NCBI GenBank assembly: GCA_030681515.1
Contig: JAUXSE010000056.1
Span: 186,001-250,000, forward strand
Length of the DNA: 64,000 nt
Source: Geothrix sp.
GTDB taxonomy: Bacteria; Acidobacteriota; Holophagae; Holophagales; Holophagaceae
Reading direction: 5' to 3'
Shown: positions 1-64,000 of the stretch, piece by piece
How the letters are laid out: each line of letters starts with the position of its first letter
How positions within the stretch are numbered: the first letter of the stretch is position 1
The notes under the pieces: generated by a model
The model's database searches: none
Told to the model about the DNA's origin: nothing
What the model saw: only the letters and a program-made list of their open reading frames with translations
Translations under genes and position numbers: made by a program

Positions 1-1
1 C

Positions 2-493
2 TTCCTCGGCCTCCAGGCGGCCCTGCGGCTGGATCTGGCGGAGGGCATCAGCTTCCAGCCGGAAACGGCGGAAAGCGTCGAGGATCAGGTCGTCGAAACC
101 CTCTGGGCCGAAGGCAAGACGCCGGACACGGTGGATGCCGGGGAGCTGGCCGAGGCCCGCGCCTCCTTCGCCGTGCTGGCGCCGCGCCGGGAGGAAAGAG
201 GCCAGAGCATCGCGGCGACCTTGATGCTGGGCTTTCCCGATGCCGTGCGCGATGGCCGCCTGGCGGCCCTGCACGGCTTTCCCGCCCAGCTGAGGCTGGA
301 ACTGTCGGACGGATCCCTGGTGGAACCCGCCGTGGATCGCGGCACCGCCGGCCCCGACGACCGCCTGCCCTCCGTGCTGGCCCTGCGCTACCTGATCCCG
401 GACGGCCGCAGCATCGCTGCCCTCGTCTCCAACCACGCCGAGGCTCCCGGCCGGTGGGCCGCCCCCGCCGCCTGGACCACCTGGCCTTCCTGA
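2..493 (+). CDS. DUF3501-like protein, C-terminal part (5' end outside window)
   Basis: The reading frame is already open at the left edge, so only the last 163 codons are present. The translation has the pattern of the C-terminal half of DUF3501 proteins: an ATLMLGFPD strand, a segment of alternating hydrophobic residues (PAQLRLELSDGS), then LRYLIP and a glycine/histidine-containing end. The function of the family is not established. The gene stops 9 bp before the Dps gene and is probably cotranscribed with it. The family call rests on short, weakly conserved stretches. Confidence 0.45.
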   Translation, partial: FLGLQAALRLDLAEGISFQPETAESVEDQVVETLWAEGKTPDTVDAGELAEARASFAVLAPRREERGQSIAATLMLGFPDAVRDGRLAALHGFPAQLRLELSDGSLVEPAVDRGTAGPDDRLPSVLALRYLIPDGRSIAALVSNHAEAPGRWAAPAAWTTWPS

Positions 494-502
494 GGAGCCA
501 CC

Positions 503-973
503 ATGGACATCAATATCGGCATTCCCGCCGAGGATCGGAAAGCCATTGCCGATGGTCTTTCCCGCCTGCTGGCGGACAGCTACACCCTGTATCTCAAGAC
601 CCACAATTTCCACTGGAACGTGAAGGGCCCCATGTTCCAGACCCTGCACCTGCTCTTCGAGACCCAGTACACCGAACTGGCCCTGGCCGTGGACCTGGTG
701 GCGGAGCGCATCCGCGCCCTGGACTACCCTGCCCCCGGCACCTATGCGGAATTCGCGCGGCTCTCCAGCATTCCCGAGCCCAAGGGCGTGCCCAAGGCCC
801 CCGCCATGATCCGGGAACTGGTCGAAGGCCAGGAGGCCGTGGTTCGCACCGCCCGCTCCATCTTCCCTCTGGTGGACAAGGTAGGGGATGAACCCACCGC
901 CGACCTGCTCACCCAGCGCATGCAGGTCCACGAAAAGAACGCCTGGATGCTGCGCAGCCTGCTGGAGGAGTAG
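503..973 (+). CDS. dps: Dps-family ferritin-like DNA-protection protein
   Basis: This 156-residue protein has the usual length for Dps. The family stores iron and detoxifies peroxide in a dodecameric cytoplasmic shell, with the ferroxidase site shared between subunits. The hallmark THNFHWNVKGP motif lies at residues 33-43 (His34, His37), followed by His49, Glu53 and the AVDLVAERIRALD helix with Asp64 and Glu68, which supply the intersubunit iron site. The start follows a GAGGAG ribosome-binding site. It sits directly upstream of superoxide dismutase, forming a small oxidative-stress group. There is little basic N-terminal tail, so strong DNA binding is uncertain. Confidence 0.9.
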   Translation: MDINIGIPAEDRKAIADGLSRLLADSYTLYLKTHNFHWNVKGPMFQTLHLLFETQYTELALAVDLVAERIRALDYPAPGTYAEFARLSSIPEPKGVPKAPAMIRELVEGQEAVVRTARSIFPLVDKVGDEPTADLLTQRMQVHEKNAWMLRSLLEE

Positions 974-994
974 GGATCCGGGGATCCCATATTC

Positions 995-1018
995 TTGACT
1001 TTTTTGGTAAACTACCAA
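995..1018 (+). promoter_or_regulatory. Putative promoter and palindromic operator of the superoxide dismutase gene
   Basis: TTGACT at 995-1000 looks like a -35 element. It is followed by the perfect palindrome TTGGTA-AAC-TACCAA at 1004-1018, about 30 bp before the dismutase start. A TAAACT hexamer (1008-1013) inside the palindrome could instead serve as a -10. The palindrome is suited to a dimeric repressor, but I cannot name the regulator. Confidence 0.45.
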
Positions 1019-1049
1019 TCCGCGACCCCGCGCTGCGAAGGAGACGACC

Positions 1050-1628
1050 ATGGCCTATCCCGCCAAGAACTATGACCACCTGAAGGGCGGCAAGGTGAAG
1101 GGCCTGAGCGACGCCCAGCTGGATCAGCACTTCACCCTGTACAAGGGCTATGTGGCCAAGTACAACGAGATCGAGGAGAAGCTGGCGACCGCGGACACCA
1201 CCAAGCCCAACTACTCCTTCAACGAATTCAGCGAGTTGAAGCGCCGCGAGGCCGTGGCCTTCAATGGTTCCTTCCTGCACGAGCTCTACTTCGAGAACCT
1301 GGGCGCGGACAGCGAGATCAGCACGGGGCTGAAGGCCGCCCTGGAGGCCGCCGGCGGCCAGGCCAAGGTCATCGCCGATCTCAAGGCCACGGCCATGGGC
1401 GGCCCCGGCTGGGCCCTGCTCACCCGCAACCGCCGCGATGGCAAGCTGCACACCTACTTCGTGGCCGAGCATCACATCGGCCTGCCCATTGAGCAGGACC
1501 TGCTGCTGGTGCTGGACAGCTGGGAGCACGCGTTCATGGTGGATTACGGCATCGCCCGCGCGAAGTACCTCGACATGTTCGTCGAGAACATCAAGTGGTC
1601 TGAGGTCAGCAAGCGCTTCGGGAAGTAG
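1050..1628 (+). CDS. sodB: Superoxide dismutase, Fe/Mn type
   Basis: A 192-residue cytoplasmic enzyme converting superoxide to oxygen and hydrogen peroxide. All four metal ligands of the Fe/Mn family are visible: His27 (QHFTLY), His77 (SFLHELYFENL), Asp156 and His160 (LDSWEHAF). The start follows GAAGGAGACGACC. There is no signal peptide. Metal preference (Fe or Mn) cannot be fixed from sequence by eye. It has its own promoter region and is followed by a strong stem-loop. Confidence 0.95.
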   Translation: MAYPAKNYDHLKGGKVKGLSDAQLDQHFTLYKGYVAKYNEIEEKLATADTTKPNYSFNEFSELKRREAVAFNGSFLHELYFENLGADSEISTGLKAALEAAGGQAKVIADLKATAMGGPGWALLTRNRRDGKLHTYFVAEHHIGLPIEQDLLLVLDSWEHAFMVDYGIARAKYLDMFVENIKWSEVSKRFGK

Positions 1629-1697
1629 GCGCGGGCGAACCTCATCGCCCCCCGGATCGCAGGCCCCGCATGGGGCCTGCTCCCGTTTCGCCCGCGC
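1629..1697 (+). terminator. Nested stem-loops downstream of superoxide dismutase
   Basis: An outer 11-bp stem (1629-1639 with 1687-1697, GCGCGGGCGAA and its complement) encloses a perfect inner stem, GCAGGCCCC-GCAT-GGGGCCTGC, at 1659-1680. It starts right after the stop codon and lies between convergent genes, so it probably terminates transcription from both sides. No long U-tract is present. Confidence 0.6.
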
Positions 1698-1807
1698 TTC
1701 GCTTGGCTCAACGGACGGGGCCCCGCTGGCATCGCCCGGGAAACCCATCCGGCCCACCAGCCTTCGGGCCCGATGGTGGTCGAGTGGACCGGACTTCCCA
1801 TCCAGGG

Positions 1808-2854
1808 TCAGCCCGCGGCGCCCTGAGCGGACCGCGAGGATCTCAGCACGGCCCGGAACACCTCCTCGACCCCCTGGACATCCAGGCCCGCCTCCTCGGC
1901 CCAGGCACGGCGGGCCTGGAGCTGGGCGGTTTCGCGCTCGGGGTCGTGGACGGGGAGGCTCAGTCCGGCCTTGGCGCGACCGGCGCGGAGCACCAGCTCC
2001 GTGCGGCGGGCCAGCAGGGCCACAAGCTCCTGATCCAGGGCGTCAATGTGATCGCGGGCCTCCTGCAGGGCCGGGGAACGCGTCCCGAGATCGGGAATGG
2101 AGAGCTGCTCGCCCCCCCCGGTCTGGGCGGCTTCCGCGAGGCTGCGGTGGATGGCGGACAGGGCCTCCAGCAGGCCGGCGCGGGATCCCTCGGCGAAAGG
2201 GTTCTCGTTCTGGAGGGCGGCGAAGAGATGGCCCGCGTCTTCGCGCACAGATTCGAGCGTGCGGGCGATGGCGTGGAAGGAGGGGGGCGTGAAGGGCAGC
2301 TCAGCGCCCGCCCCCACCGCCAGCAGCCCCTTGGCGATGAAGAAGGTGAGGGCGTGGGTGGTGGCCATCACGCGGTCGTGGTCCTCGGGGCTCTGGCGGA
2401 GCACCTCGCAGCCCAGGCTGCGGAACAGGGCCTCCACCTGGTTCGCGGCGGCCGGATGCCGGGGCGAGGGGCAGAGCACCACGCGCAGGGGGCGCTCCGC
2501 CCGGGCCAGGCTCACGGGGCCGAACAGCGGGTGGGTGCCGGCATGGGGGATGGCGCCGCCCAGGTGCTCGTCCAGCAGGGCGCAGGGCCCCACCTTCACG
2601 CTGCCCACGTCGAGGACGAGATGATCGGATCGCAGGTGGGGCCGCAGATCCCTCAGGGCGCCGGCCAGGGCCGGGATGGGCACCGCCAGCACCAGGGTTT
2701 CGTGGGCATCCACCAGATCGCGGAAGCTGGCGGCGCGGCGTTCCGCGGGAATCTCCGCCACCGGATCCCAGGCCCGATGGGCGTGGCCGGCCTCGTGGAG
2801 CAGCGCACCCAGCGCCCGCCCGAAGCGGCCATGACCCAGGATGCCGATGCGCAC
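1808..2854 (-). CDS. tyrA: Prephenate dehydrogenase fused to chorismate mutase (TyrA-AroQ order)
   Basis: A 348-residue bifunctional enzyme of tyrosine synthesis. Residues 1-245 are a prephenate dehydrogenase: the NAD-binding GILGHGRFG begins at residue 4, followed by DVGSVK, HPLFGP and the DHDRVMATTHALTFF helix. Residues 263-335 are an AroQ chorismate mutase with EARDHIDALDQELVALLARR, AGRAK and HDPERE, matching the catalytic Arg/Lys/Glu pattern. The start is a GTG preceded by AGGGGC; the frame extends further upstream, but that part overlaps the neighbour and is basic, non-family sequence. The domain order is the reverse of the enteric enzyme, where mutase precedes dehydrogenase. The gene ends the minus-strand operon starting with mrp. 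Confidence 0.88.
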   Translation of the reverse strand: MRIGILGHGRFGRALGALLHEAGHAHRAWDPVAEIPAERRAASFRDLVDAHETLVLAVPIPALAGALRDLRPHLRSDHLVLDVGSVKVGPCALLDEHLGGAIPHAGTHPLFGPVSLARAERPLRVVLCPSPRHPAAANQVEALFRSLGCEVLRQSPEDHDRVMATTHALTFFIAKGLLAVGAGAELPFTPPSFHAIARTLESVREDAGHLFAALQNENPFAEGSRAGLLEALSAIHRSLAEAAQTGGGEQLSIPDLGTRSPALQEARDHIDALDQELVALLARRTELVLRAGRAKAGLSLPVHDPERETAQLQARRAWAEEAGLDVQGVEEVFRAVLRSSRSAQGAAG

Positions 2855-2862
2855 GGGAGCCC

Positions 2863-3204
2863 CTAGCAGCAGCCGGTTTCGCTTCCGCAGCCGTCGCCGC
2901 AGTCGCCCTTGGCCTTGCCTTCGGCTTCGCAGGCGCAGGCGTCGCCACAGCACCCGCCACTGCCCTCTGTCAGGGTGGACTGGGCCAGGGCCATCAGGAT
3001 CGAGTGGGGATCACCCTTCACCCTCAGGGCCATGTTCACGGCCTCGATCATGATTTCGTTGGACACGCCGAGGGCACTGAGGCGGGCCTGATGGGCCCGG
3101 AAGGCGCGCTCCGCATTGGCGCCGATGGCGGCCCCCAGGGCGACGAGGTTGAGGGTGGTCTCGCTGAGGCCGGTCCCGGTCTGGGGTTCGGTCTGGGTGG
3201 TCAT
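2863..3204 (-). CDS. Carboxymuconolactone-decarboxylase-like protein with cysteine-rich tail
   Basis: 113 residues. Residues 15-80 resemble the helical core of CMD/AhpD-like proteins (LNLVALGAAIGANAERAFRAH, then SNEIMIEAVNMALRVKG). In the family the usual motif is NCExCxxxH, with a redox-active cysteine pair. Here both cysteines are alanine (NAERAFRAH). The last 31 residues instead carry eight cysteines (GGCC, DACAC, DCGDGC, GCC), rich in glycine and acidic residues. That tail could bind metal or an iron-sulfur cluster; this is inference. AAGGAG lies 8 nt before the start. It lies 9 bp upstream of tyrA-aroQ. Confidence 0.7.
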   Translation of the reverse strand: MTTQTEPQTGTGLSETTLNLVALGAAIGANAERAFRAHQARLSALGVSNEIMIEAVNMALRVKGDPHSILMALAQSTLTEGSGGCCGDACACEAEGKAKGDCGDGCGSETGCC

Positions 3205-3247
3205 GGGCGCTCCTTGGGGAGGAAAAAATGAAGGGATCAGGCGGATC

Positions 3248-4291
3248 TCAGCCCTGGGCCAGCCGCGTGAGGATCTCCAGGGCCTCGGCGGGCCCCATGA
3301 TCAGCAGTTCGTCCCCGGCCTGGAACCGTTCGTCGCCGGAGGGATTGAAGCGCAGGCCGGCGCCGGGATGGACCAGGCCCACCAGGAGGGAACCCGTGGC
3401 GTGGCGGAGTCGCGCCTCGCGCAGCGTCTGGCCCACCAGGGCCGAACCACTGGCGATGGTGATGCGCTCCAGTCCCAGTTCCAGCTGCTCCTGCTGGAGC
3501 ACGATGTCGAAGAAGTTCATCATCTCCGGGCGGAGCAGCAGGCCCACCATGCGGCGCCCGCCGATCTCGTAGGGGCTCACGATGTGGTCGGCCCCGGCGG
3601 CCCTGAGCTGGCGTTCCGTACCCAGTTTCGCACTGCGGGCCACCACGGGCAGATCGGGACGGATCTGCTTGACCGTGAGGGTCACCAGCACATTGTCGGC
3701 ATCCGTGGTCAGGGCGGTGATGAGGCCCCGAGCCTGGCGGATGCCCGCCCGCTCCAGCATCAACTCATCCATCGCGTTGCCATAGATGATGAGCTCCCCC
3801 GCGAACCTGGGGCTGCGGCCCTTGGTCTCGTCCTGCTCGACGATGACGAAGGGGACACCGGCCTTCTTCAGCTCCCAGGCGGCCTGGAAGCCCATCTTCC
3901 CGAAGCCGCAGACGATGACGTGATCCGTGAGGTCATCCAGGCGTTTCTGCATGCGGCGCTCCATGAGGTAGCCTCGGAGGTCGCCCTCGAGAAGCAGGGC
4001 GGTGAGGTTCGAGATGGCGTAGGTGGCCACCCCCAGGCCGATGATGAGGTAGAAGATCGTGAAGAGCTTCGTGTAGGCGTTCACCTCGCCCAGTTCCCGG
4101 AACCCCACCGTGAACAGGGTGATGATGGCCATGTAGAAACTGTCAAGGGCGTTCAGCTTCGCGAGGAGGTGATAGCCGAGGGCTCCCGCGACGATGATGG
4201 CCGCCAGCAGGGCCAGGGCGTAGCGCAGGCGCTGGAGCGGCGCGTCGCGCTGCTCGTCCCGGACGATGGGGAAAGGCGTCCCGGGTTTCAT
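3248..4291 (-). CDS. Potassium channel with RCK (TrkA-N/TrkA-C) regulatory domains
   Basis: A 347-residue MthK-type subunit. Two membrane segments (about 22-45 and 76-98) flank a pore loop with a TLFTVGF selectivity signature. A Rossmann domain follows (HVIVCGFGKMG near 124-134) that binds nucleotide or ions, and then a TrkA-C domain (about 265-345, ending DELLIMGPAEAL). The family makes tetrameric inner-membrane channels gated by the RCK ring. The filter reads TVGF instead of the common TVGYG. The start lies 1 nt after the stop of the thioesterase gene, indicating translational coupling. Confidence 0.85.
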   Translation of the reverse strand: MKPGTPFPIVRDEQRDAPLQRLRYALALLAAIIVAGALGYHLLAKLNALDSFYMAIITLFTVGFRELGEVNAYTKLFTIFYLIIGLGVATYAISNLTALLLEGDLRGYLMERRMQKRLDDLTDHVIVCGFGKMGFQAAWELKKAGVPFVIVEQDETKGRSPRFAGELIIYGNAMDELMLERAGIRQARGLITALTTDADNVLVTLTVKQIRPDLPVVARSAKLGTERQLRAAGADHIVSPYEIGGRRMVGLLLRPEMMNFFDIVLQQEQLELGLERITIASGSALVGQTLREARLRHATGSLLVGLVHPGAGLRFNPSGDERFQAGDELLIMGPAEALEILTRLAQG

Positions 4292-4292
4292 C

Positions 4293-4736
4293 TCAACCCC
4301 CGAGCCCGGACTTGATGGCGAAGTTCGCCGTGCTGAGGGCCACCAGATGGTCGCCGCAGGTGAGGCGGCATTCCAGGATTCCGCCCCGGCCGGAGATCCT
4401 CACCACCTGGGCCTCGCCGCGCACTTCACCCCGGGCGGGCTCCAGGTACCGGACATGCAGATCCGAGGTGGCGAAGGGCATGGCTCCGTCGAAGGCGGTG
4501 CTGAGGGCCAGGGCGCTCACCATGTCCGCCATGGTGGCCAGCACGCCCCCGTTCACGGTCCCGCGGGCGCCGTTGATCACGGCCTTGGTGGGCACCAGCA
4601 CCATCACCGCCGCGCCGGGCTCGACGGATTCGATGGTCAATCCCCAGCCGCTGATGAGCGGCCAGGGATGGAACCGCGCGCGCAGGCGCTCCAGAAGATC
4701 CGGAGCCAGGGTCTCTGGGATCTGCGGTTTGGCCAT
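4293..4736 (-). CDS. Hotdog-fold thioesterase, PaaI/YiiD-like
   Basis: 147 residues with the hotdog pattern NGARGTVNGGVLATMADMVSALAL near residues 56-80, where the NGG-x5-D segment replaces the HGG of PaaI enzymes. The likely role is cleavage of acyl-CoA or a related thioester in the cytoplasm; the substrate cannot be told from sequence. It sits between mrp and the potassium channel, 1 nt before the latter, so it is probably cotranscribed with both. Confidence 0.75.
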   Translation of the reverse strand: MAKPQIPETLAPDLLERLRARFHPWPLISGWGLTIESVEPGAAVMVLVPTKAVINGARGTVNGGVLATMADMVSALALSTAFDGAMPFATSDLHVRYLEPARGEVRGEAQVVRISGRGGILECRLTCGDHLVALSTANFAIKSGLGG

Positions 4737-4762
4737 GCTTGAGTGTAGCCCGGTACCCGGAT

Positions 4763-5800
4763 TCAGAGCTTCAGCACGCCCCGGAGGATTTCGGCCATGC
4801 CCTGGAAGACCCTGGTCTGGGGGCTATCGGGGTGGGCATGCACCAGGGGATCCCCGCTGTCCCCGCCCTCGCGGATGGCGAGATCAATGGGCACCTCGCC
4901 CAGGAAGGGGATGTCCATCCGCGCCGCGGCGGCCTTCACGCCGCCATGGCCGAAGATCTGGGTCTCCTGGCCGCAGCCCGGGCAGATGAAGCTGCTCATG
5001 TTCTCGATGATGCCGAGGATGGGCACCTTCACCGTCCCGAACATGCCGATGGCCTTCTTCGCGTCAAGGAAGGCCACGTCCTGGGGCGTGCTGACGATGA
5101 CCGCGCCATCCACCTGGGCGTTCTGGATGAGGGTGAGCTGCACATCGCCGGTGCCCGGCGGCAGATCAATGAGGAGCACATCCAGATCCCCCCAGGCCAC
5201 ATCCTTCAGGAACTGCTGGAGGGCCTTGTTGAGCATGGCCCCGCGCCAGATGACGGGGCGGTCCTCCTCGATGAGCAGGCCCATGGACATGACCTTCACG
5301 CCGAAGGCGTCCAGGGGCAGGATCTTGCCGTCCGGCGTGCCCAGGGGGGAATCCTTCAGGCCCAGCATCATGGGGATGGACGGGCCGTAGATATCGGAAT
5401 CCAGCAGGCCCACCTTCAGCCCCTGCTGGGCCATGGCGATGGCGAGGTTCACCGTGACGGTGCTCTTGCCCACGCCGCCCTTGCCCGACCCCACCACCAC
5501 GCAGCGCTGGATGCCGGGGATGAGGTTCTTGAACTCCACCTGGGCCATCTTCTCCCAGCCGATCTCGATATCCGCCGCGGCCACGCCGGGCTGGTTGAGG
5601 ATCAGTTCCTCCAGGGCCTGCTTGATGACCTGCACGCGGTCCTGGTAGGCCTCCATGAGCTGGAGCAGCACCGTCACCTTGCCTTCGGTAACATCAATGC
5701 CCTTGAGGGCCTTGAGGGTGGCCAGGGTGGCGTTGGTGCCGGGCACCACATAGGCGTTCATGGCTTCAAACAGGGCGGCGCGGCTGATCTTCTGAGTCAT
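4763..5800 (-). CDS. mrp: Mrp/ApbC/NBP35-family iron-sulfur cluster carrier ATPase
   Basis: 345 residues. An N-terminal MIP18-like stretch (1-90) precedes a deviant Walker A, GSGKGGVGKST (about 104-114), then LDSDIYGPS, the DLPPGTGD motif and the CPGC pair near residue 273 that binds a bridging [4Fe-4S] cluster. The family is a homodimeric scaffold or carrier delivering Fe-S clusters to apoproteins. It is the first gene of the minus-strand run mrp - thioesterase - channel - CMD-like - tyrA. The start is supported by an upstream GGAGAT. Confidence 0.92.
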   Translation of the reverse strand: MTQKISRAALFEAMNAYVVPGTNATLATLKALKGIDVTEGKVTVLLQLMEAYQDRVQVIKQALEELILNQPGVAAADIEIGWEKMAQVEFKNLIPGIQRCVVVGSGKGGVGKSTVTVNLAIAMAQQGLKVGLLDSDIYGPSIPMMLGLKDSPLGTPDGKILPLDAFGVKVMSMGLLIEEDRPVIWRGAMLNKALQQFLKDVAWGDLDVLLIDLPPGTGDVQLTLIQNAQVDGAVIVSTPQDVAFLDAKKAIGMFGTVKVPILGIIENMSSFICPGCGQETQIFGHGGVKAAAARMDIPFLGEVPIDLAIREGGDSGDPLVHAHPDSPQTRVFQGMAEILRGVLKL

Positions 5801-5948
5801 GCGAATCTCCAGCCCTCCAGTGTGCCACGGGCCGGATGGAGGTCGGAACAGGCAATGGCTGGCCGCGAAGGGCCCGGCGGGCGTTCAGTCTGGCCCCGGG
5901 ATTGCGGGTGGAGTGCGATCCCCCGAGGCCCCGGCAAGGGCCTGCACG

Positions 5949-7433
5949 CTAGCGGCCCTTGGGGCGTGGCGGGTGTCGTTCCGGGCGGTCTGCCAGGCGC
6001 GCTTGGGTCGAGGCTGGCCCGCGGCGGGGCCGCAGGAAGCGAAATTCCACGGCCGCCTTCTTCAGTTGGCCTCCGACCTCGAGGACGGGATAGGCCAGGA
6101 AGTTGATGGGACCCGTGGCCGGGCCCGGATCAACCACGAGGTCGCGCCCTCGGCTCAGTTCCAGCCGGTTGGCAGGATGGTGGCCGAAGTAGTAGGTCGA
6201 AAGACCCGTGTACTTGTCCGCTTCGCTGATGTCCACGGGCCACCACTTGCCGTCGGCGTAGAACTCCGCCCAGCAGTGGTAGCCATCTATCCCGCCGGTA
6301 TTCCGCTCGGAGGGGATGGCGACACCGATGGCGAACCGGGCGGGGATCCCGGCGGTGCGCGCGAGCGCGATGAAATAGGAGTGGAAGTCGGTGCAGTTGC
6401 CGGTGCGGGCATCGCAGGCGTACACGGCATCCCCTTGGCCCCAGCCGTCGCCATACTTCTGGTACCGCATCCGGTCTATGACGTGGTCGTAGAGCGCGCG
6501 CGCCCGGACCAGGTCGCCGCGCTTGTCCGCGAGGACCTCGGCCACGACCTTCTCGAATGCCGCGTCCGAGGGGACGAAGCGCTCGGGCCCGAGAAACTGG
6601 CCTTCCCGGGGCCTGTCTGCCGCATAGGGGCCCTTCTCGCGCCGCTTGACCGCGAAGCGCATCTCGAGGACTTTCTTCCCGTCCATGGGCCCCAGCTCGA
6701 GGTAAAGCACCTCGTTGCCGTGAACGCGATCCTTCAGCCTCCGTTCCTTCCCTGCGAGCCGCAGCGACCGCACCTGGACCGTCTGGTACGCATCGTTGGC
6801 CGGGAGGGGAAGCCAGATCCGGGCCTCCTTCGGGATCTCCGGCAGCGTCACCCGGTAGACGAACTCAAAGGCATCCTTCCCTTTGATTACCCCGAAGTGC
6901 GCGTCGGCCGCGCGGCTCACCTCGATGCGTCCCCAGGTTCCGTCCGCACCCTGCTCCCAGGCGTAGTTCGGCTGGCCGTTGACCTTGTGGACGGTGGTCT
7001 CGGTGACCCGCATGGCGCCCGCTCCGCCGTCCAGAAAAAAGTCAACGTCATAGACATCCCCGCTCACATCGGCGAGGTCAACGCAGGCGAACTGGCGGTC
7101 CGGTCCGAGGCTCGAAAGGTATTCCGTGTGGACGCGCACGAGCTTCAGCCGAAGCTGCTTCTCGCCGAAGGTCAGGGCGAAGGTGCCTCCGCCTGCCCGG
7201 ACCTGCTCCTCGACATGCCGCTCGATGGCCGCCTGGATGTCCGCGGTGACAACCGTCCCGTCGGGGGTGGTGGCCTCGACGGTCCCTGCGCCGTCCGCGG
7301 CGGAAGGTCCGATGGGCGCGTGGGTTCCGATGGCCGCCACGGGGAGGGCCAGGGGCCCAGGCGCCTTCAAGTCTGGCGCCTGGCCCATCAAGCCGGCACA
7401 GGCGCATAGAGTCACGAACACGAAGCGGCTCAT
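5949..7433 (-). CDS. Secreted transglutaminase-like protease-fold protein (DUF3857 type)
   Basis: 494 residues, starting at ATG 7433 with AGGAGAGG 8 nt upstream. Residues 1-18 (MSRFVFVTLCACAGLMGQA) are a signal peptide. An N-terminal beta-rich region resembling DUF3857 (about 60-290) is followed by a transglutaminase-like core with Cys347 (TGNCTDFHSYF), His386 (GYHCWAEFY) and Asp401 (WWPVDIS), the complete Cys-His-Asp triad. Such proteins can crosslink, deamidate or cleave peptide bonds outside the cytoplasm. The frame stays open upstream, but that part is arginine/proline repeat shadow sequence. The gene lies 70 bp downstream of a secreted lysine-rich peptide gene on the same strand. Confidence 0.78.
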   Translation of the reverse strand: MSRFVFVTLCACAGLMGQAPDLKAPGPLALPVAAIGTHAPIGPSAADGAGTVEATTPDGTVVTADIQAAIERHVEEQVRAGGGTFALTFGEKQLRLKLVRVHTEYLSSLGPDRQFACVDLADVSGDVYDVDFFLDGGAGAMRVTETTVHKVNGQPNYAWEQGADGTWGRIEVSRAADAHFGVIKGKDAFEFVYRVTLPEIPKEARIWLPLPANDAYQTVQVRSLRLAGKERRLKDRVHGNEVLYLELGPMDGKKVLEMRFAVKRREKGPYAADRPREGQFLGPERFVPSDAAFEKVVAEVLADKRGDLVRARALYDHVIDRMRYQKYGDGWGQGDAVYACDARTGNCTDFHSYFIALARTAGIPARFAIGVAIPSERNTGGIDGYHCWAEFYADGKWWPVDISEADKYTGLSTYYFGHHPANRLELSRGRDLVVDPGPATGPINFLAYPVLEVGGQLKKAAVEFRFLRPRRGPASTQARLADRPERHPPRPKGR

Positions 7434-7503
7434 GGTCGCCCTCTCCTGGATGTGCCAAAACGGATAGGTCGCGGGTTCGCGGGGCCACGCGGCCACTGGG
7501 CGG

Positions 7504-7746
7504 CTAGCCCTTGGGATGTTCACCCTTGGGATGCTCAGCCTTGGGATGGTCAGCCTTGGGCTTCTCGGCCTTGGACTTCTCGGCCTTGGGCTTCTCGGCT
7601 TTGCCCTTGGGGTGCTCACCCTTGGGATGTTCAGCCTTGGCGGGCTCCCCCTTCTTGGCGGGCTCCTCGGCCTTCTTCTCCTGGGCCTGGGCGGTGCCGA
7701 CCGCCAGGATTGCGAGGGCCGCGAATGCGGCGAACAGCTTTTTCAT
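7504..7746 (-). CDS. Small secreted lysine-rich pentapeptide-repeat protein
   Basis: 80 residues. A textbook signal peptide (MKKLFAAFAALAILAVGTAQA, cleavage near 21) is followed by a mature part of only Lys, Glu, Ala, Pro, Gly, His, Asp, Gln and one Ser. From residue 37 it is built of pentapeptides such as KAEHP, KGEHP, KAEKP and KADHP. AAGGAGG lies directly before the start, so it is well expressed if transcribed. I recognise no family with known function. The lysine content and the position just upstream of a transglutaminase-like gene suggest a crosslinking substrate; a metal-binding or polyanion-binding peptide is an alternative. Confidence 0.75.
   Translation of the reverse strand: MKKLFAAFAALAILAVGTAQAQEKKAEEPAKKGEPAKAEHPKGEHPKGKAEKPKAEKSKAEKPKADHPKAEHPKGEHPKG
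7507..7638 (-). repeat. 15-bp tandem repeat array encoding pentapeptides
   Basis: About nine degenerate 15-bp units, read on the plus strand as variants of CCTTGGGATGTTCAG. They encode the lysine-rich pentapeptides of the small secreted protein. The array is long enough for slippage, so repeat number may differ between strains. Confidence 0.8.
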
Positions 7747-7764
7747 GGGTTCCTCCTTCAGAGT

Positions 7765-7803
7765 GTTCGAACAGTGAGTTCGAAACCGGTGTGATCCTCA
7801 CAC
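7765..7803 (-). promoter_or_regulatory. Repeated and palindromic sites upstream of the lysine-rich peptide gene
   Basis: Two copies of GTTCGAA (7765-7771 and 7778-7784) lie 13 bp apart, each containing the palindrome TTCGAA. Next to them is a perfect palindrome, GTGTGA-TCC-TCACAC (7789-7803). All are within 60 bp of the start codon, where regulators usually bind. The regulator is unknown. Confidence 0.4.
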
Positions 7804-7908
7804 TCTTTTCCACGGAAAGCCATCCCCAAGATTGCTGGATCACGGCGATGCGGTGCGTCCGGTGGCCACCATGCCGCGCCTTGCGCGGTTCCAGCGCTTT
7901 CTGCGGCT

Positions 7909-10041
7909 TCAGATGTCGGGATCCAGCGGCCCCAGCTTCTGGGTCAGGGCCCCCACCCCGCTGGAAAGGAGGGTGTGCTCGTAGATGCGGAGCTGGCTTC
8001 GCAGGGGCGGGTCCCGGGGATCCAGGCCGCGGCGCAGCACTTCGCCATCGGGGCCGAGGACGCGGCTCTTGAGGGTGTCCCGGAGCTGGAGTTCGAGCAT
8101 TTCCAGGACCTGGGCCGCCAGGATGGGATCACTAAGGGGAAAGGCCAGTTCCACGCGGCGGTCCAGATTGCGCGGCATGAGATCGGCGCTGGACAGGAGC
8201 GTCTCCGGCTGGCCGTCGTTGGCGAAGTGGTAGATGCGCGCATGTTCGAGGAACCGGTCAATGATGGACACGGCCCGGATGTTCTCGGACAGCCCCGGCA
8301 CGCCGGGCCGCAGGCAGCAGGTGCCGCGCACGATGAGGTCCACCTTCACCCCCTCCCGGCTGGCCTCGTAGAGCAGCTGGATGAGCTGGGGATCCACCAG
8401 GGCGTTCATCTTGAGCACCATGCGGGCGGGCCGTCCGTCCCGGGCATGGGCGATCTCCCGCTGGATGCGGGCCTTGAGCGCCTTCTTGAGGTGCTGGGGC
8501 GCCAGCAGCAGCCGGTGGAACCGGGGCGGGCGGGTGTAGCCCGTGAGCATGTTGAAGAGGTTCGACAGATCCTCGCCGTACTCGGGCTTCGCCGTCAGCA
8601 GCCCCAGGTCGGAATAGAGGCGGCTCGTGCGCTCGTTGTAGTTGCCTGTGCCCAGGTGGCAGTACCGCTTGATGCCGCCGGCCTCCTGGCGCACCACCAG
8701 ACAGGCCTTGCAGTGGATCTTGTGATTGGGCAGCCCGTAGACCACGTGCACGCCGGTCTTCTCCAGGCGCCGCGCCCACGCGATGTTGGCGGCCTCGTCG
8801 AAGCGGGCGCGAAGCTCCACGATGGCCGCCACCTGCTTGCCGCGCTCCGCGGCGCGCTCCAGGGCCGCGGCCACGGGGCTGTTCGCGGTCACGCGGTAGA
8901 GGGTCATCTTGATGGCCAGGACCTTGGGATCCTCCGCCGCCTCGCGCACGAAGCGCACCACGCTATCGTCGAAGCTCTGGTAGGGGTGGTGCAGCAGGAT
9001 GTCGTTCTTGGCGATGGCGTCGAACAGGCTGCCGGCCTGGTCCAGCTGGGGCACGGGCAGGGGCGGCAGCGGGCTGTCCTTGAGGCGCGGGAGGTCCAGC
9101 TGGCCATAGAGCTGCATCAGGTCGGAGAAGGCCGTGAGGCCGGAGGTCGGGTACAGATCCTCGGGGCTCAGCTCCATTTCCTCGATGAGCAGATCCAGCA
9201 CCTTGGAGGAAAGGCCCTGTTCGTACTGAAGGCGCACCACGGCCCCCCGGCGGCGGTCGCGCAGGCTTTCCTCCACCGTCTTGAGCAGATCCTCAGAGGG
9301 ATCCTCCTCCACCGGCAGATCCGAATCGCGGGTGACCCGGATGGCGTGGCAGCTCTTCACCGTGTAGCCCAGGAAGAGGCGCGACAGGTGATGCTGGACC
9401 ACATCCTCCAGCATCACGAAAGCGTGGGCGCCCGGCCCGGAAGGCACCCGCAGGAACCGCGAGGCCAGACCCGTGGGCACATGGATGAAGGAGAGCTCCG
9501 AGGCGGGCAGGTCGCCGTCCAGCTGATCCTCATCCGGTTCCAGCTCCACCACCAGCACCAGGGCCCGGTTGCCGAGGCGGGGGAAGGGATGGCCCGTGTC
9601 CACGGCGAGGGGCGTGATCAAGGGAAGCAGGCTGCGCTCGAAGTAGTCCAGAAGGAAGGCCGCCTGCGCTTCGTCCAGGTTCTTCGGGTTCATGATCGCG
9701 ATGCCTTCGGCCTCCATCTGGGGCTCGATGCTCGCGTGGAAGAGCTGGTGCTGGCGGGCGGAATAGGCGTGGATCTTGGAGGAAACGCGCTCCAGCAGCT
9801 GCCTCGGGGTGAGGCCGTCCGGCCCGGGCTGGGTGATGCCGGCGTCAATCTGCCGCCAGATGCCCGCCACGCGCACCATGAAGAACTCGTCCCAGTTGCT
9901 GGACACGATGCTGAGGAACTTCACCCGCTCCAGCAGCGGCACCGTCGGATCCTCCGCCTCCTCCATGACCCGGGCATTGAAGTCCAGCCAGCTCAGCTCG
10001 CGGTTCAGCAGTTCCTCGGGATGGGGGATGGGATGGAACAC
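7909..10041 (-). CDS. ppk1: Polyphosphate kinase 1
   Basis: 710 residues, a normal length. The enzyme polymerises the gamma phosphate of ATP into polyphosphate at the membrane face. Seen in order: the N-terminal LLNRELSWLDFNARV and SNWDEFFMVRVAG (N domain), the head domain, then the PLD-like catalytic core with SFDDSVVRFVREAAEDP, the KIHCKACLVVR strand and HLGTGNYNERTSRLYSDLG with the phosphorylated histidine. The C-terminal domain has VRGTCCLRPG and SADLMPRNLDRRVE. Intact and typical. It is divergently oriented from rplY, with about 200 bp between them. Confidence 0.96.
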   Translation of the reverse strand: MFHPIPHPEELLNRELSWLDFNARVMEEAEDPTVPLLERVKFLSIVSSNWDEFFMVRVAGIWRQIDAGITQPGPDGLTPRQLLERVSSKIHAYSARQHQLFHASIEPQMEAEGIAIMNPKNLDEAQAAFLLDYFERSLLPLITPLAVDTGHPFPRLGNRALVLVVELEPDEDQLDGDLPASELSFIHVPTGLASRFLRVPSGPGAHAFVMLEDVVQHHLSRLFLGYTVKSCHAIRVTRDSDLPVEEDPSEDLLKTVEESLRDRRRGAVVRLQYEQGLSSKVLDLLIEEMELSPEDLYPTSGLTAFSDLMQLYGQLDLPRLKDSPLPPLPVPQLDQAGSLFDAIAKNDILLHHPYQSFDDSVVRFVREAAEDPKVLAIKMTLYRVTANSPVAAALERAAERGKQVAAIVELRARFDEAANIAWARRLEKTGVHVVYGLPNHKIHCKACLVVRQEAGGIKRYCHLGTGNYNERTSRLYSDLGLLTAKPEYGEDLSNLFNMLTGYTRPPRFHRLLLAPQHLKKALKARIQREIAHARDGRPARMVLKMNALVDPQLIQLLYEASREGVKVDLIVRGTCCLRPGVPGLSENIRAVSIIDRFLEHARIYHFANDGQPETLLSSADLMPRNLDRRVELAFPLSDPILAAQVLEMLELQLRDTLKSRVLGPDGEVLRRGLDPRDPPLRSQLRIYEHTLLSSGVGALTQKLGPLDPDI

Positions 10042-10123
10042 GGGAAGTCCTCTGGTCCAGGCTCGCGCAGGGATGTAACAGCCTGATGGTACAGGCGATG
10101 ACGCGTCAGTCAGGAAGAACTTC

Positions 10124-10152
10124 CTTGGTTTCTGCGGACCTTTGAGGCAGAA
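10124..10152 (+). promoter_or_regulatory. Putative sigma-70-type promoter of rplY-pth
   Basis: TTGGTT (10124-10129) and CAGAAT (10147-10152) are separated by exactly 17 bp and lie about 95 bp before rplY. Two short GC-rich inverted repeats (CCCTCC/GGAGGG and GGTCCG/CGGACC) follow in the leader. Confidence 0.5.
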
Positions 10153-10247
10153 TCAATGGTTCGGCCCTCCACGGGGAGGGACTGAATGGTCCGCCCGGAC
10201 CCGCCCCAACGAGAGGGCAGCACCCGCTGCCAGGTAGGAGGAACCCC

Positions 10248-10898
10248 ATGTCCCAGGAAGTCCTGATCGTCCCCAAGCGCGACACCTTCGGCAAAGCCGC
10301 CATCCGCGACCTCAAGAAGTCCGGCATGATCCCCGCCGTGGTCTACGGCCTTGCCGAGCCCCCCGTGGCCATCGCCATCAGCCCCAAGGTCGTGGCCCGC
10401 GTGCTGGCCAGCGAGACCGGCATGAACTCCGTGATGCTCCTCCAGCGCGAGGGCACGGACATCAAGCGCCACGTCATCATCAAGGACCTGCAGCGCGATC
10501 CCATCACCAGCCGCCTGCGGCACATTGACTTCATGCGCGTGGACATGACCCTGAAGGTGCGCGTGAAGGTGCCCGTGCGCCTCGTCGGCACCGCCATCGG
10601 CGTGAAGACCCAGGGCGGCGTGCTCGACTTCTCGCACCGCGAGATCGAGATCGAATGCCTGCCCAGCCTCATCCCCGCCCACATTGACGTGGACATCTCC
10701 AACATGGCCGTGGGGGACAGCGTCCGCTTCGAGCAGATCACCCTCATGCCCAACGTGATCTTCACCGGCGATGCCCACCAGGTGGTCTGCTCCCTCCACG
10801 GCAAGGCCGCCGAGGAAGAAGTCGCTCCCGCCGCCGCCGTCGCCGCCCCCGTCGAGCCCGAGGTGGTCAAGAAGGGCAAGAAGGACGACAAGAAGTAG
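10248..10898 (+). CDS. rplY: 50S ribosomal protein L25, long CTC-type
   Basis: 216 residues. It has the L25 5S-rRNA-binding domain (residues 1-95, with GKAAIRDLKKSGMIPAVVYG), the C-terminal TL5/CTC beta domain (to about 185, with IPAHIDVDISNMAVGDSVR) and a low-complexity tail of Ala, Pro, Glu and Lys. TAGGAGGAACCCC precedes the start. It is followed by pth, a common bacterial gene pair. Confidence 0.95.
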   Translation: MSQEVLIVPKRDTFGKAAIRDLKKSGMIPAVVYGLAEPPVAIAISPKVVARVLASETGMNSVMLLQREGTDIKRHVIIKDLQRDPITSRLRHIDFMRVDMTLKVRVKVPVRLVGTAIGVKTQGGVLDFSHREIEIECLPSLIPAHIDVDISNMAVGDSVRFEQITLMPNVIFTGDAHQVVCSLHGKAAEEEVAPAAAVAAPVEPEVVKKGKKDDKK

Positions 10899-10923
10899 TG
10901 CTTCAAACCCTCCTCATTCCTTG

Positions 10924-10953
10924 CGACAAACGCGGCCTGGGCCGCGTTTGTCG
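10924..10953 (+). terminator. Perfect 14-bp stem-loop between rplY and pth
   Basis: CGACAAACGCGGCC and its exact complement are separated by TG. The hairpin is followed by TTAACG rather than a run of T, so it may attenuate or stabilise the rplY message and need not end transcription fully. Only 38 bp separate it from pth. Confidence 0.6.
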
Positions 10954-10991
10954 TTAACGCACGGGCGAAGCCCGCGCGCCGAGGTCGCCCC

Positions 10992-11624
10992 ATGTGGACA
11001 TTGGTACCCCTCGGCAATCCAGGGCCTGAATACCAGGACACCCGCCATAATCTCGGCCGGTTGATGCTCCAGCGCTGGATGGCGGATCGGAATCTCGCGC
11101 CTGCGCGGAGCAGGCGTTTTCCCTCGGGCGCGCTCTACCCGTTGACCGAGCGGCTCCAGGCGCTCGTGCCCAGCACCTACATGAACCTCTCCGGCGAGGT
11201 CTGCGCCCAGGCCGCTGCGGCGGGGCTCTATCCGCGGCGGATGGTGCTCCTCCACGACGACAAGGACCTGCCCCTGGGCACGGGCCGGTTCCGCCTGGAT
11301 GGTTCCGATGGCGGCCACAATGGCCTGCGCTCGATCTTCGGGTGCCTGGACACCCCGGAGATCGCCCGGTTGCGCCTGGGCATCGGTCCCTTCCAGCGCC
11401 CCCTGGTGGACTTCGTGCTGGAGCCCTGGACGGATCCCGAATGGGAGATCATCGCCGCCCTGGACGCCCCCTTCGCCCGCTTCCTGGCGCTACTGGCGGG
11501 CTGTGATGAGCTGGGGGGGCTGGCGAACCAGGTGAATCCGGAAGGGTTCTGGAACCCGTCAGGGATTCCCGAGCCGGCGTCCGACCCGGGACTTCGGAAC
11601 ACCAAGGTGCCGCCTGAAGGGTGA
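10992..11624 (+). CDS. pth: Peptidyl-tRNA hydrolase
   Basis: 210 residues. It releases tRNA from peptidyl-tRNA that drops off ribosomes. Family motifs: PLGNPGPEYQDTRHNLG (residues 6-22, with the catalytic His), PSTYMNLSGE, LLHDDKDLPLG and GSDGGHNGLRSI, then RLRLGIGP. The C-terminal 30 residues go beyond the usual 185-195 residue length and are proline/glycine-rich. The start ATGTGGACA lacks a strong Shine-Dalgarno site. It is the second gene of rplY-pth. Confidence 0.93.
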   Translation: MWTLVPLGNPGPEYQDTRHNLGRLMLQRWMADRNLAPARSRRFPSGALYPLTERLQALVPSTYMNLSGEVCAQAAAAGLYPRRMVLLHDDKDLPLGTGRFRLDGSDGGHNGLRSIFGCLDTPEIARLRLGIGPFQRPLVDFVLEPWTDPEWEIIAALDAPFARFLALLAGCDELGGLANQVNPEGFWNPSGIPEPASDPGLRNTKVPPEG

Positions 11625-11935
11625 CCGCCGCGGGGGATGAACGTGGATGCTCTGCCTGTTCAGGGCATCGCTGGCCCGGCGGAGATCCGGGGTCCGGAAT
11701 CACCCACGAGCTCCGGGGTTCGGCCTTTCCGTCCTGCCACCCGGTGGGAACCCAAGGCTCATGTCCCACCCCACGCGCGGACCGCTCCTTGGAGGTTGGG
11801 ATCTTTATGGCGTCGTTCTTGGGGTAAATAGCGTGCGATCCATGGAGGGAGGCCCACCCTCGCGCGCAGCGCGATCGCCCGCAGAGCTCGGCCCAGGAGG
11901 GGCCGCGTGAGGAGGACTCAGGAAGTGTTCCGCCT
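11625..11935 (+). other. Intergenic region, no gene seen
   Basis: 311 bp between convergent pth and the minus-strand lipoprotein gene. Short open frames here have no ribosome-binding sites and no family resemblance. No tRNA cloverleaf or strong terminator was recognised. Confidence 0.5.
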
Positions 11936-12697
11936 TCAATTCGGCACCACGTGAAGCGTGAACTCGATGGTGCGGGTCTGCTGCACCCAGGGATCAAAGG
12001 CGCTGGTCCGGATGATCACGTCCATGGGAGACACCACAGTTGCAGGGGCCGTGTAGGTGTAGCGCCAGGCTGTGTCATCAACGGGTTCGACTATAAATGC
12101 CCCCGCATCCCCCATGAATCCCTGGGGGGGAACCAAGGTGGATTGCATCTGAAGATCCGCTGCGGGACGGGGCCGGACAGTCATGCCAAAAACCAATGTA
12201 TTCCCTGCCTTGATGGTCGCAGAGTTGGCGTCGCCGCCGAATTCGATCCCGTACAAGAAATCCATGGGCGTAGTCTTGCGCGTGACGCGGATTTCGTAAT
12301 CGGGGCTCTTTTCCCAGCGCTTCGTGAAGGGACTGAAGACTTCGCAGCCCACCTTTGCGATGGCCCCTTCCGGAGGAACCTCGGCCGGAGGCAGGTACGC
12401 CCCTCCCGCACCTCCGTATTCCTTCGTCAAATCAAGTGGAATCATGGTCTGTGGATCCACCAAGATCCCCGGCCCCTGGAAACGGATCCGGGTGGGAGCC
12501 GTCACCGCCGGGGATCGGTCGATGCCCCATCGAATCCTCCACTGGCCCGCCACAGCGGCATTCTCACCGACATAGGCGAAGCCCAGGGAACCCTGGTCGG
12601 GGAGATTATTGGGGTTGTAGCCCGGCTCAAGGGGGCCCGGGCAAGCCACCATCAAGGGCAGGAGGCCCAGGATCAGAAGACGGAAAGGCTTCAGCAT
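11936..12697 (-). CDS. Lipoprotein of unknown function
   Basis: 253 residues. The signal peptide ends in a lipobox (LLPLMVAC, Cys19), so the protein should be lipid-anchored in the envelope. The rest is beta-rich with regularly spaced aromatic residues and several proline/glycine turns, like immunoglobulin- or jelly-roll-type domains; I recognise no family. AGGGGGATGAG precedes the ATG. It lies 9 bp downstream of the metzincin gene and shares its lower GC, so the two were probably acquired and are expressed together. It may be an anchor or partner for the protease. Confidence 0.72.
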   Translation of the reverse strand: MLKPFRLLILGLLPLMVACPGPLEPGYNPNNLPDQGSLGFAYVGENAAVAGQWRIRWGIDRSPAVTAPTRIRFQGPGILVDPQTMIPLDLTKEYGGAGGAYLPPAEVPPEGAIAKVGCEVFSPFTKRWEKSPDYEIRVTRKTTPMDFLYGIEFGGDANSATIKAGNTLVFGMTVRPRPAADLQMQSTLVPPQGFMGDAGAFIVEPVDDTAWRYTYTAPATVVSPMDVIIRTSAFDPWVQQTRTIEFTLHVVPN

Positions 12698-12706
12698 CTC
12701 ATCCCC

Positions 12707-14839
12707 CTACTGAGGCACGGTCAGGCCTGGAACACGGGTGGACTGGGTGACGATGAGAACGGGCGGTGTGGGATCGTCGGGATCCCCCAGCATGGGATCC
12801 CTGTCCAAAACAGACTCCCCCTGCCAGGTCAGGCCACCGGATGGAAGGGGAGCCACCATCGGGGCTGGGAGACCGAGCTGGCCTGCCCACCAGGCCTCCG
12901 CCTGGGCCGCCGCCGCCGGTCCATAGACCGGAATGCCGCTGGGGTGGGTGGCCAGGGCCTGCTCTGTGGCACTTGCAGCCTGCGTCGGCTGGTGGGTTCC
13001 GCCCAGGCGTGGCCGCAGGCGGTCGGCGTAGAGATCCGCGAAGCGGGTCATGCTGTAGTTCCGGGAACTGTAGGTGTAGGACATGAGGTCCCAGTGAGCC
13101 TTGGTGCCGTTCTCGAAACGGTGGTTGTCCTCCGCCAGAAAGTAGTTCCCCAGGGCGCTGTAGCCCCAGCCTCCGGCCATTCCGCCGCCGCCGTACTGGA
13201 AGTTTCCATCCACACGGTTGTAGCGAATCAGCATCGAGGCCTCGGCCCCCCGGCTGGGCGTGTGCTCCAGGCCGAAACAGTGCCCCATTTCATGGGTCAT
13301 GTTGTAGCCGATCGCCTGGGTATCGGGGATGCGGGAAAGGGCCATGCCCCGGTAGCCGTACCAGGCCATGCCAGTGGTGGAGGAACCCGCGTACCGTTCG
13401 TGGATCATACCCAGAAAAAGATGCTCCACCGCGGCATTGGGGTCTGTCTGGTGGTAGCCCTGGATGTGGTTCATGAGCAGCATGGTCTGGGCCTGATAAC
13501 CAGCTCCCCAGCCAGCCATGGGTGGAAGCCAGATCTTGCCTTCATAGCGGTACTCCACCGTGGAGTAGGGGAAGGCCTCCAGGACGAAGGGCAGAACCCA
13601 GTTGTTCATCTCCCACGGTTTCCGTGCCGTTGGCACGCCCGACCCACCCGGAGGCCGCACGTCATAGCCGTGGATGACGATGTGCCTGGAGGGCTGCACC
13701 TCGGGGCGAAGGGTCATCCGATCCAATTCCAGGCCCGAGGTCGGGTGAAGGAGTCGAGCCTCCAGGGTGATTCCCGGCAGAATGAACTCGGCGGGAATGG
13801 ATGGCCCAGGCTGGCCGACATACGGCCCACCCATGCGCCCGGACTTCACCATGCGGCTGCTCATATGGCTGTTGAAGCGCTGAGACCAAACCTGAAAGCC
13901 GCTCCCGTTAAGAAGGCTGAACTCGATGGGGTAGTCAACGCCTTGCTGTATCCCACCCTTCCCATAGGCGTCGTAGGCCATGACGCGCACCATGGCTGGC
14001 TTTCCTTGCTGAAGGGGCAGGTTGGCCTTCGAACTCTGGCTGTTCTGGCCAATGAAGAGGGAATCCAGGCGGAAACGGCGTGAATCGAATTCAGTCGTAA
14101 ACCGGATCACGGCCTGGCCCGGTTCATCCTTGCGCACAAGCACCGGCACCTCCCGGTGGTAGGTGTTCACCGTCCCAGCGGGGCCCACCGCGAGGAGCGT
14201 GGCGAAGCAATTGCCCGCCTCCACACCCGCGACCTGGATCATCTGGGGGCCAGAGGGCAAGGCAAGAAGGGCCAACCGTTCTTCCCCGACCGCGCTGGTC
14301 ACCATCAGGGCCCAGCGGCCTCCCGGATTTTCCGGAAGGTTCACGTCCAGGGAGAAAGACCCCTTCCGCCGGTCCCCCTCATCCACCACGCCTGAATACA
14401 AATTGGACTTCCCCGTGTTCGCCATTTCCGAAGTCTCCCCGTAGGTAATGGGGTAAAGAAACCGGTCCACCGGCTCCACTGACCACGCTTCAAGAGCGTC
14501 CAACTCGGCCTGCGTCACGCCTTTGGCAAGGACAGCCTCCCGGGTCGCGGCCGTGAACGGGAAAAGACCACGATTGGAATACCAATAGGCTGTGTCCTGA
14601 CGCAGGACCACTTGCCGTGTGATCAAGACCAGCCTTTCAACCGGCTCGTCATCAATCCTTCGAAGGGCAGATTTCAGCACCCAGGTGGGAACCTTGGCGA
14701 TGAGACGATAGTCAATCTTTCCATCGTTGTTTGGAACCATACCCGAGAAGGAAATGGATCCGCTTTGGCCACATAGCGGAGCCACCAAAAGTACCACTCC
14801 GATCAGGACAGAAAGGATCCTCAACCCAATTCGCATCAA
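12707..14839 (-). CDS. Secreted zinc metalloprotease of the metzincin clan
   Basis: 710 residues with a signal peptide (about 1-24, RILSVLIGVVLLVAPLCGQ). Several hundred residues of beta-rich sequence precede the catalytic zinc motif HEMGHCFGLEH at residues 516-526, which matches HExxHxxGxxH. DLMSYTYSS, about 65 residues later, fits a Met-turn. The arrangement, a large N-terminal accessory region and a late catalytic domain, recalls M66/StcE-like enzymes, but the subfamily is not certain. GGGAGG precedes the start. Base composition is noticeably less GC-rich than neighbours. It is paired with the downstream lipoprotein gene. Confidence 0.8.
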   Translation of the reverse strand: MMRIGLRILSVLIGVVLLVAPLCGQSGSISFSGMVPNNDGKIDYRLIAKVPTWVLKSALRRIDDEPVERLVLITRQVVLRQDTAYWYSNRGLFPFTAATREAVLAKGVTQAELDALEAWSVEPVDRFLYPITYGETSEMANTGKSNLYSGVVDEGDRRKGSFSLDVNLPENPGGRWALMVTSAVGEERLALLALPSGPQMIQVAGVEAGNCFATLLAVGPAGTVNTYHREVPVLVRKDEPGQAVIRFTTEFDSRRFRLDSLFIGQNSQSSKANLPLQQGKPAMVRVMAYDAYGKGGIQQGVDYPIEFSLLNGSGFQVWSQRFNSHMSSRMVKSGRMGGPYVGQPGPSIPAEFILPGITLEARLLHPTSGLELDRMTLRPEVQPSRHIVIHGYDVRPPGGSGVPTARKPWEMNNWVLPFVLEAFPYSTVEYRYEGKIWLPPMAGWGAGYQAQTMLLMNHIQGYHQTDPNAAVEHLFLGMIHERYAGSSTTGMAWYGYRGMALSRIPDTQAIGYNMTHEMGHCFGLEHTPSRGAEASMLIRYNRVDGNFQYGGGGMAGGWGYSALGNYFLAEDNHRFENGTKAHWDLMSYTYSSRNYSMTRFADLYADRLRPRLGGTHQPTQAASATEQALATHPSGIPVYGPAAAAQAEAWWAGQLGLPAPMVAPLPSGGLTWQGESVLDRDPMLGDPDDPTPPVLIVTQSTRVPGLTVPQ

Positions 14840-15224
14840 ACCTCCCTAAGCCATTGGCACAGTGCCAGGAATATACACGCTTTTGTGGCCAATCCGCTCG
14901 GTTCTCCCGTGAATAGGGAATCCAAACGCCCCCTTTTGAGGGCGGGTGGCCTTGCCACGCGTCAAGGCTATGCCTGGGTCAAGAACAACCCTCAGACGAA
15001 GTGCTGGTCTTGTCGGAGAGGATCAACCCTCCGGGCGGCTGTTCCTTCCTGCGTCGTGGCTGTTCTCCGCTCTCCTCGGCCCCTCCGCTTCCCTCTGCTT
15101 ATCCAAATTCTTTGCTTGATCTGCATGGCTTTCCACGCGAAACTATCCCTTCGCGTCCTCCGCTGGAGGGCTCTTCCTTGCTCCCTGGAATCCAAAGGGG
15201 GCTTCATATCCACAAGGAGGACAG
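14840..15224 (+). other. Divergent intergenic region between the metalloprotease and rpsF
   Basis: 385 bp without a gene. Near the protease start is the palindrome TGGCAC-A-GTGCCA (14855-14867), next to a TATATT-like -10 for the minus strand (14870-14875). For rpsF the best candidate is TTGATC (15116-15121), 17 bp from GAAACT (15139-15144), which is weak. The long leader before rpsF would have room for S6/S18 autoregulation, but I see no convincing fold. Confidence 0.4.
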
Positions 15225-15614
15225 ATGCGTCATTACGAGACCATCTTCATCGCCTCCCCCACGCTGACGGACGAGCAAAGCGATGAGCTCGTCAAGCAGT
15301 TCGAGGGGATCATCGCGGAGCAGGGTGGCGAACTGCTCAAGACCGACAAGTGGGGCCGCAAGAAGCTGGCCTACGAAGTCCAGAAATTCAGCGAAGGCTA
15401 CTACACGCTCTTCGAGATGAACGCCGGCCCCACCCTCATCCACGAACTGGAGCGCCGCTTCCGCAACAACGATGCGGTCATCAAGTACCTGAGCGTGCGT
15501 CTGGACGAGGCCGAGAAGGCCGCGGGCCGCACCAAGCAGCGCATCGAGCGCGAAGCCAGGCGCAAGGCCAAGGCTGGGGTCAAGGATCGTTCGCCTGAGG
15601 AGGTGATGGGATGA
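15225..15614 (+). CDS. rpsF: 30S ribosomal protein S6
   Basis: 129 residues, beginning [18 protein letters not shown], with the family core [22 protein letters not shown] and the [20 protein letters not shown] strand. The C-terminal tail is basic. AAGGAGG stands before the ATG. It overlaps rpsR by 4 nt (ATGA). The ssb gene usually between rpsF and rpsR, and rplI after it, are absent here. Confidence 0.97.
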
Positions 15615-15877
15615 AGCGCCGCGCCGATGCCAAGAAGGGCAAGCCCAAGAAGAAGAAGGCTTTTGGGGGCCGACGCGCCAAGTTCTGCAAGTTCTGCGTC
15701 GAGAAGTCCACCATGATTGACTACAAGGATGTGAAGACCCTCCAGGCCTTCACGCCCGAGCGCGGCAAGGTGCTGCCCCGCCGCACCAGCGGCGTGTGCG
15801 CCGTCCACCAGCGCTCGCTCGTGGAAGCCATCAAGCGCGCGCGCAACATCGCGCTGCTGGCCTTCGCCGGGGATTGA
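15611..15877 (+). CDS. rpsR: 30S ribosomal protein S18
   Basis: 88 residues. The basic N-terminus is followed by [20 protein letters not shown] and the C-terminal helix [26 protein letters not shown]. The cysteines CxxC plus a later Cys/His pair look like the zinc-binding version of S18. S18 forms a heterodimer with S6 on 16S rRNA, which fits the overlapping gene order. Confidence 0.97.
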
Positions 15878-15896
15878 TCCGGGCGCTGGCTGACTG

Positions 15897-15924
15897 AAAA
15901 GCGGGGGCCTCGGCCCCCGCTTTT
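15897..15924 (+). terminator. Intrinsic terminator after rpsF-rpsR
   Basis: A perfect 13-bp stem, AAAAGCGGGGGCC, and its complement surround the loop TC, with TTTT as part of the 3' arm. It lies 20 bp after the rpsR stop. Confidence 0.85.
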
Positions 15925-15940
15925 CCTTTAAGCTGGATTC

Positions 15941-16441
15941 ATGTCCGAACCTGCGCCCCTCCCGAAACTCCCCATGCCTCTCCGCAAGATGAAGGCGGTG
16001 AAGGCCGCCTGGAAGCCGCTGTTGCTCCAATGGCTGGTACCGGGGGCGGGCTACTGGGTGATCGGGGAGAAGGGCCGGGCCAAGGCCTTCTTCGGGGTGT
16101 GGGTGCTGTTCTGCGTGCTGGGGGCGCTGCAGATGCAGTCCGGTGCCGTGGATGGCGTCAAGGGCGGCGTCTTCATTCCCGTGTCGGGGGCCTGGCTGCC
16201 CACCCTGGGCGCTTTCGGCACCCTGGGCATCGGGCCCGTGTACGGGGCCTTCGCCTGGGCCTTTGGCGGGGCCGGGACCGAACCCGTGCGCACGCTCACC
16301 CAGGAGTACGGTGCCACCTACGTGATGGTCGCGGGCCTGTTGAATTGGCTCTGCTGCTTCGACCTCTGGGACCGCATCACCGGCCGCTGGGTGTTCCGCC
16401 TGCCCAAGGATGAGCAGATCCGGATCGCCAGGGGCGAATAG
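15941..16441 (+). CDS. Small integral membrane protein, DUF6677-like
   Basis: 166 residues. A short basic N-terminus precedes LLLQWLVPGAGYWVIGEKGRAK, a pattern of small membrane proteins with a PG-x-G-x5-G motif (DUF6677/DUF5683-like). Predicted membrane segments lie near 27-44, 49-65, 88-108 and 125-142. Function unknown. Its stop codon abuts the stop codon of prfB on the other strand with no spacer. The family name is tentative. Confidence 0.65.
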   Translation: MSEPAPLPKLPMPLRKMKAVKAAWKPLLLQWLVPGAGYWVIGEKGRAKAFFGVWVLFCVLGALQMQSGAVDGVKGGVFIPVSGAWLPTLGAFGTLGIGPVYGAFAWAFGGAGTEPVRTLTQEYGATYVMVAGLLNWLCCFDLWDRITGRWVFRLPKDEQIRIARGE

Positions 16442-17548
16442 CTACCCATCGGCCTTGAGTGACTTCGCCAGCAACTGAGTGCGGATGAAGACATCAATAT
16501 CGCCGTCCAGCACCTTCTGGGTCTGGCTGGTCTCCGCGCCGGTGCGGTGGTCCTTCACCATCTGGTAGGGCTGGAGGACGTAGCTGCGGATCTGGCTGCC
16601 CCAGGCCACATCGGCCTTGTCCCCGCTGGCGGCGGCCACCTTGTCCAGGAACTTCCGCTGTTCGACTTCGTAGAGCCGGCCCTGGAGCACTTTGAGAGCC
16701 GTGGCGCGGTTCTTGATCTGGCTGCGCTCGTTCTGGCAGCTCACCACGATGCCCGTGGGCAGGTGGGTGAAGCGCACGGCGGATTCGGTGCGGTTCACGT
16801 GCTGGCCCCCGGCGCCGCTGGCGCGGAAGACATCAATCTTGAGATCCTTGTCGGGGATGTCCACGTTGATGGTGTCGTCCAGTTCGGGGCTCACATACAC
16901 CGCCGCGAAGCTCGTGTGGCGGCGCTTGGCGGAATCGAAGGGGCTGATGCGCACCAGGCGGTGGACGCCGGCTTCGGCCCGCAGGTAACCATAGGAGAAG
17001 GGCGCATCCACGATGAAGGTGGCGCCCTTGATGCCGGCCTCCTCCCCATCCTGGTAGTCCACCATCTCGGTGGCCCAGCCCTTGGATTCGCAGAAGCGCA
17101 GGTACATGCGCAGCAGCATGGCCGCCCAGTCCTGGCTTTCGGTGCCGCCGGCGCCGGGGGCGATGGCCACGATGGCGTGGTTGTTGTCCAGATCGCCGCT
17201 GAGCATCATGCGCAGCTCCGCATCCTCGATGACCTTCCGGAGGTCCCCCTCGATGGATTCGACTTCCACCAGCATGTCCGCATCCTCCCGGGCCAGTTCC
17301 AGCCCGGTTTCCAGATCTTCCATCCCGCCCGACAGGCGCCTGGCGAGGGCGATGTCATTGGTGATGGTGCCCCGTTTCTGCAGGAGGGGCTTGGCGGCAT
17401 CCGGATCGTCCCAGAAGCCGGGCGCCGTGGTCCGTTCCTCGATCTGCTCCAACTCCAGGGCCTTGCGTTCGGGATCCAGGTGGGCGACCAACTGCTGGAC
17501 GCGGGGTTCCAGCTCGTTCTTGGCCCGCACCAGGGTCTCGAAATCCAT
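16442..17548 (-). CDS. prfB: Peptide chain release factor 2
   Basis: 368 residues. RF2 recognises UGA and UAA stop codons in the ribosomal A site. The codon-recognition tripeptide SPF is seen in HRLVRISPFDS, and the catalytic GGQ in ASGAGGQHVNRTESAVR. The N-terminus (MDFETLVRAKNELEPRVQQL, then VAHLDPERK) aligns through the place where many bacteria have a programmed +1 frameshift, but here the frame is continuous. The start was chosen by homology to RF2 because the frame stays open far upstream on this strand. Confidence 0.95.
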   Translation of the reverse strand: MDFETLVRAKNELEPRVQQLVAHLDPERKALELEQIEERTTAPGFWDDPDAAKPLLQKRGTITNDIALARRLSGGMEDLETGLELAREDADMLVEVESIEGDLRKVIEDAELRMMLSGDLDNNHAIVAIAPGAGGTESQDWAAMLLRMYLRFCESKGWATEMVDYQDGEEAGIKGATFIVDAPFSYGYLRAEAGVHRLVRISPFDSAKRRHTSFAAVYVSPELDDTINVDIPDKDLKIDVFRASGAGGQHVNRTESAVRFTHLPTGIVVSCQNERSQIKNRATALKVLQGRLYEVEQRKFLDKVAAASGDKADVAWGSQIRSYVLQPYQMVKDHRTGAETSQTQKVLDGDIDVFIRTQLLAKSLKADG

Positions 17549-17647
17549 CGTCCGCCTCTCCCAGCCCCCGCTGCCGATGCCAAGGCTGGGGGAACCTTCG
17601 AGTTTAAAGCAATCCGTGGGATTCCAGGCCCACGCTATTCTGGATGG

Positions 17648-18643
17648 ATGTCTGGATTCATCCCCGTGATCCCCGCCGATCTGGAGCCCACCATCCGTGG
17701 GGTCCTGACCGGCCATGGGGGGGTGCCCCTGGCCTGGGCCCGCTGGGAGCATCCCACGCCCAAGGGCCGGGTGGTGATCTCCCACGGCTACGGCGAACAC
17801 GGCGAGCGCTACCGGCATACCGCCCACTGGCTGCACGGCCTGGGCTGGTCCGTGTCCAGCATGGATCATCGCGGATTCGGGCGGTCCGGGGGCTTGCGGG
17901 GCGATGCGGTGGGCATCCGGGCCTTCGTGGACGATGTCGCGCTCTTCCTCCGCCAGGAACGCCGCCACGACGCCGACCGCACCGGTGCCACGGCGAGGGT
18001 CGTGGACGGCGTGCCCATGCCCCCCCTGCCGGTCTGCCCCCAGGTGGTGCTGGGCCACAGTTTCGGCGGCCTGGTGGCCCTCCTCACCCTGCTTTGGCAC
18101 GCGGACACGCTGGACGGACTGATCCTGTCGAGCCCGGCGGTGGCGGTGCGGTCGAATTCCAGGCTCCTCCTGCTCATGTCCCGCCTTCTGCGCTGGTTCA
18201 TGCCGCACCGCCCCATCCGGCTCCACGGCGACAAGAGCCGGGTCTGCTCCGACCCGGTCATCGTCCAGCGCTACGAGGCCGATCCGCTCTGCCACCGCTG
18301 GGCCACCGCCGCCTTCGGCACCGCCCTCGACGAGGGCCGGGCGGAGATCCTGCCGCTGGGCCACGAACTGGACCGCCCCATCCTCCTGCTGGAATCCGGA
18401 GCCGATACGGTGGTGGACCCGGACGCATCCGAGGAACTGTGGTCCGCCGTCCAGCCCCGGATGCTGGAACGCCATCGCCTGCCCGGCGTCTATCATGAGA
18501 TCTTCCACGACCGGCGGCGGGCCGAGGCCCAGGCCCTGGCCGAACCCTGGCTCGAGCAACTGGCCCGGGCCTGGAACCCTTCACCCTGGAACTCTTCGCA
18601 CCGTCCCGCCATGTCTGAAGTGCTGTCTCCGGAGTCCGCATGA
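17648..18643 (+). CDS. Alpha/beta hydrolase, monoacylglycerol-lipase-like
   Basis: 331 residues. Typical serine-hydrolase features are SHGYGEHGERY (oxyanion region, residues 45-55), DHRGFGRSGG, the nucleophile elbow GHSFGG with Ser138, an acid in SGADTVVDPDAS and a histidine in YHEIFHD. The pattern matches the Serine aminopeptidase S33/monoglyceride-lipase group, so it likely hydrolyses monoacylglycerols or other lipid esters. The frame is open upstream, but the ATG at 17648 gives the family N-terminus. It overlaps bamD by 4 nt. Confidence 0.85.
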   Translation: MSGFIPVIPADLEPTIRGVLTGHGGVPLAWARWEHPTPKGRVVISHGYGEHGERYRHTAHWLHGLGWSVSSMDHRGFGRSGGLRGDAVGIRAFVDDVALFLRQERRHDADRTGATARVVDGVPMPPLPVCPQVVLGHSFGGLVALLTLLWHADTLDGLILSSPAVAVRSNSRLLLLMSRLLRWFMPHRPIRLHGDKSRVCSDPVIVQRYEADPLCHRWATAAFGTALDEGRAEILPLGHELDRPILLLESGADTVVDPDASEELWSAVQPRMLERHRLPGVYHEIFHDRRRAEAQALAEPWLEQLARAWNPSPWNSSHRPAMSEVLSPESA

Positions 18644-19569
18644 AGCGCATCCTCACCGCCCTCTCCCTGGCCACCCTGGTGGTGGTCCTGGGCCTGGGCT
18701 GCCGCAAACCCAAGGCCGTGGACAAGGGCATCACCGCCGCCCAGCTCATGGCCACGGCGGACAAGCAGATGAAACAGGGCAAGTTCAACGAGGCCCGCAT
18801 GACCCTGCGCCACCTGGAGCAGTACCTGCCGGGATCGCCCGAGTTCCCCAAGGCCAAGCTCATGCTGGGAGACAGCTTCTTCTTCCAGTCGAACCCGAGC
18901 TACCCCGAGGCCGAGGTCGAGTACACCAGCTTCCTGAACTATTTCCCTCGCCACGAGCTGCGGGACTACGCCCTCTACCACCGCGCGCTGTGCCACTTCT
19001 CCTCCATCATGAGCGCCGAGCGCGACCAGGCCGAGACCCGGAGGGCCCTCGCCGGCTTCCAGCAGCTCATCAGCGAATCCCCCGGCAGCCCCTACGCCGG
19101 GGAAACCCGGGCCAAGATTCTCCAGTGCTGGCGCCGCATCGCCGAGCATGAACTGATCGTGGGCGTGTTCTATGTGAACACCTACTTCTATCCCGGCGCC
19201 GAGCGCCGGCTGAAGGCCCTGCTCGAAACCTACCCCGACTATGTGGATCGCGAGCGCGCCTACTACTACCTGGGGGAGGCGCTCCGCCAGCGCCTGCTCT
19301 CGGGCGAGGAGCTGGTCCAGTTCGAAAAGGATTACGCGGCCAAGCTGCAGAAGGAGAATCTGAGGGATCTCACCAAGGAGCAGATCGCTCAGTACGGCAA
19401 GGACTTCCTGGCCTTCAGCACCGAGCGGATCAACGGCTTCCGCACCGAGGCCAAGAGCTACTACCAGAAGCTGGTGGAAAGCTACCCGGGCTCCGAATGG
19501 GCCCGCCGCGCCGCCGATCGCCTCGTCACCATGGGCACCAGCGGCGTCAAGGAAGAGCTGGACAGTTAA
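18640..19569 (+). CDS. bamD: Outer membrane assembly lipoprotein BamD-like
   Basis: 309 residues. A lipoprotein signal peptide ends in LVVVLGLGC (Cys21). TPR-like repeats follow (MKQGKFNEARMTLRHLEQYLPGSP, then EVEYTSFLNYFPRHELRDYALYHRALCHF), characteristic of BamD/YfiO, which works with BamA to fold outer-membrane proteins. It is longer than the enteric protein (about 245 residues) because of an extra segment near 215-260. The ATGA overlap with the lipase gene suggests cotranscription. Confidence 0.85.
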   Translation: MKRILTALSLATLVVVLGLGCRKPKAVDKGITAAQLMATADKQMKQGKFNEARMTLRHLEQYLPGSPEFPKAKLMLGDSFFFQSNPSYPEAEVEYTSFLNYFPRHELRDYALYHRALCHFSSIMSAERDQAETRRALAGFQQLISESPGSPYAGETRAKILQCWRRIAEHELIVGVFYVNTYFYPGAERRLKALLETYPDYVDRERAYYYLGEALRQRLLSGEELVQFEKDYAAKLQKENLRDLTKEQIAQYGKDFLAFSTERINGFRTEAKSYYQKLVESYPGSEWARRAADRLVTMGTSGVKEELDS

Positions 19570-19574
19570 GTTCT

Positions 19575-19647
19575 GTCCGGGGGTTCCTCGCTGCGCGAAC
19601 ACCCCCGGACCCCCGCAGGATGGGCGGGCTGAGCCCGCCCATCCTGC
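19575..19647 (+). terminator. Two consecutive stem-loops after bamD
   Basis: First hairpin: GTCCGGGGGT (19575-19584) pairs with ACCCCCGGAC (19601-19610). Second: GCAGGATGGGCGGGC (19615-19629) pairs with its complement at 19633-19647 around the loop TGA. Neither has a T-tract. They separate bamD from the aldo/keto reductase gene and resemble repetitive extragenic palindromes. Confidence 0.6.
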
Positions 19648-19672
19648 CTGATCCCCACCATCAGGAGGCCCC

Positions 19673-20662
19673 ATGGATCTCAGCAGCCTCGGCCTGGGCA
19701 CCTACCTGGGCCCGGCCTCGGACGCCGCCGATGCCGCCTACGCCGAGGCCGCCCGGACCTTCCATGCCGCGGGGGGGAATGTCTTCGACACGGCCGCGAA
19801 CTACCGCGGCGGGCGCTCGGAACGGGCCCTGGGCGCAGCCTTCAAGGGGCTCCCCCGCGAGGATTTCTTCGTCTCCACCAAGGCGGGCTACATCCCCATG
19901 CCCGAAGCGGATCCCGAAGAAGGTCCCCGGGCCTGGTTCCATCGGGTGCTGGAGGGACCGGGCATTCTTTCCGTGGACGACCTGGTGGACGGCTGCCACG
20001 CCATGACTCCGGGCTACCTGGCCCACCAACTGGACATCAGCAGGGGGGCCCTGGGCCTCGATACCCTGGACCTGTTCCACCTGCACAATCCCGAACAGCA
20101 GCTCTCCCACCTGGGGCCCGAGGCCTTCTACGCCATGATCGGACGGGCCTTCGACGCCTGCGAGGGCTTCGTGGCATCGGGGAAGATCCGCGCCTACGGC
20201 GTGGCCACCTGGAACGGCTTCCGCGTGCCGCCCGGGCAGGAGGGGCACTTGAGCCTCGCCCGCCTGCTGGACGCCGCCCGGTTGAGCGGGGGCCGGGATC
20301 ATCACTTCCGCTGGATCCAGCTGCCCCTCAACCTGGCCATGCCCGAAGCCCACCTGGCGCCGACCCAGATGATGGACGGCACGGCGATGACACCCCTGGC
20401 CGCGGCCCAGGCCAGCGGACTTTCGGTCCAAACATCAGCTTCCATCATGCAGGCGCGCATCCTGCGCCAGCTGCCGGAAGGCTTCGCGGAGGCGCTCGGC
20501 CTCCAGACACCCGCCCAGGCGGCCTTGCAGTTCACCCGCTCCTGCCCCGGCGTCACCACCGCCCTCTGTGGCATGGGGAAGGCCGCCCACGCGATCGAGA
20601 ACGCCGCCGTCATGGCCCTTCCGAAACTGGATCCCGTCGCCCTGGAAAGCCTCTTCGGATGA
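19673..20662 (+). CDS. Aldo/keto reductase family protein
   Basis: 329 residues with the AKR TIM-barrel pattern: SLGLGTYLG, FDTAANYRGGRSERALG (catalytic Asp and Tyr near 39 and 44), STKAGY (catalytic Lys), DLFHLHNPEQQL and KIRAYGVATWNG. The enzyme should reduce a carbonyl using NAD(P)H; the substrate is unknown. AGGAGG precedes the start. It overlaps the thiE-like gene by 4 nt, so a role linked to thiamine synthesis is possible but unproven. Confidence 0.85.
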   Translation: MDLSSLGLGTYLGPASDAADAAYAEAARTFHAAGGNVFDTAANYRGGRSERALGAAFKGLPREDFFVSTKAGYIPMPEADPEEGPRAWFHRVLEGPGILSVDDLVDGCHAMTPGYLAHQLDISRGALGLDTLDLFHLHNPEQQLSHLGPEAFYAMIGRAFDACEGFVASGKIRAYGVATWNGFRVPPGQEGHLSLARLLDAARLSGGRDHHFRWIQLPLNLAMPEAHLAPTQMMDGTAMTPLAAAQASGLSVQTSASIMQARILRQLPEGFAEALGLQTPAQAALQFTRSCPGVTTALCGMGKAAHAIENAAVMALPKLDPVALESLFG

Positions 20663-21216
20663 TCCTCCTGGCCATCACGCCGGGGTTCGGTTTCGATCGC
20701 GAAGCCTGGCGTTCCGTGCTCCGGTCCGGGGTGGATGCCTTCCTCATTCGCGAAAAGGATCTGCCCGCGAAGGATCTCCTGGGGGCCGCCCGCTGGTGCC
20801 AGGACACCGCGCCCGAAGTCGCGCTCTGGGTGGCGGGCCGCCTGGATGTGGCCCTCGCCGCAGGCTGCGGCCTCCACGCCCCCGAAGCCCATCCCGATCT
20901 GGAACCGGGGCTGGTGTCACTGTCCCGCCCCCTCCACGAGGAAGCCCAGTGGGAGGCCCGGCGGGCCGCGGATCAACTGCTGGTTTCCCCCATCTTCGCC
21001 AGCCCCGGCAAGGGCGATCCATGGGGGACTGCGCGGCTCCATCGCTTTCTCGACCCCCTGCCCCAGGAGGGCCCGCGGATCCTCGCCCTGGGCGGAGTGG
21101 ACCCCCGGAACACCCCTTCGCTCAGGCACCCCCGCCTGGCCGGCATCGCCGCCATCCGGCCCTTCTGGGAGGGGGATCCCGCTCGGGCCGTGGAGGCCTT
21201 CCGCCAGGCCGGATGA
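20659..21216 (+). CDS. Thiamine phosphate synthase/TenI-like protein
   Basis: 185 residues, shorter than typical ThiE (about 210). TIM-barrel landmarks: LLAITPG, DAFLIREKDLPAKDLL, VSLSRPLHEEAQWEA, DQLLVSPIFASPGKGDPWG and ILALGGVDPRN. These match the phosphate- and pyrophosphate-binding loops of ThiE/TenI, but the shortening leaves open whether it is a synthase or a TenI-type aminase-like protein. It starts inside the stop codon of the aldo/keto reductase gene. Confidence 0.72.
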   Translation: MILLAITPGFGFDREAWRSVLRSGVDAFLIREKDLPAKDLLGAARWCQDTAPEVALWVAGRLDVALAAGCGLHAPEAHPDLEPGLVSLSRPLHEEAQWEARRAADQLLVSPIFASPGKGDPWGTARLHRFLDPLPQEGPRILALGGVDPRNTPSLRHPRLAGIAAIRPFWEGDPARAVEAFRQAG

Positions 21217-21352
21217 GCGTATCCTCAACCCCATGTTCCGGGACTTGAGGGAGCCGGTCAGCGCGCCGCGCCGCCTGATGGCCTGGTTCGGTGTGGACTG
21301 ACCTGGCCGGCCGCCGGAACCCCCACTGCTATCCTGGAGGCCAGGAGGGCCC

Positions 21353-21613
21353 ATGGACTTGCCGGAACATCTGCACCACCTGGTGAGCGATCTGGGCGAT
21401 TCCCTGGTGAAGGCCCTGTCCGAGGATGATCATTGCCGCGATCTGGCCTTCCAGATCCAGGCCAAGGGCTACGGCTTGATGCTGATCCTGGAGGCCTCTC
21501 CCATGAGCTTCGGCCCCAGGGAGATCTCTGATCCCGAGGATGCGGATTCCTCGCTGCCCTTTTCCGAGGACGATCTGCGGCTGATGAAATCCTTCAAGAT
21601 CCGGATGGACTGA
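21353..21613 (+). CDS. Conserved-looking small protein of unknown function
   Basis: 86 residues, acidic, no signal peptide or membrane segment. It has an amphipathic N-terminal helix (DLPEHLHHLVSDLGDSLVKAL) and a central hydrophobic strand (YGLMLILEASP). CAGGAGGGCCC precedes the ATG and the stop overlaps the rlmN start (TGATG), so it is almost certainly translated. No family recognised. Confidence 0.7.
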   Translation: MDLPEHLHHLVSDLGDSLVKALSEDDHCRDLAFQIQAKGYGLMLILEASPMSFGPREISDPEDADSSLPFSEDDLRLMKSFKIRMD

Positions 21614-22773
21614 TGTCAATTCGACCCTGGGATTCCCCGGCCCCCGAAGCCGGCTCGGGACCGCGCCCCAACGCCGCGGGCCTGGGCCGCGGGGAGCTGG
21701 GATCGCTCCTGGCCGCCCTCGGGGAACCGGCCTGGCGCGGCGGGCAGATCTTCTCGGGCCTCTTGCGGCAACGCTGGACGCGCTGGGACCAGTTCTCGAC
21801 CCTTTCCAAAGCCCTGCGCGCCCGGCTGGAGGCCGACGTGGACCTGGCCTGGCCGGCCATCGTCCAGAGCCAACCCTCTTCCGATGGATCCACCAAGCAC
21901 GTCTTCGAACTCGGTGACGGAAAACAGGTCGAAGGCGTCCACATGCCGTACGAGGATCGGGTCACGCTCTGCCTGTCGAGCCAGGTGGGCTGCGCCATGG
22001 GCTGCACCTTCTGCGCCACGGGCCAGATGGGCATCATCCGCAACCTCAGCGCCGCCGAGATCGTGGGCCAGGTGGTGGCCATGCTGAACCATCACGCGCA
22101 TCCCCCGGATCGGCCTGTGAGCCCGCAGCAGGAGGCGGAGGGCCACCGAGCGCAGCATGGCCCCGAAGGGGCGGGGCGCAGGATGCGCCCCGTGAACCTG
22201 GTGTTCATGGGCATGGGCGAGCCCCTGCACAACCTCGATCACCTGATGGCCGCCTTCGAGACCCTGACGGATCGGGAGGGCCTGGCCATCCCGCCCCGGC
22301 GCATCACCGTGTCCACGTCGGGCCTGGTGAACGGCATTGATCGCCTGGGAAGCCTCGCCCGCCGGCCGCGGTTGGCCCTGAGCCTGAACGGCACCACGGA
22401 TGAACACCGCTCGCGCATCATGCCCGTGAACCGCGTCTGGAACCTGGAGGCCCTGGCCGCAGCGCTGGCGCGTTTCCCGCTCCAATCCGGCGAGCGCATC
22501 ACCCTCGAATACGTCCTGCTGAAGGGCCTCACCGACAGCCTGGAGGATGGCCGCCGCCTCGCGGCCTTCGCGCGCCACTTCCCCGCCAAAGTGAACCTGA
22601 TCCCCTTCAATCCGCATGCGGGTTCGGGCTACGAGCCACCGGATGAATCCCGCGTCAGCGCCCTTTGCCGCCTGTTGTCCGAAGCCGGTCTGACCGTCAG
22701 CGTCCGCCGCAGCCGGGGCCAGGATGTGGCCGGTGCCTGTGGCCAGCTGGTGCGGAATCCCCGCCGGCCCTAG
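21613..22773 (+). CDS. rlmN: Dual-specificity rRNA/tRNA adenine C2-methyltransferase RlmN
   Basis: 386 residues. Radical-SAM methyltransferase acting on 23S A2503 and tRNA A37. The [4Fe-4S]-binding motif CAMGCTFC has Cys127, Cys131 and Cys134; the methyl-carrying Cys of the family lies in GQDVAGACGQL near 378. FMGMGEPLHN, TVSTSG and LIPFNP are also present. Residues 161-192 are an extra stretch absent from typical RlmN. It is encoded by two adjacent GC-rich palindromes (22160-22172 and 22172-22192), consistent with insertion of a palindromic element without loss of frame. The start overlaps the preceding small gene. Confidence 0.93.
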   Translation: MSIRPWDSPAPEAGSGPRPNAAGLGRGELGSLLAALGEPAWRGGQIFSGLLRQRWTRWDQFSTLSKALRARLEADVDLAWPAIVQSQPSSDGSTKHVFELGDGKQVEGVHMPYEDRVTLCLSSQVGCAMGCTFCATGQMGIIRNLSAAEIVGQVVAMLNHHAHPPDRPVSPQQEAEGHRAQHGPEGAGRRMRPVNLVFMGMGEPLHNLDHLMAAFETLTDREGLAIPPRRITVSTSGLVNGIDRLGSLARRPRLALSLNGTTDEHRSRIMPVNRVWNLEALAAALARFPLQSGERITLEYVLLKGLTDSLEDGRRLAAFARHFPAKVNLIPFNPHAGSGYEPPDESRVSALCRLLSEAGLTVSVRRSRGQDVAGACGQLVRNPRRP

Positions 22774-22859
22774 GGGTTCGCTCCCGGGGGCAGGCCCGGA
22801 TTCCATGGGAACGATCGCTTCCTGAACCAGGCCCAGGGGGTTTGGGGCATCCTGAAGCG

Positions 22860-23450
22860 ATGCCCGGTCCCCCCCTTTCCCTCTTCCGCCTCCTGGACCA
22901 GCTCCTGGAAGAGGATGGGAGTGTCTCCGTGCGGGAGCTCCTCGATCAGGCCGGGGAGCAGACCTACGGGCTGGCGCTGCTGATCCTGGCCCTCCTGACC
23001 TTCATTCCCGGCGTGGCCAACCTGGTGAGCCTCGGAACCCTGCTCCTGGGCCTGCAGCTGTGGTGGGGGCGGAGCCACCTCTGGCTGCCCGAACGCCTTC
23101 AGCGTTTTGAAATGCAGCGGGGACACGTGAAGGAACTGCTGGCCCAGGTGGAGGCCCGCATCGCCTGGCTCGGGGCCCGGACGGCGCCACGGAAGCCCCC
23201 GGGCCGGCGCACCCTCGGGTTCCTGGTGAGCTGGACGGCCTTCCTGGCGGCCCTGCCCCTGCTCCTCCCCTTCGCCAACATTCTCCCGGCCATCGGCCTG
23301 GTACTCCTGGGCGTCTCCCTCCTGGAGGAATGGCCCCTCCTCGCCTGGCTGGGCGCGGGGTTCAGCCTGCTCACGACCCTCTACTTCGCCCTGTCCGCAG
23401 GCCTCGTCTGGGAAACCCTGAAGACCGCGGTCCATGCGGTGATGGCATGA
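22860..23450 (+). CDS. ExoD-family exopolysaccharide synthesis membrane protein
   Basis: 196 residues. The N-terminal LLDQLLEEDGSVSVRELLDQAGEQTYGLALLILALLTFIPG segment starting near residue 9 is the ExoD signature, followed by VSLGTLLLGLQLWWG and several hydrophobic helices. ExoD affects exopolysaccharide production and alkali tolerance in rhizobia; the biochemical role is unknown. The frame is open upstream, but ATG 22860 gives the family N-terminus. It overlaps trmD by 4 nt. Confidence 0.8.
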   Translation: MPGPPLSLFRLLDQLLEEDGSVSVRELLDQAGEQTYGLALLILALLTFIPGVANLVSLGTLLLGLQLWWGRSHLWLPERLQRFEMQRGHVKELLAQVEARIAWLGARTAPRKPPGRRTLGFLVSWTAFLAALPLLLPFANILPAIGLVLLGVSLLEEWPLLAWLGAGFSLLTTLYFALSAGLVWETLKTAVHAVMA

Positions 23451-24238
23451 GGTTCGACGCCCTCACGCTCTTCCCCGAATTCTTCGAGGTCGCCCGCCTG
23501 GGCGTCACGGGCCGGGCCTTCCGGGAGCTGGGGCACGGTCTGCGCACCCACAGCTACCGCCCCTTCGCAGGCAATGCCTTCGGCCACGTGGACGACGCCC
23601 CCTTCGGCGGAGGGCCGGGCATGGTGCTGCGCCCTGAGGTGCTGCGGGACACCCTGGCCTCCGTGCCGCGGTCCGGTGCCGGGCGCGTCATCCACTTCAG
23701 CCCCGCCGCCCCGCCGCTCACCCACGCGAAGGTGCTGGAACTGGCCCGCCTCGATCAGCTGATCCTGGTCTGCACGCGGTATGAGGGACTGGACCAGCGG
23801 GCCGTGGAACGGTGCATTGACGAGGAATTCAGCATCGGCGAGGCCGTCCTCAGCGGCGGCGAGCTGCCGGCCCTTTTTCTCATGGACGCTGTCTGCCGCT
23901 GGCTCCCCGGCGTGCTGGGCAACGAGGCCTCCGCCGGGCAGGACAGCTTCGCCACGGGCCTGCTGGACCACCCCCACTACACCCGGCCCGCCTCGTTCGA
24001 GGGCCTGGAAGCGCCGGCGGTCCTCCAGGGCGGCGATCACGGAGCCATCCGCCTCTGGCGCCTGCGGGAGGCCATGGCCCGCACCAGGCGCCTGCGGCCC
24101 GACTTGTGGACCGCCTACTTGAACGATCAGCTGGCCAGCCTCGACCGCCCCGCCCAGTGGTGCGCCTGGCAGGTGGAGCACCCCGGGGACGGGGAACGGC
24201 CCAAGCCCAGGGGGTGGAAGGGGTGGCGCCCCGAATGA
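23447..24238 (+). CDS. trmD: tRNA (guanine-N1)-methyltransferase
   Basis: 263 residues. TrmD methylates G37 of tRNAs to prevent frameshifting. Motifs: [55 protein letters not shown] and the trefoil-knot SAM-binding segment, then [16 protein letters not shown]. The start ATG overlaps the exoD stop. The usual upstream partners rpsP and rimM are not here; only the trmD-rplS part of the common operon is kept. Confidence 0.95.
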
Positions 24239-24344
24239 CCCCTTCCCTTTCCCGGCGGATTCGATACACTGTTGGACTCCCCATCCGGGGACTTTCGAGC
24301 CATGTCCGCCGCTTCGGCCCGGGACCGCTGGCCCAGGAGCCCAC

Positions 24345-24704
24345 ATGAGCCACATCATTGATCGCCTCGAAGCCAGTCTGCTTCGCTCGGATCTCCCGCG
24401 CATCCAGCCCGGCGACACCGTCAAGGTGCACGTCAAGGTGAAGGAAGGCGAGAAGGAGCGCATCCAGCTCTTCCAGGGCATCGTCATCGGCATCAAGGGC
24501 GGCGGCATGCGCACCTCCTTCACCGTCCGCAAGGTCGCGAGCGGCGTGGGCGTGGAGCGCATCTTCCCCCTGAACAGCCCCACCATTGACAAGCTGGAAG
24601 TACTCCGCCACGGCAAGGTCCGCCGCGCCAAGCTCTACTTCCTGCGCGAGAAGCTCGGCAAGGCCGGTCGCCTCAAGGAGCGCCGCACGGACAAGGCCGA
24701 ATAG
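24345..24704 (+). CDS. rplS: 50S ribosomal protein L19
   Basis: 119 residues, with the L19 motifs [40 protein letters not shown] and [31 protein letters not shown]19 sits at the 30S-50S interface. CAGGAGCCCAC precedes the start. A 106-bp gap to trmD holds a TACACT hexamer (about 24265) that could be an internal promoter. Confidence 0.97.
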
Positions 24705-24723
24705 GCCGGTCCTCCATCCTTTC

Positions 24724-24750
24724 AAAAGGCGCCCAGGAGGGCGCCTTTTT
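24724..24750 (+). terminator. Intrinsic terminator after rplS
   Basis: The stem AAAAGGCGCCC pairs with GGGCGCCTTTT around the loop AGGA and continues into a T-run. It lies 20 bp after the rplS stop. An AT-rich stretch follows (24755-24825) with a TGACC-TTTTC-GGTCA inverted repeat (24808-24822) that may belong to the promoter of the next gene. Confidence 0.9.
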
Positions 24751-24912
24751 GTTGGAAAAACAGGAAAAACAATCAGAACTAACCCAAGGTAGATCTTTAA
24801 TTCTAATTGACCTTTTCGGTCATCAAACCCGATCGCTCTCCTCCCTTCTGTGGAAAAATGATGCCGGGTGCTCCGGCAGGTCCATCCAGGGCCGCCGTTC
24901 CCGGGAGAAACC

Positions 24913-25443
24913 ATGAAGATCTCGTCCCTTTCCACCCTGGCCATCCTGGCCGCCGCCCTATCCCTTCAGGCCGAAGCTCCCCGCTACGGTGTTCAGGGCC
25001 TGGTGAACATCCCCCTGGGCGACCTCAAGGACTACGCGGACAGCAAGCCCGGACCGGGCATCGGGATCCACGGCACCTTTGATCTGGGCGATGGCCACAT
25101 GCTGCGCCCCCGGTTGGACTACAGCGTCTACCCGGAAGCCTCCTTCGCCACCGTCAAGCAGACCGCCTCCAACCTCAGCCTGGGGGGTGACTACCTCTAC
25201 TTCATCGCCGGCAAGCCGGAAGGGATCTACCTCACGGCGGGCCTATCGGCCATGCGCTGGTCCTTCGAGCACAGGGACGCCCTGACCACGGTGAACAGCA
25301 ACACCACCAAGCTCGGCCTGGCCGCCGGCGTGGGCTACCAGTGGAACGCCACCGTGGGCACCGAAGGCCGTTTCGTCCATTCCCGCATCGCCAGCAGCTT
25401 CCAGGCGGATGCCCTGCAGGTGGGCGTGACGGTGCGGTTCTAG
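24913..25443 (+). CDS. Small outer-membrane beta-barrel protein
   Basis: 176 residues starting at ATG 24913 after GGGAGAAA. The signal peptide MKISSLSTLAILAAALSLQAEA is followed by alternating amphipathic strands (GIYLTAGLSAMRWSF, KLGLAAGVGYQWN) and a C-terminal phenylalanine (QVGVTVRF), the outer-membrane insertion signature. It resembles the OmpW/OmpA-like eight-stranded barrel group. Ligand and function unknown. An upstream ATG at 24868 would add a non-signal extension and is less likely. Confidence 0.78.
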   Translation: MKISSLSTLAILAAALSLQAEAPRYGVQGLVNIPLGDLKDYADSKPGPGIGIHGTFDLGDGHMLRPRLDYSVYPEASFATVKQTASNLSLGGDYLYFIAGKPEGIYLTAGLSAMRWSFEHRDALTTVNSNTTKLGLAAGVGYQWNATVGTEGRFVHSRIASSFQADALQVGVTVRF

Positions 25444-25461
25444 CCCGTTCCCTCGTCTCTG

Positions 25462-25484
25462 CTCGGGCCCCGGTGGGGCCCGAG
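25462..25484 (+). terminator. Bidirectional stem-loop between convergent genes
   Basis: A perfect 10-bp stem, CTCGGGCCCC-GGT-GGGGCCCGAG, lies between the stops of the barrel gene and the UbiD gene, 5 bp from the latter. Confidence 0.75.
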
Positions 25485-25488
25485 TGAT

Positions 25489-26958
25489 TTATAGCCCGTA
25501 CTCCCGCCAGCGCCGGGTGATGCGCTCGGTGATCTCTTCCGGAAAGGCCAGGTCCCTCGGCCATTCCCGCGGGTAGCCGTCCCAGGGGCGGTTCTTCCGG
25601 GTGGCGTCAATGCCCACCTTGGAGCCGAAGGCGAAGCGGTCGGCGGCGTGGTCCAGCACGTCCAGCGGTCCTTCGGTGAAAAGCATGTCTCGTTTCGGAT
25701 CCACATTGCTGGTGAGGCGGAAGAGCACCTCGCTCAGATCGTGGGGATCAATGTCTTCGTCCACCACCACCACGCCCTTGGTGAACGTGATCTGCCCCGT
25801 GCCCCAGATGGCGTTCATCACCTTCTGCGCATGGCCCGGATACTCCTTCTTCATGCTCAGGATCACCAGGTTGTGGAAGGCGCCGGCGGCGGGCAGGTGC
25901 ATGTCGCGGACCTCCGGCAGCACCATGCGCAGGAGGGGCAAAAATATCCGCTCGGTGGCGAGTCCCAGGTAGGCATCCTCCTGGGGCGGCCGGCCCACGA
26001 TGGTGGCGGGGAACACGGGACTCCTCCGCATGGTGATGGCTTCCACGTGCAGCACCGGATAGTCATCCGCCAGGGAGTAGTAGCCCGTGTGGTCGCCGAA
26101 GGGGCCCTCGCGGCGCAGCTCGCCGGGGTTCACATAGCCCTCGATGACGATCTCGCTATCGGCGGGCACCTCCAGATCGTTGGTCACGCAGGGCACCATC
26201 TCGATGCCTTCGCCGCGGAGGAAGCCCGCGAACATGACCTCGCCGAGGAAGGGCGGCAGGGGCGCCGTGGCGGCATAGGTGAGGGCCGGATCGCCGCCGA
26301 AGCTCACGGCCACGGGCATGCGTTCGTCGGGACCGTAGCCGTGGCGGTTGCGGGCGCCATCGTGGTGCAGCTGGGTGTGGAAGCCCAGGGTGCGGTCGTC
26401 GTAGACCTGGAGCCGGTAGAGGCCCATGTTGCGATGCCCGGTCTGCTTGTTGCGGGTGTGGCTCAGGCCCAGGGTGATGAAGGGGCCGCCATCCTCGGGC
26501 CAGGTGGTGAGCACGGGCAGATCCGAAAGCTTCACCTGATCGCCCTTCAGGACGACCTCCTGGCAGAGGCCCTTTCGCACGGTCCTGGGCATCCAGTTGG
26601 AGACTTCCGCCAGCACGGGCAGCTTGGCCAGTTTTTCGAACAAGCCCGTGCCGGGCCTGGGCATGGCCGACCGCACCAGTTTCTCGATGCGATCGGCGAT
26701 GGCGTCGAGGCCACGCCCTTCCTGATCCACCCCCAGGGCCATCTCCATGCGCCGGAGGCTGCCAAAGGCGTTCATGGCCACGGGCATGGCCTTGCCCGTG
26801 GGCTTCTCGAACAGCAGGGCCTTGCCGCCGCCGGGCTGCTTGGACACGCGATCCGCGATGGCCCCCATTTCCAGGACGGGATCCACCTCCATCGCCACGC
26901 GGCTCAGCTCGCCGGTGGCCTCAAGCTGCTTCAGGAAGGTCTGGAAATCACGGCCCAT
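25489..26958 (-). CDS. UbiD-family prenylated-FMN decarboxylase
   Basis: 489 residues. UbiD enzymes remove an aromatic or acrylic carboxyl group using prenyl-FMN. The family pattern is clear: DFQTFLKQLEATGELSRV at the start, HRNMGLYRLQVYD, PVAVSFGGDPALTYAATAPLP, EGYVNPGELRREGPFGDHTGYYS (with the Glu-Arg-Glu active-site network), IVGRPPQEDAYLG and a C-terminal AFGSKVGIDATRK. In menaquinone-using bacteria a UbiD homologue (MqnL) can act in the futalosine pathway, so this may belong to menaquinone synthesis. GGAGAC precedes the ATG. No ubiX-like partner is nearby. Confidence 0.88.
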   Translation of the reverse strand: MGRDFQTFLKQLEATGELSRVAMEVDPVLEMGAIADRVSKQPGGGKALLFEKPTGKAMPVAMNAFGSLRRMEMALGVDQEGRGLDAIADRIEKLVRSAMPRPGTGLFEKLAKLPVLAEVSNWMPRTVRKGLCQEVVLKGDQVKLSDLPVLTTWPEDGGPFITLGLSHTRNKQTGHRNMGLYRLQVYDDRTLGFHTQLHHDGARNRHGYGPDERMPVAVSFGGDPALTYAATAPLPPFLGEVMFAGFLRGEGIEMVPCVTNDLEVPADSEIVIEGYVNPGELRREGPFGDHTGYYSLADDYPVLHVEAITMRRSPVFPATIVGRPPQEDAYLGLATERIFLPLLRMVLPEVRDMHLPAAGAFHNLVILSMKKEYPGHAQKVMNAIWGTGQITFTKGVVVVDEDIDPHDLSEVLFRLTSNVDPKRDMLFTEGPLDVLDHAADRFAFGSKVGIDATRKNRPWDGYPREWPRDLAFPEEITERITRRWREYGL

Positions 26959-27028
26959 GGGAGTCTCCGGACCCCGATCATCCCACCCCCAGGCCCGGAC
27001 CGGGAACCCATGCTCCCAGGAATTTCCC

Positions 27029-27057
27029 TTGAGCCTTCAGCCCTTTTCCCGCATACT
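27029..27057 (+). promoter_or_regulatory. Putative promoter of the rplU-rpmA-obgE cluster
   Basis: TTGAGC (27029-27034) and CATACT (27052-27057) are spaced by 17 bp and lie 80 bp before rplU. Confidence 0.5.
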
Positions 27058-27136
27058 GATGGGCCTTGCCCTGGCCGTGGGCCCCTAAGCGCGTCCGATG
27101 GACTGCCGCCCACACGCCCCAACCAAAGAGGTTTTC

Positions 27137-27448
27137 ATGTTCGCAATCATCAAGACCGGCGGGAAGCAGTACCGCGTCACCGAGGGCGATGTCCTCCGCG
27201 TGGAAACGCTGGAGAAGGATCCCAAGCAGGCCGTCACCTTCGATCAGGTGCTGCTCATTGACAACGACGGCGACCTGAAGGTGGGCCAGCCCACCGTGAC
27301 GGGCGCCACGGTCGAGGCCGAGGTCATCACCCATGACCGCGCCAAGAAGGTGATCATTTTCAAGAAGAAGAAGACCACCACCTACCAGCGCACCCAGGGC
27401 CACCGCCAGTGGTTCACGGAGGTTCGCATCACCGCCATTAAAGCCTAG
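27137..27448 (+). CDS. rplU: 50S ribosomal protein L21
   Basis: 103 residues beginning MFAIIKTGGKQYRVTEGD, the standard L21 N-terminus, and ending in the family motif KKKKTTTYQRTQGHRQWFTEVRITAI. AGAGG precedes ATG 27137; the longer frame to 27098 is not family sequence. It is the first gene of the common rplU-rpmA-obgE order. The stop codon is part of a perfect hairpin. Confidence 0.97.
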   Translation: MFAIIKTGGKQYRVTEGDVLRVETLEKDPKQAVTFDQVLLIDNDGDLKVGQPTVTGATVEAEVITHDRAKKVIIFKKKKTTTYQRTQGHRQWFTEVRITAIKA

Positions 27449-27473
27449 CTTTTTCGCGCAGCGAAAAAGCTAG
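27445..27473 (+). terminator. Perfect hairpin overlapping the rplU stop codon
   Basis: CTAGCTTTTTCGC and its exact complement (27461-27473) surround the loop GCA. The TAG stop of rplU lies in the 5' arm (27446-27448). A T-run lies in the 5' arm, and an A-run in the 3' arm. It may cause partial termination or protect the rplU 3' end; for the minus strand it would also read as a hairpin. Confidence 0.65.
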
Positions 27474-27528
27474 TGATCAAAAGCGTCTCAACTGATTGAA
27501 TTCGAAATCCAGATAAAAGAGGTTTTCC

Positions 27529-27789
27529 ATGGCACATAAAAAAGGCGTTGGTTCCAGCCGCAACGGTCGCGATTCCCATTCCCAGCGCCTGGGCGTGAAG
27601 GAATTCGGGGGAGAACTGGTCCCCGGCGGTTCCATTCTCGTCCGCCAGCGCGGCACCAAGTTCAGGGCCGGCATCAATGTCGGCATGGGCAAGGACCACA
27701 CCCTCTTCGCCAAGGTCGAGGGCAAGGTGCGCTTCCAGGACAAGGGCCAGAGCGGCCGCTTCATCCATATCGACCCAATAGAGGGGTAA
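27529..27789 (+). CDS. rpmA: 50S ribosomal protein L27
   Basis: 86 residues: [29 protein letters not shown], with [28 protein letters not shown]. The N-terminus reaches the peptidyl transferase centre; no cleavable pre-sequence is present. AAAGAGG precedes the start. Confidence 0.97.
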
Positions 27790-27810
27790 TCCCTCCATCG
27801 TGAAAAGCCT

Positions 27811-27892
27811 CCACGAAGGTCACGAAGGAATCCCGAAGGGCACGAATACAGGTCTTCGTGCTCTTTTGTTTTCCTCTTCGTGTCCTTCGTGG
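27811..27892 (+). repeat. Word-palindrome element, CACGAAGG type
   Basis: The left arm (27811-27847) is built of repeats of CACGAAGG (CCACGAAGG, T, CACGAAGG, then CGAAGGGCACGAA). The right arm (27854-27892) is the imperfect complement ending CCTTCGTGG. The whole can fold as one long hairpin between rpmA and obgE. It belongs to the same structural class as the elements in the arg cluster. Confidence 0.8.
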
Positions 27893-27903
27893 TGATCTTT
27901 TAA

Positions 27904-28964
<1,061 letters not shown>

Positions 28965-28965
<1 letters not shown>

Positions 28966-29579
28966 TGCGCGTCGGCCTGCTTGGGGGGGCCTTCAATCCC
29001 CCACATGATGGCCATCTCCAGCTGGCGCGCCTCGCCCTGGATCACCTGGATCTGGATGAGCTGCGCTTCGTGCCATCGGCCCTCAGCCCCCACAAACCGG
29101 ATCCCGGCGGACCCGCTGCCGAAATCCGTCTCCGCCTGCTGTCCGAGGCCCTGGATGGATTCGACCCGCGGTGCCGGATCGAGCCGGTGGAACTGGAACG
29201 CGGGGGCATCAGCTACACCGTGGACACCCTGGAATCACTGGCCCAGCTTGAGCCCGGATCCCAATGGATCCTCATCATGGGCAGCGATCAGCTATCGGAC
29301 CTGCCCCGATGGCGGCGGGTCGAGCGCATCTTCCAGCTGGCCTCTGCGGCCGTGGCGGTGCGCCCAGGGGCCCCCTTCCTCATCCCAGGCCTCCCGGGGA
29401 TCCGCTCCGTCGCCACCTGGAGCGGGGGATCCGGGGAACTCGTGGCCCTGCCCGGCACGGAGCTGGACCTGGCCTCCAGGGAGCTCCGGGACCGCCTTCA
29501 CGCCGCGCCGCACGAAGATCCCGGGGGATTGCCGCCTCAAGTTCTCGGTACCATCCGATCCCAAAACCTGTATCGTTAG
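28965..29579 (+). CDS. nadD: Nicotinate-nucleotide adenylyltransferase
   Basis: 204 residues starting with GTG inside the obgE stop. It converts nicotinate mononucleotide and ATP to deamido-NAD. The nucleotidyltransferase signature GLLGGAFNPPHDGHL (residues 4-18, HxGH) and the family motif GGISYTVDTLESL are seen; the ISxTxxR near the C-terminus is weakly kept (ASRELRDRL). Translationally coupled to obgE. Confidence 0.94.
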
Positions 29580-29596
29580 CCTGCTCTGGAGCCCGC

Positions 29597-29971
29597 ATGA
29601 CCCTTGATTCCCGGCTTGCGACCGTCGTCGACGCCGCCCGGTCCAAGAAAGCCTTCCACATCCGCCTCGTGGACGTGAAGGAGATCGCGAGCTTCACCGA
29701 TGTCATGGCCTTCATGAGCGGGGGCAGTGACCGCCAGAACCGCGCCATCGCCGAGGCCATCGAGGATGCCCTCAAGCTGGCCGGGGAGCGCCCCATCTCC
29801 CGCGAAGGGGAGTCCAACGGGAACTGGGTGCTGCTCGACTACGGGAACCTCGTGGTCCACGTCATGGACGAGGAGACCCGCCGCCACTACAACCTCGAAG
29901 GCCTGTGGAACGCCGGGCGCGAGCTGGACCTGCCCGTCGAGACCCACCCCGAATCCGCCGCCCGTCCGTAG
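29597..29971 (+). CDS. rsfS: Ribosomal silencing factor RsfS
   Basis: 124 residues with the RsfS pattern: KAFHIRLVDVKEIASFTDVMAFMSGGSDRQNRAIAEAI, REGESNGNWVLLDYGNLVVHVM and RRHYNLEGLW. It binds L14 and prevents 30S-50S joining under starvation. Position after nadD is standard. Confidence 0.95.
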   Translation: MTLDSRLATVVDAARSKKAFHIRLVDVKEIASFTDVMAFMSGGSDRQNRAIAEAIEDALKLAGERPISREGESNGNWVLLDYGNLVVHVMDEETRRHYNLEGLWNAGRELDLPVETHPESAARP

Positions 29972-29983
29972 GAGATGACCTCC

Positions 29984-31237
29984 ATGCCGACCACCCAGAG
30001 CAATGCCTTCGAGGCCATGCAGGCCCGCCTGCGCGTGGCGTCCCAGCTCTACGGGTTGGATGACGCCCTCTTCAAGGTGTTCATGGCCCCCAATCGCTCC
30101 ATGATCGTGAGCCTTCCGGTGCTCATGGACAACGGCCAGTGGGAGGTCTTCACCGGCTACCGCGTCCAGCACAACGTCGCGCGCGGGCCCGCCAAGGGCG
30201 GCATCCGCTACGACCTGAACGTGAGCCTGGACGAGATCAAGGCCCTGGCCGCCTGGATGACCTGGAAGACCGCCGTGGTGGACGTGCCCTTCGGCGGCGG
30301 CAAGGGTGGCATCGTCTGCGACCCCAGCCGCATGAGCCTGGGGGAGAAGGAGCGCCTCACGCGCCGCTACATCGCGGAGATCATGGACATCATCGGCCCC
30401 GACCGGGACGTGCCCGCCCCCGACATGGGCACAGACTCGCAGACCATGGCCTGGGTGCTGGATACCTATTCCATGCACGTGCGCCACACCGAAAACGCGG
30501 TCGTCACCGGGAAACCCCTCGGACTCGGCGGCAGTCTGGGGCGCAACGAGGCCACGGGCCGCGGCATCCTCATCACCGCCCGCGAGGCCATGCAGCGCCT
30601 GGGCAAGCCCCTGGCCGGCGCCACCGTGGCCGTGCAGGGCTTCGGCAATGTGGGCAGCCAGGCCGCGCGCCTGCTGCACGAGGCCGGGGCCCGCATCGTG
30701 GCCGTCAGCGACCTCCAGGGGGCCATCAAGAACGATCGCGGCCTGGATATCCACGCCCTGCTCAAGCATGTGGCCGAGGCCAGGACCGTGGCCGGATTCA
30801 AGGGGGCCGAACCCATGGAACCCGCGGCCCTGCTCACCCACGCCGTGGATATCCTGGTGCCGGCCGCCACCGAGAACCAGATCACCGAACAGAACGCCGC
30901 GCAGGTGCGGGCCAAGGTCATCGTCGAAGGCGCCAACGGCCCCACCACGCCCGAGGCCGATCCCATCCTGCTGGAGCATGGCGTCCTGGTGGTGCCCGAC
31001 ATCCTGGCCAACGCCGGGGGCGTCACCGTCAGCTACTTCGAGTGGGTGCAGAACCGCCAGGGCTTCTACTGGCGGGAACGCGAGATCAACGAACGGCTGG
31101 TGGACTACATGACCCATGCCTTCCAGGCCACCTTCGCCACCACGGACAAGTACAAGACCAATCCCCGCATCGGCGCCTACATCCTGGCCCTGGATCGCGT
31201 GGCCCAGGCCATGAGGTACCGCGGGTTCTACGCCTGA
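29984..31237 (+). CDS. gdhA: Glutamate dehydrogenase (Glu/Leu/Phe/Val dehydrogenase family)
   Basis: 417 residues, interconverting glutamate and 2-oxoglutarate plus ammonia. Landmarks: VQHNVARGPAKGGIRYD and VPFGGGKGGI with catalytic lysines, the dinucleotide fold AVQGFGNVGSQAARLL and ANAGGVTVSYFEWVQN. Length fits the small hexameric class. I chose ATG 29984, because AGGAG (29970-29974) abuts an in-frame ATG at 29975 and is correctly spaced for the second. It could supply glutamate for the arg pathway downstream, but is not linked to it. Coenzyme preference not resolved. Confidence 0.93.
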   Translation: MPTTQSNAFEAMQARLRVASQLYGLDDALFKVFMAPNRSMIVSLPVLMDNGQWEVFTGYRVQHNVARGPAKGGIRYDLNVSLDEIKALAAWMTWKTAVVDVPFGGGKGGIVCDPSRMSLGEKERLTRRYIAEIMDIIGPDRDVPAPDMGTDSQTMAWVLDTYSMHVRHTENAVVTGKPLGLGGSLGRNEATGRGILITAREAMQRLGKPLAGATVAVQGFGNVGSQAARLLHEAGARIVAVSDLQGAIKNDRGLDIHALLKHVAEARTVAGFKGAEPMEPAALLTHAVDILVPAATENQITEQNAAQVRAKVIVEGANGPTTPEADPILLEHGVLVVPDILANAGGVTVSYFEWVQNRQGFYWREREINERLVDYMTHAFQATFATTDKYKTNPRIGAYILALDRVAQAMRYRGFYA

Positions 31238-31291
31238 ATGGCCTTCTCGGCAGCGTAGGATAGAGGTCATCCCACCTCTCCGAGTCTGCCT

Positions 31292-33175
31292 GTGGCCCGC
31301 ACTCGATTTCAGGATCCCTCTTCGACCGTTCCCCTCCGGGCCCTTCCGGCCGCGGCGCTGCGGGCGGTGCTGGCGGAAGGCTACTCCGGACACCAGTTCA
31401 AGCGGGATCTGACGGCAGGGTTCCTCGTGGGCATCGTGGCTTTGCCCCTGGCCATGGCCCTGGCCATCGCCGTGGGCGTGCCACCCCAGCAGGGACTCTA
31501 CACCGCCATCATCGCGGGCTTTATCACGGCCCTGCTGGGCGGTTCGCGCATCCAGGTGGCCGGTCCCACAGCCGCCTTCATCGTGGTCCTGGCGCCACTC
31601 TATGCCCGCTTCGGCCTCTCGGGCCTGCTGATGTCCGGCCTGCTGGCGGGCCTGATGCTCATCGGCATGGGCCTGCTGCGCATGGGCAAACTCATCGAGT
31701 TCATCCCCTTCCCCGTGACGACCGGCTTCACCTCGGGCATCGCCACCGTGATCGCGGCCCTTCAGATCAAGGATCTGTTCGGGCTGAAGCTCGACCACAC
31801 GCCTGAGCATTTCCTGGAGCGCCTGGGCGCCATGGTCAGTGCGGCGCACACGGCCTCTCCCTGGGAGTTCCTCATCGGCCTGGGCACCCTGGCCATTCTC
31901 CTTTCCCCCCGCCTGCCCAAGCGCTGGCTGGTCCGGCTCCCCCGGATGCTCCGGAAGATCCCGGCTCCGCTCCTGGCCCTGCCCCTCGTCGCGCTCGGGG
32001 CCTGGGCCCTGGGCCGATGGATTCCCGGGTTCAGCGTGGATACCATCGGCAGCCGCTTTCACACGATGGTGGATGGTCGCATGGTGGCCGGCATCCCCCA
32101 GGTGCTTCCCTCCTTCATGTGGCCCTGGGCAGCGCCGGGAACTGATGGCCTATCGCTGGGCCTGAACCTGGGCACCATCCGCATGTTGCTGCCCAGCGCC
32201 TTCGCCATCGCCATGCTGGGTGCCATCGAATCGCTGCTGTCCGCCGTGGTGGCAGACGGCATGGCCCGCACCCGCCATGATCCTGATGCGGAACTGATCG
32301 CCCTGGGCGTCGGCAACGTGCTCGTCCCCTTCTTTGGCGGCATCCCCGCCACCGGCGCCATCGCCCGCACGGCCACGAACTTCCGGTTCGGCGGGCGCAC
32401 GCCCATCGCCGCCATGACCCACGCCCTCACCATCCTGCTGGCCATCCTGGCCCTGGCCCCCCTCATCCGCTTCCTGCCCATGGCCAGCCTGGCCGCCCTC
32501 CTGCTGCTGGTGGCCTGGAACATGTCCGAGGCCGAGCACTTCCTCCATACCGTCCGCGTGGCGCCCAAGAGCGACGTGGCGGTGCTGCTTACCTGCTTCT
32601 TCCTCACCGTGGTGTTCGACATGGTGATCGCCGTGACCGTGGGCATCATGCTGGCCTCGCTGCTCTTCATGCGGCGCATGGCCAGCGTGTCCGAAGGCCA
32701 CGTGAGCCATCCCGACCACCGGGCCCTGCCCGGCCCCCTTCCCGAGGGCGTCGTCATCTACGACCTGTCGGGGCCGCTCTTCTTCGGCGCGGCGGAGCGT
32801 GCCCTGAACGCCTTGCGGGCCATCGGCACCGAGGTGAAGGTCATCATCTTCCGCATGGAACAGGTGCCCAGCGCCGACGTGACGGGCCTGGTGGCGATGG
32901 AGGGCGTGCTGCGGGAGATGGCGCGCCAGAACATCAAGGCCATCTTCGTGGGCCTGCATGGCCAGGCAAGGGATGTCTTCGAACGCGGCGGACTCCGCGA
33001 CAAGCCGGAGGAGGTGGCCTTCTGCGCGACCATGGTCGAGGCCTTCCACATCATGCAGGCCAAGATGCACACCTACCGGCGACGGAACCTGGGGCCCATC
33101 AGGTTCCAGGTGCTGCACCGGGAGAAGGCCCTGAAGGCCGTCTCCCATCAGAACACGCGCAACAGGGCCACGTAG
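31292..33175 (+). CDS. SulP-family anion transporter with STAS domain
   Basis: 627 residues, GTG start. About 12 membrane segments (from LTAGFLVGIVALPLAMALAIAVGVPPQQGLYTAIIAGF to about residue 450), including GPTAAFIVVLAPL and GGIPATGAIARTATNFRFG, which are SulP signatures. A STAS domain follows (about 485-590, VVIYDLSGPLFFGAAER). The substrate could be bicarbonate, sulfate or a dicarboxylate; sequence alone does not decide. Its last 28 bp overlap, tail to tail, the outer-membrane protein gene on the other strand. Confidence 0.88.
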   Translation: MARTRFQDPSSTVPLRALPAAALRAVLAEGYSGHQFKRDLTAGFLVGIVALPLAMALAIAVGVPPQQGLYTAIIAGFITALLGGSRIQVAGPTAAFIVVLAPLYARFGLSGLLMSGLLAGLMLIGMGLLRMGKLIEFIPFPVTTGFTSGIATVIAALQIKDLFGLKLDHTPEHFLERLGAMVSAAHTASPWEFLIGLGTLAILLSPRLPKRWLVRLPRMLRKIPAPLLALPLVALGAWALGRWIPGFSVDTIGSRFHTMVDGRMVAGIPQVLPSFMWPWAAPGTDGLSLGLNLGTIRMLLPSAFAIAMLGAIESLLSAVVADGMARTRHDPDAELIALGVGNVLVPFFGGIPATGAIARTATNFRFGGRTPIAAMTHALTILLAILALAPLIRFLPMASLAALLLLVAWNMSEAEHFLHTVRVAPKSDVAVLLTCFFLTVVFDMVIAVTVGIMLASLLFMRRMASVSEGHVSHPDHRALPGPLPEGVVIYDLSGPLFFGAAERALNALRAIGTEVKVIIFRMEQVPSADVTGLVAMEGVLREMARQNIKAIFVGLHGQARDVFERGGLRDKPEEVAFCATMVEAFHIMQAKMHTYRRRNLGPIRFQVLHREKALKAVSHQNTRNRAT

Positions 33176-35637
33176 CCGTTCACCGTTTTGACGCCGGCGA
33201 TATCGCTTTGGATGCCGACGCCCAGATCCACCCGCACCGCGGTGAAGACCCAGAAACCGGGGAGATCGCCCGTGAGGCCCAGGCCGCTCACGCCATAGGT
33301 CTTCTGGTCATCCAGGCTGCGGGCCCTGGCGTGTTCGAGGCTCAGGGATAGGCGCAGGCTCGGCCCCGTGGGAATGGCCAGGCCGGTCTTGGCGTAGGTC
33401 ACCTGGTCCGCGGCGATGGCGTTGGCGCGGATGCCGGCGATGCGCACGACGCCCCTCATGCCTCCCACATCGAGGGCGTTGAACCGGTCGAAGGCGCGAC
33501 CTCCCGCCCAGCCCGCCTCGCCGTGGAACCAGAGGCCGGGCTTCAGCTCCCGGTCCAGGCCGAGGCTGCCGCCCCAGCGGCGGAAATCCCCGCCCTCCGG
33601 TACGGCCTGGGGATTCGCGGCGGTGCCATAGGTGCCTTCCGGCCGCTTCCCCCAGCCGTGGTAGGCGCGCACCTGGAAGCCCCGGAAGAGCCAGGAGGTC
33701 TGAAGCGTGCCCGTGCGCGTGAGGCCCGAGGGCGGCAGCGCGTAGCCCGGCGTGCGGTACTCGCTATCGCCTTCGCTGTAGTGGTCGTACTCGAAGTCGC
33801 CGCGTCCTTCCAGACGGAAGCCCAGGCCCAGGTCCCGCCCCAGTTCCAGCCCCAGCTTGCCGAAGCGCCGGCCCACGCCATCCCTGTCGGAAAGCGCCCC
33901 GTTCACCACGGGCCGCTCCGTGCGGTTCAGCAGCAGGGCCGTGGCGTCCGCGCTCACATCGAAACTGCCGAGGCCCCGGGGGATCGCCACGCTGGCGGTG
34001 TTGAACACGATGGCGGTGAGGGCGTTCACCTGCACGCCCTTCCCGAAGGCGTTGTAGTCGAAGTAGAGCAGGCCGCCCAGCGGAAGCACCGGGGGCGTCA
34101 GCCCCGGATCCACCAGCACCACGCCCGCCAGGGCGCGACCACTGCTCTTGGGCTTCTCCTCGATCCTGCGGGTGCCATCGCCCTGGCGCGTGAAGTACCT
34201 CGCCCCCTCCGGCGTCACCTTCAGCATGGTGGACCGCGATTCCCGCGCCGCCGCCCGGTCGGCCTCGAAGCGCCCGCCGTTCAATTCGAAATCGCGATAG
34301 GTGAAGCGCCGCTGCACCTGCACGACCCCCTCGGCGCTCACCCACCGCTCGAAGGTCCGCACGGCCACCGGCCGCCACACGCCCGGGGCCACCGCCCCGT
34401 AGGTGAGGATCTCCCGCTCGCTCTTGACGGTGCCCGGCAGATCCGCCCGCTCCCGCCGTTCCACGAGGATCTTTCCCGTGGCCTCCTCCACCTCCAGTTC
34501 GCCCGCATAGGCCAGGGGATCCGGACTCACGGGCTCGAAACGCAGCAGACGGCGTCCGGAACCCGCCGCGCCGCCATCCCGGTACCGGTACCGCTCGGTC
34601 AGACCGAGGGCCACGGGCAGGGAGACGGACTGACGGCTTTCGATGAGGGGCAGTTGCACTTCGCCGTCGAGCTTGGCCTTCACGCCGTTGAAGCGCACTT
34701 CCTTCTGCAGCAGTTCAGGCCATTCCCCGGCCTTTTCGAAGTAGCCGAAGGTGAACCCGAGATCGCCTCCCCGCCCCCGCTTGCCCTGGATGTGCAGATC
34801 CAGGTCCGCCTTGGCCTGGAGCGTGTGGACGCCCGCCCGCGCCCGGAGCTGGGCCGCTCGCACCTTCGCCAGCAGCGCGCCCACATCGTAGGCATCCGCG
34901 GCGGTGACCGCCACCTCGTTCCGCTCCTTGGGCAGGGGAACCCCGCTCCAGGCGCCACCGGCAAAGGTCCAGCGACGGGATTCGCCGGTCCGGTTCCGGA
35001 GGGTGAGATCGCCCGCTCCCCCTTCGACTTCCACGAAGCCCGGCGGAATGAGACCCGCGAGTTGGGCCGATGGGCCTCCCGCCGGCACCACCAGCCGGCC
35101 GCCATCCCCCATCAGGGTAGAGGCCTGCGGACCCGGATCCTTCGGCAGCCAAAGGATCCACGGGCGGCCCGGGAAAGTCTCCTGGGCCTGGGCCAGCTGG
35201 TGGCGCCAGACCGCGGGATCGAGGTTCAGGTCGGCGGGCACCAGGGCCCCGCCGTCCGCCGCGCCCCAGGCGGTTTCGTCCAGGATCGGCGCCGCCTTGG
35301 GATCAAAGGCGACATAGAGCCGCTGCTCCGGGGACTGGGCCTTGAGGGCCTGCGAGGCGGCCAACAGGAGCGGCACGCGGGCCTCGCCCAGGGGCAGCCG
35401 GAGGCGCACGGCCGGGGCTTCCATCACACCCGCGATCAGGGGGGTCCACCGCTGGCGGGCCGCCTCCACCTGAGCGGCGTCCCGGTTGTCCTTCGGAATC
35501 AGGCTGGCCGCGTCGGCGCGGGTGAGATCCAGGTCCACTGGAAGGGGCACAGCCACCCGCAGGGGCGAGGGCGCCGGCGCCTGGCCCACCAGGACCAGCG
35601 AGAGGACCGGCATCAAGGCAAAGGGGGTTCGCGGCAT
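33148..35637 (-). CDS. Large outer-membrane beta-barrel protein of unknown function
   Basis: 829 residues. A signal peptide (MPRTPFALMPVLSLVLVGQAP) precedes a long N-terminal region (to about 540) with mixed alpha/beta character and a C-terminal part of repeated amphipathic strands ending in phenylalanine (VNGYVALLRVF), the mark of outer-membrane barrels. I recognise no specific family; the second half recalls TonB-independent translocon-like barrels. Its 3' end lies inside the SulP gene by 28 bp. Confidence 0.75.
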   Translation of the reverse strand: MPRTPFALMPVLSLVLVGQAPAPSPLRVAVPLPVDLDLTRADAASLIPKDNRDAAQVEAARQRWTPLIAGVMEAPAVRLRLPLGEARVPLLLAASQALKAQSPEQRLYVAFDPKAAPILDETAWGAADGGALVPADLNLDPAVWRHQLAQAQETFPGRPWILWLPKDPGPQASTLMGDGGRLVVPAGGPSAQLAGLIPPGFVEVEGGAGDLTLRNRTGESRRWTFAGGAWSGVPLPKERNEVAVTAADAYDVGALLAKVRAAQLRARAGVHTLQAKADLDLHIQGKRGRGGDLGFTFGYFEKAGEWPELLQKEVRFNGVKAKLDGEVQLPLIESRQSVSLPVALGLTERYRYRDGGAAGSGRRLLRFEPVSPDPLAYAGELEVEEATGKILVERRERADLPGTVKSEREILTYGAVAPGVWRPVAVRTFERWVSAEGVVQVQRRFTYRDFELNGGRFEADRAAARESRSTMLKVTPEGARYFTRQGDGTRRIEEKPKSSGRALAGVVLVDPGLTPPVLPLGGLLYFDYNAFGKGVQVNALTAIVFNTASVAIPRGLGSFDVSADATALLLNRTERPVVNGALSDRDGVGRRFGKLGLELGRDLGLGFRLEGRGDFEYDHYSEGDSEYRTPGYALPPSGLTRTGTLQTSWLFRGFQVRAYHGWGKRPEGTYGTAANPQAVPEGGDFRRWGGSLGLDRELKPGLWFHGEAGWAGGRAFDRFNALDVGGMRGVVRIAGIRANAIAADQVTYAKTGLAIPTGPSLRLSLSLEHARARSLDDQKTYGVSGLGLTGDLPGFWVFTAVRVDLGVGIQSDIAGVKTVNGYVALLRVF

Positions 35638-35805
35638 GCTGTCTCCAGATCAGTCGAGGAACCCCGGGCCGATCCCAACACGGAGAGCGCCGAGCGTCCT
35701 CTTTCTGTGTTGCGGGTTCCGGGGAGGTTCCACGGGATGATCAGCCTACCGCCCAGGGCCCGGTCCCGGGGAATCCGGTATCCTCGTAGGTCTGCCCAGG
35801 TGCCC

Positions 35806-36993
35806 ATGCGATTCACGGTCCGACTCACCCATGCCAACGGCGAAGTGCTGACGCGCGAGTTCGAGGCGGACGGCGCGGATGCCCTTCGCGCCCGCGTGCT
35901 CGCCGAGGGCGGCTTCCCGCTGGAGATCACCCGCACCGACACCGCCTTCCGCAGCCGGACCCAGCTCAAGACCGAATCGCTGGTGCTCTTCAACCAGGAA
36001 CTGCTGGCCCTGCTGAAGGCCGGGATCCCCCTGCTGCAGGCGCTGGAACTGCTGGTGGGCCATGGCAAGGATCCCCAGCTGCGCCGCAGCCTCGCCCAGG
36101 TGGTGGAACTGGTGCGGGAAGGCCTGTCCTTTTCGGATGCCCTGGAACAGACCGGGGCCTTTCCGCCGATCTACCGCAGCAACGTGGTCGCGGGCGAGCG
36201 CAGCGGCACCCTGCCGGAGGTGCTGGCCCGCTGGCTGTCCTTCCAGAAATTCGCCCAGACCAGCCGCCGCCGCATCATCGAGGCCCTCTTCTACCCCACC
36301 TTCCTGGTGCTGGTGCTGATCCTGGCCCTGGGCGTGATCTTCAACGTGGTGCTGCCCCGCTTCGCGGAGTTCTACGCGGGCGGCGATATCGAGATGCCCT
36401 TCATCACCCGGGTGCTGCTGGGCGCGGGCAAGGTGATCAGCGCGACCCTCTGGCTCCAGGGCATCGCCCTCATCGGACTGGTCGTGCTCATCCGCTGGAT
36501 GACCTCCTCCGAGGCCGGCCGCAAGCTGGCGGAGCGGATGCTGCTGATGGTGCCCAAGGTCGGCACCCTCTACCGCATGTACCACTCCAGCGTCTTCTGC
36601 CGGACCCTGGGCGTCCTGCTGTCCGGCGGCCTGCCTGTGGTGCAGGCCCTCGAGGTGGTGCAGCGCACCAGCCCCAGCGAACGCATGAAGGCCGGCCTGC
36701 TCACCATCACCGACAAGGTGCGGGCCGGCAGCAGCCTGAACCTGGCCCTGGAGCAGGCGAAGGTCCTGGATCCCCTGGCCGTCGAGATGGTGCGGGTGGG
36801 CGAGCAGAGCAGCGCCCTGCCCGAGATGCTCGATCACGTGGCGGATTTCTTCGATCAGGAAGTGGAGAAGGCCACCACCGCGGTCACCAGCCTCATCGGC
36901 CCCGTGCTCATCCTCTTCATGGGCGTCATCGTCCTGGGCCTGCTGCTGGCCATCTACCTGCCGCTGTTCAACGCCAGCAGCGTGGTGCGGTAG
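35806..36993 (+). CDS. pilC: Type IV pilus/type II secretion inner-membrane platform protein (PilC/GspF)
   Basis: 395 residues with two T2SSF domains (about 60-185 and 265-385). Typical motifs: LVLFNQELLALLKAGIPLLQALELL, YPTFLVLVLILALGVIFNVVLPRF, and the C-terminal VEPxxI-like LIGPVLILFMGVIVLGLLLAIYLPLF. The platform protein couples the ATPase to pilin assembly. It stands alone; no pilB, pilT or pilin gene is in the window. The frame extends far upstream, but ATG 35806 gives the family N-terminus. Confidence 0.9.
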   Translation: MRFTVRLTHANGEVLTREFEADGADALRARVLAEGGFPLEITRTDTAFRSRTQLKTESLVLFNQELLALLKAGIPLLQALELLVGHGKDPQLRRSLAQVVELVREGLSFSDALEQTGAFPPIYRSNVVAGERSGTLPEVLARWLSFQKFAQTSRRRIIEALFYPTFLVLVLILALGVIFNVVLPRFAEFYAGGDIEMPFITRVLLGAGKVISATLWLQGIALIGLVVLIRWMTSSEAGRKLAERMLLMVPKVGTLYRMYHSSVFCRTLGVLLSGGLPVVQALEVVQRTSPSERMKAGLLTITDKVRAGSSLNLALEQAKVLDPLAVEMVRVGEQSSALPEMLDHVADFFDQEVEKATTAVTSLIGPVLILFMGVIVLGLLLAIYLPLFNASSVVR

Positions 36994-36997
36994 GAAC

Positions 36998-38149
36998 CTA
37001 CCGGTATTTCCGCTTCAGCCACTTCTGCGGATCCTGGGGCTGGGCTTGGTGGCGGATCTCGAAGCCCAGGCGCGGACCGTCCACGGTATCGCCGACGACA
37101 CCCACGGATTCCCCGGCCCTGAGCACCTGGCCCTTGGCGATGCTCAACCCGAGCAGATGGGTGTAGAGCGTGAACCAGCCGCCGCCGTGATCGAGAATCA
37201 CCATGGGCCCGTAGCTCTGGTAGTAGTCGGCGAAGGCCACCATGCCGTCGGCCACGGCGGCCACGGACCTGCCGCTCGCGGCGGCGATGAGCAGGCCGCT
37301 TTGCATGGTCCGGGTGTGGAAGCGCGGATGCAGGTGTTCGCCAAATCCCAGCGCCAGGGTGCCGTCCACGGGCTGGGGCAGATCCCCCCGGAGGCTGGCG
37401 AAGGCCACGACCGCCTCGAAGGCTTCGCCCCTGGGCTTCCCCAGCAGCCCTGACAGCAGGCGCTCCAGCTGCACGGCCTCCTCCGCCAGCTCCGCCTGGG
37501 CCTGTTTCTGCGCGGCCTCGTCCTGCTGAAGCCCGTCGAGGAAGCTGTTGAGCTTGTCCTCCTGCAGCCGCAGGGCGGCCTGGAGCTGGGCGGCCTCCCG
37601 CGCTTCGGTGGCCAGCCGCGCCAGGACCTCCTTCAGCGCCTGCTCCTTGGCGGCCAGCTCGCCCTGGAGCCGGTGGATCAGATCGAGGCGCTTGCGTTCC
37701 TGCAGCCGCGCCCAGGCAAGCATCCGCCCCCGCACCAGCCAGGCCTCCAGATCCCTGAAGGTGGCATAGAAACCCAGGTCACCCCAGGGCCCCAGGGCCT
37801 GCATCCAGCGCACCTGCCGGCGCAGGTCGCCGCGCAATTGGAGCACCTCGGCCTGGATCCGCGTCTGTTCCCGTCCGATGGTCTGGACTTCGCTCTGAGC
37901 CTGGTCCTGGCGCAGCCGCGCGCCCTCCACCTGGGCCTTGGCGCGGTCCCGTTGCAGGGAGATGCCCTGGATGTCCACCAGCACGCCCTTTCGGCGCTTT
38001 TTGAGTGAGGCCAACTGCTGATCCACCTGGCCCAGGCGCCCCTGGATGACCGCCAGCTTCTGACGCAGCTCCGCGGGCTCCCGGGCGCTCTGCGCCAGCA
38101 GGCCCAGGGGCAGGACCACCGGGAGGAACAGGCCCAGACATCGGCGCAT
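36998..38149 (-). CDS. envC: EnvC/NlpD-like murein hydrolase activator with degenerate LytM domain
   Basis: 383 residues. Signal peptide (to about 20), then a coiled coil (about 22-240) rich in Gln, Arg and Leu, then a C-terminal M23/LytM domain (about 265-380). The catalytic zinc motifs of M23 enzymes, HxxxD and HxH, are not kept: QSGLLIAAASG stands where HxGIDI is expected and RLGFEIR replaces HLHFE, while FTLYTHLLG is close to normal. This is the arrangement of EnvC, which activates amidases and does not itself cut. It lies 3 bp downstream of a membrane protein gene on the same strand. Confidence 0.82.
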   Translation of the reverse strand: MRRCLGLFLPVVLPLGLLAQSAREPAELRQKLAVIQGRLGQVDQQLASLKKRRKGVLVDIQGISLQRDRAKAQVEGARLRQDQAQSEVQTIGREQTRIQAEVLQLRGDLRRQVRWMQALGPWGDLGFYATFRDLEAWLVRGRMLAWARLQERKRLDLIHRLQGELAAKEQALKEVLARLATEAREAAQLQAALRLQEDKLNSFLDGLQQDEAAQKQAQAELAEEAVQLERLLSGLLGKPRGEAFEAVVAFASLRGDLPQPVDGTLALGFGEHLHPRFHTRTMQSGLLIAAASGRSVAAVADGMVAFADYYQSYGPMVILDHGGGWFTLYTHLLGLSIAKGQVLRAGESVGVVGDTVDGPRLGFEIRHQAQPQDPQKWLKRKYR

Positions 38150-38152
38150 CGG

Positions 38153-38893
38153 CTACTTCCGGCCCCCCGCCGGCAGCAGCATGGCCAGCGCGCCCAGCAC
38201 CAGCGGTCCGCCGATGGACAGGGGCAGCGCCAGCGGCGAGAAGGGATCCGAGGGCAGCTGGGCCATGGGCAGCAGGCGGACGCAGACCTCCAGGACCTTC
38301 ACCTGGCCGGCGCTCCAGCCCAGATCCTGGCCGAAGTCCAGGAAGAAGCTGAGGCGCGGCCCCAGCTCGCGCAGCAGCAGGGTGAGCAGCAGGGCCAGCC
38401 CCGCGCTGGACTTCAGCAGGCGCGACAGCAGCACCGCCCACAGCAGCATCTGGAGGCCCAGCAGCAGCCCATGCAGGTCCGCCCGCAGCAGCTCCGGGGG
38501 CCAGGCCTCACCGATGAGCCGCCAACTCAAGGCCCACACGGGAATCAGCGCCACCTGGGACAGGAACAGCCCATGGGCGAAGCCCAGGCCCGTCCCCACG
38601 AAGAAGCCCCTGAACCGTTCGCCCCGGGCGGCGGCGGCGGTCCACTGGCTCACGGGACCGAAGGCGCCCAGCAGCACCACCAGCGACACCACCCAGTACA
38701 TGACGCCCTGGATATTGCCCAGCGCGTACGAGCGCAGCGAATCGGCGCCGAGGGGGATCGCGGTCCCGAAGAGCAGAATCCGGGAGCCGTCCTCCCCCTG
38801 CTGCCCCCGGATCCCCATGAGTACCAGGCCGGTGAAGAACAGGCAGACCAGCACCCAGCCGATGCGCAACTTCGAACTGCCGAAACGATCCAT
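38153..38893 (-). CDS. Polytopic membrane protein of unknown function
   Basis: 246 residues starting at ATG 38893 (MDRFGSSKLRIGW). About six hydrophobic segments: near 11-32, 55-78, 92-116, 135-158, 163-180 and 222-243. No family motif recognised. It is separated from the envC-like gene by 3 bp, so the two are likely cotranscribed and may act together at division or cell separation; this is only positional inference. Confidence 0.65.
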   Translation of the reverse strand: MDRFGSSKLRIGWVLVCLFFTGLVLMGIRGQQGEDGSRILLFGTAIPLGADSLRSYALGNIQGVMYWVVSLVVLLGAFGPVSQWTAAAARGERFRGFFVGTGLGFAHGLFLSQVALIPVWALSWRLIGEAWPPELLRADLHGLLLGLQMLLWAVLLSRLLKSSAGLALLLTLLLRELGPRLSFFLDFGQDLGWSAGQVKVLEVCVRLLPMAQLPSDPFSPLALPLSIGGPLVLGALAMLLPAGGRK

Positions 38894-38952
38894 GAAGGGC
38901 TCCAAGCGGGATGGATGATGATACCGGGAGGGACCGGGCTGAAGATCCCGGA

Positions 38953-39285
38953 TCACCCCAGCGCCAACAACCCCGCTTCAGCCGCCGCATCAAAGGATGC
39001 GATGTCCAGGACATGTGCCCGAAGGACTTCCTCGATGCGTGCCGAGGTGCAGTTCCCCAACCGGAGCCAGAGCACTTTGGGGGGAAATCCCCTGAGCACC
39101 TGTAAATCCACGAAGTCCGAATCCTTGGTGACGAGCATGCAGCCTTCGCGAAGGGCGGCCTCCCAGACTTCCACATCACTTGCGGCCGACAACCCCAGGT
39201 CCGCCACATGGATCATGCCCGCGTAGACCGTTCCCAGTCGGGCCGGCAGGCGCGAGGACAGGTTCTGATCAAGCAGAAGCCTCAT
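38953..39285 (-). CDS. PIN-like toxin, DUF5615 family
   Basis: 110 residues: MRLLLDQNLSSRLPARL at the start, TKDSDFVDLQVLRGFPPKVLWLRLGN in the middle. These Asp-containing motifs match the DUF5615 PIN-like ribonuclease fold (LLDQNL and KDxDF). In known pairs it is neutralised by a DUF433 antitoxin, whose gene overlaps it by 4 nt (ATGA). Confidence 0.82.
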   Translation of the reverse strand: MRLLLDQNLSSRLPARLGTVYAGMIHVADLGLSAASDVEVWEAALREGCMLVTKDSDFVDLQVLRGFPPKVLWLRLGNCTSARIEEVLRAHVLDIASFDAAAEAGLLALG

Positions 39286-39512
39286 GCCCCAAGCTGGAAT
39301 TGCTGGCGTTCCCGATCGGCGGCGAAGGCCAGGCAGGCCCGAATGTCCTCTTCGGTGAGATCAGGAAAATCAGCCAGCAGCTCCGGCACGCTCATGCCTG
39401 AAGACAGGTAGGACAGCACATCGTAGACAGTGATGCGAAGGCCGCGGATGCACGGCTTTCCACCGCGCTTGCCGGGCTCCAGCGTGATCCGATCCAAAAG
39501 ATGGCGATCCAT
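39282..39512 (-). CDS. DUF433 antitoxin-like protein
   Basis: 76 residues with the DUF433 pattern: LDRITLEPGKRGGKPCIRGLRITVYDVLSYLSSGMSVPELLADFPDLTEEDIRACLAFA. The fold is a winged-helix-like DNA-binding domain, so it may repress its own operon. I chose ATG 39512, preceded by GGAG at a proper distance; an in-frame GTG at 39530 would add six residues. It pairs with the DUF5615 toxin. Confidence 0.85.
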   Translation of the reverse strand: MDRHLLDRITLEPGKRGGKPCIRGLRITVYDVLSYLSSGMSVPELLADFPDLTEEDIRACLAFAADRERQQFQLGA

Positions 39513-39530
39513 GGGTTCTACTCCAGCCAC

Positions 39531-39782
39531 CTACAGGGTAGGCCCAGTCACCCGGAACGCCAATCTCCCCCGTGAATCGCGGTAGACCGGAGGATGAACG
39601 ATCGCCAGGGCCTGGGAGAACAGATCCGTGGGATCAGCTTCTTGTGTACTCACCGGCTCTCCCCGTTTCTCACCGGTGGAAACTGCTTTTTGAACCGGTG
39701 AGGAACGGGGAGGAACGGTGAGAGAAGCCAGTTTCTCCAGCGCCAACGGGATCAGGTACGGCCGCTCGTCCGCCGCGTACAA
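39531..39782 (-). CDS. Small ORF upstream of the toxin-antitoxin pair, carrying a palindromic insertion
   Basis: 83 residues from a TTG start with AGGAAGG upstream. The ends look protein-like (MYAADERPYLIPLALEKL and LFSQALAIVHPPVYRDSRGRLAFRV), while the middle (about 21-45) is encoded by a near-perfect palindrome. I do not recognise a family. It may be a third component of the toxin-antitoxin locus or a gene interrupted in frame by the element. Confidence 0.45.
   Translation of the reverse strand: MYAADERPYLIPLALEKLASLTVPPRSSPVQKAVSTGEKRGEPVSTQEADPTDLFSQALAIVHPPVYRDSRGRLAFRVTGPTL
39649..39722 (+). repeat. Word-palindrome element, CTCACCGG type
   Basis: Arms at 39649-39677 and 39694-39722 (29 bp each) pair with about 25 matches. 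The left arm contains CTCACCGG, CTCTCCCCGTTT, CTCACCGGT; the right arm is its complement. It lies inside a small ORF on the minus strand. Confidence 0.75.
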
Positions 39783-39884
39783 CGTGCCTTCCTAGTGATG
39801 GGCACGGAGGAATATGGGAGGAGCTGGGGCGCTTGGGTCCAGGCTACCCCGGCTCCGTGTCCACCAGCCAGGCAGCAGAGCGCA

Positions 39885-40289
39885 TCACCGCCCCGCCAGC
39901 ACCCGCACCAGATGCGCCTTCACGTCGGCCATCCGTTCGGGCAACACCGCCACGAAAACCGTGTCGTCGCCGGCGAGGGTGCCCATCTGGCCGGGGACGG
40001 GGTCGGCGTCCAGGCTCAGCCCCAGGGCCTGAGCGAAGCCAGGGGCCGTGCGCAGCACCAGCAGGTTGGGTGGGACTTCGCGGAGGGTCACCTCCGGCAG
40101 GTGCTGGGCGTTGGGCTCGACCCGCCGGTAGCGCCCCTGCACCTTCTGGATGCCCAGGCGCTTCAGCCGCCGGGACAGGGTGGATTGGGTCAGCTCATGG
40201 CCCTGGGCCGCGAGGCGGGCCAGCAGGTCGCCCTGATCGGTGATGGGGGAGCCCTCCAGCACTTGGAGGATGAGGGTATCCAGGTCCAT
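39885..40289 (-). CDS. argR: Arginine repressor ArgR
   Basis: 134 residues. The N-terminal winged helix-turn-helix (about 1-70) has ITDQGDLLARLAAQGHELTQSTLSRRLKRLGIQKV, where ELTQSTLSRRLK matches the family VTQATVSRDIK. The C-terminal domain (about 80-134) ends with GTLAGDDTVFVAVLPERMADVKAHL, the arginine-binding and hexamerisation part (GTLAGDDT). It should repress arg genes when arginine is plentiful. ATG 40289 has no Shine-Dalgarno site and lies at the expected transcription start, so the message may be leaderless. Divergent from argD. Confidence 0.88.
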   Translation of the reverse strand: MDLDTLILQVLEGSPITDQGDLLARLAAQGHELTQSTLSRRLKRLGIQKVQGRYRRVEPNAQHLPEVTLREVPPNLLVLRTAPGFAQALGLSLDADPVPGQMGTLAGDDTVFVAVLPERMADVKAHLVRVLAGR

Positions 40290-40295
40290 GCAGGG

Positions 40296-40324
40296 ATGAT
40301 GCATGACTTTGCATAAACTATCAA
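40296..40324 (-). promoter_or_regulatory. argR promoter with overlapping ARG-box-like palindrome
   Basis: On the minus strand TTGATA (40319-40324) and CATCAT (40296-40301) are 17 bp apart. The -10 ends 7 bp before the argR ATG. The sequence ATGCATGACTTTGCATA (40299-40315) has inverted TGCAT half-sites and covers the spacer, as expected for autorepression. TGCAT-type ARG boxes are known from actinobacteria. Confidence 0.55.
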
Positions 40325-40366
40325 GTCCAGCTTTTGAAAAAATACTTAAACTACAGAAATTTATGA

Positions 40367-40398
40367 TTGAATTCTTCGATTTGATGCGCATAATATGC
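40367..40398 (+). promoter_or_regulatory. argD promoter with palindrome on the -10 element
   Basis: TTGAAT (40367-40372) and CATAAT (40389-40394) are separated by 16 bp. The palindrome GCATA-A-TATGC (40388-40398) sits exactly over the -10, so bound ArgR would block polymerase. It fits repression of the arg operon. Confidence 0.55.
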
Positions 40399-40429
40399 AA
40401 TCTGCCGCTTGGTTATGCGAAATCCATGC

Positions 40430-40441
40430 GTGCATATGCAC
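40430..40441 (+). promoter_or_regulatory. Second ARG-box-like palindrome before argD
   Basis: The perfect 12-bp palindrome GTGCATATGCAC lies 11 bp before the argD start, in the leader, with another ATGC pair (TTATGCGAAATCCATGCG) just upstream. The spacing suggests several ArgR hexamer contacts. Confidence 0.5.
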
Positions 40442-40452
40442 AGGATGCCCGC

Positions 40453-41601
40453 ATGGTCACCGCCGATCCCACCCCCGCCCTGCTCCCCACCTACGCCCCC
40501 TATCCCTTTCCGCTGGTGCGGGGCGAGGGCGACCGGGTCTTCGACGACCGCGGCCAGGCCTGGTGGGACTTCTACGGCGGCCACTGCGTGTGCGCCACGG
40601 GCCACTGCCACCCCACCGTCGTGCAGGCCGTGGCGGCCCAGGCGGCCTCCCTGCTCTTCTATTCCGCCGCCGCCGCCCTGCCCGTGCGGGACCAGGCCGC
40701 CGCGCGGATCACGGCCTTCGCGGGCATGGATTCGGTCTTCTTCTGCAACAGCGGCGCCGAGGCCAACGAGAACGCCCTGAAGGTGGCCCTGCTCCTCACG
40801 GGCCGGAAGAAGCTGGCGGCCTTCGCGGGCGGCTGGCACGGACGCACGCTGCTGGCGCTGTCCGTGACCGATGATCCGAAGATCACGGAGCCCTTCGCCG
40901 ATCAGCTCGTGCCCACGCTGCGGCTGCCCTTCGGGGATCTCGCGGCCCTCGCCGCGGCGGATTTCTCGGAGATCGCGGGCGTCATCCTCGAACCCATCCA
41001 GAGCATGGCCGGCATCAAGACGGCTCCCCGCGCGTGGTTCCAGGCCCTGCGCGCCAAATGCGATGCCTCGGGGACCCTGCTGATCCTTGATGAGATCCAG
41101 ACGGGCATGGGACGCCTGGGAACCCCCTTCGCCGCCCAGTTCTATGGCGTCCGGCCCGATCTGATCACCTCCGCCAAGGGTCTGGCCTCGGGCGTACCCA
41201 TGGGGGCGCTGCTCATGACCGCAGCGGTGGCGGCGAAGCTCCAGGGCGGCGACCTGGGCAGCACCTTCGGGGGCGGACCGCTGGCCTGCGCCGCCCTGCT
41301 GGCCACGGTGGATGTCATCGAGTCCGAGGGCCTGATGGCGAACGCCAGCGCGGCTGCTGCACGGCTGCGAGAGGAACTCGCCGGGTCCGTGGTGACCGAA
41401 GTCCTCGGAGAGGGCCTGCTGCTGGGCCTCCGCAGCCCCCACGCGGCCGCCCTCAAGAAGCACCTGCTGGCCCGGAACCTCCTCGTGGGCGGTTCCAGCG
41501 ATCCCACGGTGTTGCGCCTCATGCCGCCCCTCAATGTCAGCGGCGAAGCCCTCATCGCCCTCATCATCGCCATCCATGCCTTCATGCCGGAGCAGAAATG
41601 A
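40453..41601 (+). CDS. argD: Acetylornithine aminotransferase
   Basis: 382 residues, class-III aminotransferase. It converts N-acetylglutamate semialdehyde to N-acetylornithine with glutamate as amino donor. Seen: FFCNSGAEANENALK, LILDEIQTGMGR and the PLP lysine Lys242 in ITSAKGLASGVPMG. ATG 40453 is preceded by AGGA; upstream in-frame ATGs lie in the operator region. First gene of the arg operon, overlapping the carbamoyltransferase by 4 nt. It may also serve lysine synthesis, as ArgD often does. Confidence 0.92.
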   Translation: MVTADPTPALLPTYAPYPFPLVRGEGDRVFDDRGQAWWDFYGGHCVCATGHCHPTVVQAVAAQAASLLFYSAAAALPVRDQAAARITAFAGMDSVFFCNSGAEANENALKVALLLTGRKKLAAFAGGWHGRTLLALSVTDDPKITEPFADQLVPTLRLPFGDLAALAAADFSEIAGVILEPIQSMAGIKTAPRAWFQALRAKCDASGTLLILDEIQTGMGRLGTPFAAQFYGVRPDLITSAKGLASGVPMGALLMTAAVAAKLQGGDLGSTFGGGPLACAALLATVDVIESEGLMANASAAAARLREELAGSVVTEVLGEGLLLGLRSPHAAALKKHLLARNLLVGGSSDPTVLRLMPPLNVSGEALIALIIAIHAFMPEQK

Positions 41602-42590
41602 AGCACTTCACCCGCATTTCCGACCTGGGCCCGGACGGGGTCCAGCGGATCCTTGGAGTCGCCGCGAACTGGAAGCAGAACCCGCCCGGCGCCCTCTTCG
41701 CCCACCGCATCCTGGGGATGGTGTTCTTCAATCCCAGCCTGCGCACGCGGGCCAGCTTCGAGGCGGCCATGCTGCGCCACGGCGGCCACGCCATCGTGCT
41801 GGAAGTGGGCGCGGGCACCTGGAAGCTGGAGGACCGCGACGGCGCCGTCATGAACGGCGACCGGGCCGAACATGTGCGCGAGGGCGTGCCCGTGCTGGGC
41901 CGCTACGTGGACCTGCTGGCCGTGCGCACCTTCAGCGGCGGCGAAGGTGACGCGGTGGACGAGACCGATCCCGTCATCAACGCCTTCCGGCGCTTCTCCA
42001 CCGTGCCCGTCCTCAGCATGGAAAGCGCCCGGGAGCATCCCCACCAGGGCCTCGCCGATCTGCTCACCATCCAGGAGGCCCACGGCAGCACGAAGGTGCC
42101 CGTCACCCTCACCTGGGCGCCCCACATCAAGCCCCTACCCAAGGCCGTGCCCAATTCCTTCCTGCTCACCGCCGCCGCCTGCGGCGCGGAGATCCGGGTG
42201 GCTCATCCCAGGGGCTACGAACTGGCGCCGGAAGTCCGCGCCGAGGCCGAAGCCTACGCCGCCGCCACGGGCGGAACGATCATCTACACGAACGATCAGG
42301 ACGCCGCCCTGGAGGGCAGCGCCGCAGTCTATGCCAAGGCCTGGGGTCCATCTACCACCTCGGGAATCGAGGCCGCGCCCATGGCCGGCCTCGGCGCCTG
42401 GATGCCCACCGCCGCCCACATGCAGAAGGCCGCGAAGGAGGCCATCTTCACCCACTGCCTGCCCGTGCGCCGGAACCTCGAGGTCCACGACAGCGTCCTC
42501 GATGGCCCCTGGAGCCGCGTGGTGGACGAGGCCGAGAACCGCTTCCACGTGCAGCGGGCCACGCTTCACGCCCTGCTGTCGCAGGGCTGA
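41598..42590 (+). CDS. argF': N-acetylornithine carbamoyltransferase (AOTCase type)
   Basis: 330 residues. The carbamoyl-phosphate site SLRTR (residues 47-51) is present. Family-specific segments are those of acetylornithine, not ornithine, transcarbamylases: MNGDRAEHVREGVPVLGRYVDL, LTWAPHIKPLPKAVPNS and HCLPVRRNLEVHDSVLDG. A Glu (Glu78, in TWKLEDRDG) stands where the acetyl-specific enzyme has Glu and succinyl-specific ones have Pro. It should make N-acetylcitrulline. This implies that deacetylation follows carbamoylation, as in Xanthomonas. Confidence 0.85.
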   Translation: MKHFTRISDLGPDGVQRILGVAANWKQNPPGALFAHRILGMVFFNPSLRTRASFEAAMLRHGGHAIVLEVGAGTWKLEDRDGAVMNGDRAEHVREGVPVLGRYVDLLAVRTFSGGEGDAVDETDPVINAFRRFSTVPVLSMESAREHPHQGLADLLTIQEAHGSTKVPVTLTWAPHIKPLPKAVPNSFLLTAAACGAEIRVAHPRGYELAPEVRAEAEAYAAATGGTIIYTNDQDAALEGSAAVYAKAWGPSTTSGIEAAPMAGLGAWMPTAAHMQKAAKEAIFTHCLPVRRNLEVHDSVLDGPWSRVVDEAENRFHVQRATLHALLSQG

Positions 42591-42592
42591 GT

Positions 42593-42724
42593 CTTCAGGC
42601 TTCAGGCTTCAGGCTTCAGGAGCGACCCGGATGCTTGAACGACCGCTCACTCTACCGACATCAAAATAAAACTCCGGCGCGGCCCGCCGGGCGGCAGCAG
42701 AAAGCAGTACCTCCAGACTCCAGA
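42593..42724 (+). repeat. Word-repeat element, CTTCAGG type
   Basis: Four exact tandem copies of CTTCAGG fill 42593-42620. At the other end CTCCAGA occurs twice (42711-42724), followed by a T-run. The two arms are only partly complementary (about 11 of 16), so it is the most decayed or most different member of the word-palindrome class. It occupies the argF'-argB gap. Confidence 0.7.
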
Positions 42725-42741
42725 CTTTTTTTGAGGCCCCT

Positions 42742-43650
42742 ATGCCGCTTTCCCCGAACCCCTATGCCGCCCTCAAGGAAGCCTCGCAGTACGTCCGCCT
42801 GTTCCGCGGCAAGACCTTCGTGGTGAAGGTGGGCGGCGAGGTGCTGACGGAACCGAAAATCCGCCGAGCCCTGTGCGAACAGCTCGCCCTGCTCTGGTCC
42901 TTTTCCATCCGCGTGGTGGTGGTGCATGGCGGCGGCGCCGAGCTGGACGCCGCCTGCGAGGCCATGCGCATCCCCGTGCAGAAAGTCGCCGGGCGGCGCG
43001 TGACCAGTCCCGCGGTGCTGGATGCCGCCAAGATGGTCTTCGCGGGCCAGGTCCACATGGACCTGCTGGCCGGGCTGCAGGCCGCGGGCGTGCCCGCCGT
43101 GGGCCTCACGGGGCTGGACGCGGGGCTGGTGAAGGCCCACCAGCGCCCCCCCATGGCCGTGGTGCCGGACGGCGCCACGGAACCCCAGCTGGTGGATTTC
43201 GGCCTGGTGGGCGATATTGACGCCGTGGATCCCCACATTCTCCGCCACCTGCTGGAGGGTGGCTTCGTGCCCGTGGTGGCGCCCCTGTCCGGCGGCGCGG
43301 ACGGCGCCATCTACAACACCAACGCCGATACCATCGCCGCCAGCCTGGCCTCGGCCCTGGGCGCGGAAAAGCTGTTCTTCCTGTTGTCCGTGCCGGGCCT
43401 GCTGAAGGACCTCACGAAGGCCTCCTCGCTGATCCCCCACGCCACGCTTGAGGAGCTCGCCACCTTCGAGGCCAAGGGCGTCATCAACGGCGGCATGCGG
43501 CCCAAGGTGGCGGCGGTGAAGGCCGCGATCCAGGGCGGCGTGCCCAGCGTCCACCTGGTGAGCGGCCTCGCGCCGGATGCCCTGCTGGCCGAGATCTTCA
43601 CCAACGAAGGCAGCGGAACCATGATCGTGGCCGGGACAGGTGCCGCATGA
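42742..43650 (+). CDS. argB: Acetylglutamate kinase
   Basis: 302 residues, amino-acid kinase fold. It phosphorylates N-acetylglutamate. Motifs: VVKVGGEVL (residues about 29-37), VVVVHGGGAELD, the GRRVTSPAVLDAAKMVFAG segment and VINGGMRPKVAAVKAAI. A helix before the kinase core (ALKEASQYVRLFRGKT) resembles that of arginine-inhibited kinases. There is no acetyltransferase domain, unlike the bifunctional Xanthomonas enzyme, so acetylglutamate must come from elsewhere. GAGG precedes the start. Confidence 0.93.
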   Translation: MPLSPNPYAALKEASQYVRLFRGKTFVVKVGGEVLTEPKIRRALCEQLALLWSFSIRVVVVHGGGAELDAACEAMRIPVQKVAGRRVTSPAVLDAAKMVFAGQVHMDLLAGLQAAGVPAVGLTGLDAGLVKAHQRPPMAVVPDGATEPQLVDFGLVGDIDAVDPHILRHLLEGGFVPVVAPLSGGADGAIYNTNADTIAASLASALGAEKLFFLLSVPGLLKDLTKASSLIPHATLEELATFEAKGVINGGMRPKVAAVKAAIQGGVPSVHLVSGLAPDALLAEIFTNEGSGTMIVAGTGAA

Positions 43651-43675
43651 GGCCAAACCCCTTCGCAACGCCAAG

Positions 43676-43736
43676 GATCCACCACAGAGACACGGGCCAA
43701 GGGCCCACGAGTGGCACCGTGTCTCCGTGGTGGATC
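43676..43736 (+). repeat. Word-palindrome element, CACAGAGA type
   Basis: The left arm GATCCACCACAGAGACACGG (43676-43695) pairs with the right arm 43717-43736 with 19 of 20 matches. The loop contains smaller inverted repeats. It fills the argB-argE' gap. Confidence 0.8.
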
Positions 43737-43759
43737 TCTGTCTTGGAAGGGGCCCAGCC

Positions 43760-44827
43760 ATGAGCCCCGAGGAACTCATCACCCTGCTGGTCGGCACACC
43801 GAGCGTGTCCGGCGAGGAGGGCCCCCTGGCGGACCTGGTGCAGGATCTCCTGTCCACCCAGGGCTTCGAGGTCCAGCGCCAGGGAAACAACCTCTGGTGC
43901 GCCTTCGGGAAGAAGGGCGGGCCGCGGCTGCTGCTCAATTCCCACCTCGATACCGTGCCTCCCTGCGCGGGCTGGGAGGGCGACCCTTTCACGCCCCTCT
44001 GGCAGGGTTCGCGGCTCCAGGGCCTGGGCGCCAACGATGCCAAGGGCTGCGTGGCGGCCATCCTGCTCGCCGCCTTTGATCTCTCGAAGCAGAACCTCGA
44101 CGGCGAGGTGGTCGTGGCCCTCACGGCAGAGGAGGAAACGGGTGGCCAGGGCATCGCCACCATCCTGGATCAGCTCGGCCCCCTGGATGGCGCCGTGGTG
44201 GGCGAACCCACGGGCCTGCGCGTCTGCGCCGCCCAGCGGGGCCTGCTGGCGCTGAAATGCACCGCCCGGGGCCAGAGCGGCCATGTGGCCCACGCCCAGA
44301 TGCTGGGCACCGAGAACGCCATCCACAAAGCTGGCCGGGACATCACCCGCATCGCCGCCATGGACTTCCCCGCCCACCCCCTGCTGGGCTCCCAGAAGGC
44401 CCAGGTCACCCAGATCCAGGGCGGCCTGAGGCGCAACCAGGTGCCCGATGCCTGCGAGTTCTTCGTGGATCTCCGCACCGGTCCCGACCAGGATCACGAC
44501 GCCCTCGCGGCCGACTTCCAGCGGCGGCTGGAAAGCGAGGTCGCCATCCACTCCAAGCGCTACCTGCCCAAGGGCACGGATCCTTCCCATCCCATCGTCC
44601 GCGCCGCCCTCCAGGCCGCGGGCAAGGCCGGCCCCGTGGGTTCCGGAACCACGTCGGATTGGGCCTTCCTGGGCGATATCCCGGCGGTGAAGGCCGGCCC
44701 CGGCGACACCTTCCGCAGCCACGCGCCCAACGAATACCTCACCCTTCCCGAACTGGAAGCGGGAGTAGCCTTCTACGCCAACCTTGTGACAACGTTTTTC
44801 AAGATGCAGGTGCCCCATGAGGGTTGA
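43760..44827 (+). CDS. argE': M20-family deacetylase, probable acetylcitrulline deacetylase
   Basis: 355 residues, ArgE/DapE-type zinc amidohydrolase. Metal ligands appear in LLLNSHLDTVPP (His), LGANDAKGC (Asp), TAEEETGG (Glu pair) and VVGEPTG. The dimerisation domain is near residues 165-270. Because the carbamoyltransferase beside it is of the acetylornithine type, the most likely substrate is N-acetylcitrulline; acetylornithine or a lysine-pathway acyl intermediate are alternatives. ATG 43760 follows GGAAGGGG. Confidence 0.82.
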   Translation: MSPEELITLLVGTPSVSGEEGPLADLVQDLLSTQGFEVQRQGNNLWCAFGKKGGPRLLLNSHLDTVPPCAGWEGDPFTPLWQGSRLQGLGANDAKGCVAAILLAAFDLSKQNLDGEVVVALTAEEETGGQGIATILDQLGPLDGAVVGEPTGLRVCAAQRGLLALKCTARGQSGHVAHAQMLGTENAIHKAGRDITRIAAMDFPAHPLLGSQKAQVTQIQGGLRRNQVPDACEFFVDLRTGPDQDHDALAADFQRRLESEVAIHSKRYLPKGTDPSHPIVRAALQAAGKAGPVGSGTTSDWAFLGDIPAVKAGPGDTFRSHAPNEYLTLPELEAGVAFYANLVTTFFKMQVPHEG

Positions 44828-44843
44828 GACGGCTTCCAAAGAA

Positions 44844-45077
44844 GCTGGTCACGGAAGACACGGAAACGAGCAGGAAGGCAGGGAAAAGGACGGGGGCGTC
44901 CGCTCCAAAAGCACGGGCTGGATCCCAGGGGCGCCTGGGCTGCGCTTTTGGGACGCAGCTCAGGCGCCCCCGGGATCACTTCCGGCCACGCCGGAAGCCG
45001 CCTTCGGCGGGCCCGTGCGGCGAGCATCACGGCCCCTTCCGCGTCTTCCGTGGAATTCCGTGTCTTCCGTGACCAGC
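44844..45077 (+). repeat. Compound word-palindrome element, CACGGAAGA type with hairpin core
   Basis: The outer arms (44844-44865 and 45056-45077) are exact 22-bp complements containing GGTCACGGAAGACACGGAA. Inside lie a 24-bp near-perfect stem (around 44920-44976, arms starting GATCCCAGGGGCGCC), then CTTCCGGC-CAC-GCCGGAAG and CCGCCTTCGGCGG. The inner core is related, in opposite orientation, to the core of the element at 46573-46771. It lies between argE' and argH. Confidence 0.85.
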
Positions 45078-45097
45078 CAAGAACTCGAGGATTCCCG

Positions 45098-46459
45098 ATG
45101 ATCGAACCCATGCACGAACGGCTCTGGGCCAAGGACCTGCCCCTGGACGCGGCCATCCACCGCTTCACCGTGGGCGAGGATCCGGATACGGACCTGACCC
45201 TGCTGCCCTGGGATGCCCTGGGCAGCGCCGCCCACGCGAAGATGCTCGCCGCCACGGGCCTGCTCGATCCCTCCGATGCCACGGCCCTGATCCGCGGGCT
45301 GCAGCGCATCGCGAACCTGGCCCGGCAGAATGCCTTCCCCATTCCGCCCCACCTGGAGGACGGTCACACGGCCATCGAGGCGGATCTCACGCGCACCCTG
45401 GGCCCCGTCGGCGGGCGCATCCACCTGGGCCGTTCCCGCAACGATCAGGTGATCCTCGCCCTGCGCCTCTACCTGCGGGACGCGCTCCTGCGCCTGGGCC
45501 TGCGGGTGGCGGATCTGGCCGAGGGCTTCCTGGCCTTCGCCCGCGCCCACCAGGACGCGCCGCTGCCGGGCTACACGCACCTGCGCCGGGCCATGCCCAG
45601 CACCTTCGGCCTATGGGCGGCCGCCTTCGCCGAGGGCCTGCTGGAGGAGCTCGAAGCCCTGCAGGGGGTCTACGGCCGCCTGGATCGCTGCCCGCTGGGA
45701 TCCGCCGCGGGCTTCGGCGTGCCCCTGCCCATTGATCGCGGACTCACCGCGAAGCTGCTCGGCTTTTCGAAGGTCCAGCGCAGCCCCGTGGATGTGCAGA
45801 ACAGCCGGGGCCGCCATGAAACCGCCGTCCTCCAGTGGGCCGCCTCCGCGGGTGGCGTGCTGGAGAAATTCCTGTGGGATGTCTCCCTCTACACCACGGA
45901 AGAGTTCGGCTTTCTCGGACTGCCGGACGCCTTCACCACCGGTTCGAGCATCATGCCCCAGAAGAAGAACCCGGATGTGGTGGAGCTGGCCCGGGGCCGC
46001 TGCCGGGAGCTGCGGGGCGCCGCGGGCCTCGTCGAGCACATCGCCACGGGCCTGCCCTCCAGCTACCACCGGGATCTGCAGCTGCTGAAGAAGCCCCTCA
46101 TCGCCGCCCTGCGCAGCGCCGATGATCTCTTCGCCGTGCTGAAGCCCCTGCTGCCGGCCCTTCAGGTGCAGGCCGAAGCCGCCGCGGCGGCCGCCAGCGA
46201 TGACCTCTACGCCGCCCACCAGGCCTATGTCTACGTGCGGTCGGGCCTGCCCTTCCGCGAGGCCTACCGGAAGGTCGCCCAGGAGATCCAGGACGGCACC
46301 TTCGCCCCGGATCGCGCCGCCCTCACCGCCACCCACCTCGGCGGCGCCGGGAATCTGGGCCTGGACGACCTTGCTTCCGAACTCGCGGACGCTCGCACCT
46401 GGATCGAAACCAAGCGGGACATCCACGCCCAGGCGGAGGCGGCGTTGTGGGCGAACTGA
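45098..46459 (+). CDS. argH: Argininosuccinate lyase
   Basis: 453 residues. It cleaves argininosuccinate to arginine and fumarate. Family signature GSSIMPQKKNPDVVELARGR (fumarase/aspartase superfamily), with GRSRNDQV, SPVDVQNSRGRHE and YTHLRRAMPSTFG also seen. ATG 45098 has GAGG 8 nt upstream. Last enzyme of the pathway, encoded before argG. Confidence 0.95.
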   Translation: MIEPMHERLWAKDLPLDAAIHRFTVGEDPDTDLTLLPWDALGSAAHAKMLAATGLLDPSDATALIRGLQRIANLARQNAFPIPPHLEDGHTAIEADLTRTLGPVGGRIHLGRSRNDQVILALRLYLRDALLRLGLRVADLAEGFLAFARAHQDAPLPGYTHLRRAMPSTFGLWAAAFAEGLLEELEALQGVYGRLDRCPLGSAAGFGVPLPIDRGLTAKLLGFSKVQRSPVDVQNSRGRHETAVLQWAASAGGVLEKFLWDVSLYTTEEFGFLGLPDAFTTGSSIMPQKKNPDVVELARGRCRELRGAAGLVEHIATGLPSSYHRDLQLLKKPLIAALRSADDLFAVLKPLLPALQVQAEAAAAAASDDLYAAHQAYVYVRSGLPFREAYRKVAQEIQDGTFAPDRAALTATHLGGAGNLGLDDLASELADARTWIETKRDIHAQAEAALWAN

Positions 46460-46473
46460 CAACTGCTCACCCC

Positions 46474-46531
46474 CAAGACACCAGGAACGGCAAAAGCTGG
46501 TGTCTTTGCTTTTCTTGGTCTCTTGGTGTCT
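46474..46531 (+). repeat. Word-palindrome element, AAGACACCA type
   Basis: The left arm (46474-46497, CAAGACACCAGGAACGGCAA...) pairs imperfectly with 46508-46531 (reading GCTTTTCTTGGTCTCTTGGT...). GGTGTCTT recurs on the right side. It lies right after argH. Confidence 0.6.
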
Positions 46532-46572
46532 CTCCTGAAAACCCGCCCCTAAAAAAAGCAAAAGCATGAAGC

Positions 46573-46771
46573 CGGTGATCTACGGTGATGACGGTGATAA
46601 AGAATCGATGTGTCCCGCGTGGGCCCGCCTTCGGCGGCTTCCGGCCAAGCCGGAAGTCACCCAGGGGCATCGCCGCCGCGCCCCTAAAAAGGCACGGAGA
46701 CGGTGCCCCTGGGTGCAGCCCATGCTGCGTGGCAAACGGCCCCATCACCGTGAATCACCGTCCATCCCCGG
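46573..46771 (+). repeat. Compound word-palindrome element, ACGGTGAT type with hairpin core
   Basis: The left arm (46573-46598) has ACGGTGAT words; the right arm (46744-46771) has ATCACCGT words. Between them: CCGCCTTCGGCGG (46625-46637), CTTCCGGC-CAA-GCCGGAAG (46638-46656) and the 12-bp stem CACCCAGGGGCA/TGCCCCTGGGTG (46658-46669 and 46704-46715). The same three hairpins occur in the 44.8-45.1 kb element in reverse. It fills the argH-argG gap of about 400 bp, which holds no gene. Confidence 0.8.
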
Positions 46772-46862
46772 CTAAATGCAGTTCTTCCTTTTCATATCAA
46801 CCCAGGCGAGGACACGCCGGCATGGGATCTCGGTGGTTCAGCATTTTCTTGAAAGGCCTCCC

Positions 46863-48050
46863 ATGAGCCAGCTCGCCGTCCTCGCCTTTTCCGGCGGCCT
46901 CGACACCTCCTTCTGTGTGCTCTACCTCAGGGAGCAGGGCTACGAGGTGGCCACGGTCACGGTGAACACCGGCGGCTTCTCGCCGGAGGAACTGGCCCGC
47001 ATCGAGACCGCCTCGCCGAAGCTGGGCGCCCTCAGCCACACCACGGTGGATGCCCGGGCCGGGCTCTTCGAGGGCTACCTGCGCTACCTGGTCTACGGCA
47101 ACGTGCTGCGCGGCCAGCTGTACCCGCTGTCCGTATCCGCCGAACGGGTCTGCCAGGCCCGGGCCGTGGCGGAACTGGCCAAGGACATGAAGGCCGATGC
47201 CATCGCCCACGGCTCCACCGGCGCGGGCAACGATCAGGTGCGCTTCGACGTGGCCTTCCGGGCCCTGGCGCCGGAGCTGGCGATCCTCACGCCCATCCGC
47301 GATCTGGGCCTGTCCCGGGCCGAGGAGCTGGCCTACTGCGCCCAGCGCGGCGTGGTGTTCCCCGAGAAGACCCAGGACTACTCCATCAACGAAGGCATGT
47401 GGGGCACCAGCGTCGGGGGGCGCGAAACCCTGGATGCCTGGGCCACCCTGCCCGAAGCCGTCTTCCCGGGCGGCGTCATCGGCGGGGTGGCCCCGAGGAC
47501 GGTGGTGATCAGCTTCGATGCGGGCGTGCCCGTGGCGTTGGACGGCAATGCCATGGATCCCGTCACCCTCATCGCCCGGCTCAACGACCTCGGCCGCCCC
47601 TACGGCATCGGGCGGGGCGTGCACCTGGGCGATACCATCCTGGGCATCAAGGGCCGGGTCGGCTTCGAAGCCCCCGCGGCGCACCTGCTCATCGGCGCCC
47701 ACCGGGAGCTGGAGAAGCTCGTCCTCAGCGGCAAGCAGCTCTTCTGGAAGGAGTCCCTGGGCAACCTCTATGGCAGCCTGCTCCACGAGGGCCATTTCTT
47801 CGATCCCCTGGCCCGCGATCTCGAAGCCTTCCTGGAATCCAGCCAGGACCGCGTCCGGGGCGAGGTGCGCCTCACCCTGCACCCGAGGGCCTTCGTGGTG
47901 GAGGGCGTGCAATCCCCCTACTCCCTGATGGACCCCCGCATCGCCACCTACGGCGAAGCCAATAACCTCTGGACCGGCGCCGAAGCCGCGGGCTTCGCGA
48001 AGATCTTCGGCGTCCAGCAAACCCTGACTCTCAAAGCCAAGTCCAACTGA
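46863..48050 (+). CDS. argG: Argininosuccinate synthase
   Basis: 395 residues. It ligates citrulline and aspartate using ATP. N-terminal PP-loop LAFSGGLDTSFCVLYLREQGYEV, then HGSTGAGNDQVRFD, LGLSRAEELAY and YSINEGMWGTSVGG. ATG 46863 gives the family start; the longer frame to 46776 runs into the repeat element. Confidence 0.95.
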   Translation: MSQLAVLAFSGGLDTSFCVLYLREQGYEVATVTVNTGGFSPEELARIETASPKLGALSHTTVDARAGLFEGYLRYLVYGNVLRGQLYPLSVSAERVCQARAVAELAKDMKADAIAHGSTGAGNDQVRFDVAFRALAPELAILTPIRDLGLSRAEELAYCAQRGVVFPEKTQDYSINEGMWGTSVGGRETLDAWATLPEAVFPGGVIGGVAPRTVVISFDAGVPVALDGNAMDPVTLIARLNDLGRPYGIGRGVHLGDTILGIKGRVGFEAPAAHLLIGAHRELEKLVLSGKQLFWKESLGNLYGSLLHEGHFFDPLARDLEAFLESSQDRVRGEVRLTLHPRAFVVEGVQSPYSLMDPRIATYGEANNLWTGAEAAGFAKIFGVQQTLTLKAKSN

Positions 48051-48066
48051 TCGCCCCGAGGAACCC

Positions 48067-49119
48067 ATGCGCATCCACGTCGACAAGCTCGCCTCGGTCA
48101 CCCGCAACCTGCGGCTGGGCCGCACGCTCACCCTCTCCAGCGAGATCCTGCTGGAAGAAGGCTCCGTCATCGCCTGCCGGGTGAAGGGCGAGAAGACCTC
48201 GTACAACCAGCTGGAGGATCCCCACGGCCGCATGAGCACGCTGCACGACGGGGACATCCTCGTGGGCGCCCTGGGCCACCGCAACGCCCTCCAGGGCTAC
48301 GAGGGCGTCATGCCCAAGGCCCTGAAGCCCGGCGACACGGTGAACCTGCTGAACATGGGCGGCGTCCTGGGCCAGTGCCTCTCCCACAATCCCGATGTGG
48401 GCAAGCCCTTCGAGTTGGAGGTGCTGGGCCAGGTGCTGGTCTTCCCCGAATTCCAGTCCCGAGCGGGCCAGCCCGCCCACATCCGCATGGGAGCCCTCAA
48501 GGGCACGGGCCTCGCGCCCCACTGCCCCGTGGTCTACGTGGCGGGCACCTGCATGAACGCGGGCAAGACCGCCGCCGCCTGCGCCGCCATCCGCCAACTC
48601 AGCCGCGCGGGCTACCGGGTGGGTGCCTGCAAGCTCACGGGCGTGTCGCTCATGCGCGATGCCCTCGCGATGAAGGATTACGGGGCTGAATTGGCCCTGG
48701 ATTTCACGGACGCGGGCATCGTCTGCACGGACGCGGGCAGCGCCGCCGGCGTGTCGCGCATCATCTTCTCGGAGCTGGCGGCCCACGGGGTGGACATCAT
48801 CGTGGCCGAGACCGGCGATGGCATCATGGGCGAGTACGGCGTGCAGGCCATCCTGTCAGATCCCGATCTGAAGGCCCTGAGCGGTGCGTTCATCCTCTGC
48901 GCCAACGACCCCGTGGGTGCCGCCGGCGGCGTGGCCAATCTGAAGGCGGTCTATGGCATCCAGCCCGATCTCATCGCGGGGCCCGCCACGGACAACCGCG
49001 TGGGCGAACGCTTCGTGGCCACCCTGGGCCTTCCCGCCCGCAACGCCCGCGCCGACGCCGAAGCCCTCGGCCAGTTCGTGCTGGGCCTCGTTGAACCCAA
49101 GATCGCGGCCAAGGTCTAA
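48067..49119 (+). CDS. P-loop protein of the DUF1611/DgcN-like group inside the arg operon
   Basis: 350 residues, 16 bp after argG with GAGGAA upstream. The N-terminal domain (1-150) is beta-rich. A P-loop GTCMNAGKT lies at 160-168, followed by KLTGVSLMRDALAMKDYGAE, ALDFTDAGIVCTDAG (211-224) and VAETGDGIMGEYGV (246-259). This order resembles DUF1611/DgcN proteins, one of which was reported as a D-glutamate N-acetyltransferase. No argA or argJ is in the window, and argB lacks an acetyltransferase domain, so this could make N-acetylglutamate. That is a hypothesis; the family call itself is by motif order only. Confidence 0.6.
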   Translation: MRIHVDKLASVTRNLRLGRTLTLSSEILLEEGSVIACRVKGEKTSYNQLEDPHGRMSTLHDGDILVGALGHRNALQGYEGVMPKALKPGDTVNLLNMGGVLGQCLSHNPDVGKPFELEVLGQVLVFPEFQSRAGQPAHIRMGALKGTGLAPHCPVVYVAGTCMNAGKTAAACAAIRQLSRAGYRVGACKLTGVSLMRDALAMKDYGAELALDFTDAGIVCTDAGSAAGVSRIIFSELAAHGVDIIVAETGDGIMGEYGVQAILSDPDLKALSGAFILCANDPVGAAGGVANLKAVYGIQPDLIAGPATDNRVGERFVATLGLPARNARADAEALGQFVLGLVEPKIAAKV

Positions 49120-49128
49120 ATGATCGGG

Positions 49129-49207
49129 TCCACAGATTCCACAGATTTCACAGATTCAAAAGCCGGTGTCTGACTTTCAATCTGTGTGAATCTGTGAAAT
49201 CTGTGGA
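49129..49207 (+). repeat. Word-palindrome element, CACAGATT type
   Basis: The left arm (49129-49158) is made of TCCACAGATT, CCACAGATT, TCACAGATTCA; the right arm (49177-49207) is the complement with AATCTGTG words. It fills the gap before argC. Confidence 0.8.
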
Positions 49208-49232
49208 TAGATGTTTTTCTCTGTGAGCCCTT

Positions 49233-50231
49233 ATGAAATCAGTGGATGTCTTGATCCTTGGCGCGTCCGGCTACGGCGGAGGGGAGCTGCTGCGCTGGCT
49301 CTCGACCCATCCGGCGGTGAAGACGCTGCGCGGCACGGCCCGCAGCCACGCGGGCAAGCCCTTTCATGCCCAGCATCCGAACCTGCGGGGGCTGGTGGAA
49401 GGCACCTTCGAGGCCGCGCCCGACTGGACGGCCCTGGCCCAGAGCGAGGCGCCCGTGGTGTTCGCGGCCCTGCCGCATGGTGAGTTCGCGAAGCAGTGGC
49501 CCGACTACCAGGTCGAATGGAGCCGGCTGGGACTCACGGACAAGCTCACCGTCATTGACCTCTCCGCGGACTTCCGCCTGGATCCCGCCTGGATCTACGG
49601 CCTGGTGGACTGGCAGCCCGAGCGCATGCGCGGCGCCAGGCGCATCGCCAACCCCGGCTGCTTCGCCACGGCCCTGCAGCTGGCCCTGCTGCCGCTCGCC
49701 GAATGGAAGCCCGCCTTCGTGGCCGTCACCGCGGCGACAGGCTCCTCGGGCTCCGGGGCCACGCCCTCGGACACCACCCATCATCCCACCCGGGCGAATG
49801 ACTTCCGGGCCTACAAGATGCTCGGCCATCCGCACGAAGCCGAGGTGCTGCGCACCCTGGCCAGCGCCGGCTGGGAGGCGCCCCTCAGTTTCGTGCCCCA
49901 GAGCGCGCCCATGGTGCGCGGGCTCTTCACCACGGCTCAATTCCCGCTGGGCGCGGGAATTGAGGTAGGGGCCCTGCGGGCCCACTACGAAATTTTCTAC
50001 AAGGATCGTTTCTTCGTGCGCATGGTGGACGGCAGCCCCAGGGTGGCTGCCACCACCGGCAGCGCCTTCGCGGATATCGGTGTGGCGGCGCGCCACGGCC
50101 ACGGCGCCGTCATGGTCGCCCTCGATAACCTCGGCAAGGGCATGGCCACCCAGGCCGTGCAGAACCTCAATCTGGCGCTGGGACTGCCGGAGTGGACGGG
50201 GCTGAAGGTGGCCGCAGGCTATCCGGGCTGA
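49233..50231 (+). CDS. argC: N-acetyl-gamma-glutamyl-phosphate reductase
   Basis: 332 residues. It reduces acetylglutamyl phosphate to the semialdehyde with NADPH. The Rossmann GASGYGGGELLRWL, the catalytic cysteine in IANPGCFATALQLALLPL and the ATGSSGSG segment are all present, along with HHPTRANDFRAYKMLGHPHEAE. It is the last gene of the arg cluster, with a weak ribosome-binding site. Confidence 0.95.
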   Translation: MKSVDVLILGASGYGGGELLRWLSTHPAVKTLRGTARSHAGKPFHAQHPNLRGLVEGTFEAAPDWTALAQSEAPVVFAALPHGEFAKQWPDYQVEWSRLGLTDKLTVIDLSADFRLDPAWIYGLVDWQPERMRGARRIANPGCFATALQLALLPLAEWKPAFVAVTAATGSSGSGATPSDTTHHPTRANDFRAYKMLGHPHEAEVLRTLASAGWEAPLSFVPQSAPMVRGLFTTAQFPLGAGIEVGALRAHYEIFYKDRFFVRMVDGSPRVAATTGSAFADIGVAARHGHGAVMVALDNLGKGMATQAVQNLNLALGLPEWTGLKVAAGYPG

Positions 50232-50257
50232 GGATTGTACAGGTGCCACCCCGGTCA

Positions 50258-50815
50258 TCAGCCAGGCACAGGGTCCACATCCTCACCCAGAGGCACGCGG
50301 ATCATCCCGCCCAGCATCACCAACATCGAACCCCATTCCACGCGGGAAACCGTCTGATAGATGCCATTTGTACCCAACTGAAGCAACTCCGCGCGGCGTT
50401 CCTCGGGATACACGATGACGTACTCCGGCACGCCAGCGGCCTCGTACAGCCAGCGCTTGGTCGTGAGATCCTTACGCTCCGTGCCGGGACTCAGGATTTC
50501 CACCACCAGATCGGGCGCGCCTTCAATGCCACGAGGACTCTTCTTCGCAGGGTCACAAATCACCACCAGATCCGGCTGGACGACCCCAGACAATAGGAAG
50601 ACATCCACGGGCGCCGTAAACACTTCGCATTCTCCGCCCCCGGTCTTGCGGCGGGCCCCCTCCAAGGCATTGAAGATGGCCGCATGCAAGCGGCCATTCA
50701 CGCGTTGGTGCTCCAGGTTGGGGGCTGCCGTCATATCATAGGCGATCCCCTGGATCAACTCCCAGCGCCCATCCCAGACCTTCCAATCCTCCAGGGTGTA
50801 ACCCGGGTGTTTCAC
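50258..50815 (-). CDS. Uma2-family (DUF820) restriction-endonuclease-fold protein
   Basis: 185 residues with the Uma2 pattern: YTLEDWKVWDGRWELIQGIAYDM, VVQPDLVVICDP, PDLVVEILSPGTERKDLTTKRWLYEAAGVPEYVIVYPEE. The PD-(D/E)xK-like fold has Asp and Glu-x-Leu-Ser as expected, but its substrate is unknown; the family is common in accessory regions. GTG 50815 has AGGGGG 9 nt upstream; a TTG at 50824 would add three residues. Confidence 0.85.
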   Translation of the reverse strand: MKHPGYTLEDWKVWDGRWELIQGIAYDMTAAPNLEHQRVNGRLHAAIFNALEGARRKTGGGECEVFTAPVDVFLLSGVVQPDLVVICDPAKKSPRGIEGAPDLVVEILSPGTERKDLTTKRWLYEAAGVPEYVIVYPEERRAELLQLGTNGIYQTVSRVEWGSMLVMLGGMIRVPLGEDVDPVPG

Positions 50816-50964
50816 GTCTGGCAACCCCCTGACTGCCTCCGATGCTGCGACAGGTCACCAGAATACCCCCGCCTCCCTTGGATACCTGCGGCTTTCACGC
50901 CCGGGACTGCTCATCCACAGGATTCCCGGTTGTGGGATCATGATTCCCCTTCCCCGGAGCATCC

Positions 50965-52341
50965 ATGAATCCATCCCTTCTCACCCGCGAGGCCCTGGGC
51001 CAGTTCGCCAGCGAAAGCCGCGCGGCCTTCGAGGCGGAGCTGAAGACCCTGGTGGAGATTCCCTCCGTCAGTGCCGATCCGGCCCACCAGGGCGATGTGC
51101 GGCGCGTGGCCGAAGCGGCCCGGGCACTCTTCGAGCGGCACGGCGGCAAGGCCGAGATCCTGGAGACCAGCGGCAACCCGCTCGTCCACGGCTGGTTCGG
51201 CGAGGATCCCAGCCTGCCCACCATCACGGTCTACAACCACATGGACGTGCAGCCCGCCAATGAACCCGAGTGGACGGCGGAGCCCTTCACCTTCGTGGTG
51301 GACGGGGATACCTACCGGGGCCGCGGCAGCACGGACGACAAGGGCCCGGCGGTGACGGCCTTCTTCGGCGCCCTGGCGGCCCGGCGCGCGGGTGTGCCCC
51401 TCAACATCCACTTCCTGTGGGAGACCGAAGAGGAGATCGGCTCGCCCAGCTTCGCGGGGGGCCTGAACCGCCACAAGGACCGCTTCCGCACGGACGCCAT
51501 CGTGGTGAGCGATACGGTCTGGATCACCCGGGGCAAGCCCAGCACCCCCGCGGGCCTGCGGGGCCTCAAGGGCTTCCGCCTGACCCTGGAGACCGCCGAT
51601 CACGATCTGCACAGCGGCGTGGTGGGCGGCGCGGCGCGCAACCCGCTCGCCGAGCTCATCAAGGTAGTCGCCGCCATGATGGATGGCGAAACCGGCAAGG
51701 TGAAGATCCCGGGCTTCTACGACGAGGTGGTGAAGCCCTCCAAGAAGGAACTCGATGAGTGGGCCCACGCGGGCTTCAGCGTGGAGACCTTCAAGAAGGA
51801 CCACATGATCACCGGCATGCGCACCGAGGATCCCATGAAGGTCATGAAGCGCGTGTGGGGCCGGCCCACCATGGAAGTGCATGGCGTGGTCGGCGGCTAC
51901 ACGGGGCCTGGCATCAAGAGCGCCGTGCCGCCCCGGGCCGAGGTCAAGCTGAGCTGCCGCCTGGTGCCGGACATGGACGAGGTCAAGACCATCGGCCGCA
52001 TCCGGGCCTTCGTGAACGAACACTTCCCCGATGTGCAGTTCCACGAGGAGCACGGCCTGGCGCCCTTCAAGGGCCACGTCACCGGCCCCTACGCCGAGGC
52101 CATCAAGGACGCCTACCAGTTCGCCTTCAACGCGCCCTGCTCCTTCACCCGCGAAGGCGGCAGCATCGGCGCCGTGAAGACCATGGAGGACATCCTGGGC
52201 TGCGAAGTCTTCTTCCTGGGCCTGAGCCTCCCCAGCCACGGCTACCACGCCCCCAACGAGAACTACGACTGGGAGCAGGCCGGGGGCGGCATCGCGGCGT
52301 TTGCCCACTATTTCGAGACGGTGAGTGGGATCAAGAGCTGA
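50965..52341 (+). CDS. M20-family dipeptidase/carboxypeptidase
   Basis: 458 residues. Zinc-binding motifs of M20 peptidases: ITVYNHMDVQPANEP, GRGSTDDKGPAVTAF, LWETEEEIGSPSF and VVSDTVW; the C-terminal His is in GYHAPNENYDW. The length and the SFTREGGSIGAV motif match cytosolic dipeptidases (carnosinase-like). No signal peptide. Confidence 0.9.
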   Translation: MNPSLLTREALGQFASESRAAFEAELKTLVEIPSVSADPAHQGDVRRVAEAARALFERHGGKAEILETSGNPLVHGWFGEDPSLPTITVYNHMDVQPANEPEWTAEPFTFVVDGDTYRGRGSTDDKGPAVTAFFGALAARRAGVPLNIHFLWETEEEIGSPSFAGGLNRHKDRFRTDAIVVSDTVWITRGKPSTPAGLRGLKGFRLTLETADHDLHSGVVGGAARNPLAELIKVVAAMMDGETGKVKIPGFYDEVVKPSKKELDEWAHAGFSVETFKKDHMITGMRTEDPMKVMKRVWGRPTMEVHGVVGGYTGPGIKSAVPPRAEVKLSCRLVPDMDEVKTIGRIRAFVNEHFPDVQFHEEHGLAPFKGHVTGPYAEAIKDAYQFAFNAPCSFTREGGSIGAVKTMEDILGCEVFFLGLSLPSHGYHAPNENYDWEQAGGGIAAFAHYFETVSGIKS

Positions 52342-52354
52342 GGTCGGTTCCCTG

Positions 52355-52390
52355 CGCAGAAACGCCGGCCCGAGGGCCGGCGTTTCTGCG
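52355..52390 (+). terminator. 17-bp perfect bidirectional stem-loop
   Basis: CGCAGAAACGCCGGCCC and its complement enclose the loop GA. It ends exactly at the last base before the SDR stop codon (52391-52393), serving both convergent genes. Confidence 0.85.
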
Positions 52391-53179
52391 TTAGAACGTC
52401 CCCTGCACCAGCCCCCCATCCACCAGCAGGCTCTGGCCGGTGAGGTAGCTCGCGGGGGCACTGCACAGGAAGGCGATGACGGCGCCGACTTCCTGGGGTT
52501 CGCCGATGCGACCCACGGGGATGGCCGCGGCTTGGCGGGCGAAGTGCTCGGCCACGGTGATGCCTTCGGCCTTGGATTTCACCTCGGCGAGGTGGGTCTG
52601 GCGGTCGGTCATGATGTGCCCCGGCAGCAGGGCGTTCACGGTGATGCCATCCTTGGCGGTTTCCAGGGCGAGGGTGCGGGTGAGGGCCGATAATCCGGCC
52701 CGCAGGGTCGAACTGATGGTGAGCAGGGGGTAGGGCTGCTTGGCCACCAGGCTGGTGATGTGCACGATGCGGCCCCACCGCTTGGCGCGCATCCCGGGCA
52801 GCACCAGGCGGGTCATGCGCACCACGTTCATGAGCGTCGTGTCCACGCCCGCAGCCCAATCTTCGTCGCTGAGGTGATCGAAGGTCGCGGCCTTGGGCCC
52901 GCCGGTGTTGGTGATGAGGATGTCCACGGGCCCCAGAGCCGCTTCCGTGGCCTGATGCCAGCGGACCAGATCCTCGGCGCTGGACACGTCCGCCGCCATC
53001 GCCAGCGCGGGCACATCCAAGGCCTCCAACGCCTTCTGCGTGGCTGAAAGGGCCTCTGCGCCCCGACCGCAGATGGATACCGCACAGCCTTCGGCCGCCA
53101 GCGCCAAGGCCGCCGCCCGGCCCAGTCCCTTGCTGCCCGCCGCCACCATGGCCACCTTGCCCCGGATGCCCAGATCCAT
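52391..53179 (-). CDS. Short-chain dehydrogenase/reductase-like protein lacking the catalytic Tyr-Lys
   Basis: 262 residues from ATG 53179 (GGAGGACGAC upstream). The Rossmann motif GSKGLGR, the NTGG (usual NNAG) and a C-terminal SxLVDGG are seen. The serine of the triad is Ser143, but YxxxK is not found: at the expected place stands SSTLR (156-160). Similar proteins with LxxSNxLRAG-type motifs exist in the SDR family. Catalysis may be altered or absent. Substrate unknown. Confidence 0.8.
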   Translation of the reverse strand: MDLGIRGKVAMVAAGSKGLGRAAALALAAEGCAVSICGRGAEALSATQKALEALDVPALAMAADVSSAEDLVRWHQATEAALGPVDILITNTGGPKAATFDHLSDEDWAAGVDTTLMNVVRMTRLVLPGMRAKRWGRIVHITSLVAKQPYPLLTISSTLRAGLSALTRTLALETAKDGITVNALLPGHIMTDRQTHLAEVKSKAEGITVAEHFARQAAAIPVGRIGEPQEVGAVIAFLCSAPASYLTGQSLLVDGGLVQGTF

Positions 53180-53221
53180 GTCGTCCTCCAGGCCCCCAGC
53201 ATAGGCGGGTCCGCCGGTTGA

Positions 53222-53483
53222 TATGCGCTTCTGAACCCACTCATCTCCAAGGAAATGTCCATGACCGGCAGCAGTGCCGACGCCTTCCTGGGCACCCAGC
53301 GCGATCCCTGGGACACCCAGTGTCCCGCCTGATATCGGCCGCACTGCGGCCGATGCCTGCGCTCCGCTTGCAGAGGCGGGTCCCTCATGGCCTGCGCCCT
53401 CCTTGGGGCCTCGACCGCGCTGGCCACGCTGTCCAGCCTCCACGATCAGCAGATGAGGCGGATGGGGCTGCTAGGCTCTAGCA
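53222..53483 (+). pseudogene. Remnant of a DUF2238 (YjdF-like) membrane protein gene
   Basis: The first part reads MTGSSADAFLGTQRDPWDTQ and then stops; the second, in the same frame after 53386, reads MACALLGASTALATLSSLHDQQMRRMG. Together these match the C-terminal end of DUF2238 proteins (FLGTQGDxWDTQ, then GAxxALxxLxxLHDxQ). The N-terminal bulk is missing, and the two parts are split by a palindromic insertion containing an in-frame TGA. Confidence 0.6.
53324..53380 (+). repeat. Palindromic insertion in the DUF2238 remnant
   Basis: Outer arms CCCGCCT (53324-53330) and AGGCGGG (53374-53380) enclose the perfect hairpin ATCGGCCGC-ACT-GCGGCCGAT (53334-53354). It is about 57 bp long and looks like a REP-type unit. 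Confidence 0.65.
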
Positions 53484-53523
53484 TGTTTGTCCAAAGGCTC
53501 GACTCACGCATCGTGCGGCTCAG

Positions 53524-54336
53524 ATGATGAACCCCGCCGCCCTCCAGTTGGCCGCGGAACTGGGCGGCACCCTGCTCAGCGGAGCGACGGGGGGCATGGG
53601 CGGAGGCCTCCTGTTGATCGAGCGCATCAAGGGACACGGCCTGCCCCAGGTGGCCGTGCTGGGGCGCGGCGCGGCGGATCTGCTTCAGCCCCTGGAGGCC
53701 GCCGAGCGGGCCCAGGCCGGGGGGCTCGATCTGAATCTCCTCGCCCTGGTGCCGCTGCCCGGTTGTGATCTGACCGCGGCCCTGGAGTTCCATCGCCGCC
53801 GCATCGGCGCCCTGGTGGCCGCCCTGGACGCGGGCCTGCCCTGGCTGAACGGAAAACCCATGCTGGTCCGCCGGCTCCCGGGCCGGATCTTCCGGACGGC
53901 CCCCGCGCCCCTCGCCAAGGCGCCCATGGGTCCGCTGGAGAAGGCGGAACTGAAAACCTTCCTGGCGGACTGGGAGAAGGACCGGCGCAGAACGGTCTTC
54001 CGCCAGCCGGAATGGCGGGAGATGCCCAATGGCGGCGGCTTTGACACGGATCTCTGGTCCGGCGTGCCCCTCCCTGATGGGGCCGAGCTGCGGGTGCCAC
54101 CCCTGGAACTGGCCTGCGCCACGCCCCTGACGGATGCGCTCCGGGCCGCGCTCCGCGCGGCGACCGGAACCCCCGTGCCCCTCCTCCCCCTGCCCGGGGA
54201 TCCCTCCCCGCTCCACGCCCTGCGCCTCCTCACGCCCGAGATCGCGGCATTCCGCGGACCGGTACAGGCCTGGGAACGGGCCCTGGCGGGCCTGGCGCGC
54301 CTGCCCAGTCCCCCGCATTTCTGCGCGCGATGCTGA
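53524..54336 (+). CDS. Orphan protein of unknown function
   Basis: 270 residues. The N-terminal part has a hydrophobic pattern with glycine turns (ELGGTLLSGATGGMGGGLLL) but no clear signal peptide; the rest is rich in Leu, Ala and Pro. No motif recognised. The start is one of two adjacent ATGs (53524, 53527) without a strong ribosome-binding site. Codon use fits the neighbours, so it is likely real. Confidence 0.55.
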   Translation: MMNPAALQLAAELGGTLLSGATGGMGGGLLLIERIKGHGLPQVAVLGRGAADLLQPLEAAERAQAGGLDLNLLALVPLPGCDLTAALEFHRRRIGALVAALDAGLPWLNGKPMLVRRLPGRIFRTAPAPLAKAPMGPLEKAELKTFLADWEKDRRRTVFRQPEWREMPNGGGFDTDLWSGVPLPDGAELRVPPLELACATPLTDALRAALRAATGTPVPLLPLPGDPSPLHALRLLTPEIAAFRGPVQAWERALAGLARLPSPPHFCARC

Positions 54337-54387
54337 CCCCAGGGGGTGGTGAACCCCATCGTGCGCGGCCGTTTCAGGCCTTCAGGA

Positions 54388-56646
54388 TCACTTCACGACC
54401 AGGGTCCGCATCATGTCGTGCTCCTCGTGCTCAAGGATGTGGCAGTGCCAGACAAACTCGTGGCCACCGGTGCGCGGGCTTACGGGAACCGTGAAGGGCA
54501 CCTGGGGCAGGTCGAACTTCATGATCACCGTCGTGACCTCGCCCGGATGCATCTTGATCGTTTCCTTCCAGCCGAGTTCCGTCGCCTCGGGGCCCCGGGC
54601 CGGCATGTTCGGGTAGTAGATGGGGATCGCCGGCGTACCTACTGGTGTATTCGCGTAGGCGACGAAATCAAACCCCCGGCGGGAAAGAATCTGGGCATTG
54701 GCGAGGTGGAAGTGGATGGGATGGGTATCGGCCGTGAGGTTGGCGATCTGCCACACTTCGGTCGCACCATTCATGGGCGTTTCGGTCGCCACAGACCCGG
54801 CTGGATCCGCAGGATCGAAATAGGGGAGCGAGAATTCCCCCATGATCCTGGGTGCGACATTGGTGCCGAGCATCTGGATCAGGCGGCCGTTGCCATCGAA
54901 GCCCTCATTGAGCGTCAGCTGACGCACCGTGATGCCCCCGCGGGTCGGAATGGGAAGGGGCGCGGTGGTGGCGGTGAGCCAGCTCAGGAATGGAGCGGGC
55001 GTGGCCGCGAACCGGCCGGCCAGGGGCGGATCAATGCGCGCGTCCGGGATGCCCGCCAGGGGGATCCCGCTGACCAGGAAGCGGGTGTCCTTGGCGATGG
55101 CTGGGCTGTCCGCCTGGACCTCGAAGCGCATGAGGACCGAGGTGTCACCGATCCCGGCGGCATTGGGATAGTCGTTGTCAGGTGAACCATTGGGGTAGGG
55201 CCCCGGGGCATCGTTGAAGAGGATGTACTTCTTGCCGCCCTTGCCATTGAAGTCCACCACCAGATCCAGGCGCTCCCCCGGGGCCGTGATCAGGCTCCCC
55301 CCGGGCGCAGCCGGGTCAACCCAGCGCCCGCCGATCGCATCCATGAAAGTCGTGAGCCGGACCCCGGATGGAACGGTCACGGGTCTGGCCAGGAACCCGC
55401 CCTCGGTGCCGATCACGGTCCAGTTCGGGCCGGGCCGGGTGAAATCCGGCAGGCCCTGGCCGTTATCCTCATAGAGCTGGAGGTTGAGAACCCGGGCATT
55501 GCATGCGTTCAGAACGCGGAAGCGGTAGCGCCGGGGATCCACCGTCGCCCTTGGGAAGGCGGTTCCATTGACGAGCATGGTGTCACCGAAGGCTTCGGGC
55601 ACCACGGAGATGGCAGGCGCGGTGGGGTTCTCCAGATCGCCCCACTTCTCCTCGTAGTCGTATGGGTACCAGAGGTTCCCCAAGCCCTGGGCCGTCCCGG
55701 GGAAGGGGCGATCAGGGTTGCTGGGGACATTGCCGTTCTGGAAGACCTTGTCCTGGAAGATCAGGGGCAGTTCGCGTCCGCCGTTCTCCACGAACTTGGG
55801 GAGTCCGAGATACTTCACCATCGCGGCTTCGAACTGGTCCCGGATGATGTAGGCGGAAGCCATGCCAGCGTAGGCATTGAGGCGGGTGATGCCCATGGCG
55901 TGATCGTGGTACCACATGAGGCGGGCACTCTGATCGTTGGGGTAGTAGTACTCGGCCTCGTTGGCGGGGATGCTCCCCGCCGCCCACTCGATGGGCCGCA
56001 GGACCTCGTTGTTCTTGAAGCTGATGCCCTTGTTGCCGGAGCGATCCCAGAAGGTGAAGGGTCCGCCATCACTGATCCAGGGAACCGCCCCCCCGTGGAG
56101 GTGGGTGCTGGTGCGGTTCTGGGTCACGCTGGGATCGGCGCCCTGGATGCTACTGTCCACCGGCAGGATATGCTGGTCTGGAAGGTTGTTGCGGAAGGTG
56201 ATCTGAATCGGTTTCCCCCGCTGCGCGATGAGGATGCCACCCAGGTGCGACTGGGGAACGATGGTCCCGGCTCCCACGCCGAGGGCCAGGGTGGGGTTGT
56301 AGCCCCAGAGGGTGGTGGGGGGGAGATGGGGATGCAGGGTGTCCCTGAACTCGTTGATGTCCATGGTGTAGTGGTCCGCCACTTTGGGGCTGCCCGGGAG
56401 GGTCCGGGTTCCATCTGGGAGCGCCACCGTGATCTTGCCGGGGGCGCGCAGCTCCTCCAGGAATTTCGTCAGCACGGGGCTGGATTGCCAGGTCGGGAGG
56501 GTGGAGATGGGTGGGATCACCATCCGCTGCTGCCCCACCACCGGCTGGGCGGAGACGAGGAAGGTCGCGACCGCTCCCAGGAGAAGCCGCCCACTCTTAC
56601 GGGGAACTGAACCTGCGGGGTGATTCCTGTCCAAGCCGGTCGTCAT
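54388..56646 (-). CDS. Secreted multicopper oxidase
   Basis: 752 residues with a signal peptide (to about 39, LLLGAVATFLVSAQPVVGQ). All four copper motifs are seen: THLHGG, WYHDH, HPIHFH and HCHILEHEEHDM. The T1/T2/T3 arrangement and length fit bacterial spore-coat/bilirubin-oxidase-like (CotA) enzymes, which oxidise phenols, bilirubin or metals and reduce oxygen. AAGGAGG precedes the ATG. No copper chaperone or regulator gene is beside it. Confidence 0.9.
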   Translation of the reverse strand: MTTGLDRNHPAGSVPRKSGRLLLGAVATFLVSAQPVVGQQRMVIPPISTLPTWQSSPVLTKFLEELRAPGKITVALPDGTRTLPGSPKVADHYTMDINEFRDTLHPHLPPTTLWGYNPTLALGVGAGTIVPQSHLGGILIAQRGKPIQITFRNNLPDQHILPVDSSIQGADPSVTQNRTSTHLHGGAVPWISDGGPFTFWDRSGNKGISFKNNEVLRPIEWAAGSIPANEAEYYYPNDQSARLMWYHDHAMGITRLNAYAGMASAYIIRDQFEAAMVKYLGLPKFVENGGRELPLIFQDKVFQNGNVPSNPDRPFPGTAQGLGNLWYPYDYEEKWGDLENPTAPAISVVPEAFGDTMLVNGTAFPRATVDPRRYRFRVLNACNARVLNLQLYEDNGQGLPDFTRPGPNWTVIGTEGGFLARPVTVPSGVRLTTFMDAIGGRWVDPAAPGGSLITAPGERLDLVVDFNGKGGKKYILFNDAPGPYPNGSPDNDYPNAAGIGDTSVLMRFEVQADSPAIAKDTRFLVSGIPLAGIPDARIDPPLAGRFAATPAPFLSWLTATTAPLPIPTRGGITVRQLTLNEGFDGNGRLIQMLGTNVAPRIMGEFSLPYFDPADPAGSVATETPMNGATEVWQIANLTADTHPIHFHLANAQILSRRGFDFVAYANTPVGTPAIPIYYPNMPARGPEATELGWKETIKMHPGEVTTVIMKFDLPQVPFTVPVSPRTGGHEFVWHCHILEHEEHDMMRTLVVK

Positions 56647-56951
56647 CGGGGGCCTCCTTCAAGCGCACGTCTGCGTAGGCAATGGTTTGGCATACCAGGC
56701 CTGGATCGCCGGAAATGGGTATAGATGCGCCCAGACCTTTTGGTTGAAGTCAGATCGAGTATTTCTTCTAGGGGTCCAGGCATCCATGGGGAGGACTCCC
56801 CGTTTATTAAAATATTTCCCCTACCCAGTTCCTGCCGCGTGTGGGAAGAGTCCGGCCCGGCCGGCTCCAGGCCGCGGCAGACACAGGCTTCCCCGGCCGC
56901 GGCCTTCGGGCCCACGGGGATGCACGGCACCCAGACTGGATCAAGCCCGGG
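56647..56951 (-). promoter_or_regulatory. Intergenic region with palindrome upstream of the multicopper oxidase
   Basis: 305 bp without a gene. GGGGAG-GA-CTCCCC (56788-56801) is a perfect palindrome next to an AT-rich stretch (TTTATTAAAATATTT) that could hold the promoter of the oxidase gene. The operator is unassigned; a metal-responsive regulator would be reasonable. Confidence 0.4.
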
Positions 56952-58355
56952 CTACATGTTCAGCGCGCGCCCGTAGACCGCCCGGGCCGCCTCGGGGAAT
57001 ACCTCGTTCAGGGTGGGGTGGGGATACATGGTGTGGATCAGTTCATCCACGGTGAACTCGCCACCCATGAGCGCCACGCTGGAGGCCACCAGCTCGGTGG
57101 CCTTGGGGCCCAGGATGTGGATGCCGAGGATCTCGCCGTACTGCTTGTCCGCCACGATCTTGATGAAGCCGTGGGGTTCGCCCACGATATTCGCCTTGGC
57201 CATGGGCGCGAAGGGGAAGGAGCCGATCTGCACGTCGTGGCCCTGCTCCTTGGCGGCCCGTTCGCTGAGGCCGATGGTGCCCACTTCGGGATCGCAGTAG
57301 GTGCAGGCGGGGAAGCGGTCGTAGCGCACGGGATGGGGATGCACATCCTTGCCCAGGCTCTGGGCCGCGTGCTCGGCGGCCACGATGCCCTCGTCGCTGG
57401 CCACATGGGCCAGCCAGGGCGTGCGCACGATATCGCCGATGGCGTAGAGGCCTGGCTCGCCGGTCTGCATGAACGTGTCAATGACCACGCAGCCGCGGTC
57501 CACCTGGGCCTTGGTCTTCTCCAGACCGATGCCGTCCACCCGGGATGCGCGGCCCACGGCCACCAGCAGGTGGCTGCCCACCACTTCACCCGGGGTTTCG
57601 CCCTCCAGGTGGCACACCACGCCATCGGCGCGCTTCTCGATGCGGGTGATCCTGGTCTTGGTGCGCACATCCATCTTGTAGGTCTTGCGGAAGATCTTGG
57701 CCAGCTCCAGGCCGATGTCCTCGTCCTCCAGGGGGAGGAGGGTTTCCATGAACTCCACCAGGGTCACCTTGGATCCGAGACGGCAGAACACGGACGCGAA
57801 CTCCACGCCGATGGCCCCGGCGCCGAGAATGACCAGGTGCGCCGGCAGCTCGGTCATGTCGAGGATGTGGTCGCTGTTGAGTATCTGTTTGCCATCGGTC
57901 TCCATGCCGGGGATATCCTTGGGGGCCGACCCCGTGGCCAGGATGATGCGCTTGGCTTCGTGGACCTCGCCCGCCACCTCCACCTTGCCGCTGCCCAGCA
58001 GCTTCCCGAGGCCCTTCAGCACGGTCACCTTGTTCTTCTTCATGAGGAACTCGATGCCCTTGGCGTTCTTGGCGACGATGCGGCCCTTGCGCTTGACGAT
58101 GGTCCCCAGATTCGGCTTCAGGGCCTTGGCATCCACGCCGTCAATGCCGTAGTCCTCGGCCACCTGCATCTGCTCGAAGCGGTGGGCGCTCTCCAGCCAG
58201 GTCTTGGCGGGGATGCAGCCCCGGTGCAGGCAGGTGCCCCCCAGGGCCGGATCCTTCTCCACGATGGCCGTACTCAGACCCAGCTGGGCGGCGCGGATGG
58301 CGGCGATGTAGCCGCCGGGGCCGCTTCCAATGACGATGAGGTCGTACTGGGCCAT
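56952..58355 (-). CDS. lpdA: Dihydrolipoyl dehydrogenase
   Basis: 467 residues, FAD-dependent E3 component. FAD motif YDLIVIGSGPGGYIAAIRAAQLG, redox disulfide GGTCLHRGCIP, NAD motif LGAGAIGVEFASVF and C-terminal base HPHPTLNEV. It serves 2-oxoacid dehydrogenases or the glycine cleavage system; neither is in the window. GGAGG precedes the ATG. Confidence 0.95.
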   Translation of the reverse strand: MAQYDLIVIGSGPGGYIAAIRAAQLGLSTAIVEKDPALGGTCLHRGCIPAKTWLESAHRFEQMQVAEDYGIDGVDAKALKPNLGTIVKRKGRIVAKNAKGIEFLMKKNKVTVLKGLGKLLGSGKVEVAGEVHEAKRIILATGSAPKDIPGMETDGKQILNSDHILDMTELPAHLVILGAGAIGVEFASVFCRLGSKVTLVEFMETLLPLEDEDIGLELAKIFRKTYKMDVRTKTRITRIEKRADGVVCHLEGETPGEVVGSHLLVAVGRASRVDGIGLEKTKAQVDRGCVVIDTFMQTGEPGLYAIGDIVRTPWLAHVASDEGIVAAEHAAQSLGKDVHPHPVRYDRFPACTYCDPEVGTIGLSERAAKEQGHDVQIGSFPFAPMAKANIVGEPHGFIKIVADKQYGEILGIHILGPKATELVASSVALMGGEFTVDELIHTMYPHPTLNEVFPEAARAVYGRALNM

Positions 58356-58415
58356 GGAGCCTCCAAATTCAAGGCTCCATCATCCCACAGCCCCGGAACC
58401 TCCATGAGGACCGGA

Positions 58416-59033
58416 CTATCGGCGCAAGGGCGCCACCAACCGCATCAGCAGGGCATCGAGTTCGGCCCGGCCCTCGAGCTGGAGGAGGGGTTCCTGAAGC
58501 CTGGCTTCGAAGGCCCCCGCCCAGACCCTGGCACCCGTCACCCGGTCATTCAGTTCCAGCACCACTTTCACGCCGGGGGACCGCTGGCCTCCTGCTTCAT
58601 GGGCGGGACCCGCCGAGGCCCCGGACTCCCGGGAACCGCCGCCCATGCCCCCGGAGGCCTTTCCGCCGCCGCCGCGCTTCCCCCCGCCGGACTGGCCACC
58701 CCGCTTCCCCCCTTCGCGGCCGGTCCGTCCCGCTCCCGGAGACTGCTTGACGAGCAGGTGGACGCTCAACCAGAGATCCGCCTGGTCCGGAGCGGTGCGA
58801 TCCAGGCCCTGCTGCCCCATCAGCTCCTGAACCCGCTCGACGAAAACCGGATCAGGGATTTCCGCGTAGCCCTCGGCCAGCACCAGGGTGGGAGCACCCG
58901 GGGCCAGGGCCAGGGTCCGCGAGGCCACCAGCACCCGTGCATCGCCCTTATCGTAGGTGAAGGCGGGACCGCGGGTACACCCCAGAAGCCCCGCGGCCAG
59001 CACCATGGCACTCATCCATCGTTTCAAAGCCAC
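58416..59033 (-). CDS. Lipoprotein with DUF4136-like fold and glycine-rich insert
   Basis: 205 residues. GTG start after GGGAGG. Lipobox LAAGLLGC (Cys19). ADLWLSVHLLV and VLELNDRVTGARVWAGAFEA are DUF4136-like strands. A segment near residues 105-150 is nearly all Gly, Ser, Lys and Arg (GGKRGGGGKASGGMGGG), likely disordered. Function unknown. Confidence 0.65.
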   Translation of the reverse strand: MALKRWMSAMVLAAGLLGCTRGPAFTYDKGDARVLVASRTLALAPGAPTLVLAEGYAEIPDPVFVERVQELMGQQGLDRTAPDQADLWLSVHLLVKQSPGAGRTGREGGKRGGQSGGGKRGGGGKASGGMGGGSRESGASAGPAHEAGGQRSPGVKVVLELNDRVTGARVWAGAFEARLQEPLLQLEGRAELDALLMRLVAPLRR

Positions 59034-59085
59034 ACATCCTCCCGCAGAGGGATGCGAGGACCGGGTGGCAGGTTCAAGGGGCCTC

Positions 59086-60237
59086 TCAGGCGTACACCAG
59101 AGCTGATCGCACCTCCAGGCGGGCCGCCTTCCACTCCGCCCAGGCAGCCTTCAGTTCGGAGCGGTGCAGCGCCATGGAGGCCTGCCACTCCGCCTTCGCC
59201 TCCCGCCAGGCCTCGGCCCTGGCCAGGCCCTTGGCCCGCCACTCGGCCTGCTTCTGGCTCCAGGCCTCGTGCCGGTCATGCAGGGCGGCCAAAGCCGCAT
59301 CCAGCTTCAGGCGGGCGGCGGCCAGGCGGGCCTGCATGGGCGTGGCGCTGCCGGGACTGGCCATGGCCAGGCGCTCCCGCAGGCGCTTCTCCTCCATGTG
59401 GAGGCGGGCCCGCGTCATGGCCGCGTCGGACACGCGCCGGAACTGGCCCACCAGGCCCATCCAGGCCAGGGCGTTGAGCAACCACTTGGTGGTATCCCAC
59501 TGGTACCAGAGGGCGCCGTTCCGGTAGTCCCACTGCCAGTGATGGTGGAAGTTGTGGTAGCCCTCGCCGTAGGTGAGGGGCGCCAGCAGCCAGTTGTCCC
59601 GGCCCGTGTGGGCGTCGGTGTAGGGACGGCTGCCGAACATGTGGGCGGCGCTGTTGATCAGAAAGGTCGTGTGGTGGTTCACCACGATGCGAAGGAGGAG
59701 CCCGAAAATCAGGTGGCCGGCGACATTGCCGGTGGCCAGCCCGATCCCGAGCGGGATGAGGGCCACCACGGCCCCGATCAGGAAGTGGTGCCGGTGCTGC
59801 CAGCGCACCAGGGGATCCTTCTCCAGATCCGCCACGCCGCTGAGGGGCAGTTCCCTGGCCTCCATCACCCAGGTCCAGTGGGCGAACCAGAAGCCGCGGC
59901 CGATGGTGTAGGGATCCTGGTCCGTATCCACATGCTGGTGATGCACCCGGTGGTCGCTGGACCACTTCAGCGCCGAGTTCTCGAAGGCCGCCGCGCCGAT
60001 GCACAGGAACAGGAACCGCATGAGCCAGGAAGCCCTGTAGGCCCGGTGGCTGAAGAGCCGGTGGTAGCCGCCGCTGATGGCCGTGCCGATGGCGAAGGTC
60101 ATGCCCGCGAACACAAGCACCTCGCTGAGGCGCAGACCCGCGGTGGCCAGCCGCCACGGCACCAGCACCAGGGCCAAGGCCAGGGTCCCCGTGAGGAAAA
60201 GCGTATTCAGCAGATTCCAGCGCTTGGCCAAGGCCAT
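59086..60237 (-). CDS. Acyl-CoA/fatty-acid delta-9-type desaturase with long C-terminal coiled coil
   Basis: 383 residues. Membrane di-iron desaturase with three histidine boxes: HRLFSH, HRVHHQH and YHNFHH. Four or so membrane helices occupy the first 200 residues. After about residue 275 an unusual tail of over 100 residues follows, made of Ala, Arg, Glu, Lys and Trp (QKQAEWRAKGLARAEAWRE) and predicted to be helical. Desaturases usually end soon after the last box. GGAG lies upstream of ATG 60237. Confidence 0.88.
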   Translation of the reverse strand: MALAKRWNLLNTLFLTGTLALALVLVPWRLATAGLRLSEVLVFAGMTFAIGTAISGGYHRLFSHRAYRASWLMRFLFLCIGAAAFENSALKWSSDHRVHHQHVDTDQDPYTIGRGFWFAHWTWVMEARELPLSGVADLEKDPLVRWQHRHHFLIGAVVALIPLGIGLATGNVAGHLIFGLLLRIVVNHHTTFLINSAAHMFGSRPYTDAHTGRDNWLLAPLTYGEGYHNFHHHWQWDYRNGALWYQWDTTKWLLNALAWMGLVGQFRRVSDAAMTRARLHMEEKRLRERLAMASPGSATPMQARLAAARLKLDAALAALHDRHEAWSQKQAEWRAKGLARAEAWREAKAEWQASMALHRSELKAAWAEWKAARLEVRSALVYA

Positions 60238-60262
60238 TTCATTGACTCCAAAACAGAGTTCA

Positions 60263-60282
60263 ATTCTACCGCGGGTTAACCC
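60263..60282 (-). promoter_or_regulatory. Promoter -10 and palindrome before the desaturase gene
   Basis: On the minus strand TAGAAT (60263-60268) follows GGGTTAACCC, a perfect 10-bp palindrome (60273-60282). A regulator bound there would sit between -10 and -35, as for fatty-acid regulators; the identity is unknown. Confidence 0.45.
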
Positions 60283-60393
60283 ATGGAGCCCCATGCCAAA
60301 CGTGGCTCCTTTCCGTGAGGTTTCTGTGACCGTCCATCGGCCCTGGCCCTGCTCCTGTCTTCGGCCTGACATCATGGAGGCTGGGAGGCTTTC

Positions 60394-61044
60394 TTGAAAC
60401 TCATCGCCTGGGACTTCGACGGCACGCTGGTGGACAGCCGCCCGCTCATCGAGGTGGGCATGGCCCACACCCTGGATGCCTTGGGGCAGCCGCGGTCGGT
60501 CATGCAGGAATGGCTGAAGTACGTGGGCCTGCCGTTGGAAGCGGGCATCCGGAACACGTTCGAGCCCCTGGGCCTGGATGGCGCCACGGTCCTGAAGGCC
60601 TACCGCGGCTTCGGCCATCGCGAGCATGAGCATCTGCTCCAGCCCTTCGAGGGCATCCCCGACCTGCTGGCGGAGCTCCAGGGACGCGGCCAACGCATGG
60701 CCGTCGTCACCTCCAAGCGCCGCGTGCCCCTCCTCCGTCAGATGGCGCCGTGGGCTTGGGAATCCCTCTTCGACCCCATCATCACCCCGGATGAGGTCAC
60801 CCAGGGCAAGCCCCACCCGGAATCCCTCGAACGTCTCCAGGCCCTGAGCGGCCTGGGGCCCGAGGACATCCTCATGGTGGGCGACACCCCCTTCGATCTG
60901 GACATGGCCCGGGCCGCTGGCGTGCCGAGCCTGGCCGTGGGTCACGGCTTCTACCCCCAGGAGGCCCTGGCCGCCTGCGGTCCAAGGGCCTATGCCCCGA
61001 ATACGGCCGCCCTGCGGGACATCCTTCTTGCCTGGAGTATGTGA
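60394..61044 (+). CDS. HAD-family phosphatase, phosphoglycolate-phosphatase-like
   Basis: 216 residues, TTG start after GGGAGG. HAD motifs: DFDGTLVDS (residues 7-15), VVTSKR, KPHPE and VGDTPFDLDMARAAG. The substrate may be phosphoglycolate or pyrophosphate. Stop overlaps the moaC start (TGATG). Confidence 0.88.
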   Translation: MKLIAWDFDGTLVDSRPLIEVGMAHTLDALGQPRSVMQEWLKYVGLPLEAGIRNTFEPLGLDGATVLKAYRGFGHREHEHLLQPFEGIPDLLAELQGRGQRMAVVTSKRRVPLLRQMAPWAWESLFDPIITPDEVTQGKPHPESLERLQALSGLGPEDILMVGDTPFDLDMARAAGVPSLAVGHGFYPQEALAACGPRAYAPNTAALRDILLAWSM

Positions 61045-61544
61045 TGCCTGAACTGACCCACCTCGATCCCGAAGGCCGCCCCAGGATGGTGGATGTCTCG
61101 GCCAAGGCCGTGACCCGGCGGATGGCCGTGGCGGCCGGCTACCTGGACCTGGATGCACCGGCCGCCGAGGCCCTGAGCAAGGGCGGTGGCCCCAAGGGCG
61201 ATCCCTGGTCCGTGGCCCGGATCGGGGCCGTGGGGGGGGTCAAGCGGACCTCGGACCTGATCCCCCTGGCCCACCCCCTGGCCATCGAGGCCGTGGATGT
61301 GGTCCACCACTGGGACCCCGCCGCCCGCCGGGCCTGGCTGCGCGTGACGGTGAGCTGCGAGGGGCGCACGGGCATCGAGATGGAGGCCCTCACGGGCGTG
61401 ACCGTGGGCCTGCTGGTGCTCTACGACATGCTCAAGGCCGTGAGCCACGGCATGTCCCTCGGCCCGGCCCGGCTGCTGCGAAAAGAGGGGGGACGCCGGG
61501 GCACTCTCACCCTGCCCTGGACGGAATGTCCCTGGAAGCCCTGA
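61044..61544 (+). CDS. moaC: Cyclic pyranopterin monophosphate synthase (molybdenum cofactor)
   Basis: 166 residues. It converts the MoaA product into cyclic pyranopterin monophosphate. Motifs: MVDVSAKAVTRR, KGGGPKGDPWSVARIGAVGGVKRT, DLIPLAHPL and EGRTGIEMEALTGV, then DMLKAVSHGM. The Cys of the usual LCHPL is Ala. No other mo genes here. Confidence 0.93.
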   Translation: MPELTHLDPEGRPRMVDVSAKAVTRRMAVAAGYLDLDAPAAEALSKGGGPKGDPWSVARIGAVGGVKRTSDLIPLAHPLAIEAVDVVHHWDPAARRAWLRVTVSCEGRTGIEMEALTGVTVGLLVLYDMLKAVSHGMSLGPARLLRKEGGRRGTLTLPWTECPWKP

Positions 61545-61598
61545 TCCAGAGAAGGCCAGTTGGAAAACATTTGCATATTCAAGGCTCCAGCCGCCCGG

Positions 61599-61604
61599 TA
61601 GAAT
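61599..61604 (+). promoter_or_regulatory. TAGAAT -10 element before the LysM/M23 gene
   Basis: CGGTAGAAT resembles the sequence upstream of the desaturase gene (CGGTAGAATTG). No clear -35 is present. It lies 99 bp before the start codon. Confidence 0.35.
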
Positions 61605-61702
61605 GGGGCTGGACTGTTCCCATTCATCGCGCACCGGGGTTCTGACCCCCTCCATGGAGGCCTAGCGAAGCAGGCTTTTCCGTTCCAGCCGGGAGTACAC
61701 CC

Positions 61703-62764
61703 ATGCGTCTTGCCGTCCTGACCCTCGTCCTCGCGTCCTTCAGTCTCGGCCTCCAGGCTGCCCCGAAGCGCCCCGCCAAGAAGCGCACCTCCCGGCCCGC
61801 CAGCCTGCCCACCGATGGCTCGGTCCATGTCATCCGGAAAGGCGAGACGGCGGCCCAGGTGGCCCGAGCCAACAGTCTGAGCCTGGCGGAACTGGGCGCC
61901 CTCAACCCGGGCCTGACCCTTTCGAAGCTGGCCATCGGGGCTCGCCTGAAGGTCCGTGAGATGCGTGCCTCCGCAGGCCCGGCCCTCCAGCCGATGGAGG
62001 AGTCGGCCACGTCCCTTCCCCGCCCCCCCCTCGCGGCCCTGCCCGGATCTCCCGTCCTCCTGCCGGCGCCCATGCCCCACCTGGAGCGGCTGCTGCCCTA
62101 CCAGGTGCGCGCCACCGTTCCCGTCAGCGGCGCCACGACTTCCGCCCACCAGGACACCCATCAGGCCCCGGGCACGCTCTCCCAGTTGCTGGCCCGCATC
62201 CAGCCGGTGATGCCACCGGTGTCCGAAGCCGAGCTGAACGCCCTGCTGCCGACCTATGCCCCCGCGGACCCCGACCGCCTCGATCTGCTCTGGCCCGTGG
62301 AGACCCGCACCATCAGCTCCGCATGGGGGCCGCGGATGCGCACCAAGACCGTCCGGGTCAAGAACCAGCGGAAGAAGCGGATCCGCTACAAGGGCCGCCA
62401 CCGGGGCATTGACCTGACGGCGCCCTCGGGAACCGCGGTCTTCGCCGCCCTCGATGGCCATGTGGCCATGGCCGCCAGGCACAAGCAATACGGCAACTAC
62501 GTGGTCATCGACCACGGCAACGGCGTGGTCACGCTCTACGCCCACCACCGGCTGAACCTCGTCCGGGAGGGCGATATCGTCCGCCGCGGGCAGAAGATCG
62601 CCGAAGTGGGCCGCACGGGCAATTCCACCGGGCCTCACCTCCACTTCGAACTCAAGATTGACGGAATCCAGCGCAATCCCCTGCCGGTGCTCAACGACGA
62701 AGAGGAGATCCCGGCCGAAATCGCGGCCCAGAACGCCCTGCTGGGATCCGGCGCGCCGCGCTGA
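61703..62764 (+). CDS. LysM and M23 peptidoglycan endopeptidase
   Basis: 353 residues. Signal peptide (to about 19), LysM domain (about 40-88, HVIRKGETAAQVARANSLSLAELGALNPGL), proline-rich linker, then a catalytic M23 domain (about 200-340) with intact HRGIDL, VTLYAHH and HLHFEL zinc motifs. It should cut peptidoglycan cross-links. A basic stretch (KTVRVKNQRKKRIRYKG) precedes the catalytic part. Confidence 0.92.
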   Translation: MRLAVLTLVLASFSLGLQAAPKRPAKKRTSRPASLPTDGSVHVIRKGETAAQVARANSLSLAELGALNPGLTLSKLAIGARLKVREMRASAGPALQPMEESATSLPRPPLAALPGSPVLLPAPMPHLERLLPYQVRATVPVSGATTSAHQDTHQAPGTLSQLLARIQPVMPPVSEAELNALLPTYAPADPDRLDLLWPVETRTISSAWGPRMRTKTVRVKNQRKKRIRYKGRHRGIDLTAPSGTAVFAALDGHVAMAARHKQYGNYVVIDHGNGVVTLYAHHRLNLVREGDIVRRGQKIAEVGRTGNSTGPHLHFELKIDGIQRNPLPVLNDEEEIPAEIAAQNALLGSGAPR

Positions 62765-62874
62765 ACCTCCGCGCCCTCCGCGGCATTGGATGAGGAGCGT
62801 GCCGTCCGTTCTCACCCGGAGATCGGTCCAGGACGCCGTGTTAGACTTGATGCTTTCGCCGTTTCGAGGTGGTC

Positions 62875-64000
62875 ATGCCGCTGTACCGAGCTTCCCTCCA
62901 GACCCTGGGGGCCATCGCGCTTCTGGCCGTGACCTTGGCCTGCGGTGGGAGCACCACCACCACCCCCGCGGTCTCCACGGCCGCCAACATCTACGGAACG
63001 GTGACCTACCAGCGGGTGCCCCTGGCCAAGGACGCGAACGGTGTGCCCACGGGGCTGGCCGATGCCAGCGTGGCCACCAACCTCCAGAGCCTTCCGGCCC
63101 GGGGCGTCTTTGTCCGTGCCTATCAGAAGGTGGAGCAGATCCAGCCGGATGGCACCAAGATCCTCGTCTGGATCCTGATGCAGTCGAGCCAGACCGACAG
63201 CCTGGGCGTCTATTCCCTCACGGTCGCGAAGGATCGGCCCACCATGGTGGAGGTCCTGAGCTCCTTCCTGGGCGGATTCGGCACCATCCATGTGATCGCA
63301 GAACCTGCGGGGATCAACAGCCCCACGGAGGCCCTCAACCGGCTGCAATACGGCCTGCGGAAGGCCGCCGATGGTTCCGCCCCGGTGAACGTCAATGCGC
63401 CAAGTTCGATGCTCAGCGCCGACGCCACCGTGAACTTCTCCGTGGGCCTGAACGATGCCTGGTGGGTGACCAACCCCTCCTACCGGATCAGCAGTCAGGA
63501 GGCCCCCCTGGTGGACCAGGCTGTCCTGGAGACGAGCCTTCCGGGCCGCACCCCCGGATTCGGTAGCGGCAGTCGCATCCTGGGCATCGGAGACACCATT
63601 GCGACCTTCGTGACCACCTACGGATCCGCCACTCCCGGCACCACCCTGGACCTCCACTACTGGCCCGGCCGGTCGGAACCCCGGGGATCCTACGTCGAGT
63701 ACGACCGGTCCCTCTTTCCCCAGGCCTTCGATTCTTCCCTGGGGACCTTCCGCTACTTCGGATCGCTGCGCGGCGGTCCCACCAACGACGACGCCTGGGA
63801 CGAGGGGGTGATTCTGCCCTTGTTGGCCCGGAATCTGTTGTTCGCCGGGAATGCCAATCGCACCTACTCCGTCCCCTTGAGTCCCCTCTTCCCCCCCGGC
63901 GCGGCCCTCACGGATTTCAGCCCGGACATGGCCCGCATCGAGGGACTGGCCGACGCCATGGCCGCGAACGTCCTCGAGTCCCCCTACCTGGCGGACACCC
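62875..64000 (+). CDS. Lipoprotein, 3' end beyond the window
   Basis: Open from ATG 62875 to the right edge (375 codons). The signal peptide MPLYRASLQTLGAIALLAVTLACGG has a lipobox (LAVTLAC). A Thr-rich linker follows, then beta-rich sequence with many aromatic residues. No family recognised in the visible part; possible adhesin- or protease-like surface protein. Confidence 0.7.
   Translation, partial: MPLYRASLQTLGAIALLAVTLACGGSTTTTPAVSTAANIYGTVTYQRVPLAKDANGVPTGLADASVATNLQSLPARGVFVRAYQKVEQIQPDGTKILVWILMQSSQTDSLGVYSLTVAKDRPTMVEVLSSFLGGFGTIHVIAEPAGINSPTEALNRLQYGLRKAADGSAPVNVNAPSSMLSADATVNFSVGLNDAWWVTNPSYRISSQEAPLVDQAVLETSLPGRTPGFGSGSRILGIGDTIATFVTTYGSATPGTTLDLHYWPGRSEPRGSYVEYDRSLFPQAFDSSLGTFRYFGSLRGGPTNDDAWDEGVILPLLARNLLFAGNANRTYSVPLSPLFPPGAALTDFSPDMARIEGLADAMAANVLESPYLADT

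Follow-up and report, generated by a model that had tools for sequence, protein, structure and literature searches.

A P-loop protein encoded beside argC as a putative N-succinyl-L-glutamate synthase in bacterial arginine operons

Which enzyme starts arginine synthesis in a Geothrix genome whose arg operon encodes the later steps of the pathway and no recognised enzyme for the first? In the window—the whole 64,000-nt stretch of DNA analysed here—NCBIfam and Pfam assignments gave a divergent argR followed by argD-SOTC-argB-argE-argH-argG-P0001-argC, with SOTC standing for a knotted carbamoyltransferase, argE for an M20-family deacylase and P0001 for the gene in question. This confirms the operon content named in a first-pass annotation made from the sequence alone (ArgB, ArgC, ArgD, a carbamoyltransferase, a deacylase, ArgG and ArgH), as well as its statement that ArgB lacks a fused acetyltransferase, the protein comprising 302 aa with a kinase domain only (Pfam).

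39885–40400, minus strand: argR, arginine repressor, divergent (PF01316 and PF02863 matched above their cut-offs; the ORF as listed probably begins too early)
40453–41601, plus strand: argD, N-acylornithine aminotransferase (PF00202, 286 bits; TIGR00707, 327 bits, below its cut-off of 410; start approximate)
41598–42590, plus strand: knotted carbamoyltransferase with the succinylornithine-type residues A90, P181 and E295 (NF003384, 392 bits vs. cut-off 288; alignment to solved AOTCase)
42742–43650, plus strand: argB, N-acylglutamate kinase without acetyltransferase domain (TIGR00761, 217 bits vs. cut-off 151)
43757–44827, plus strand: M20-family ArgE/DapE-like deacylase, proposed N-acylcitrulline deacylase (PF01546, 91 bits; top NCBIfam models ArgE/DapE, scoring under their cut-offs; start by homology)
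45098–46459, plus strand: argH, argininosuccinate lyase (TIGR00838, 293 bits vs. cut-off 279.5; start approximate)
46863–48050, plus strand: argG, argininosuccinate synthase (TIGR00032, 309 bits vs. cut-off 268; start set by homology, the listed ORF beginning at 46776)
48067–49119, plus strand: P0001, P-loop protein of 350 aa and putative N-succinyl-L-glutamate synthase (ORF with ribosome-binding site, adjoining argC in homologous loci; AlphaFold2 model)
48544–48570, plus strand: Walker A motif GTCMNAGKT of P0001, residues 160–168 (alignment A1)
49233–50231, plus strand: argC, N-acyl-gamma-glutamyl-phosphate reductase (TIGR01850, 280 bits vs. cut-off 233.6)

The P0001 frame runs uninterrupted for 350 codons from its ATG, with GAGGAA immediately 5′, in agreement with the initial description of a P-loop ORF between argG and argC equipped with a ribosome-binding site and GTCMNAGKT. 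Identity amounts to 88–94% within the genus and the protein is kept down to ~32% identity across several families; P0001 is thus not a chance ORF. Within the Walker A motif, G160, M163, G166, K167 and T168 are invariant among the 18 sequences of alignment A1.

The first-pass annotation had noted that the operon encodes neither ArgA nor ArgJ for the first step, and this absence extends to the whole genome (3.2 Mb, 99.5% complete). ArgJ (PF01960) had no match there, and none in P0001 itself; full-length ArgA was likewise missing, the sole TIGR01890 match in the genome being argB; and A7, a profile derived from six GNAT synthases of the same phylum, matched no NAGS-type GNAT in it at E ≤ 1e-10. 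As the TIGR01890 and A7 searches detected such enzymes in sister lineages, they are sensitive enough, and the genome-wide search for argA, argJ and GNAT-type synthases that had been suggested as a check revealed no competing first-step enzyme. TIGR01890 matches in P0001 genomes more generally were rejected as ArgA, the best of them being argB itself (profile positions about 4–290).

Across a sample of 199 Acidobacteriota genomes, P0001 homologues were found in 60, with 49 passing E < 1e-40 and counted as carrying P0001, among them a partial gene in G109. ArgJ occurred in 70 of the 199 and never together with P0001 (Fisher 1e-11, a descriptive value that overstates the evidence since genomes within a clade are related and not independent). 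Restricting the comparison to the 120 genomes with a clear ArgB-like match left 47 with P0001, 63 with ArgJ, none with both and ten with neither, and the 48 of 199 genomes with a GNAT-NAGS shared no member with the P0001 set. The same exclusion was seen in Myxococcota (n = 146; P0001 in 50, ArgJ in 56, both in 0), where a weak match of paralogue strength (G252) was left out of the P0001 count, and none of 36 P0001-bearing Myxococcota and Lysobacterales genomes had ArgJ or an over-cut-off TIGR01890 (ArgA) match. The absence of ArgJ could be a consequence of a succinyl route itself. A diverged GNAT encoded elsewhere may conceivably be the first-step enzyme; in Myxococcota, the NAGS profile weakly matches some proteins over a C-terminal GNAT region.

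Among the ten genomes with neither enzyme, three (G023, G084 and G110) hold a GNAT-NAGS inside the arg cluster, in one (G082) the sequence is cut right at argC, and one (G064) encodes a true acetyl-type carbamoyltransferase. The main counter-evidence to P0001 as first enzyme comes from five genomes (G131, G141, G149, G173 and G181; loci L182 and L177–L180, respectively) that keep argC-argD-SOTC-argB and lack P0001, and in which no ArgJ, GNAT synthase or other recognised first-step enzyme was found. Their carbamoyltransferases are of succinyl type (P/P/E in G131) or near it (T/P/I). With P0001 missing from these clusters, the first step must have, or once have had, another source. A sister species (G189) carries P0001 exactly between argR and argC. 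An extra 181-aa ORF in L177 was inspected as a replacement and discarded, its sequence showing no acyltransferase.

These five clusters, which run without P0001, would also suit an accessory nucleotide-binding protein—a regulator, chaperone or activator of ArgC or ArgB—with an unrecognised acyltransferase encoded elsewhere, as would the related paralogues outside arg clusters and a fold class rich in ATPase and GTPase switches (SRP, MeaB and HypB are among the structure matches). We consider such a role unlikely, however, given that in two phyla P0001 takes the place of ArgJ and GNAT-NAGS in a nearly one-to-one manner, that every other gene of these otherwise complete operons has an assignment, and that P0001 is the sole candidate common to the genomes carrying it.

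Had P0001 homologues never been found with arg genes, a link to arginine synthesis would have been hard to uphold; instead, argC was the neighbour in all 17 divergent Acidobacteriota loci inspected (E < 1e-40). A public scan covering one genome per species (84,980 species) with one peptide pattern yielded 542 relatives, the best 80 of which came from Holophagaceae, Myxococcus/Corallococcus/Hyalangium and Lysobacterales MAGs; among these 80, from three phyla, argC adjoined P0001 in 78 of the 78 loci that extend past the gene. The close public relatives of the window genome are Geothrix/Holophagaceae. In one locus (L047), P0001 and argC overlap by 4 nt, and across relatives the gap between the two genes is either ~0 or >100 nt, a pattern reminiscent of an inserted element. 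The window itself has a long imperfect palindrome in this gap (49128–49209), with AATCTGTGAAATCTGTG on both arms and a predicted hairpin of −42 kcal/mol (z −6.7).

P0001 and a succinyl-type carbamoyltransferase occur together in 41 genomes. Seven further genomes (G024, G050, G104, G140, G148, G156 and G164) carry P0001 without such a carbamoyltransferase, one of them (G156) encoding an ordinary ornithine carbamoyltransferase; P0001 thus tracks the missing first step, not the carbamoyltransferase. The earlier suggestion of a carbamoyl-transfer partner is disfavoured by four families that keep P0001-argC-argD-argB without any knotted carbamoyltransferase. For the same reason, and because its constant neighbour is argC rather than the carbamoyltransferase gene, P0001 is very improbably a BioD-like enzyme handling carbamoyl or carbamate for that step, even though BioD is among its closest matches in sequence (E 0.014) and fold (Z 15.3).

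The carbamoyltransferase also bears on the acyl group. AOTCases carry Glu92, Asn185 and Lys302, and SOTCases A/S/P/V/Q, P and V/I/E at the same positions (Xanthomonas numbering; PMC4581275), the first of which is the one relied on in PMC7311316. With A90, P181 and E295, the window enzyme meets the succinyl signature, as do 73 of 77 carbamoyltransferases encoded beside P0001 homologues, the other four deviating at one position; the acetyl combination Glu/Asn/Lys was found in none of the 77, and the only true acetyl-type enzyme seen (E/N/K) is that of G064, a genome without P0001. The putative product of P0001 is thus probably N-succinyl-L-glutamate and not N-acetyl-glutamate, and the NCBIfam name 'N-acetylornithine carbamoyltransferase' is, judging from these residues, probably wrong for the window enzyme. 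Consequently, the 'acetylglutamate-forming' function first suggested for P0001 was not upheld, and of the proposed 'new kind of N-acetylglutamate synthase' the idea of a non-homologous step-one enzyme is supported by context and exclusion, but the acyl group was probably misjudged.

An N-acetyl-L-glutamate synthase acting at the same step with acetyl-CoA would fit that NCBIfam label as well as DgcN, a protein of similar fold deposited under the title 'N-acetyltransferase DgcN' (7xrj, Z 14.5); the seven P0001 genomes without a succinyl-type carbamoyltransferase, including the one with an ordinary ornithine carbamoyltransferase, accommodate acetyl and succinyl equally. Against the 0/77 acetyl and 73/77 full succinyl signatures, we regard this version as quite unlikely. 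From gene context, the exclusion pattern, the carbamoyltransferase signature and the predicted fold, we infer instead that P0001 likely N-acylates L-glutamate, most likely with a succinyl group, and so starts arginine synthesis.

An AlphaFold2 model of P0001 built with 77 homologues (pLDDT 92.3, pTM 0.90; a single-sequence model with pLDDT 39.6 was discarded) comprises a beta-rich N-terminal part (residues about 1–140) and a P-loop domain (150–349). In VIA-align comparisons, which cover mainly residues 150–349 and in which Z differences of about 1 are ties, the top match was the DUF1611 protein TM0796 (2g0t; Z 17.0, rmsd 2.7, 173 aligned), followed by CTP synthase (Z 16.1), BioD (15.3), a second DUF1611 protein (2obn, 15.2) and DgcN (7xrj; Z 14.5, rmsd 3.3, 178 aligned). 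Given these ties, the predicted fold supports assignment of the P-loop domain to the SIMIBI class and allows DgcN without singling it out. The structural comparison with DgcN proposed in the first-pass annotation therefore yielded a similar predicted P-loop domain, but not a DgcN-specific one.

At the sequence level, PDB searches with P0001 or its profile returned nothing significant, the best profile match being BioD (E 0.014 over 33 residues, not significant), and no GNAT domain was matched in P0001 by Pfam or NCBIfam, its predicted fold being that of a P-loop protein. P0001 scores 14.9 bits against Pfam DUF1611 (PF07755; curated cut-off 25) and its M. xanthus orthologue 20.4 bits, and hhalign aligned P0001 with DUF1611 over only 74 columns around Walker A (probability 26%, E 0.0007). 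The DUF1611 motifs GTDxxxGKR and GTGQTxW are absent, their counterparts in P0001 being GTCMNAGKT and KLTGV. Membership of P0001 in DUF1611 is thus not established: the original 'DUF1611/DgcN-like' holds for the predicted P-loop fold (Z 14.5–17.0), but CTP synthase and BioD score alike and the Pfam and motif tests failed.

In the proposed pathway, P0001 would convert L-glutamate and a succinyl donor to N-succinyl-L-glutamate, which ArgB, ArgC and ArgD would carry on to N-succinylornithine. The knotted SOTCase would then form N-succinylcitrulline, the M20 deacylase would remove the acyl group to give citrulline, and ArgG and ArgH would complete arginine. The working part of P0001 would be its P-loop domain, which is of the kind seen in BioD, CTP synthase and DUF1611, and the beta-rich N-terminal part would contribute to the active site; candidate site residues, invariant in A1, are K167, T168, K189, D198, D215, E248, D251 and D281, perhaps together with the N-terminal invariant residues Y46, E50, R72 and N96.

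By likeness to the acetyltransferase DgcN, succinyl-CoA is the favoured donor. Likeness to BioD and CTP synthase would instead point to succinate plus ATP. These two enzymes make a C–N bond via a phosphorylated intermediate and resemble P0001 in the fold of the P-loop domain (Z 15.3 and 16.1), although only this domain aligns and their operons differ. By that analogy, P0001 might represent a new class of N-succinyl-L-glutamate synthetase in which succinate is activated by ATP as an acyl phosphate on the P-loop, with no CoA thioester involved, a possibility that we consider doubtful. If it were true, Acidobacteriota and myxobacteria would use an ATP-dependent ligase for the committed step of arginine synthesis.

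Operon order is near-identical across three phyla, apart from argD lying elsewhere in Myxococcaceae and argE in Lysobacterales, and phyla are intermixed in the P0001 tree, which together suggest transfer of the whole arg operon between phyla. In Lysobacterales MAG loci (L100, L102, L103, L113, L120 and others), no argE of the window type lies between argB and argH, the operons otherwise being like those of Holophagaceae. The arg-linked P0001 sequences form one side of a single, weakly supported tree branch (66/93). The partial gene counted for G109 (contig C221, locus L019), a Geothrix-type fragment with 92% identity on a short contig in a distant family, is probably bin contamination. No P0001 homologue was found in viral contigs.

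Paralogues without an arg operon alongside include L048–L050, L153–L158 and plasmid genes; ABC transporter, ATP-grasp or M20 genes occur near them, with no consistent partner. One of these (L158) passes Pfam DUF1611 with 30.8 bits. The family comprising L048–L050, L241 and L242 has GTSMDSGKT or a similar motif and adjoins ATP-grasp or ABC transporter genes, and its plasmid members carry a DUF1611 annotation. A plasmid of Priestia megaterium (NZ_CP085446.1) encodes a distant homologue (L243) in an apparent biosynthetic cluster with genes for a carbamoyltransferase, two ATP-grasp ligases, a TPP enzyme, an M20 peptidase and a PEP mutase-like protein; this content is circumstantially compatible with N-acylation followed by deacylation.

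Among known systems, the D-glutamate N-acetyltransferase DgcN (DUF1611, 7xrj) resembles P0001 in predicted P-loop fold, as do 2g0t and 2obn, and DgcN also in glutamate as the (for P0001, proposed) substrate and in N-acylation. In contrast, identity to DUF1611/DgcN is 13–16%, and P0001 resides in arginine operons, where L-glutamate is expected. GNAT synthases (ArgA, S-NAGS, Bacteroides BT3761 and Caldithrix Cabys_1732) are placed at the step proposed here for P0001, yet have an unrelated fold and never co-occur with it in the sampled Acidobacteriota genomes, and ArgJ, the ornithine acetyltransferase by which sister lineages close this gap, is unrelated in sequence. The pathway that includes the Xanthomonas NAGS-kinase fusion (ArgA-B) is likewise linear and uses an ArgE-type deacylase as well as a knotted carbamoyltransferase, whereas the window encodes an ArgB without a synthase domain fused to it and a carbamoyltransferase of succinyl rather than acetyl type.

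In the open-access literature, we found no paper that assigns the P0001 family to arginine synthesis. Holophagaceae except Acidiparvus have been described as lacking N-acetylglutamate synthase (PMC11561045), and M. xanthus, which carries a P0001 orthologue, is listed among organisms without ornithine acetyltransferase (PMC1865377). A succinylated arginine route is known from Bacteroidetes, with step one assigned to BT3761, which is >50% identical to the synthase Cabys_1732 and thought to form N-succinylglutamate (PMC7311316). If our proposal is true, P0001 would supply the missing partner of this route outside Bacteroidetes and correct the automatic 'N-acetylornithine carbamoyltransferase' label in these operons. 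A P-loop enzyme would then be a further unrelated solution to step one beside ArgJ and the GNAT synthases, filling a first-step gap common to myxobacteria and many soil bacteria—organisms that pathway predictors would score as arginine auxotrophs or leave with a gap.
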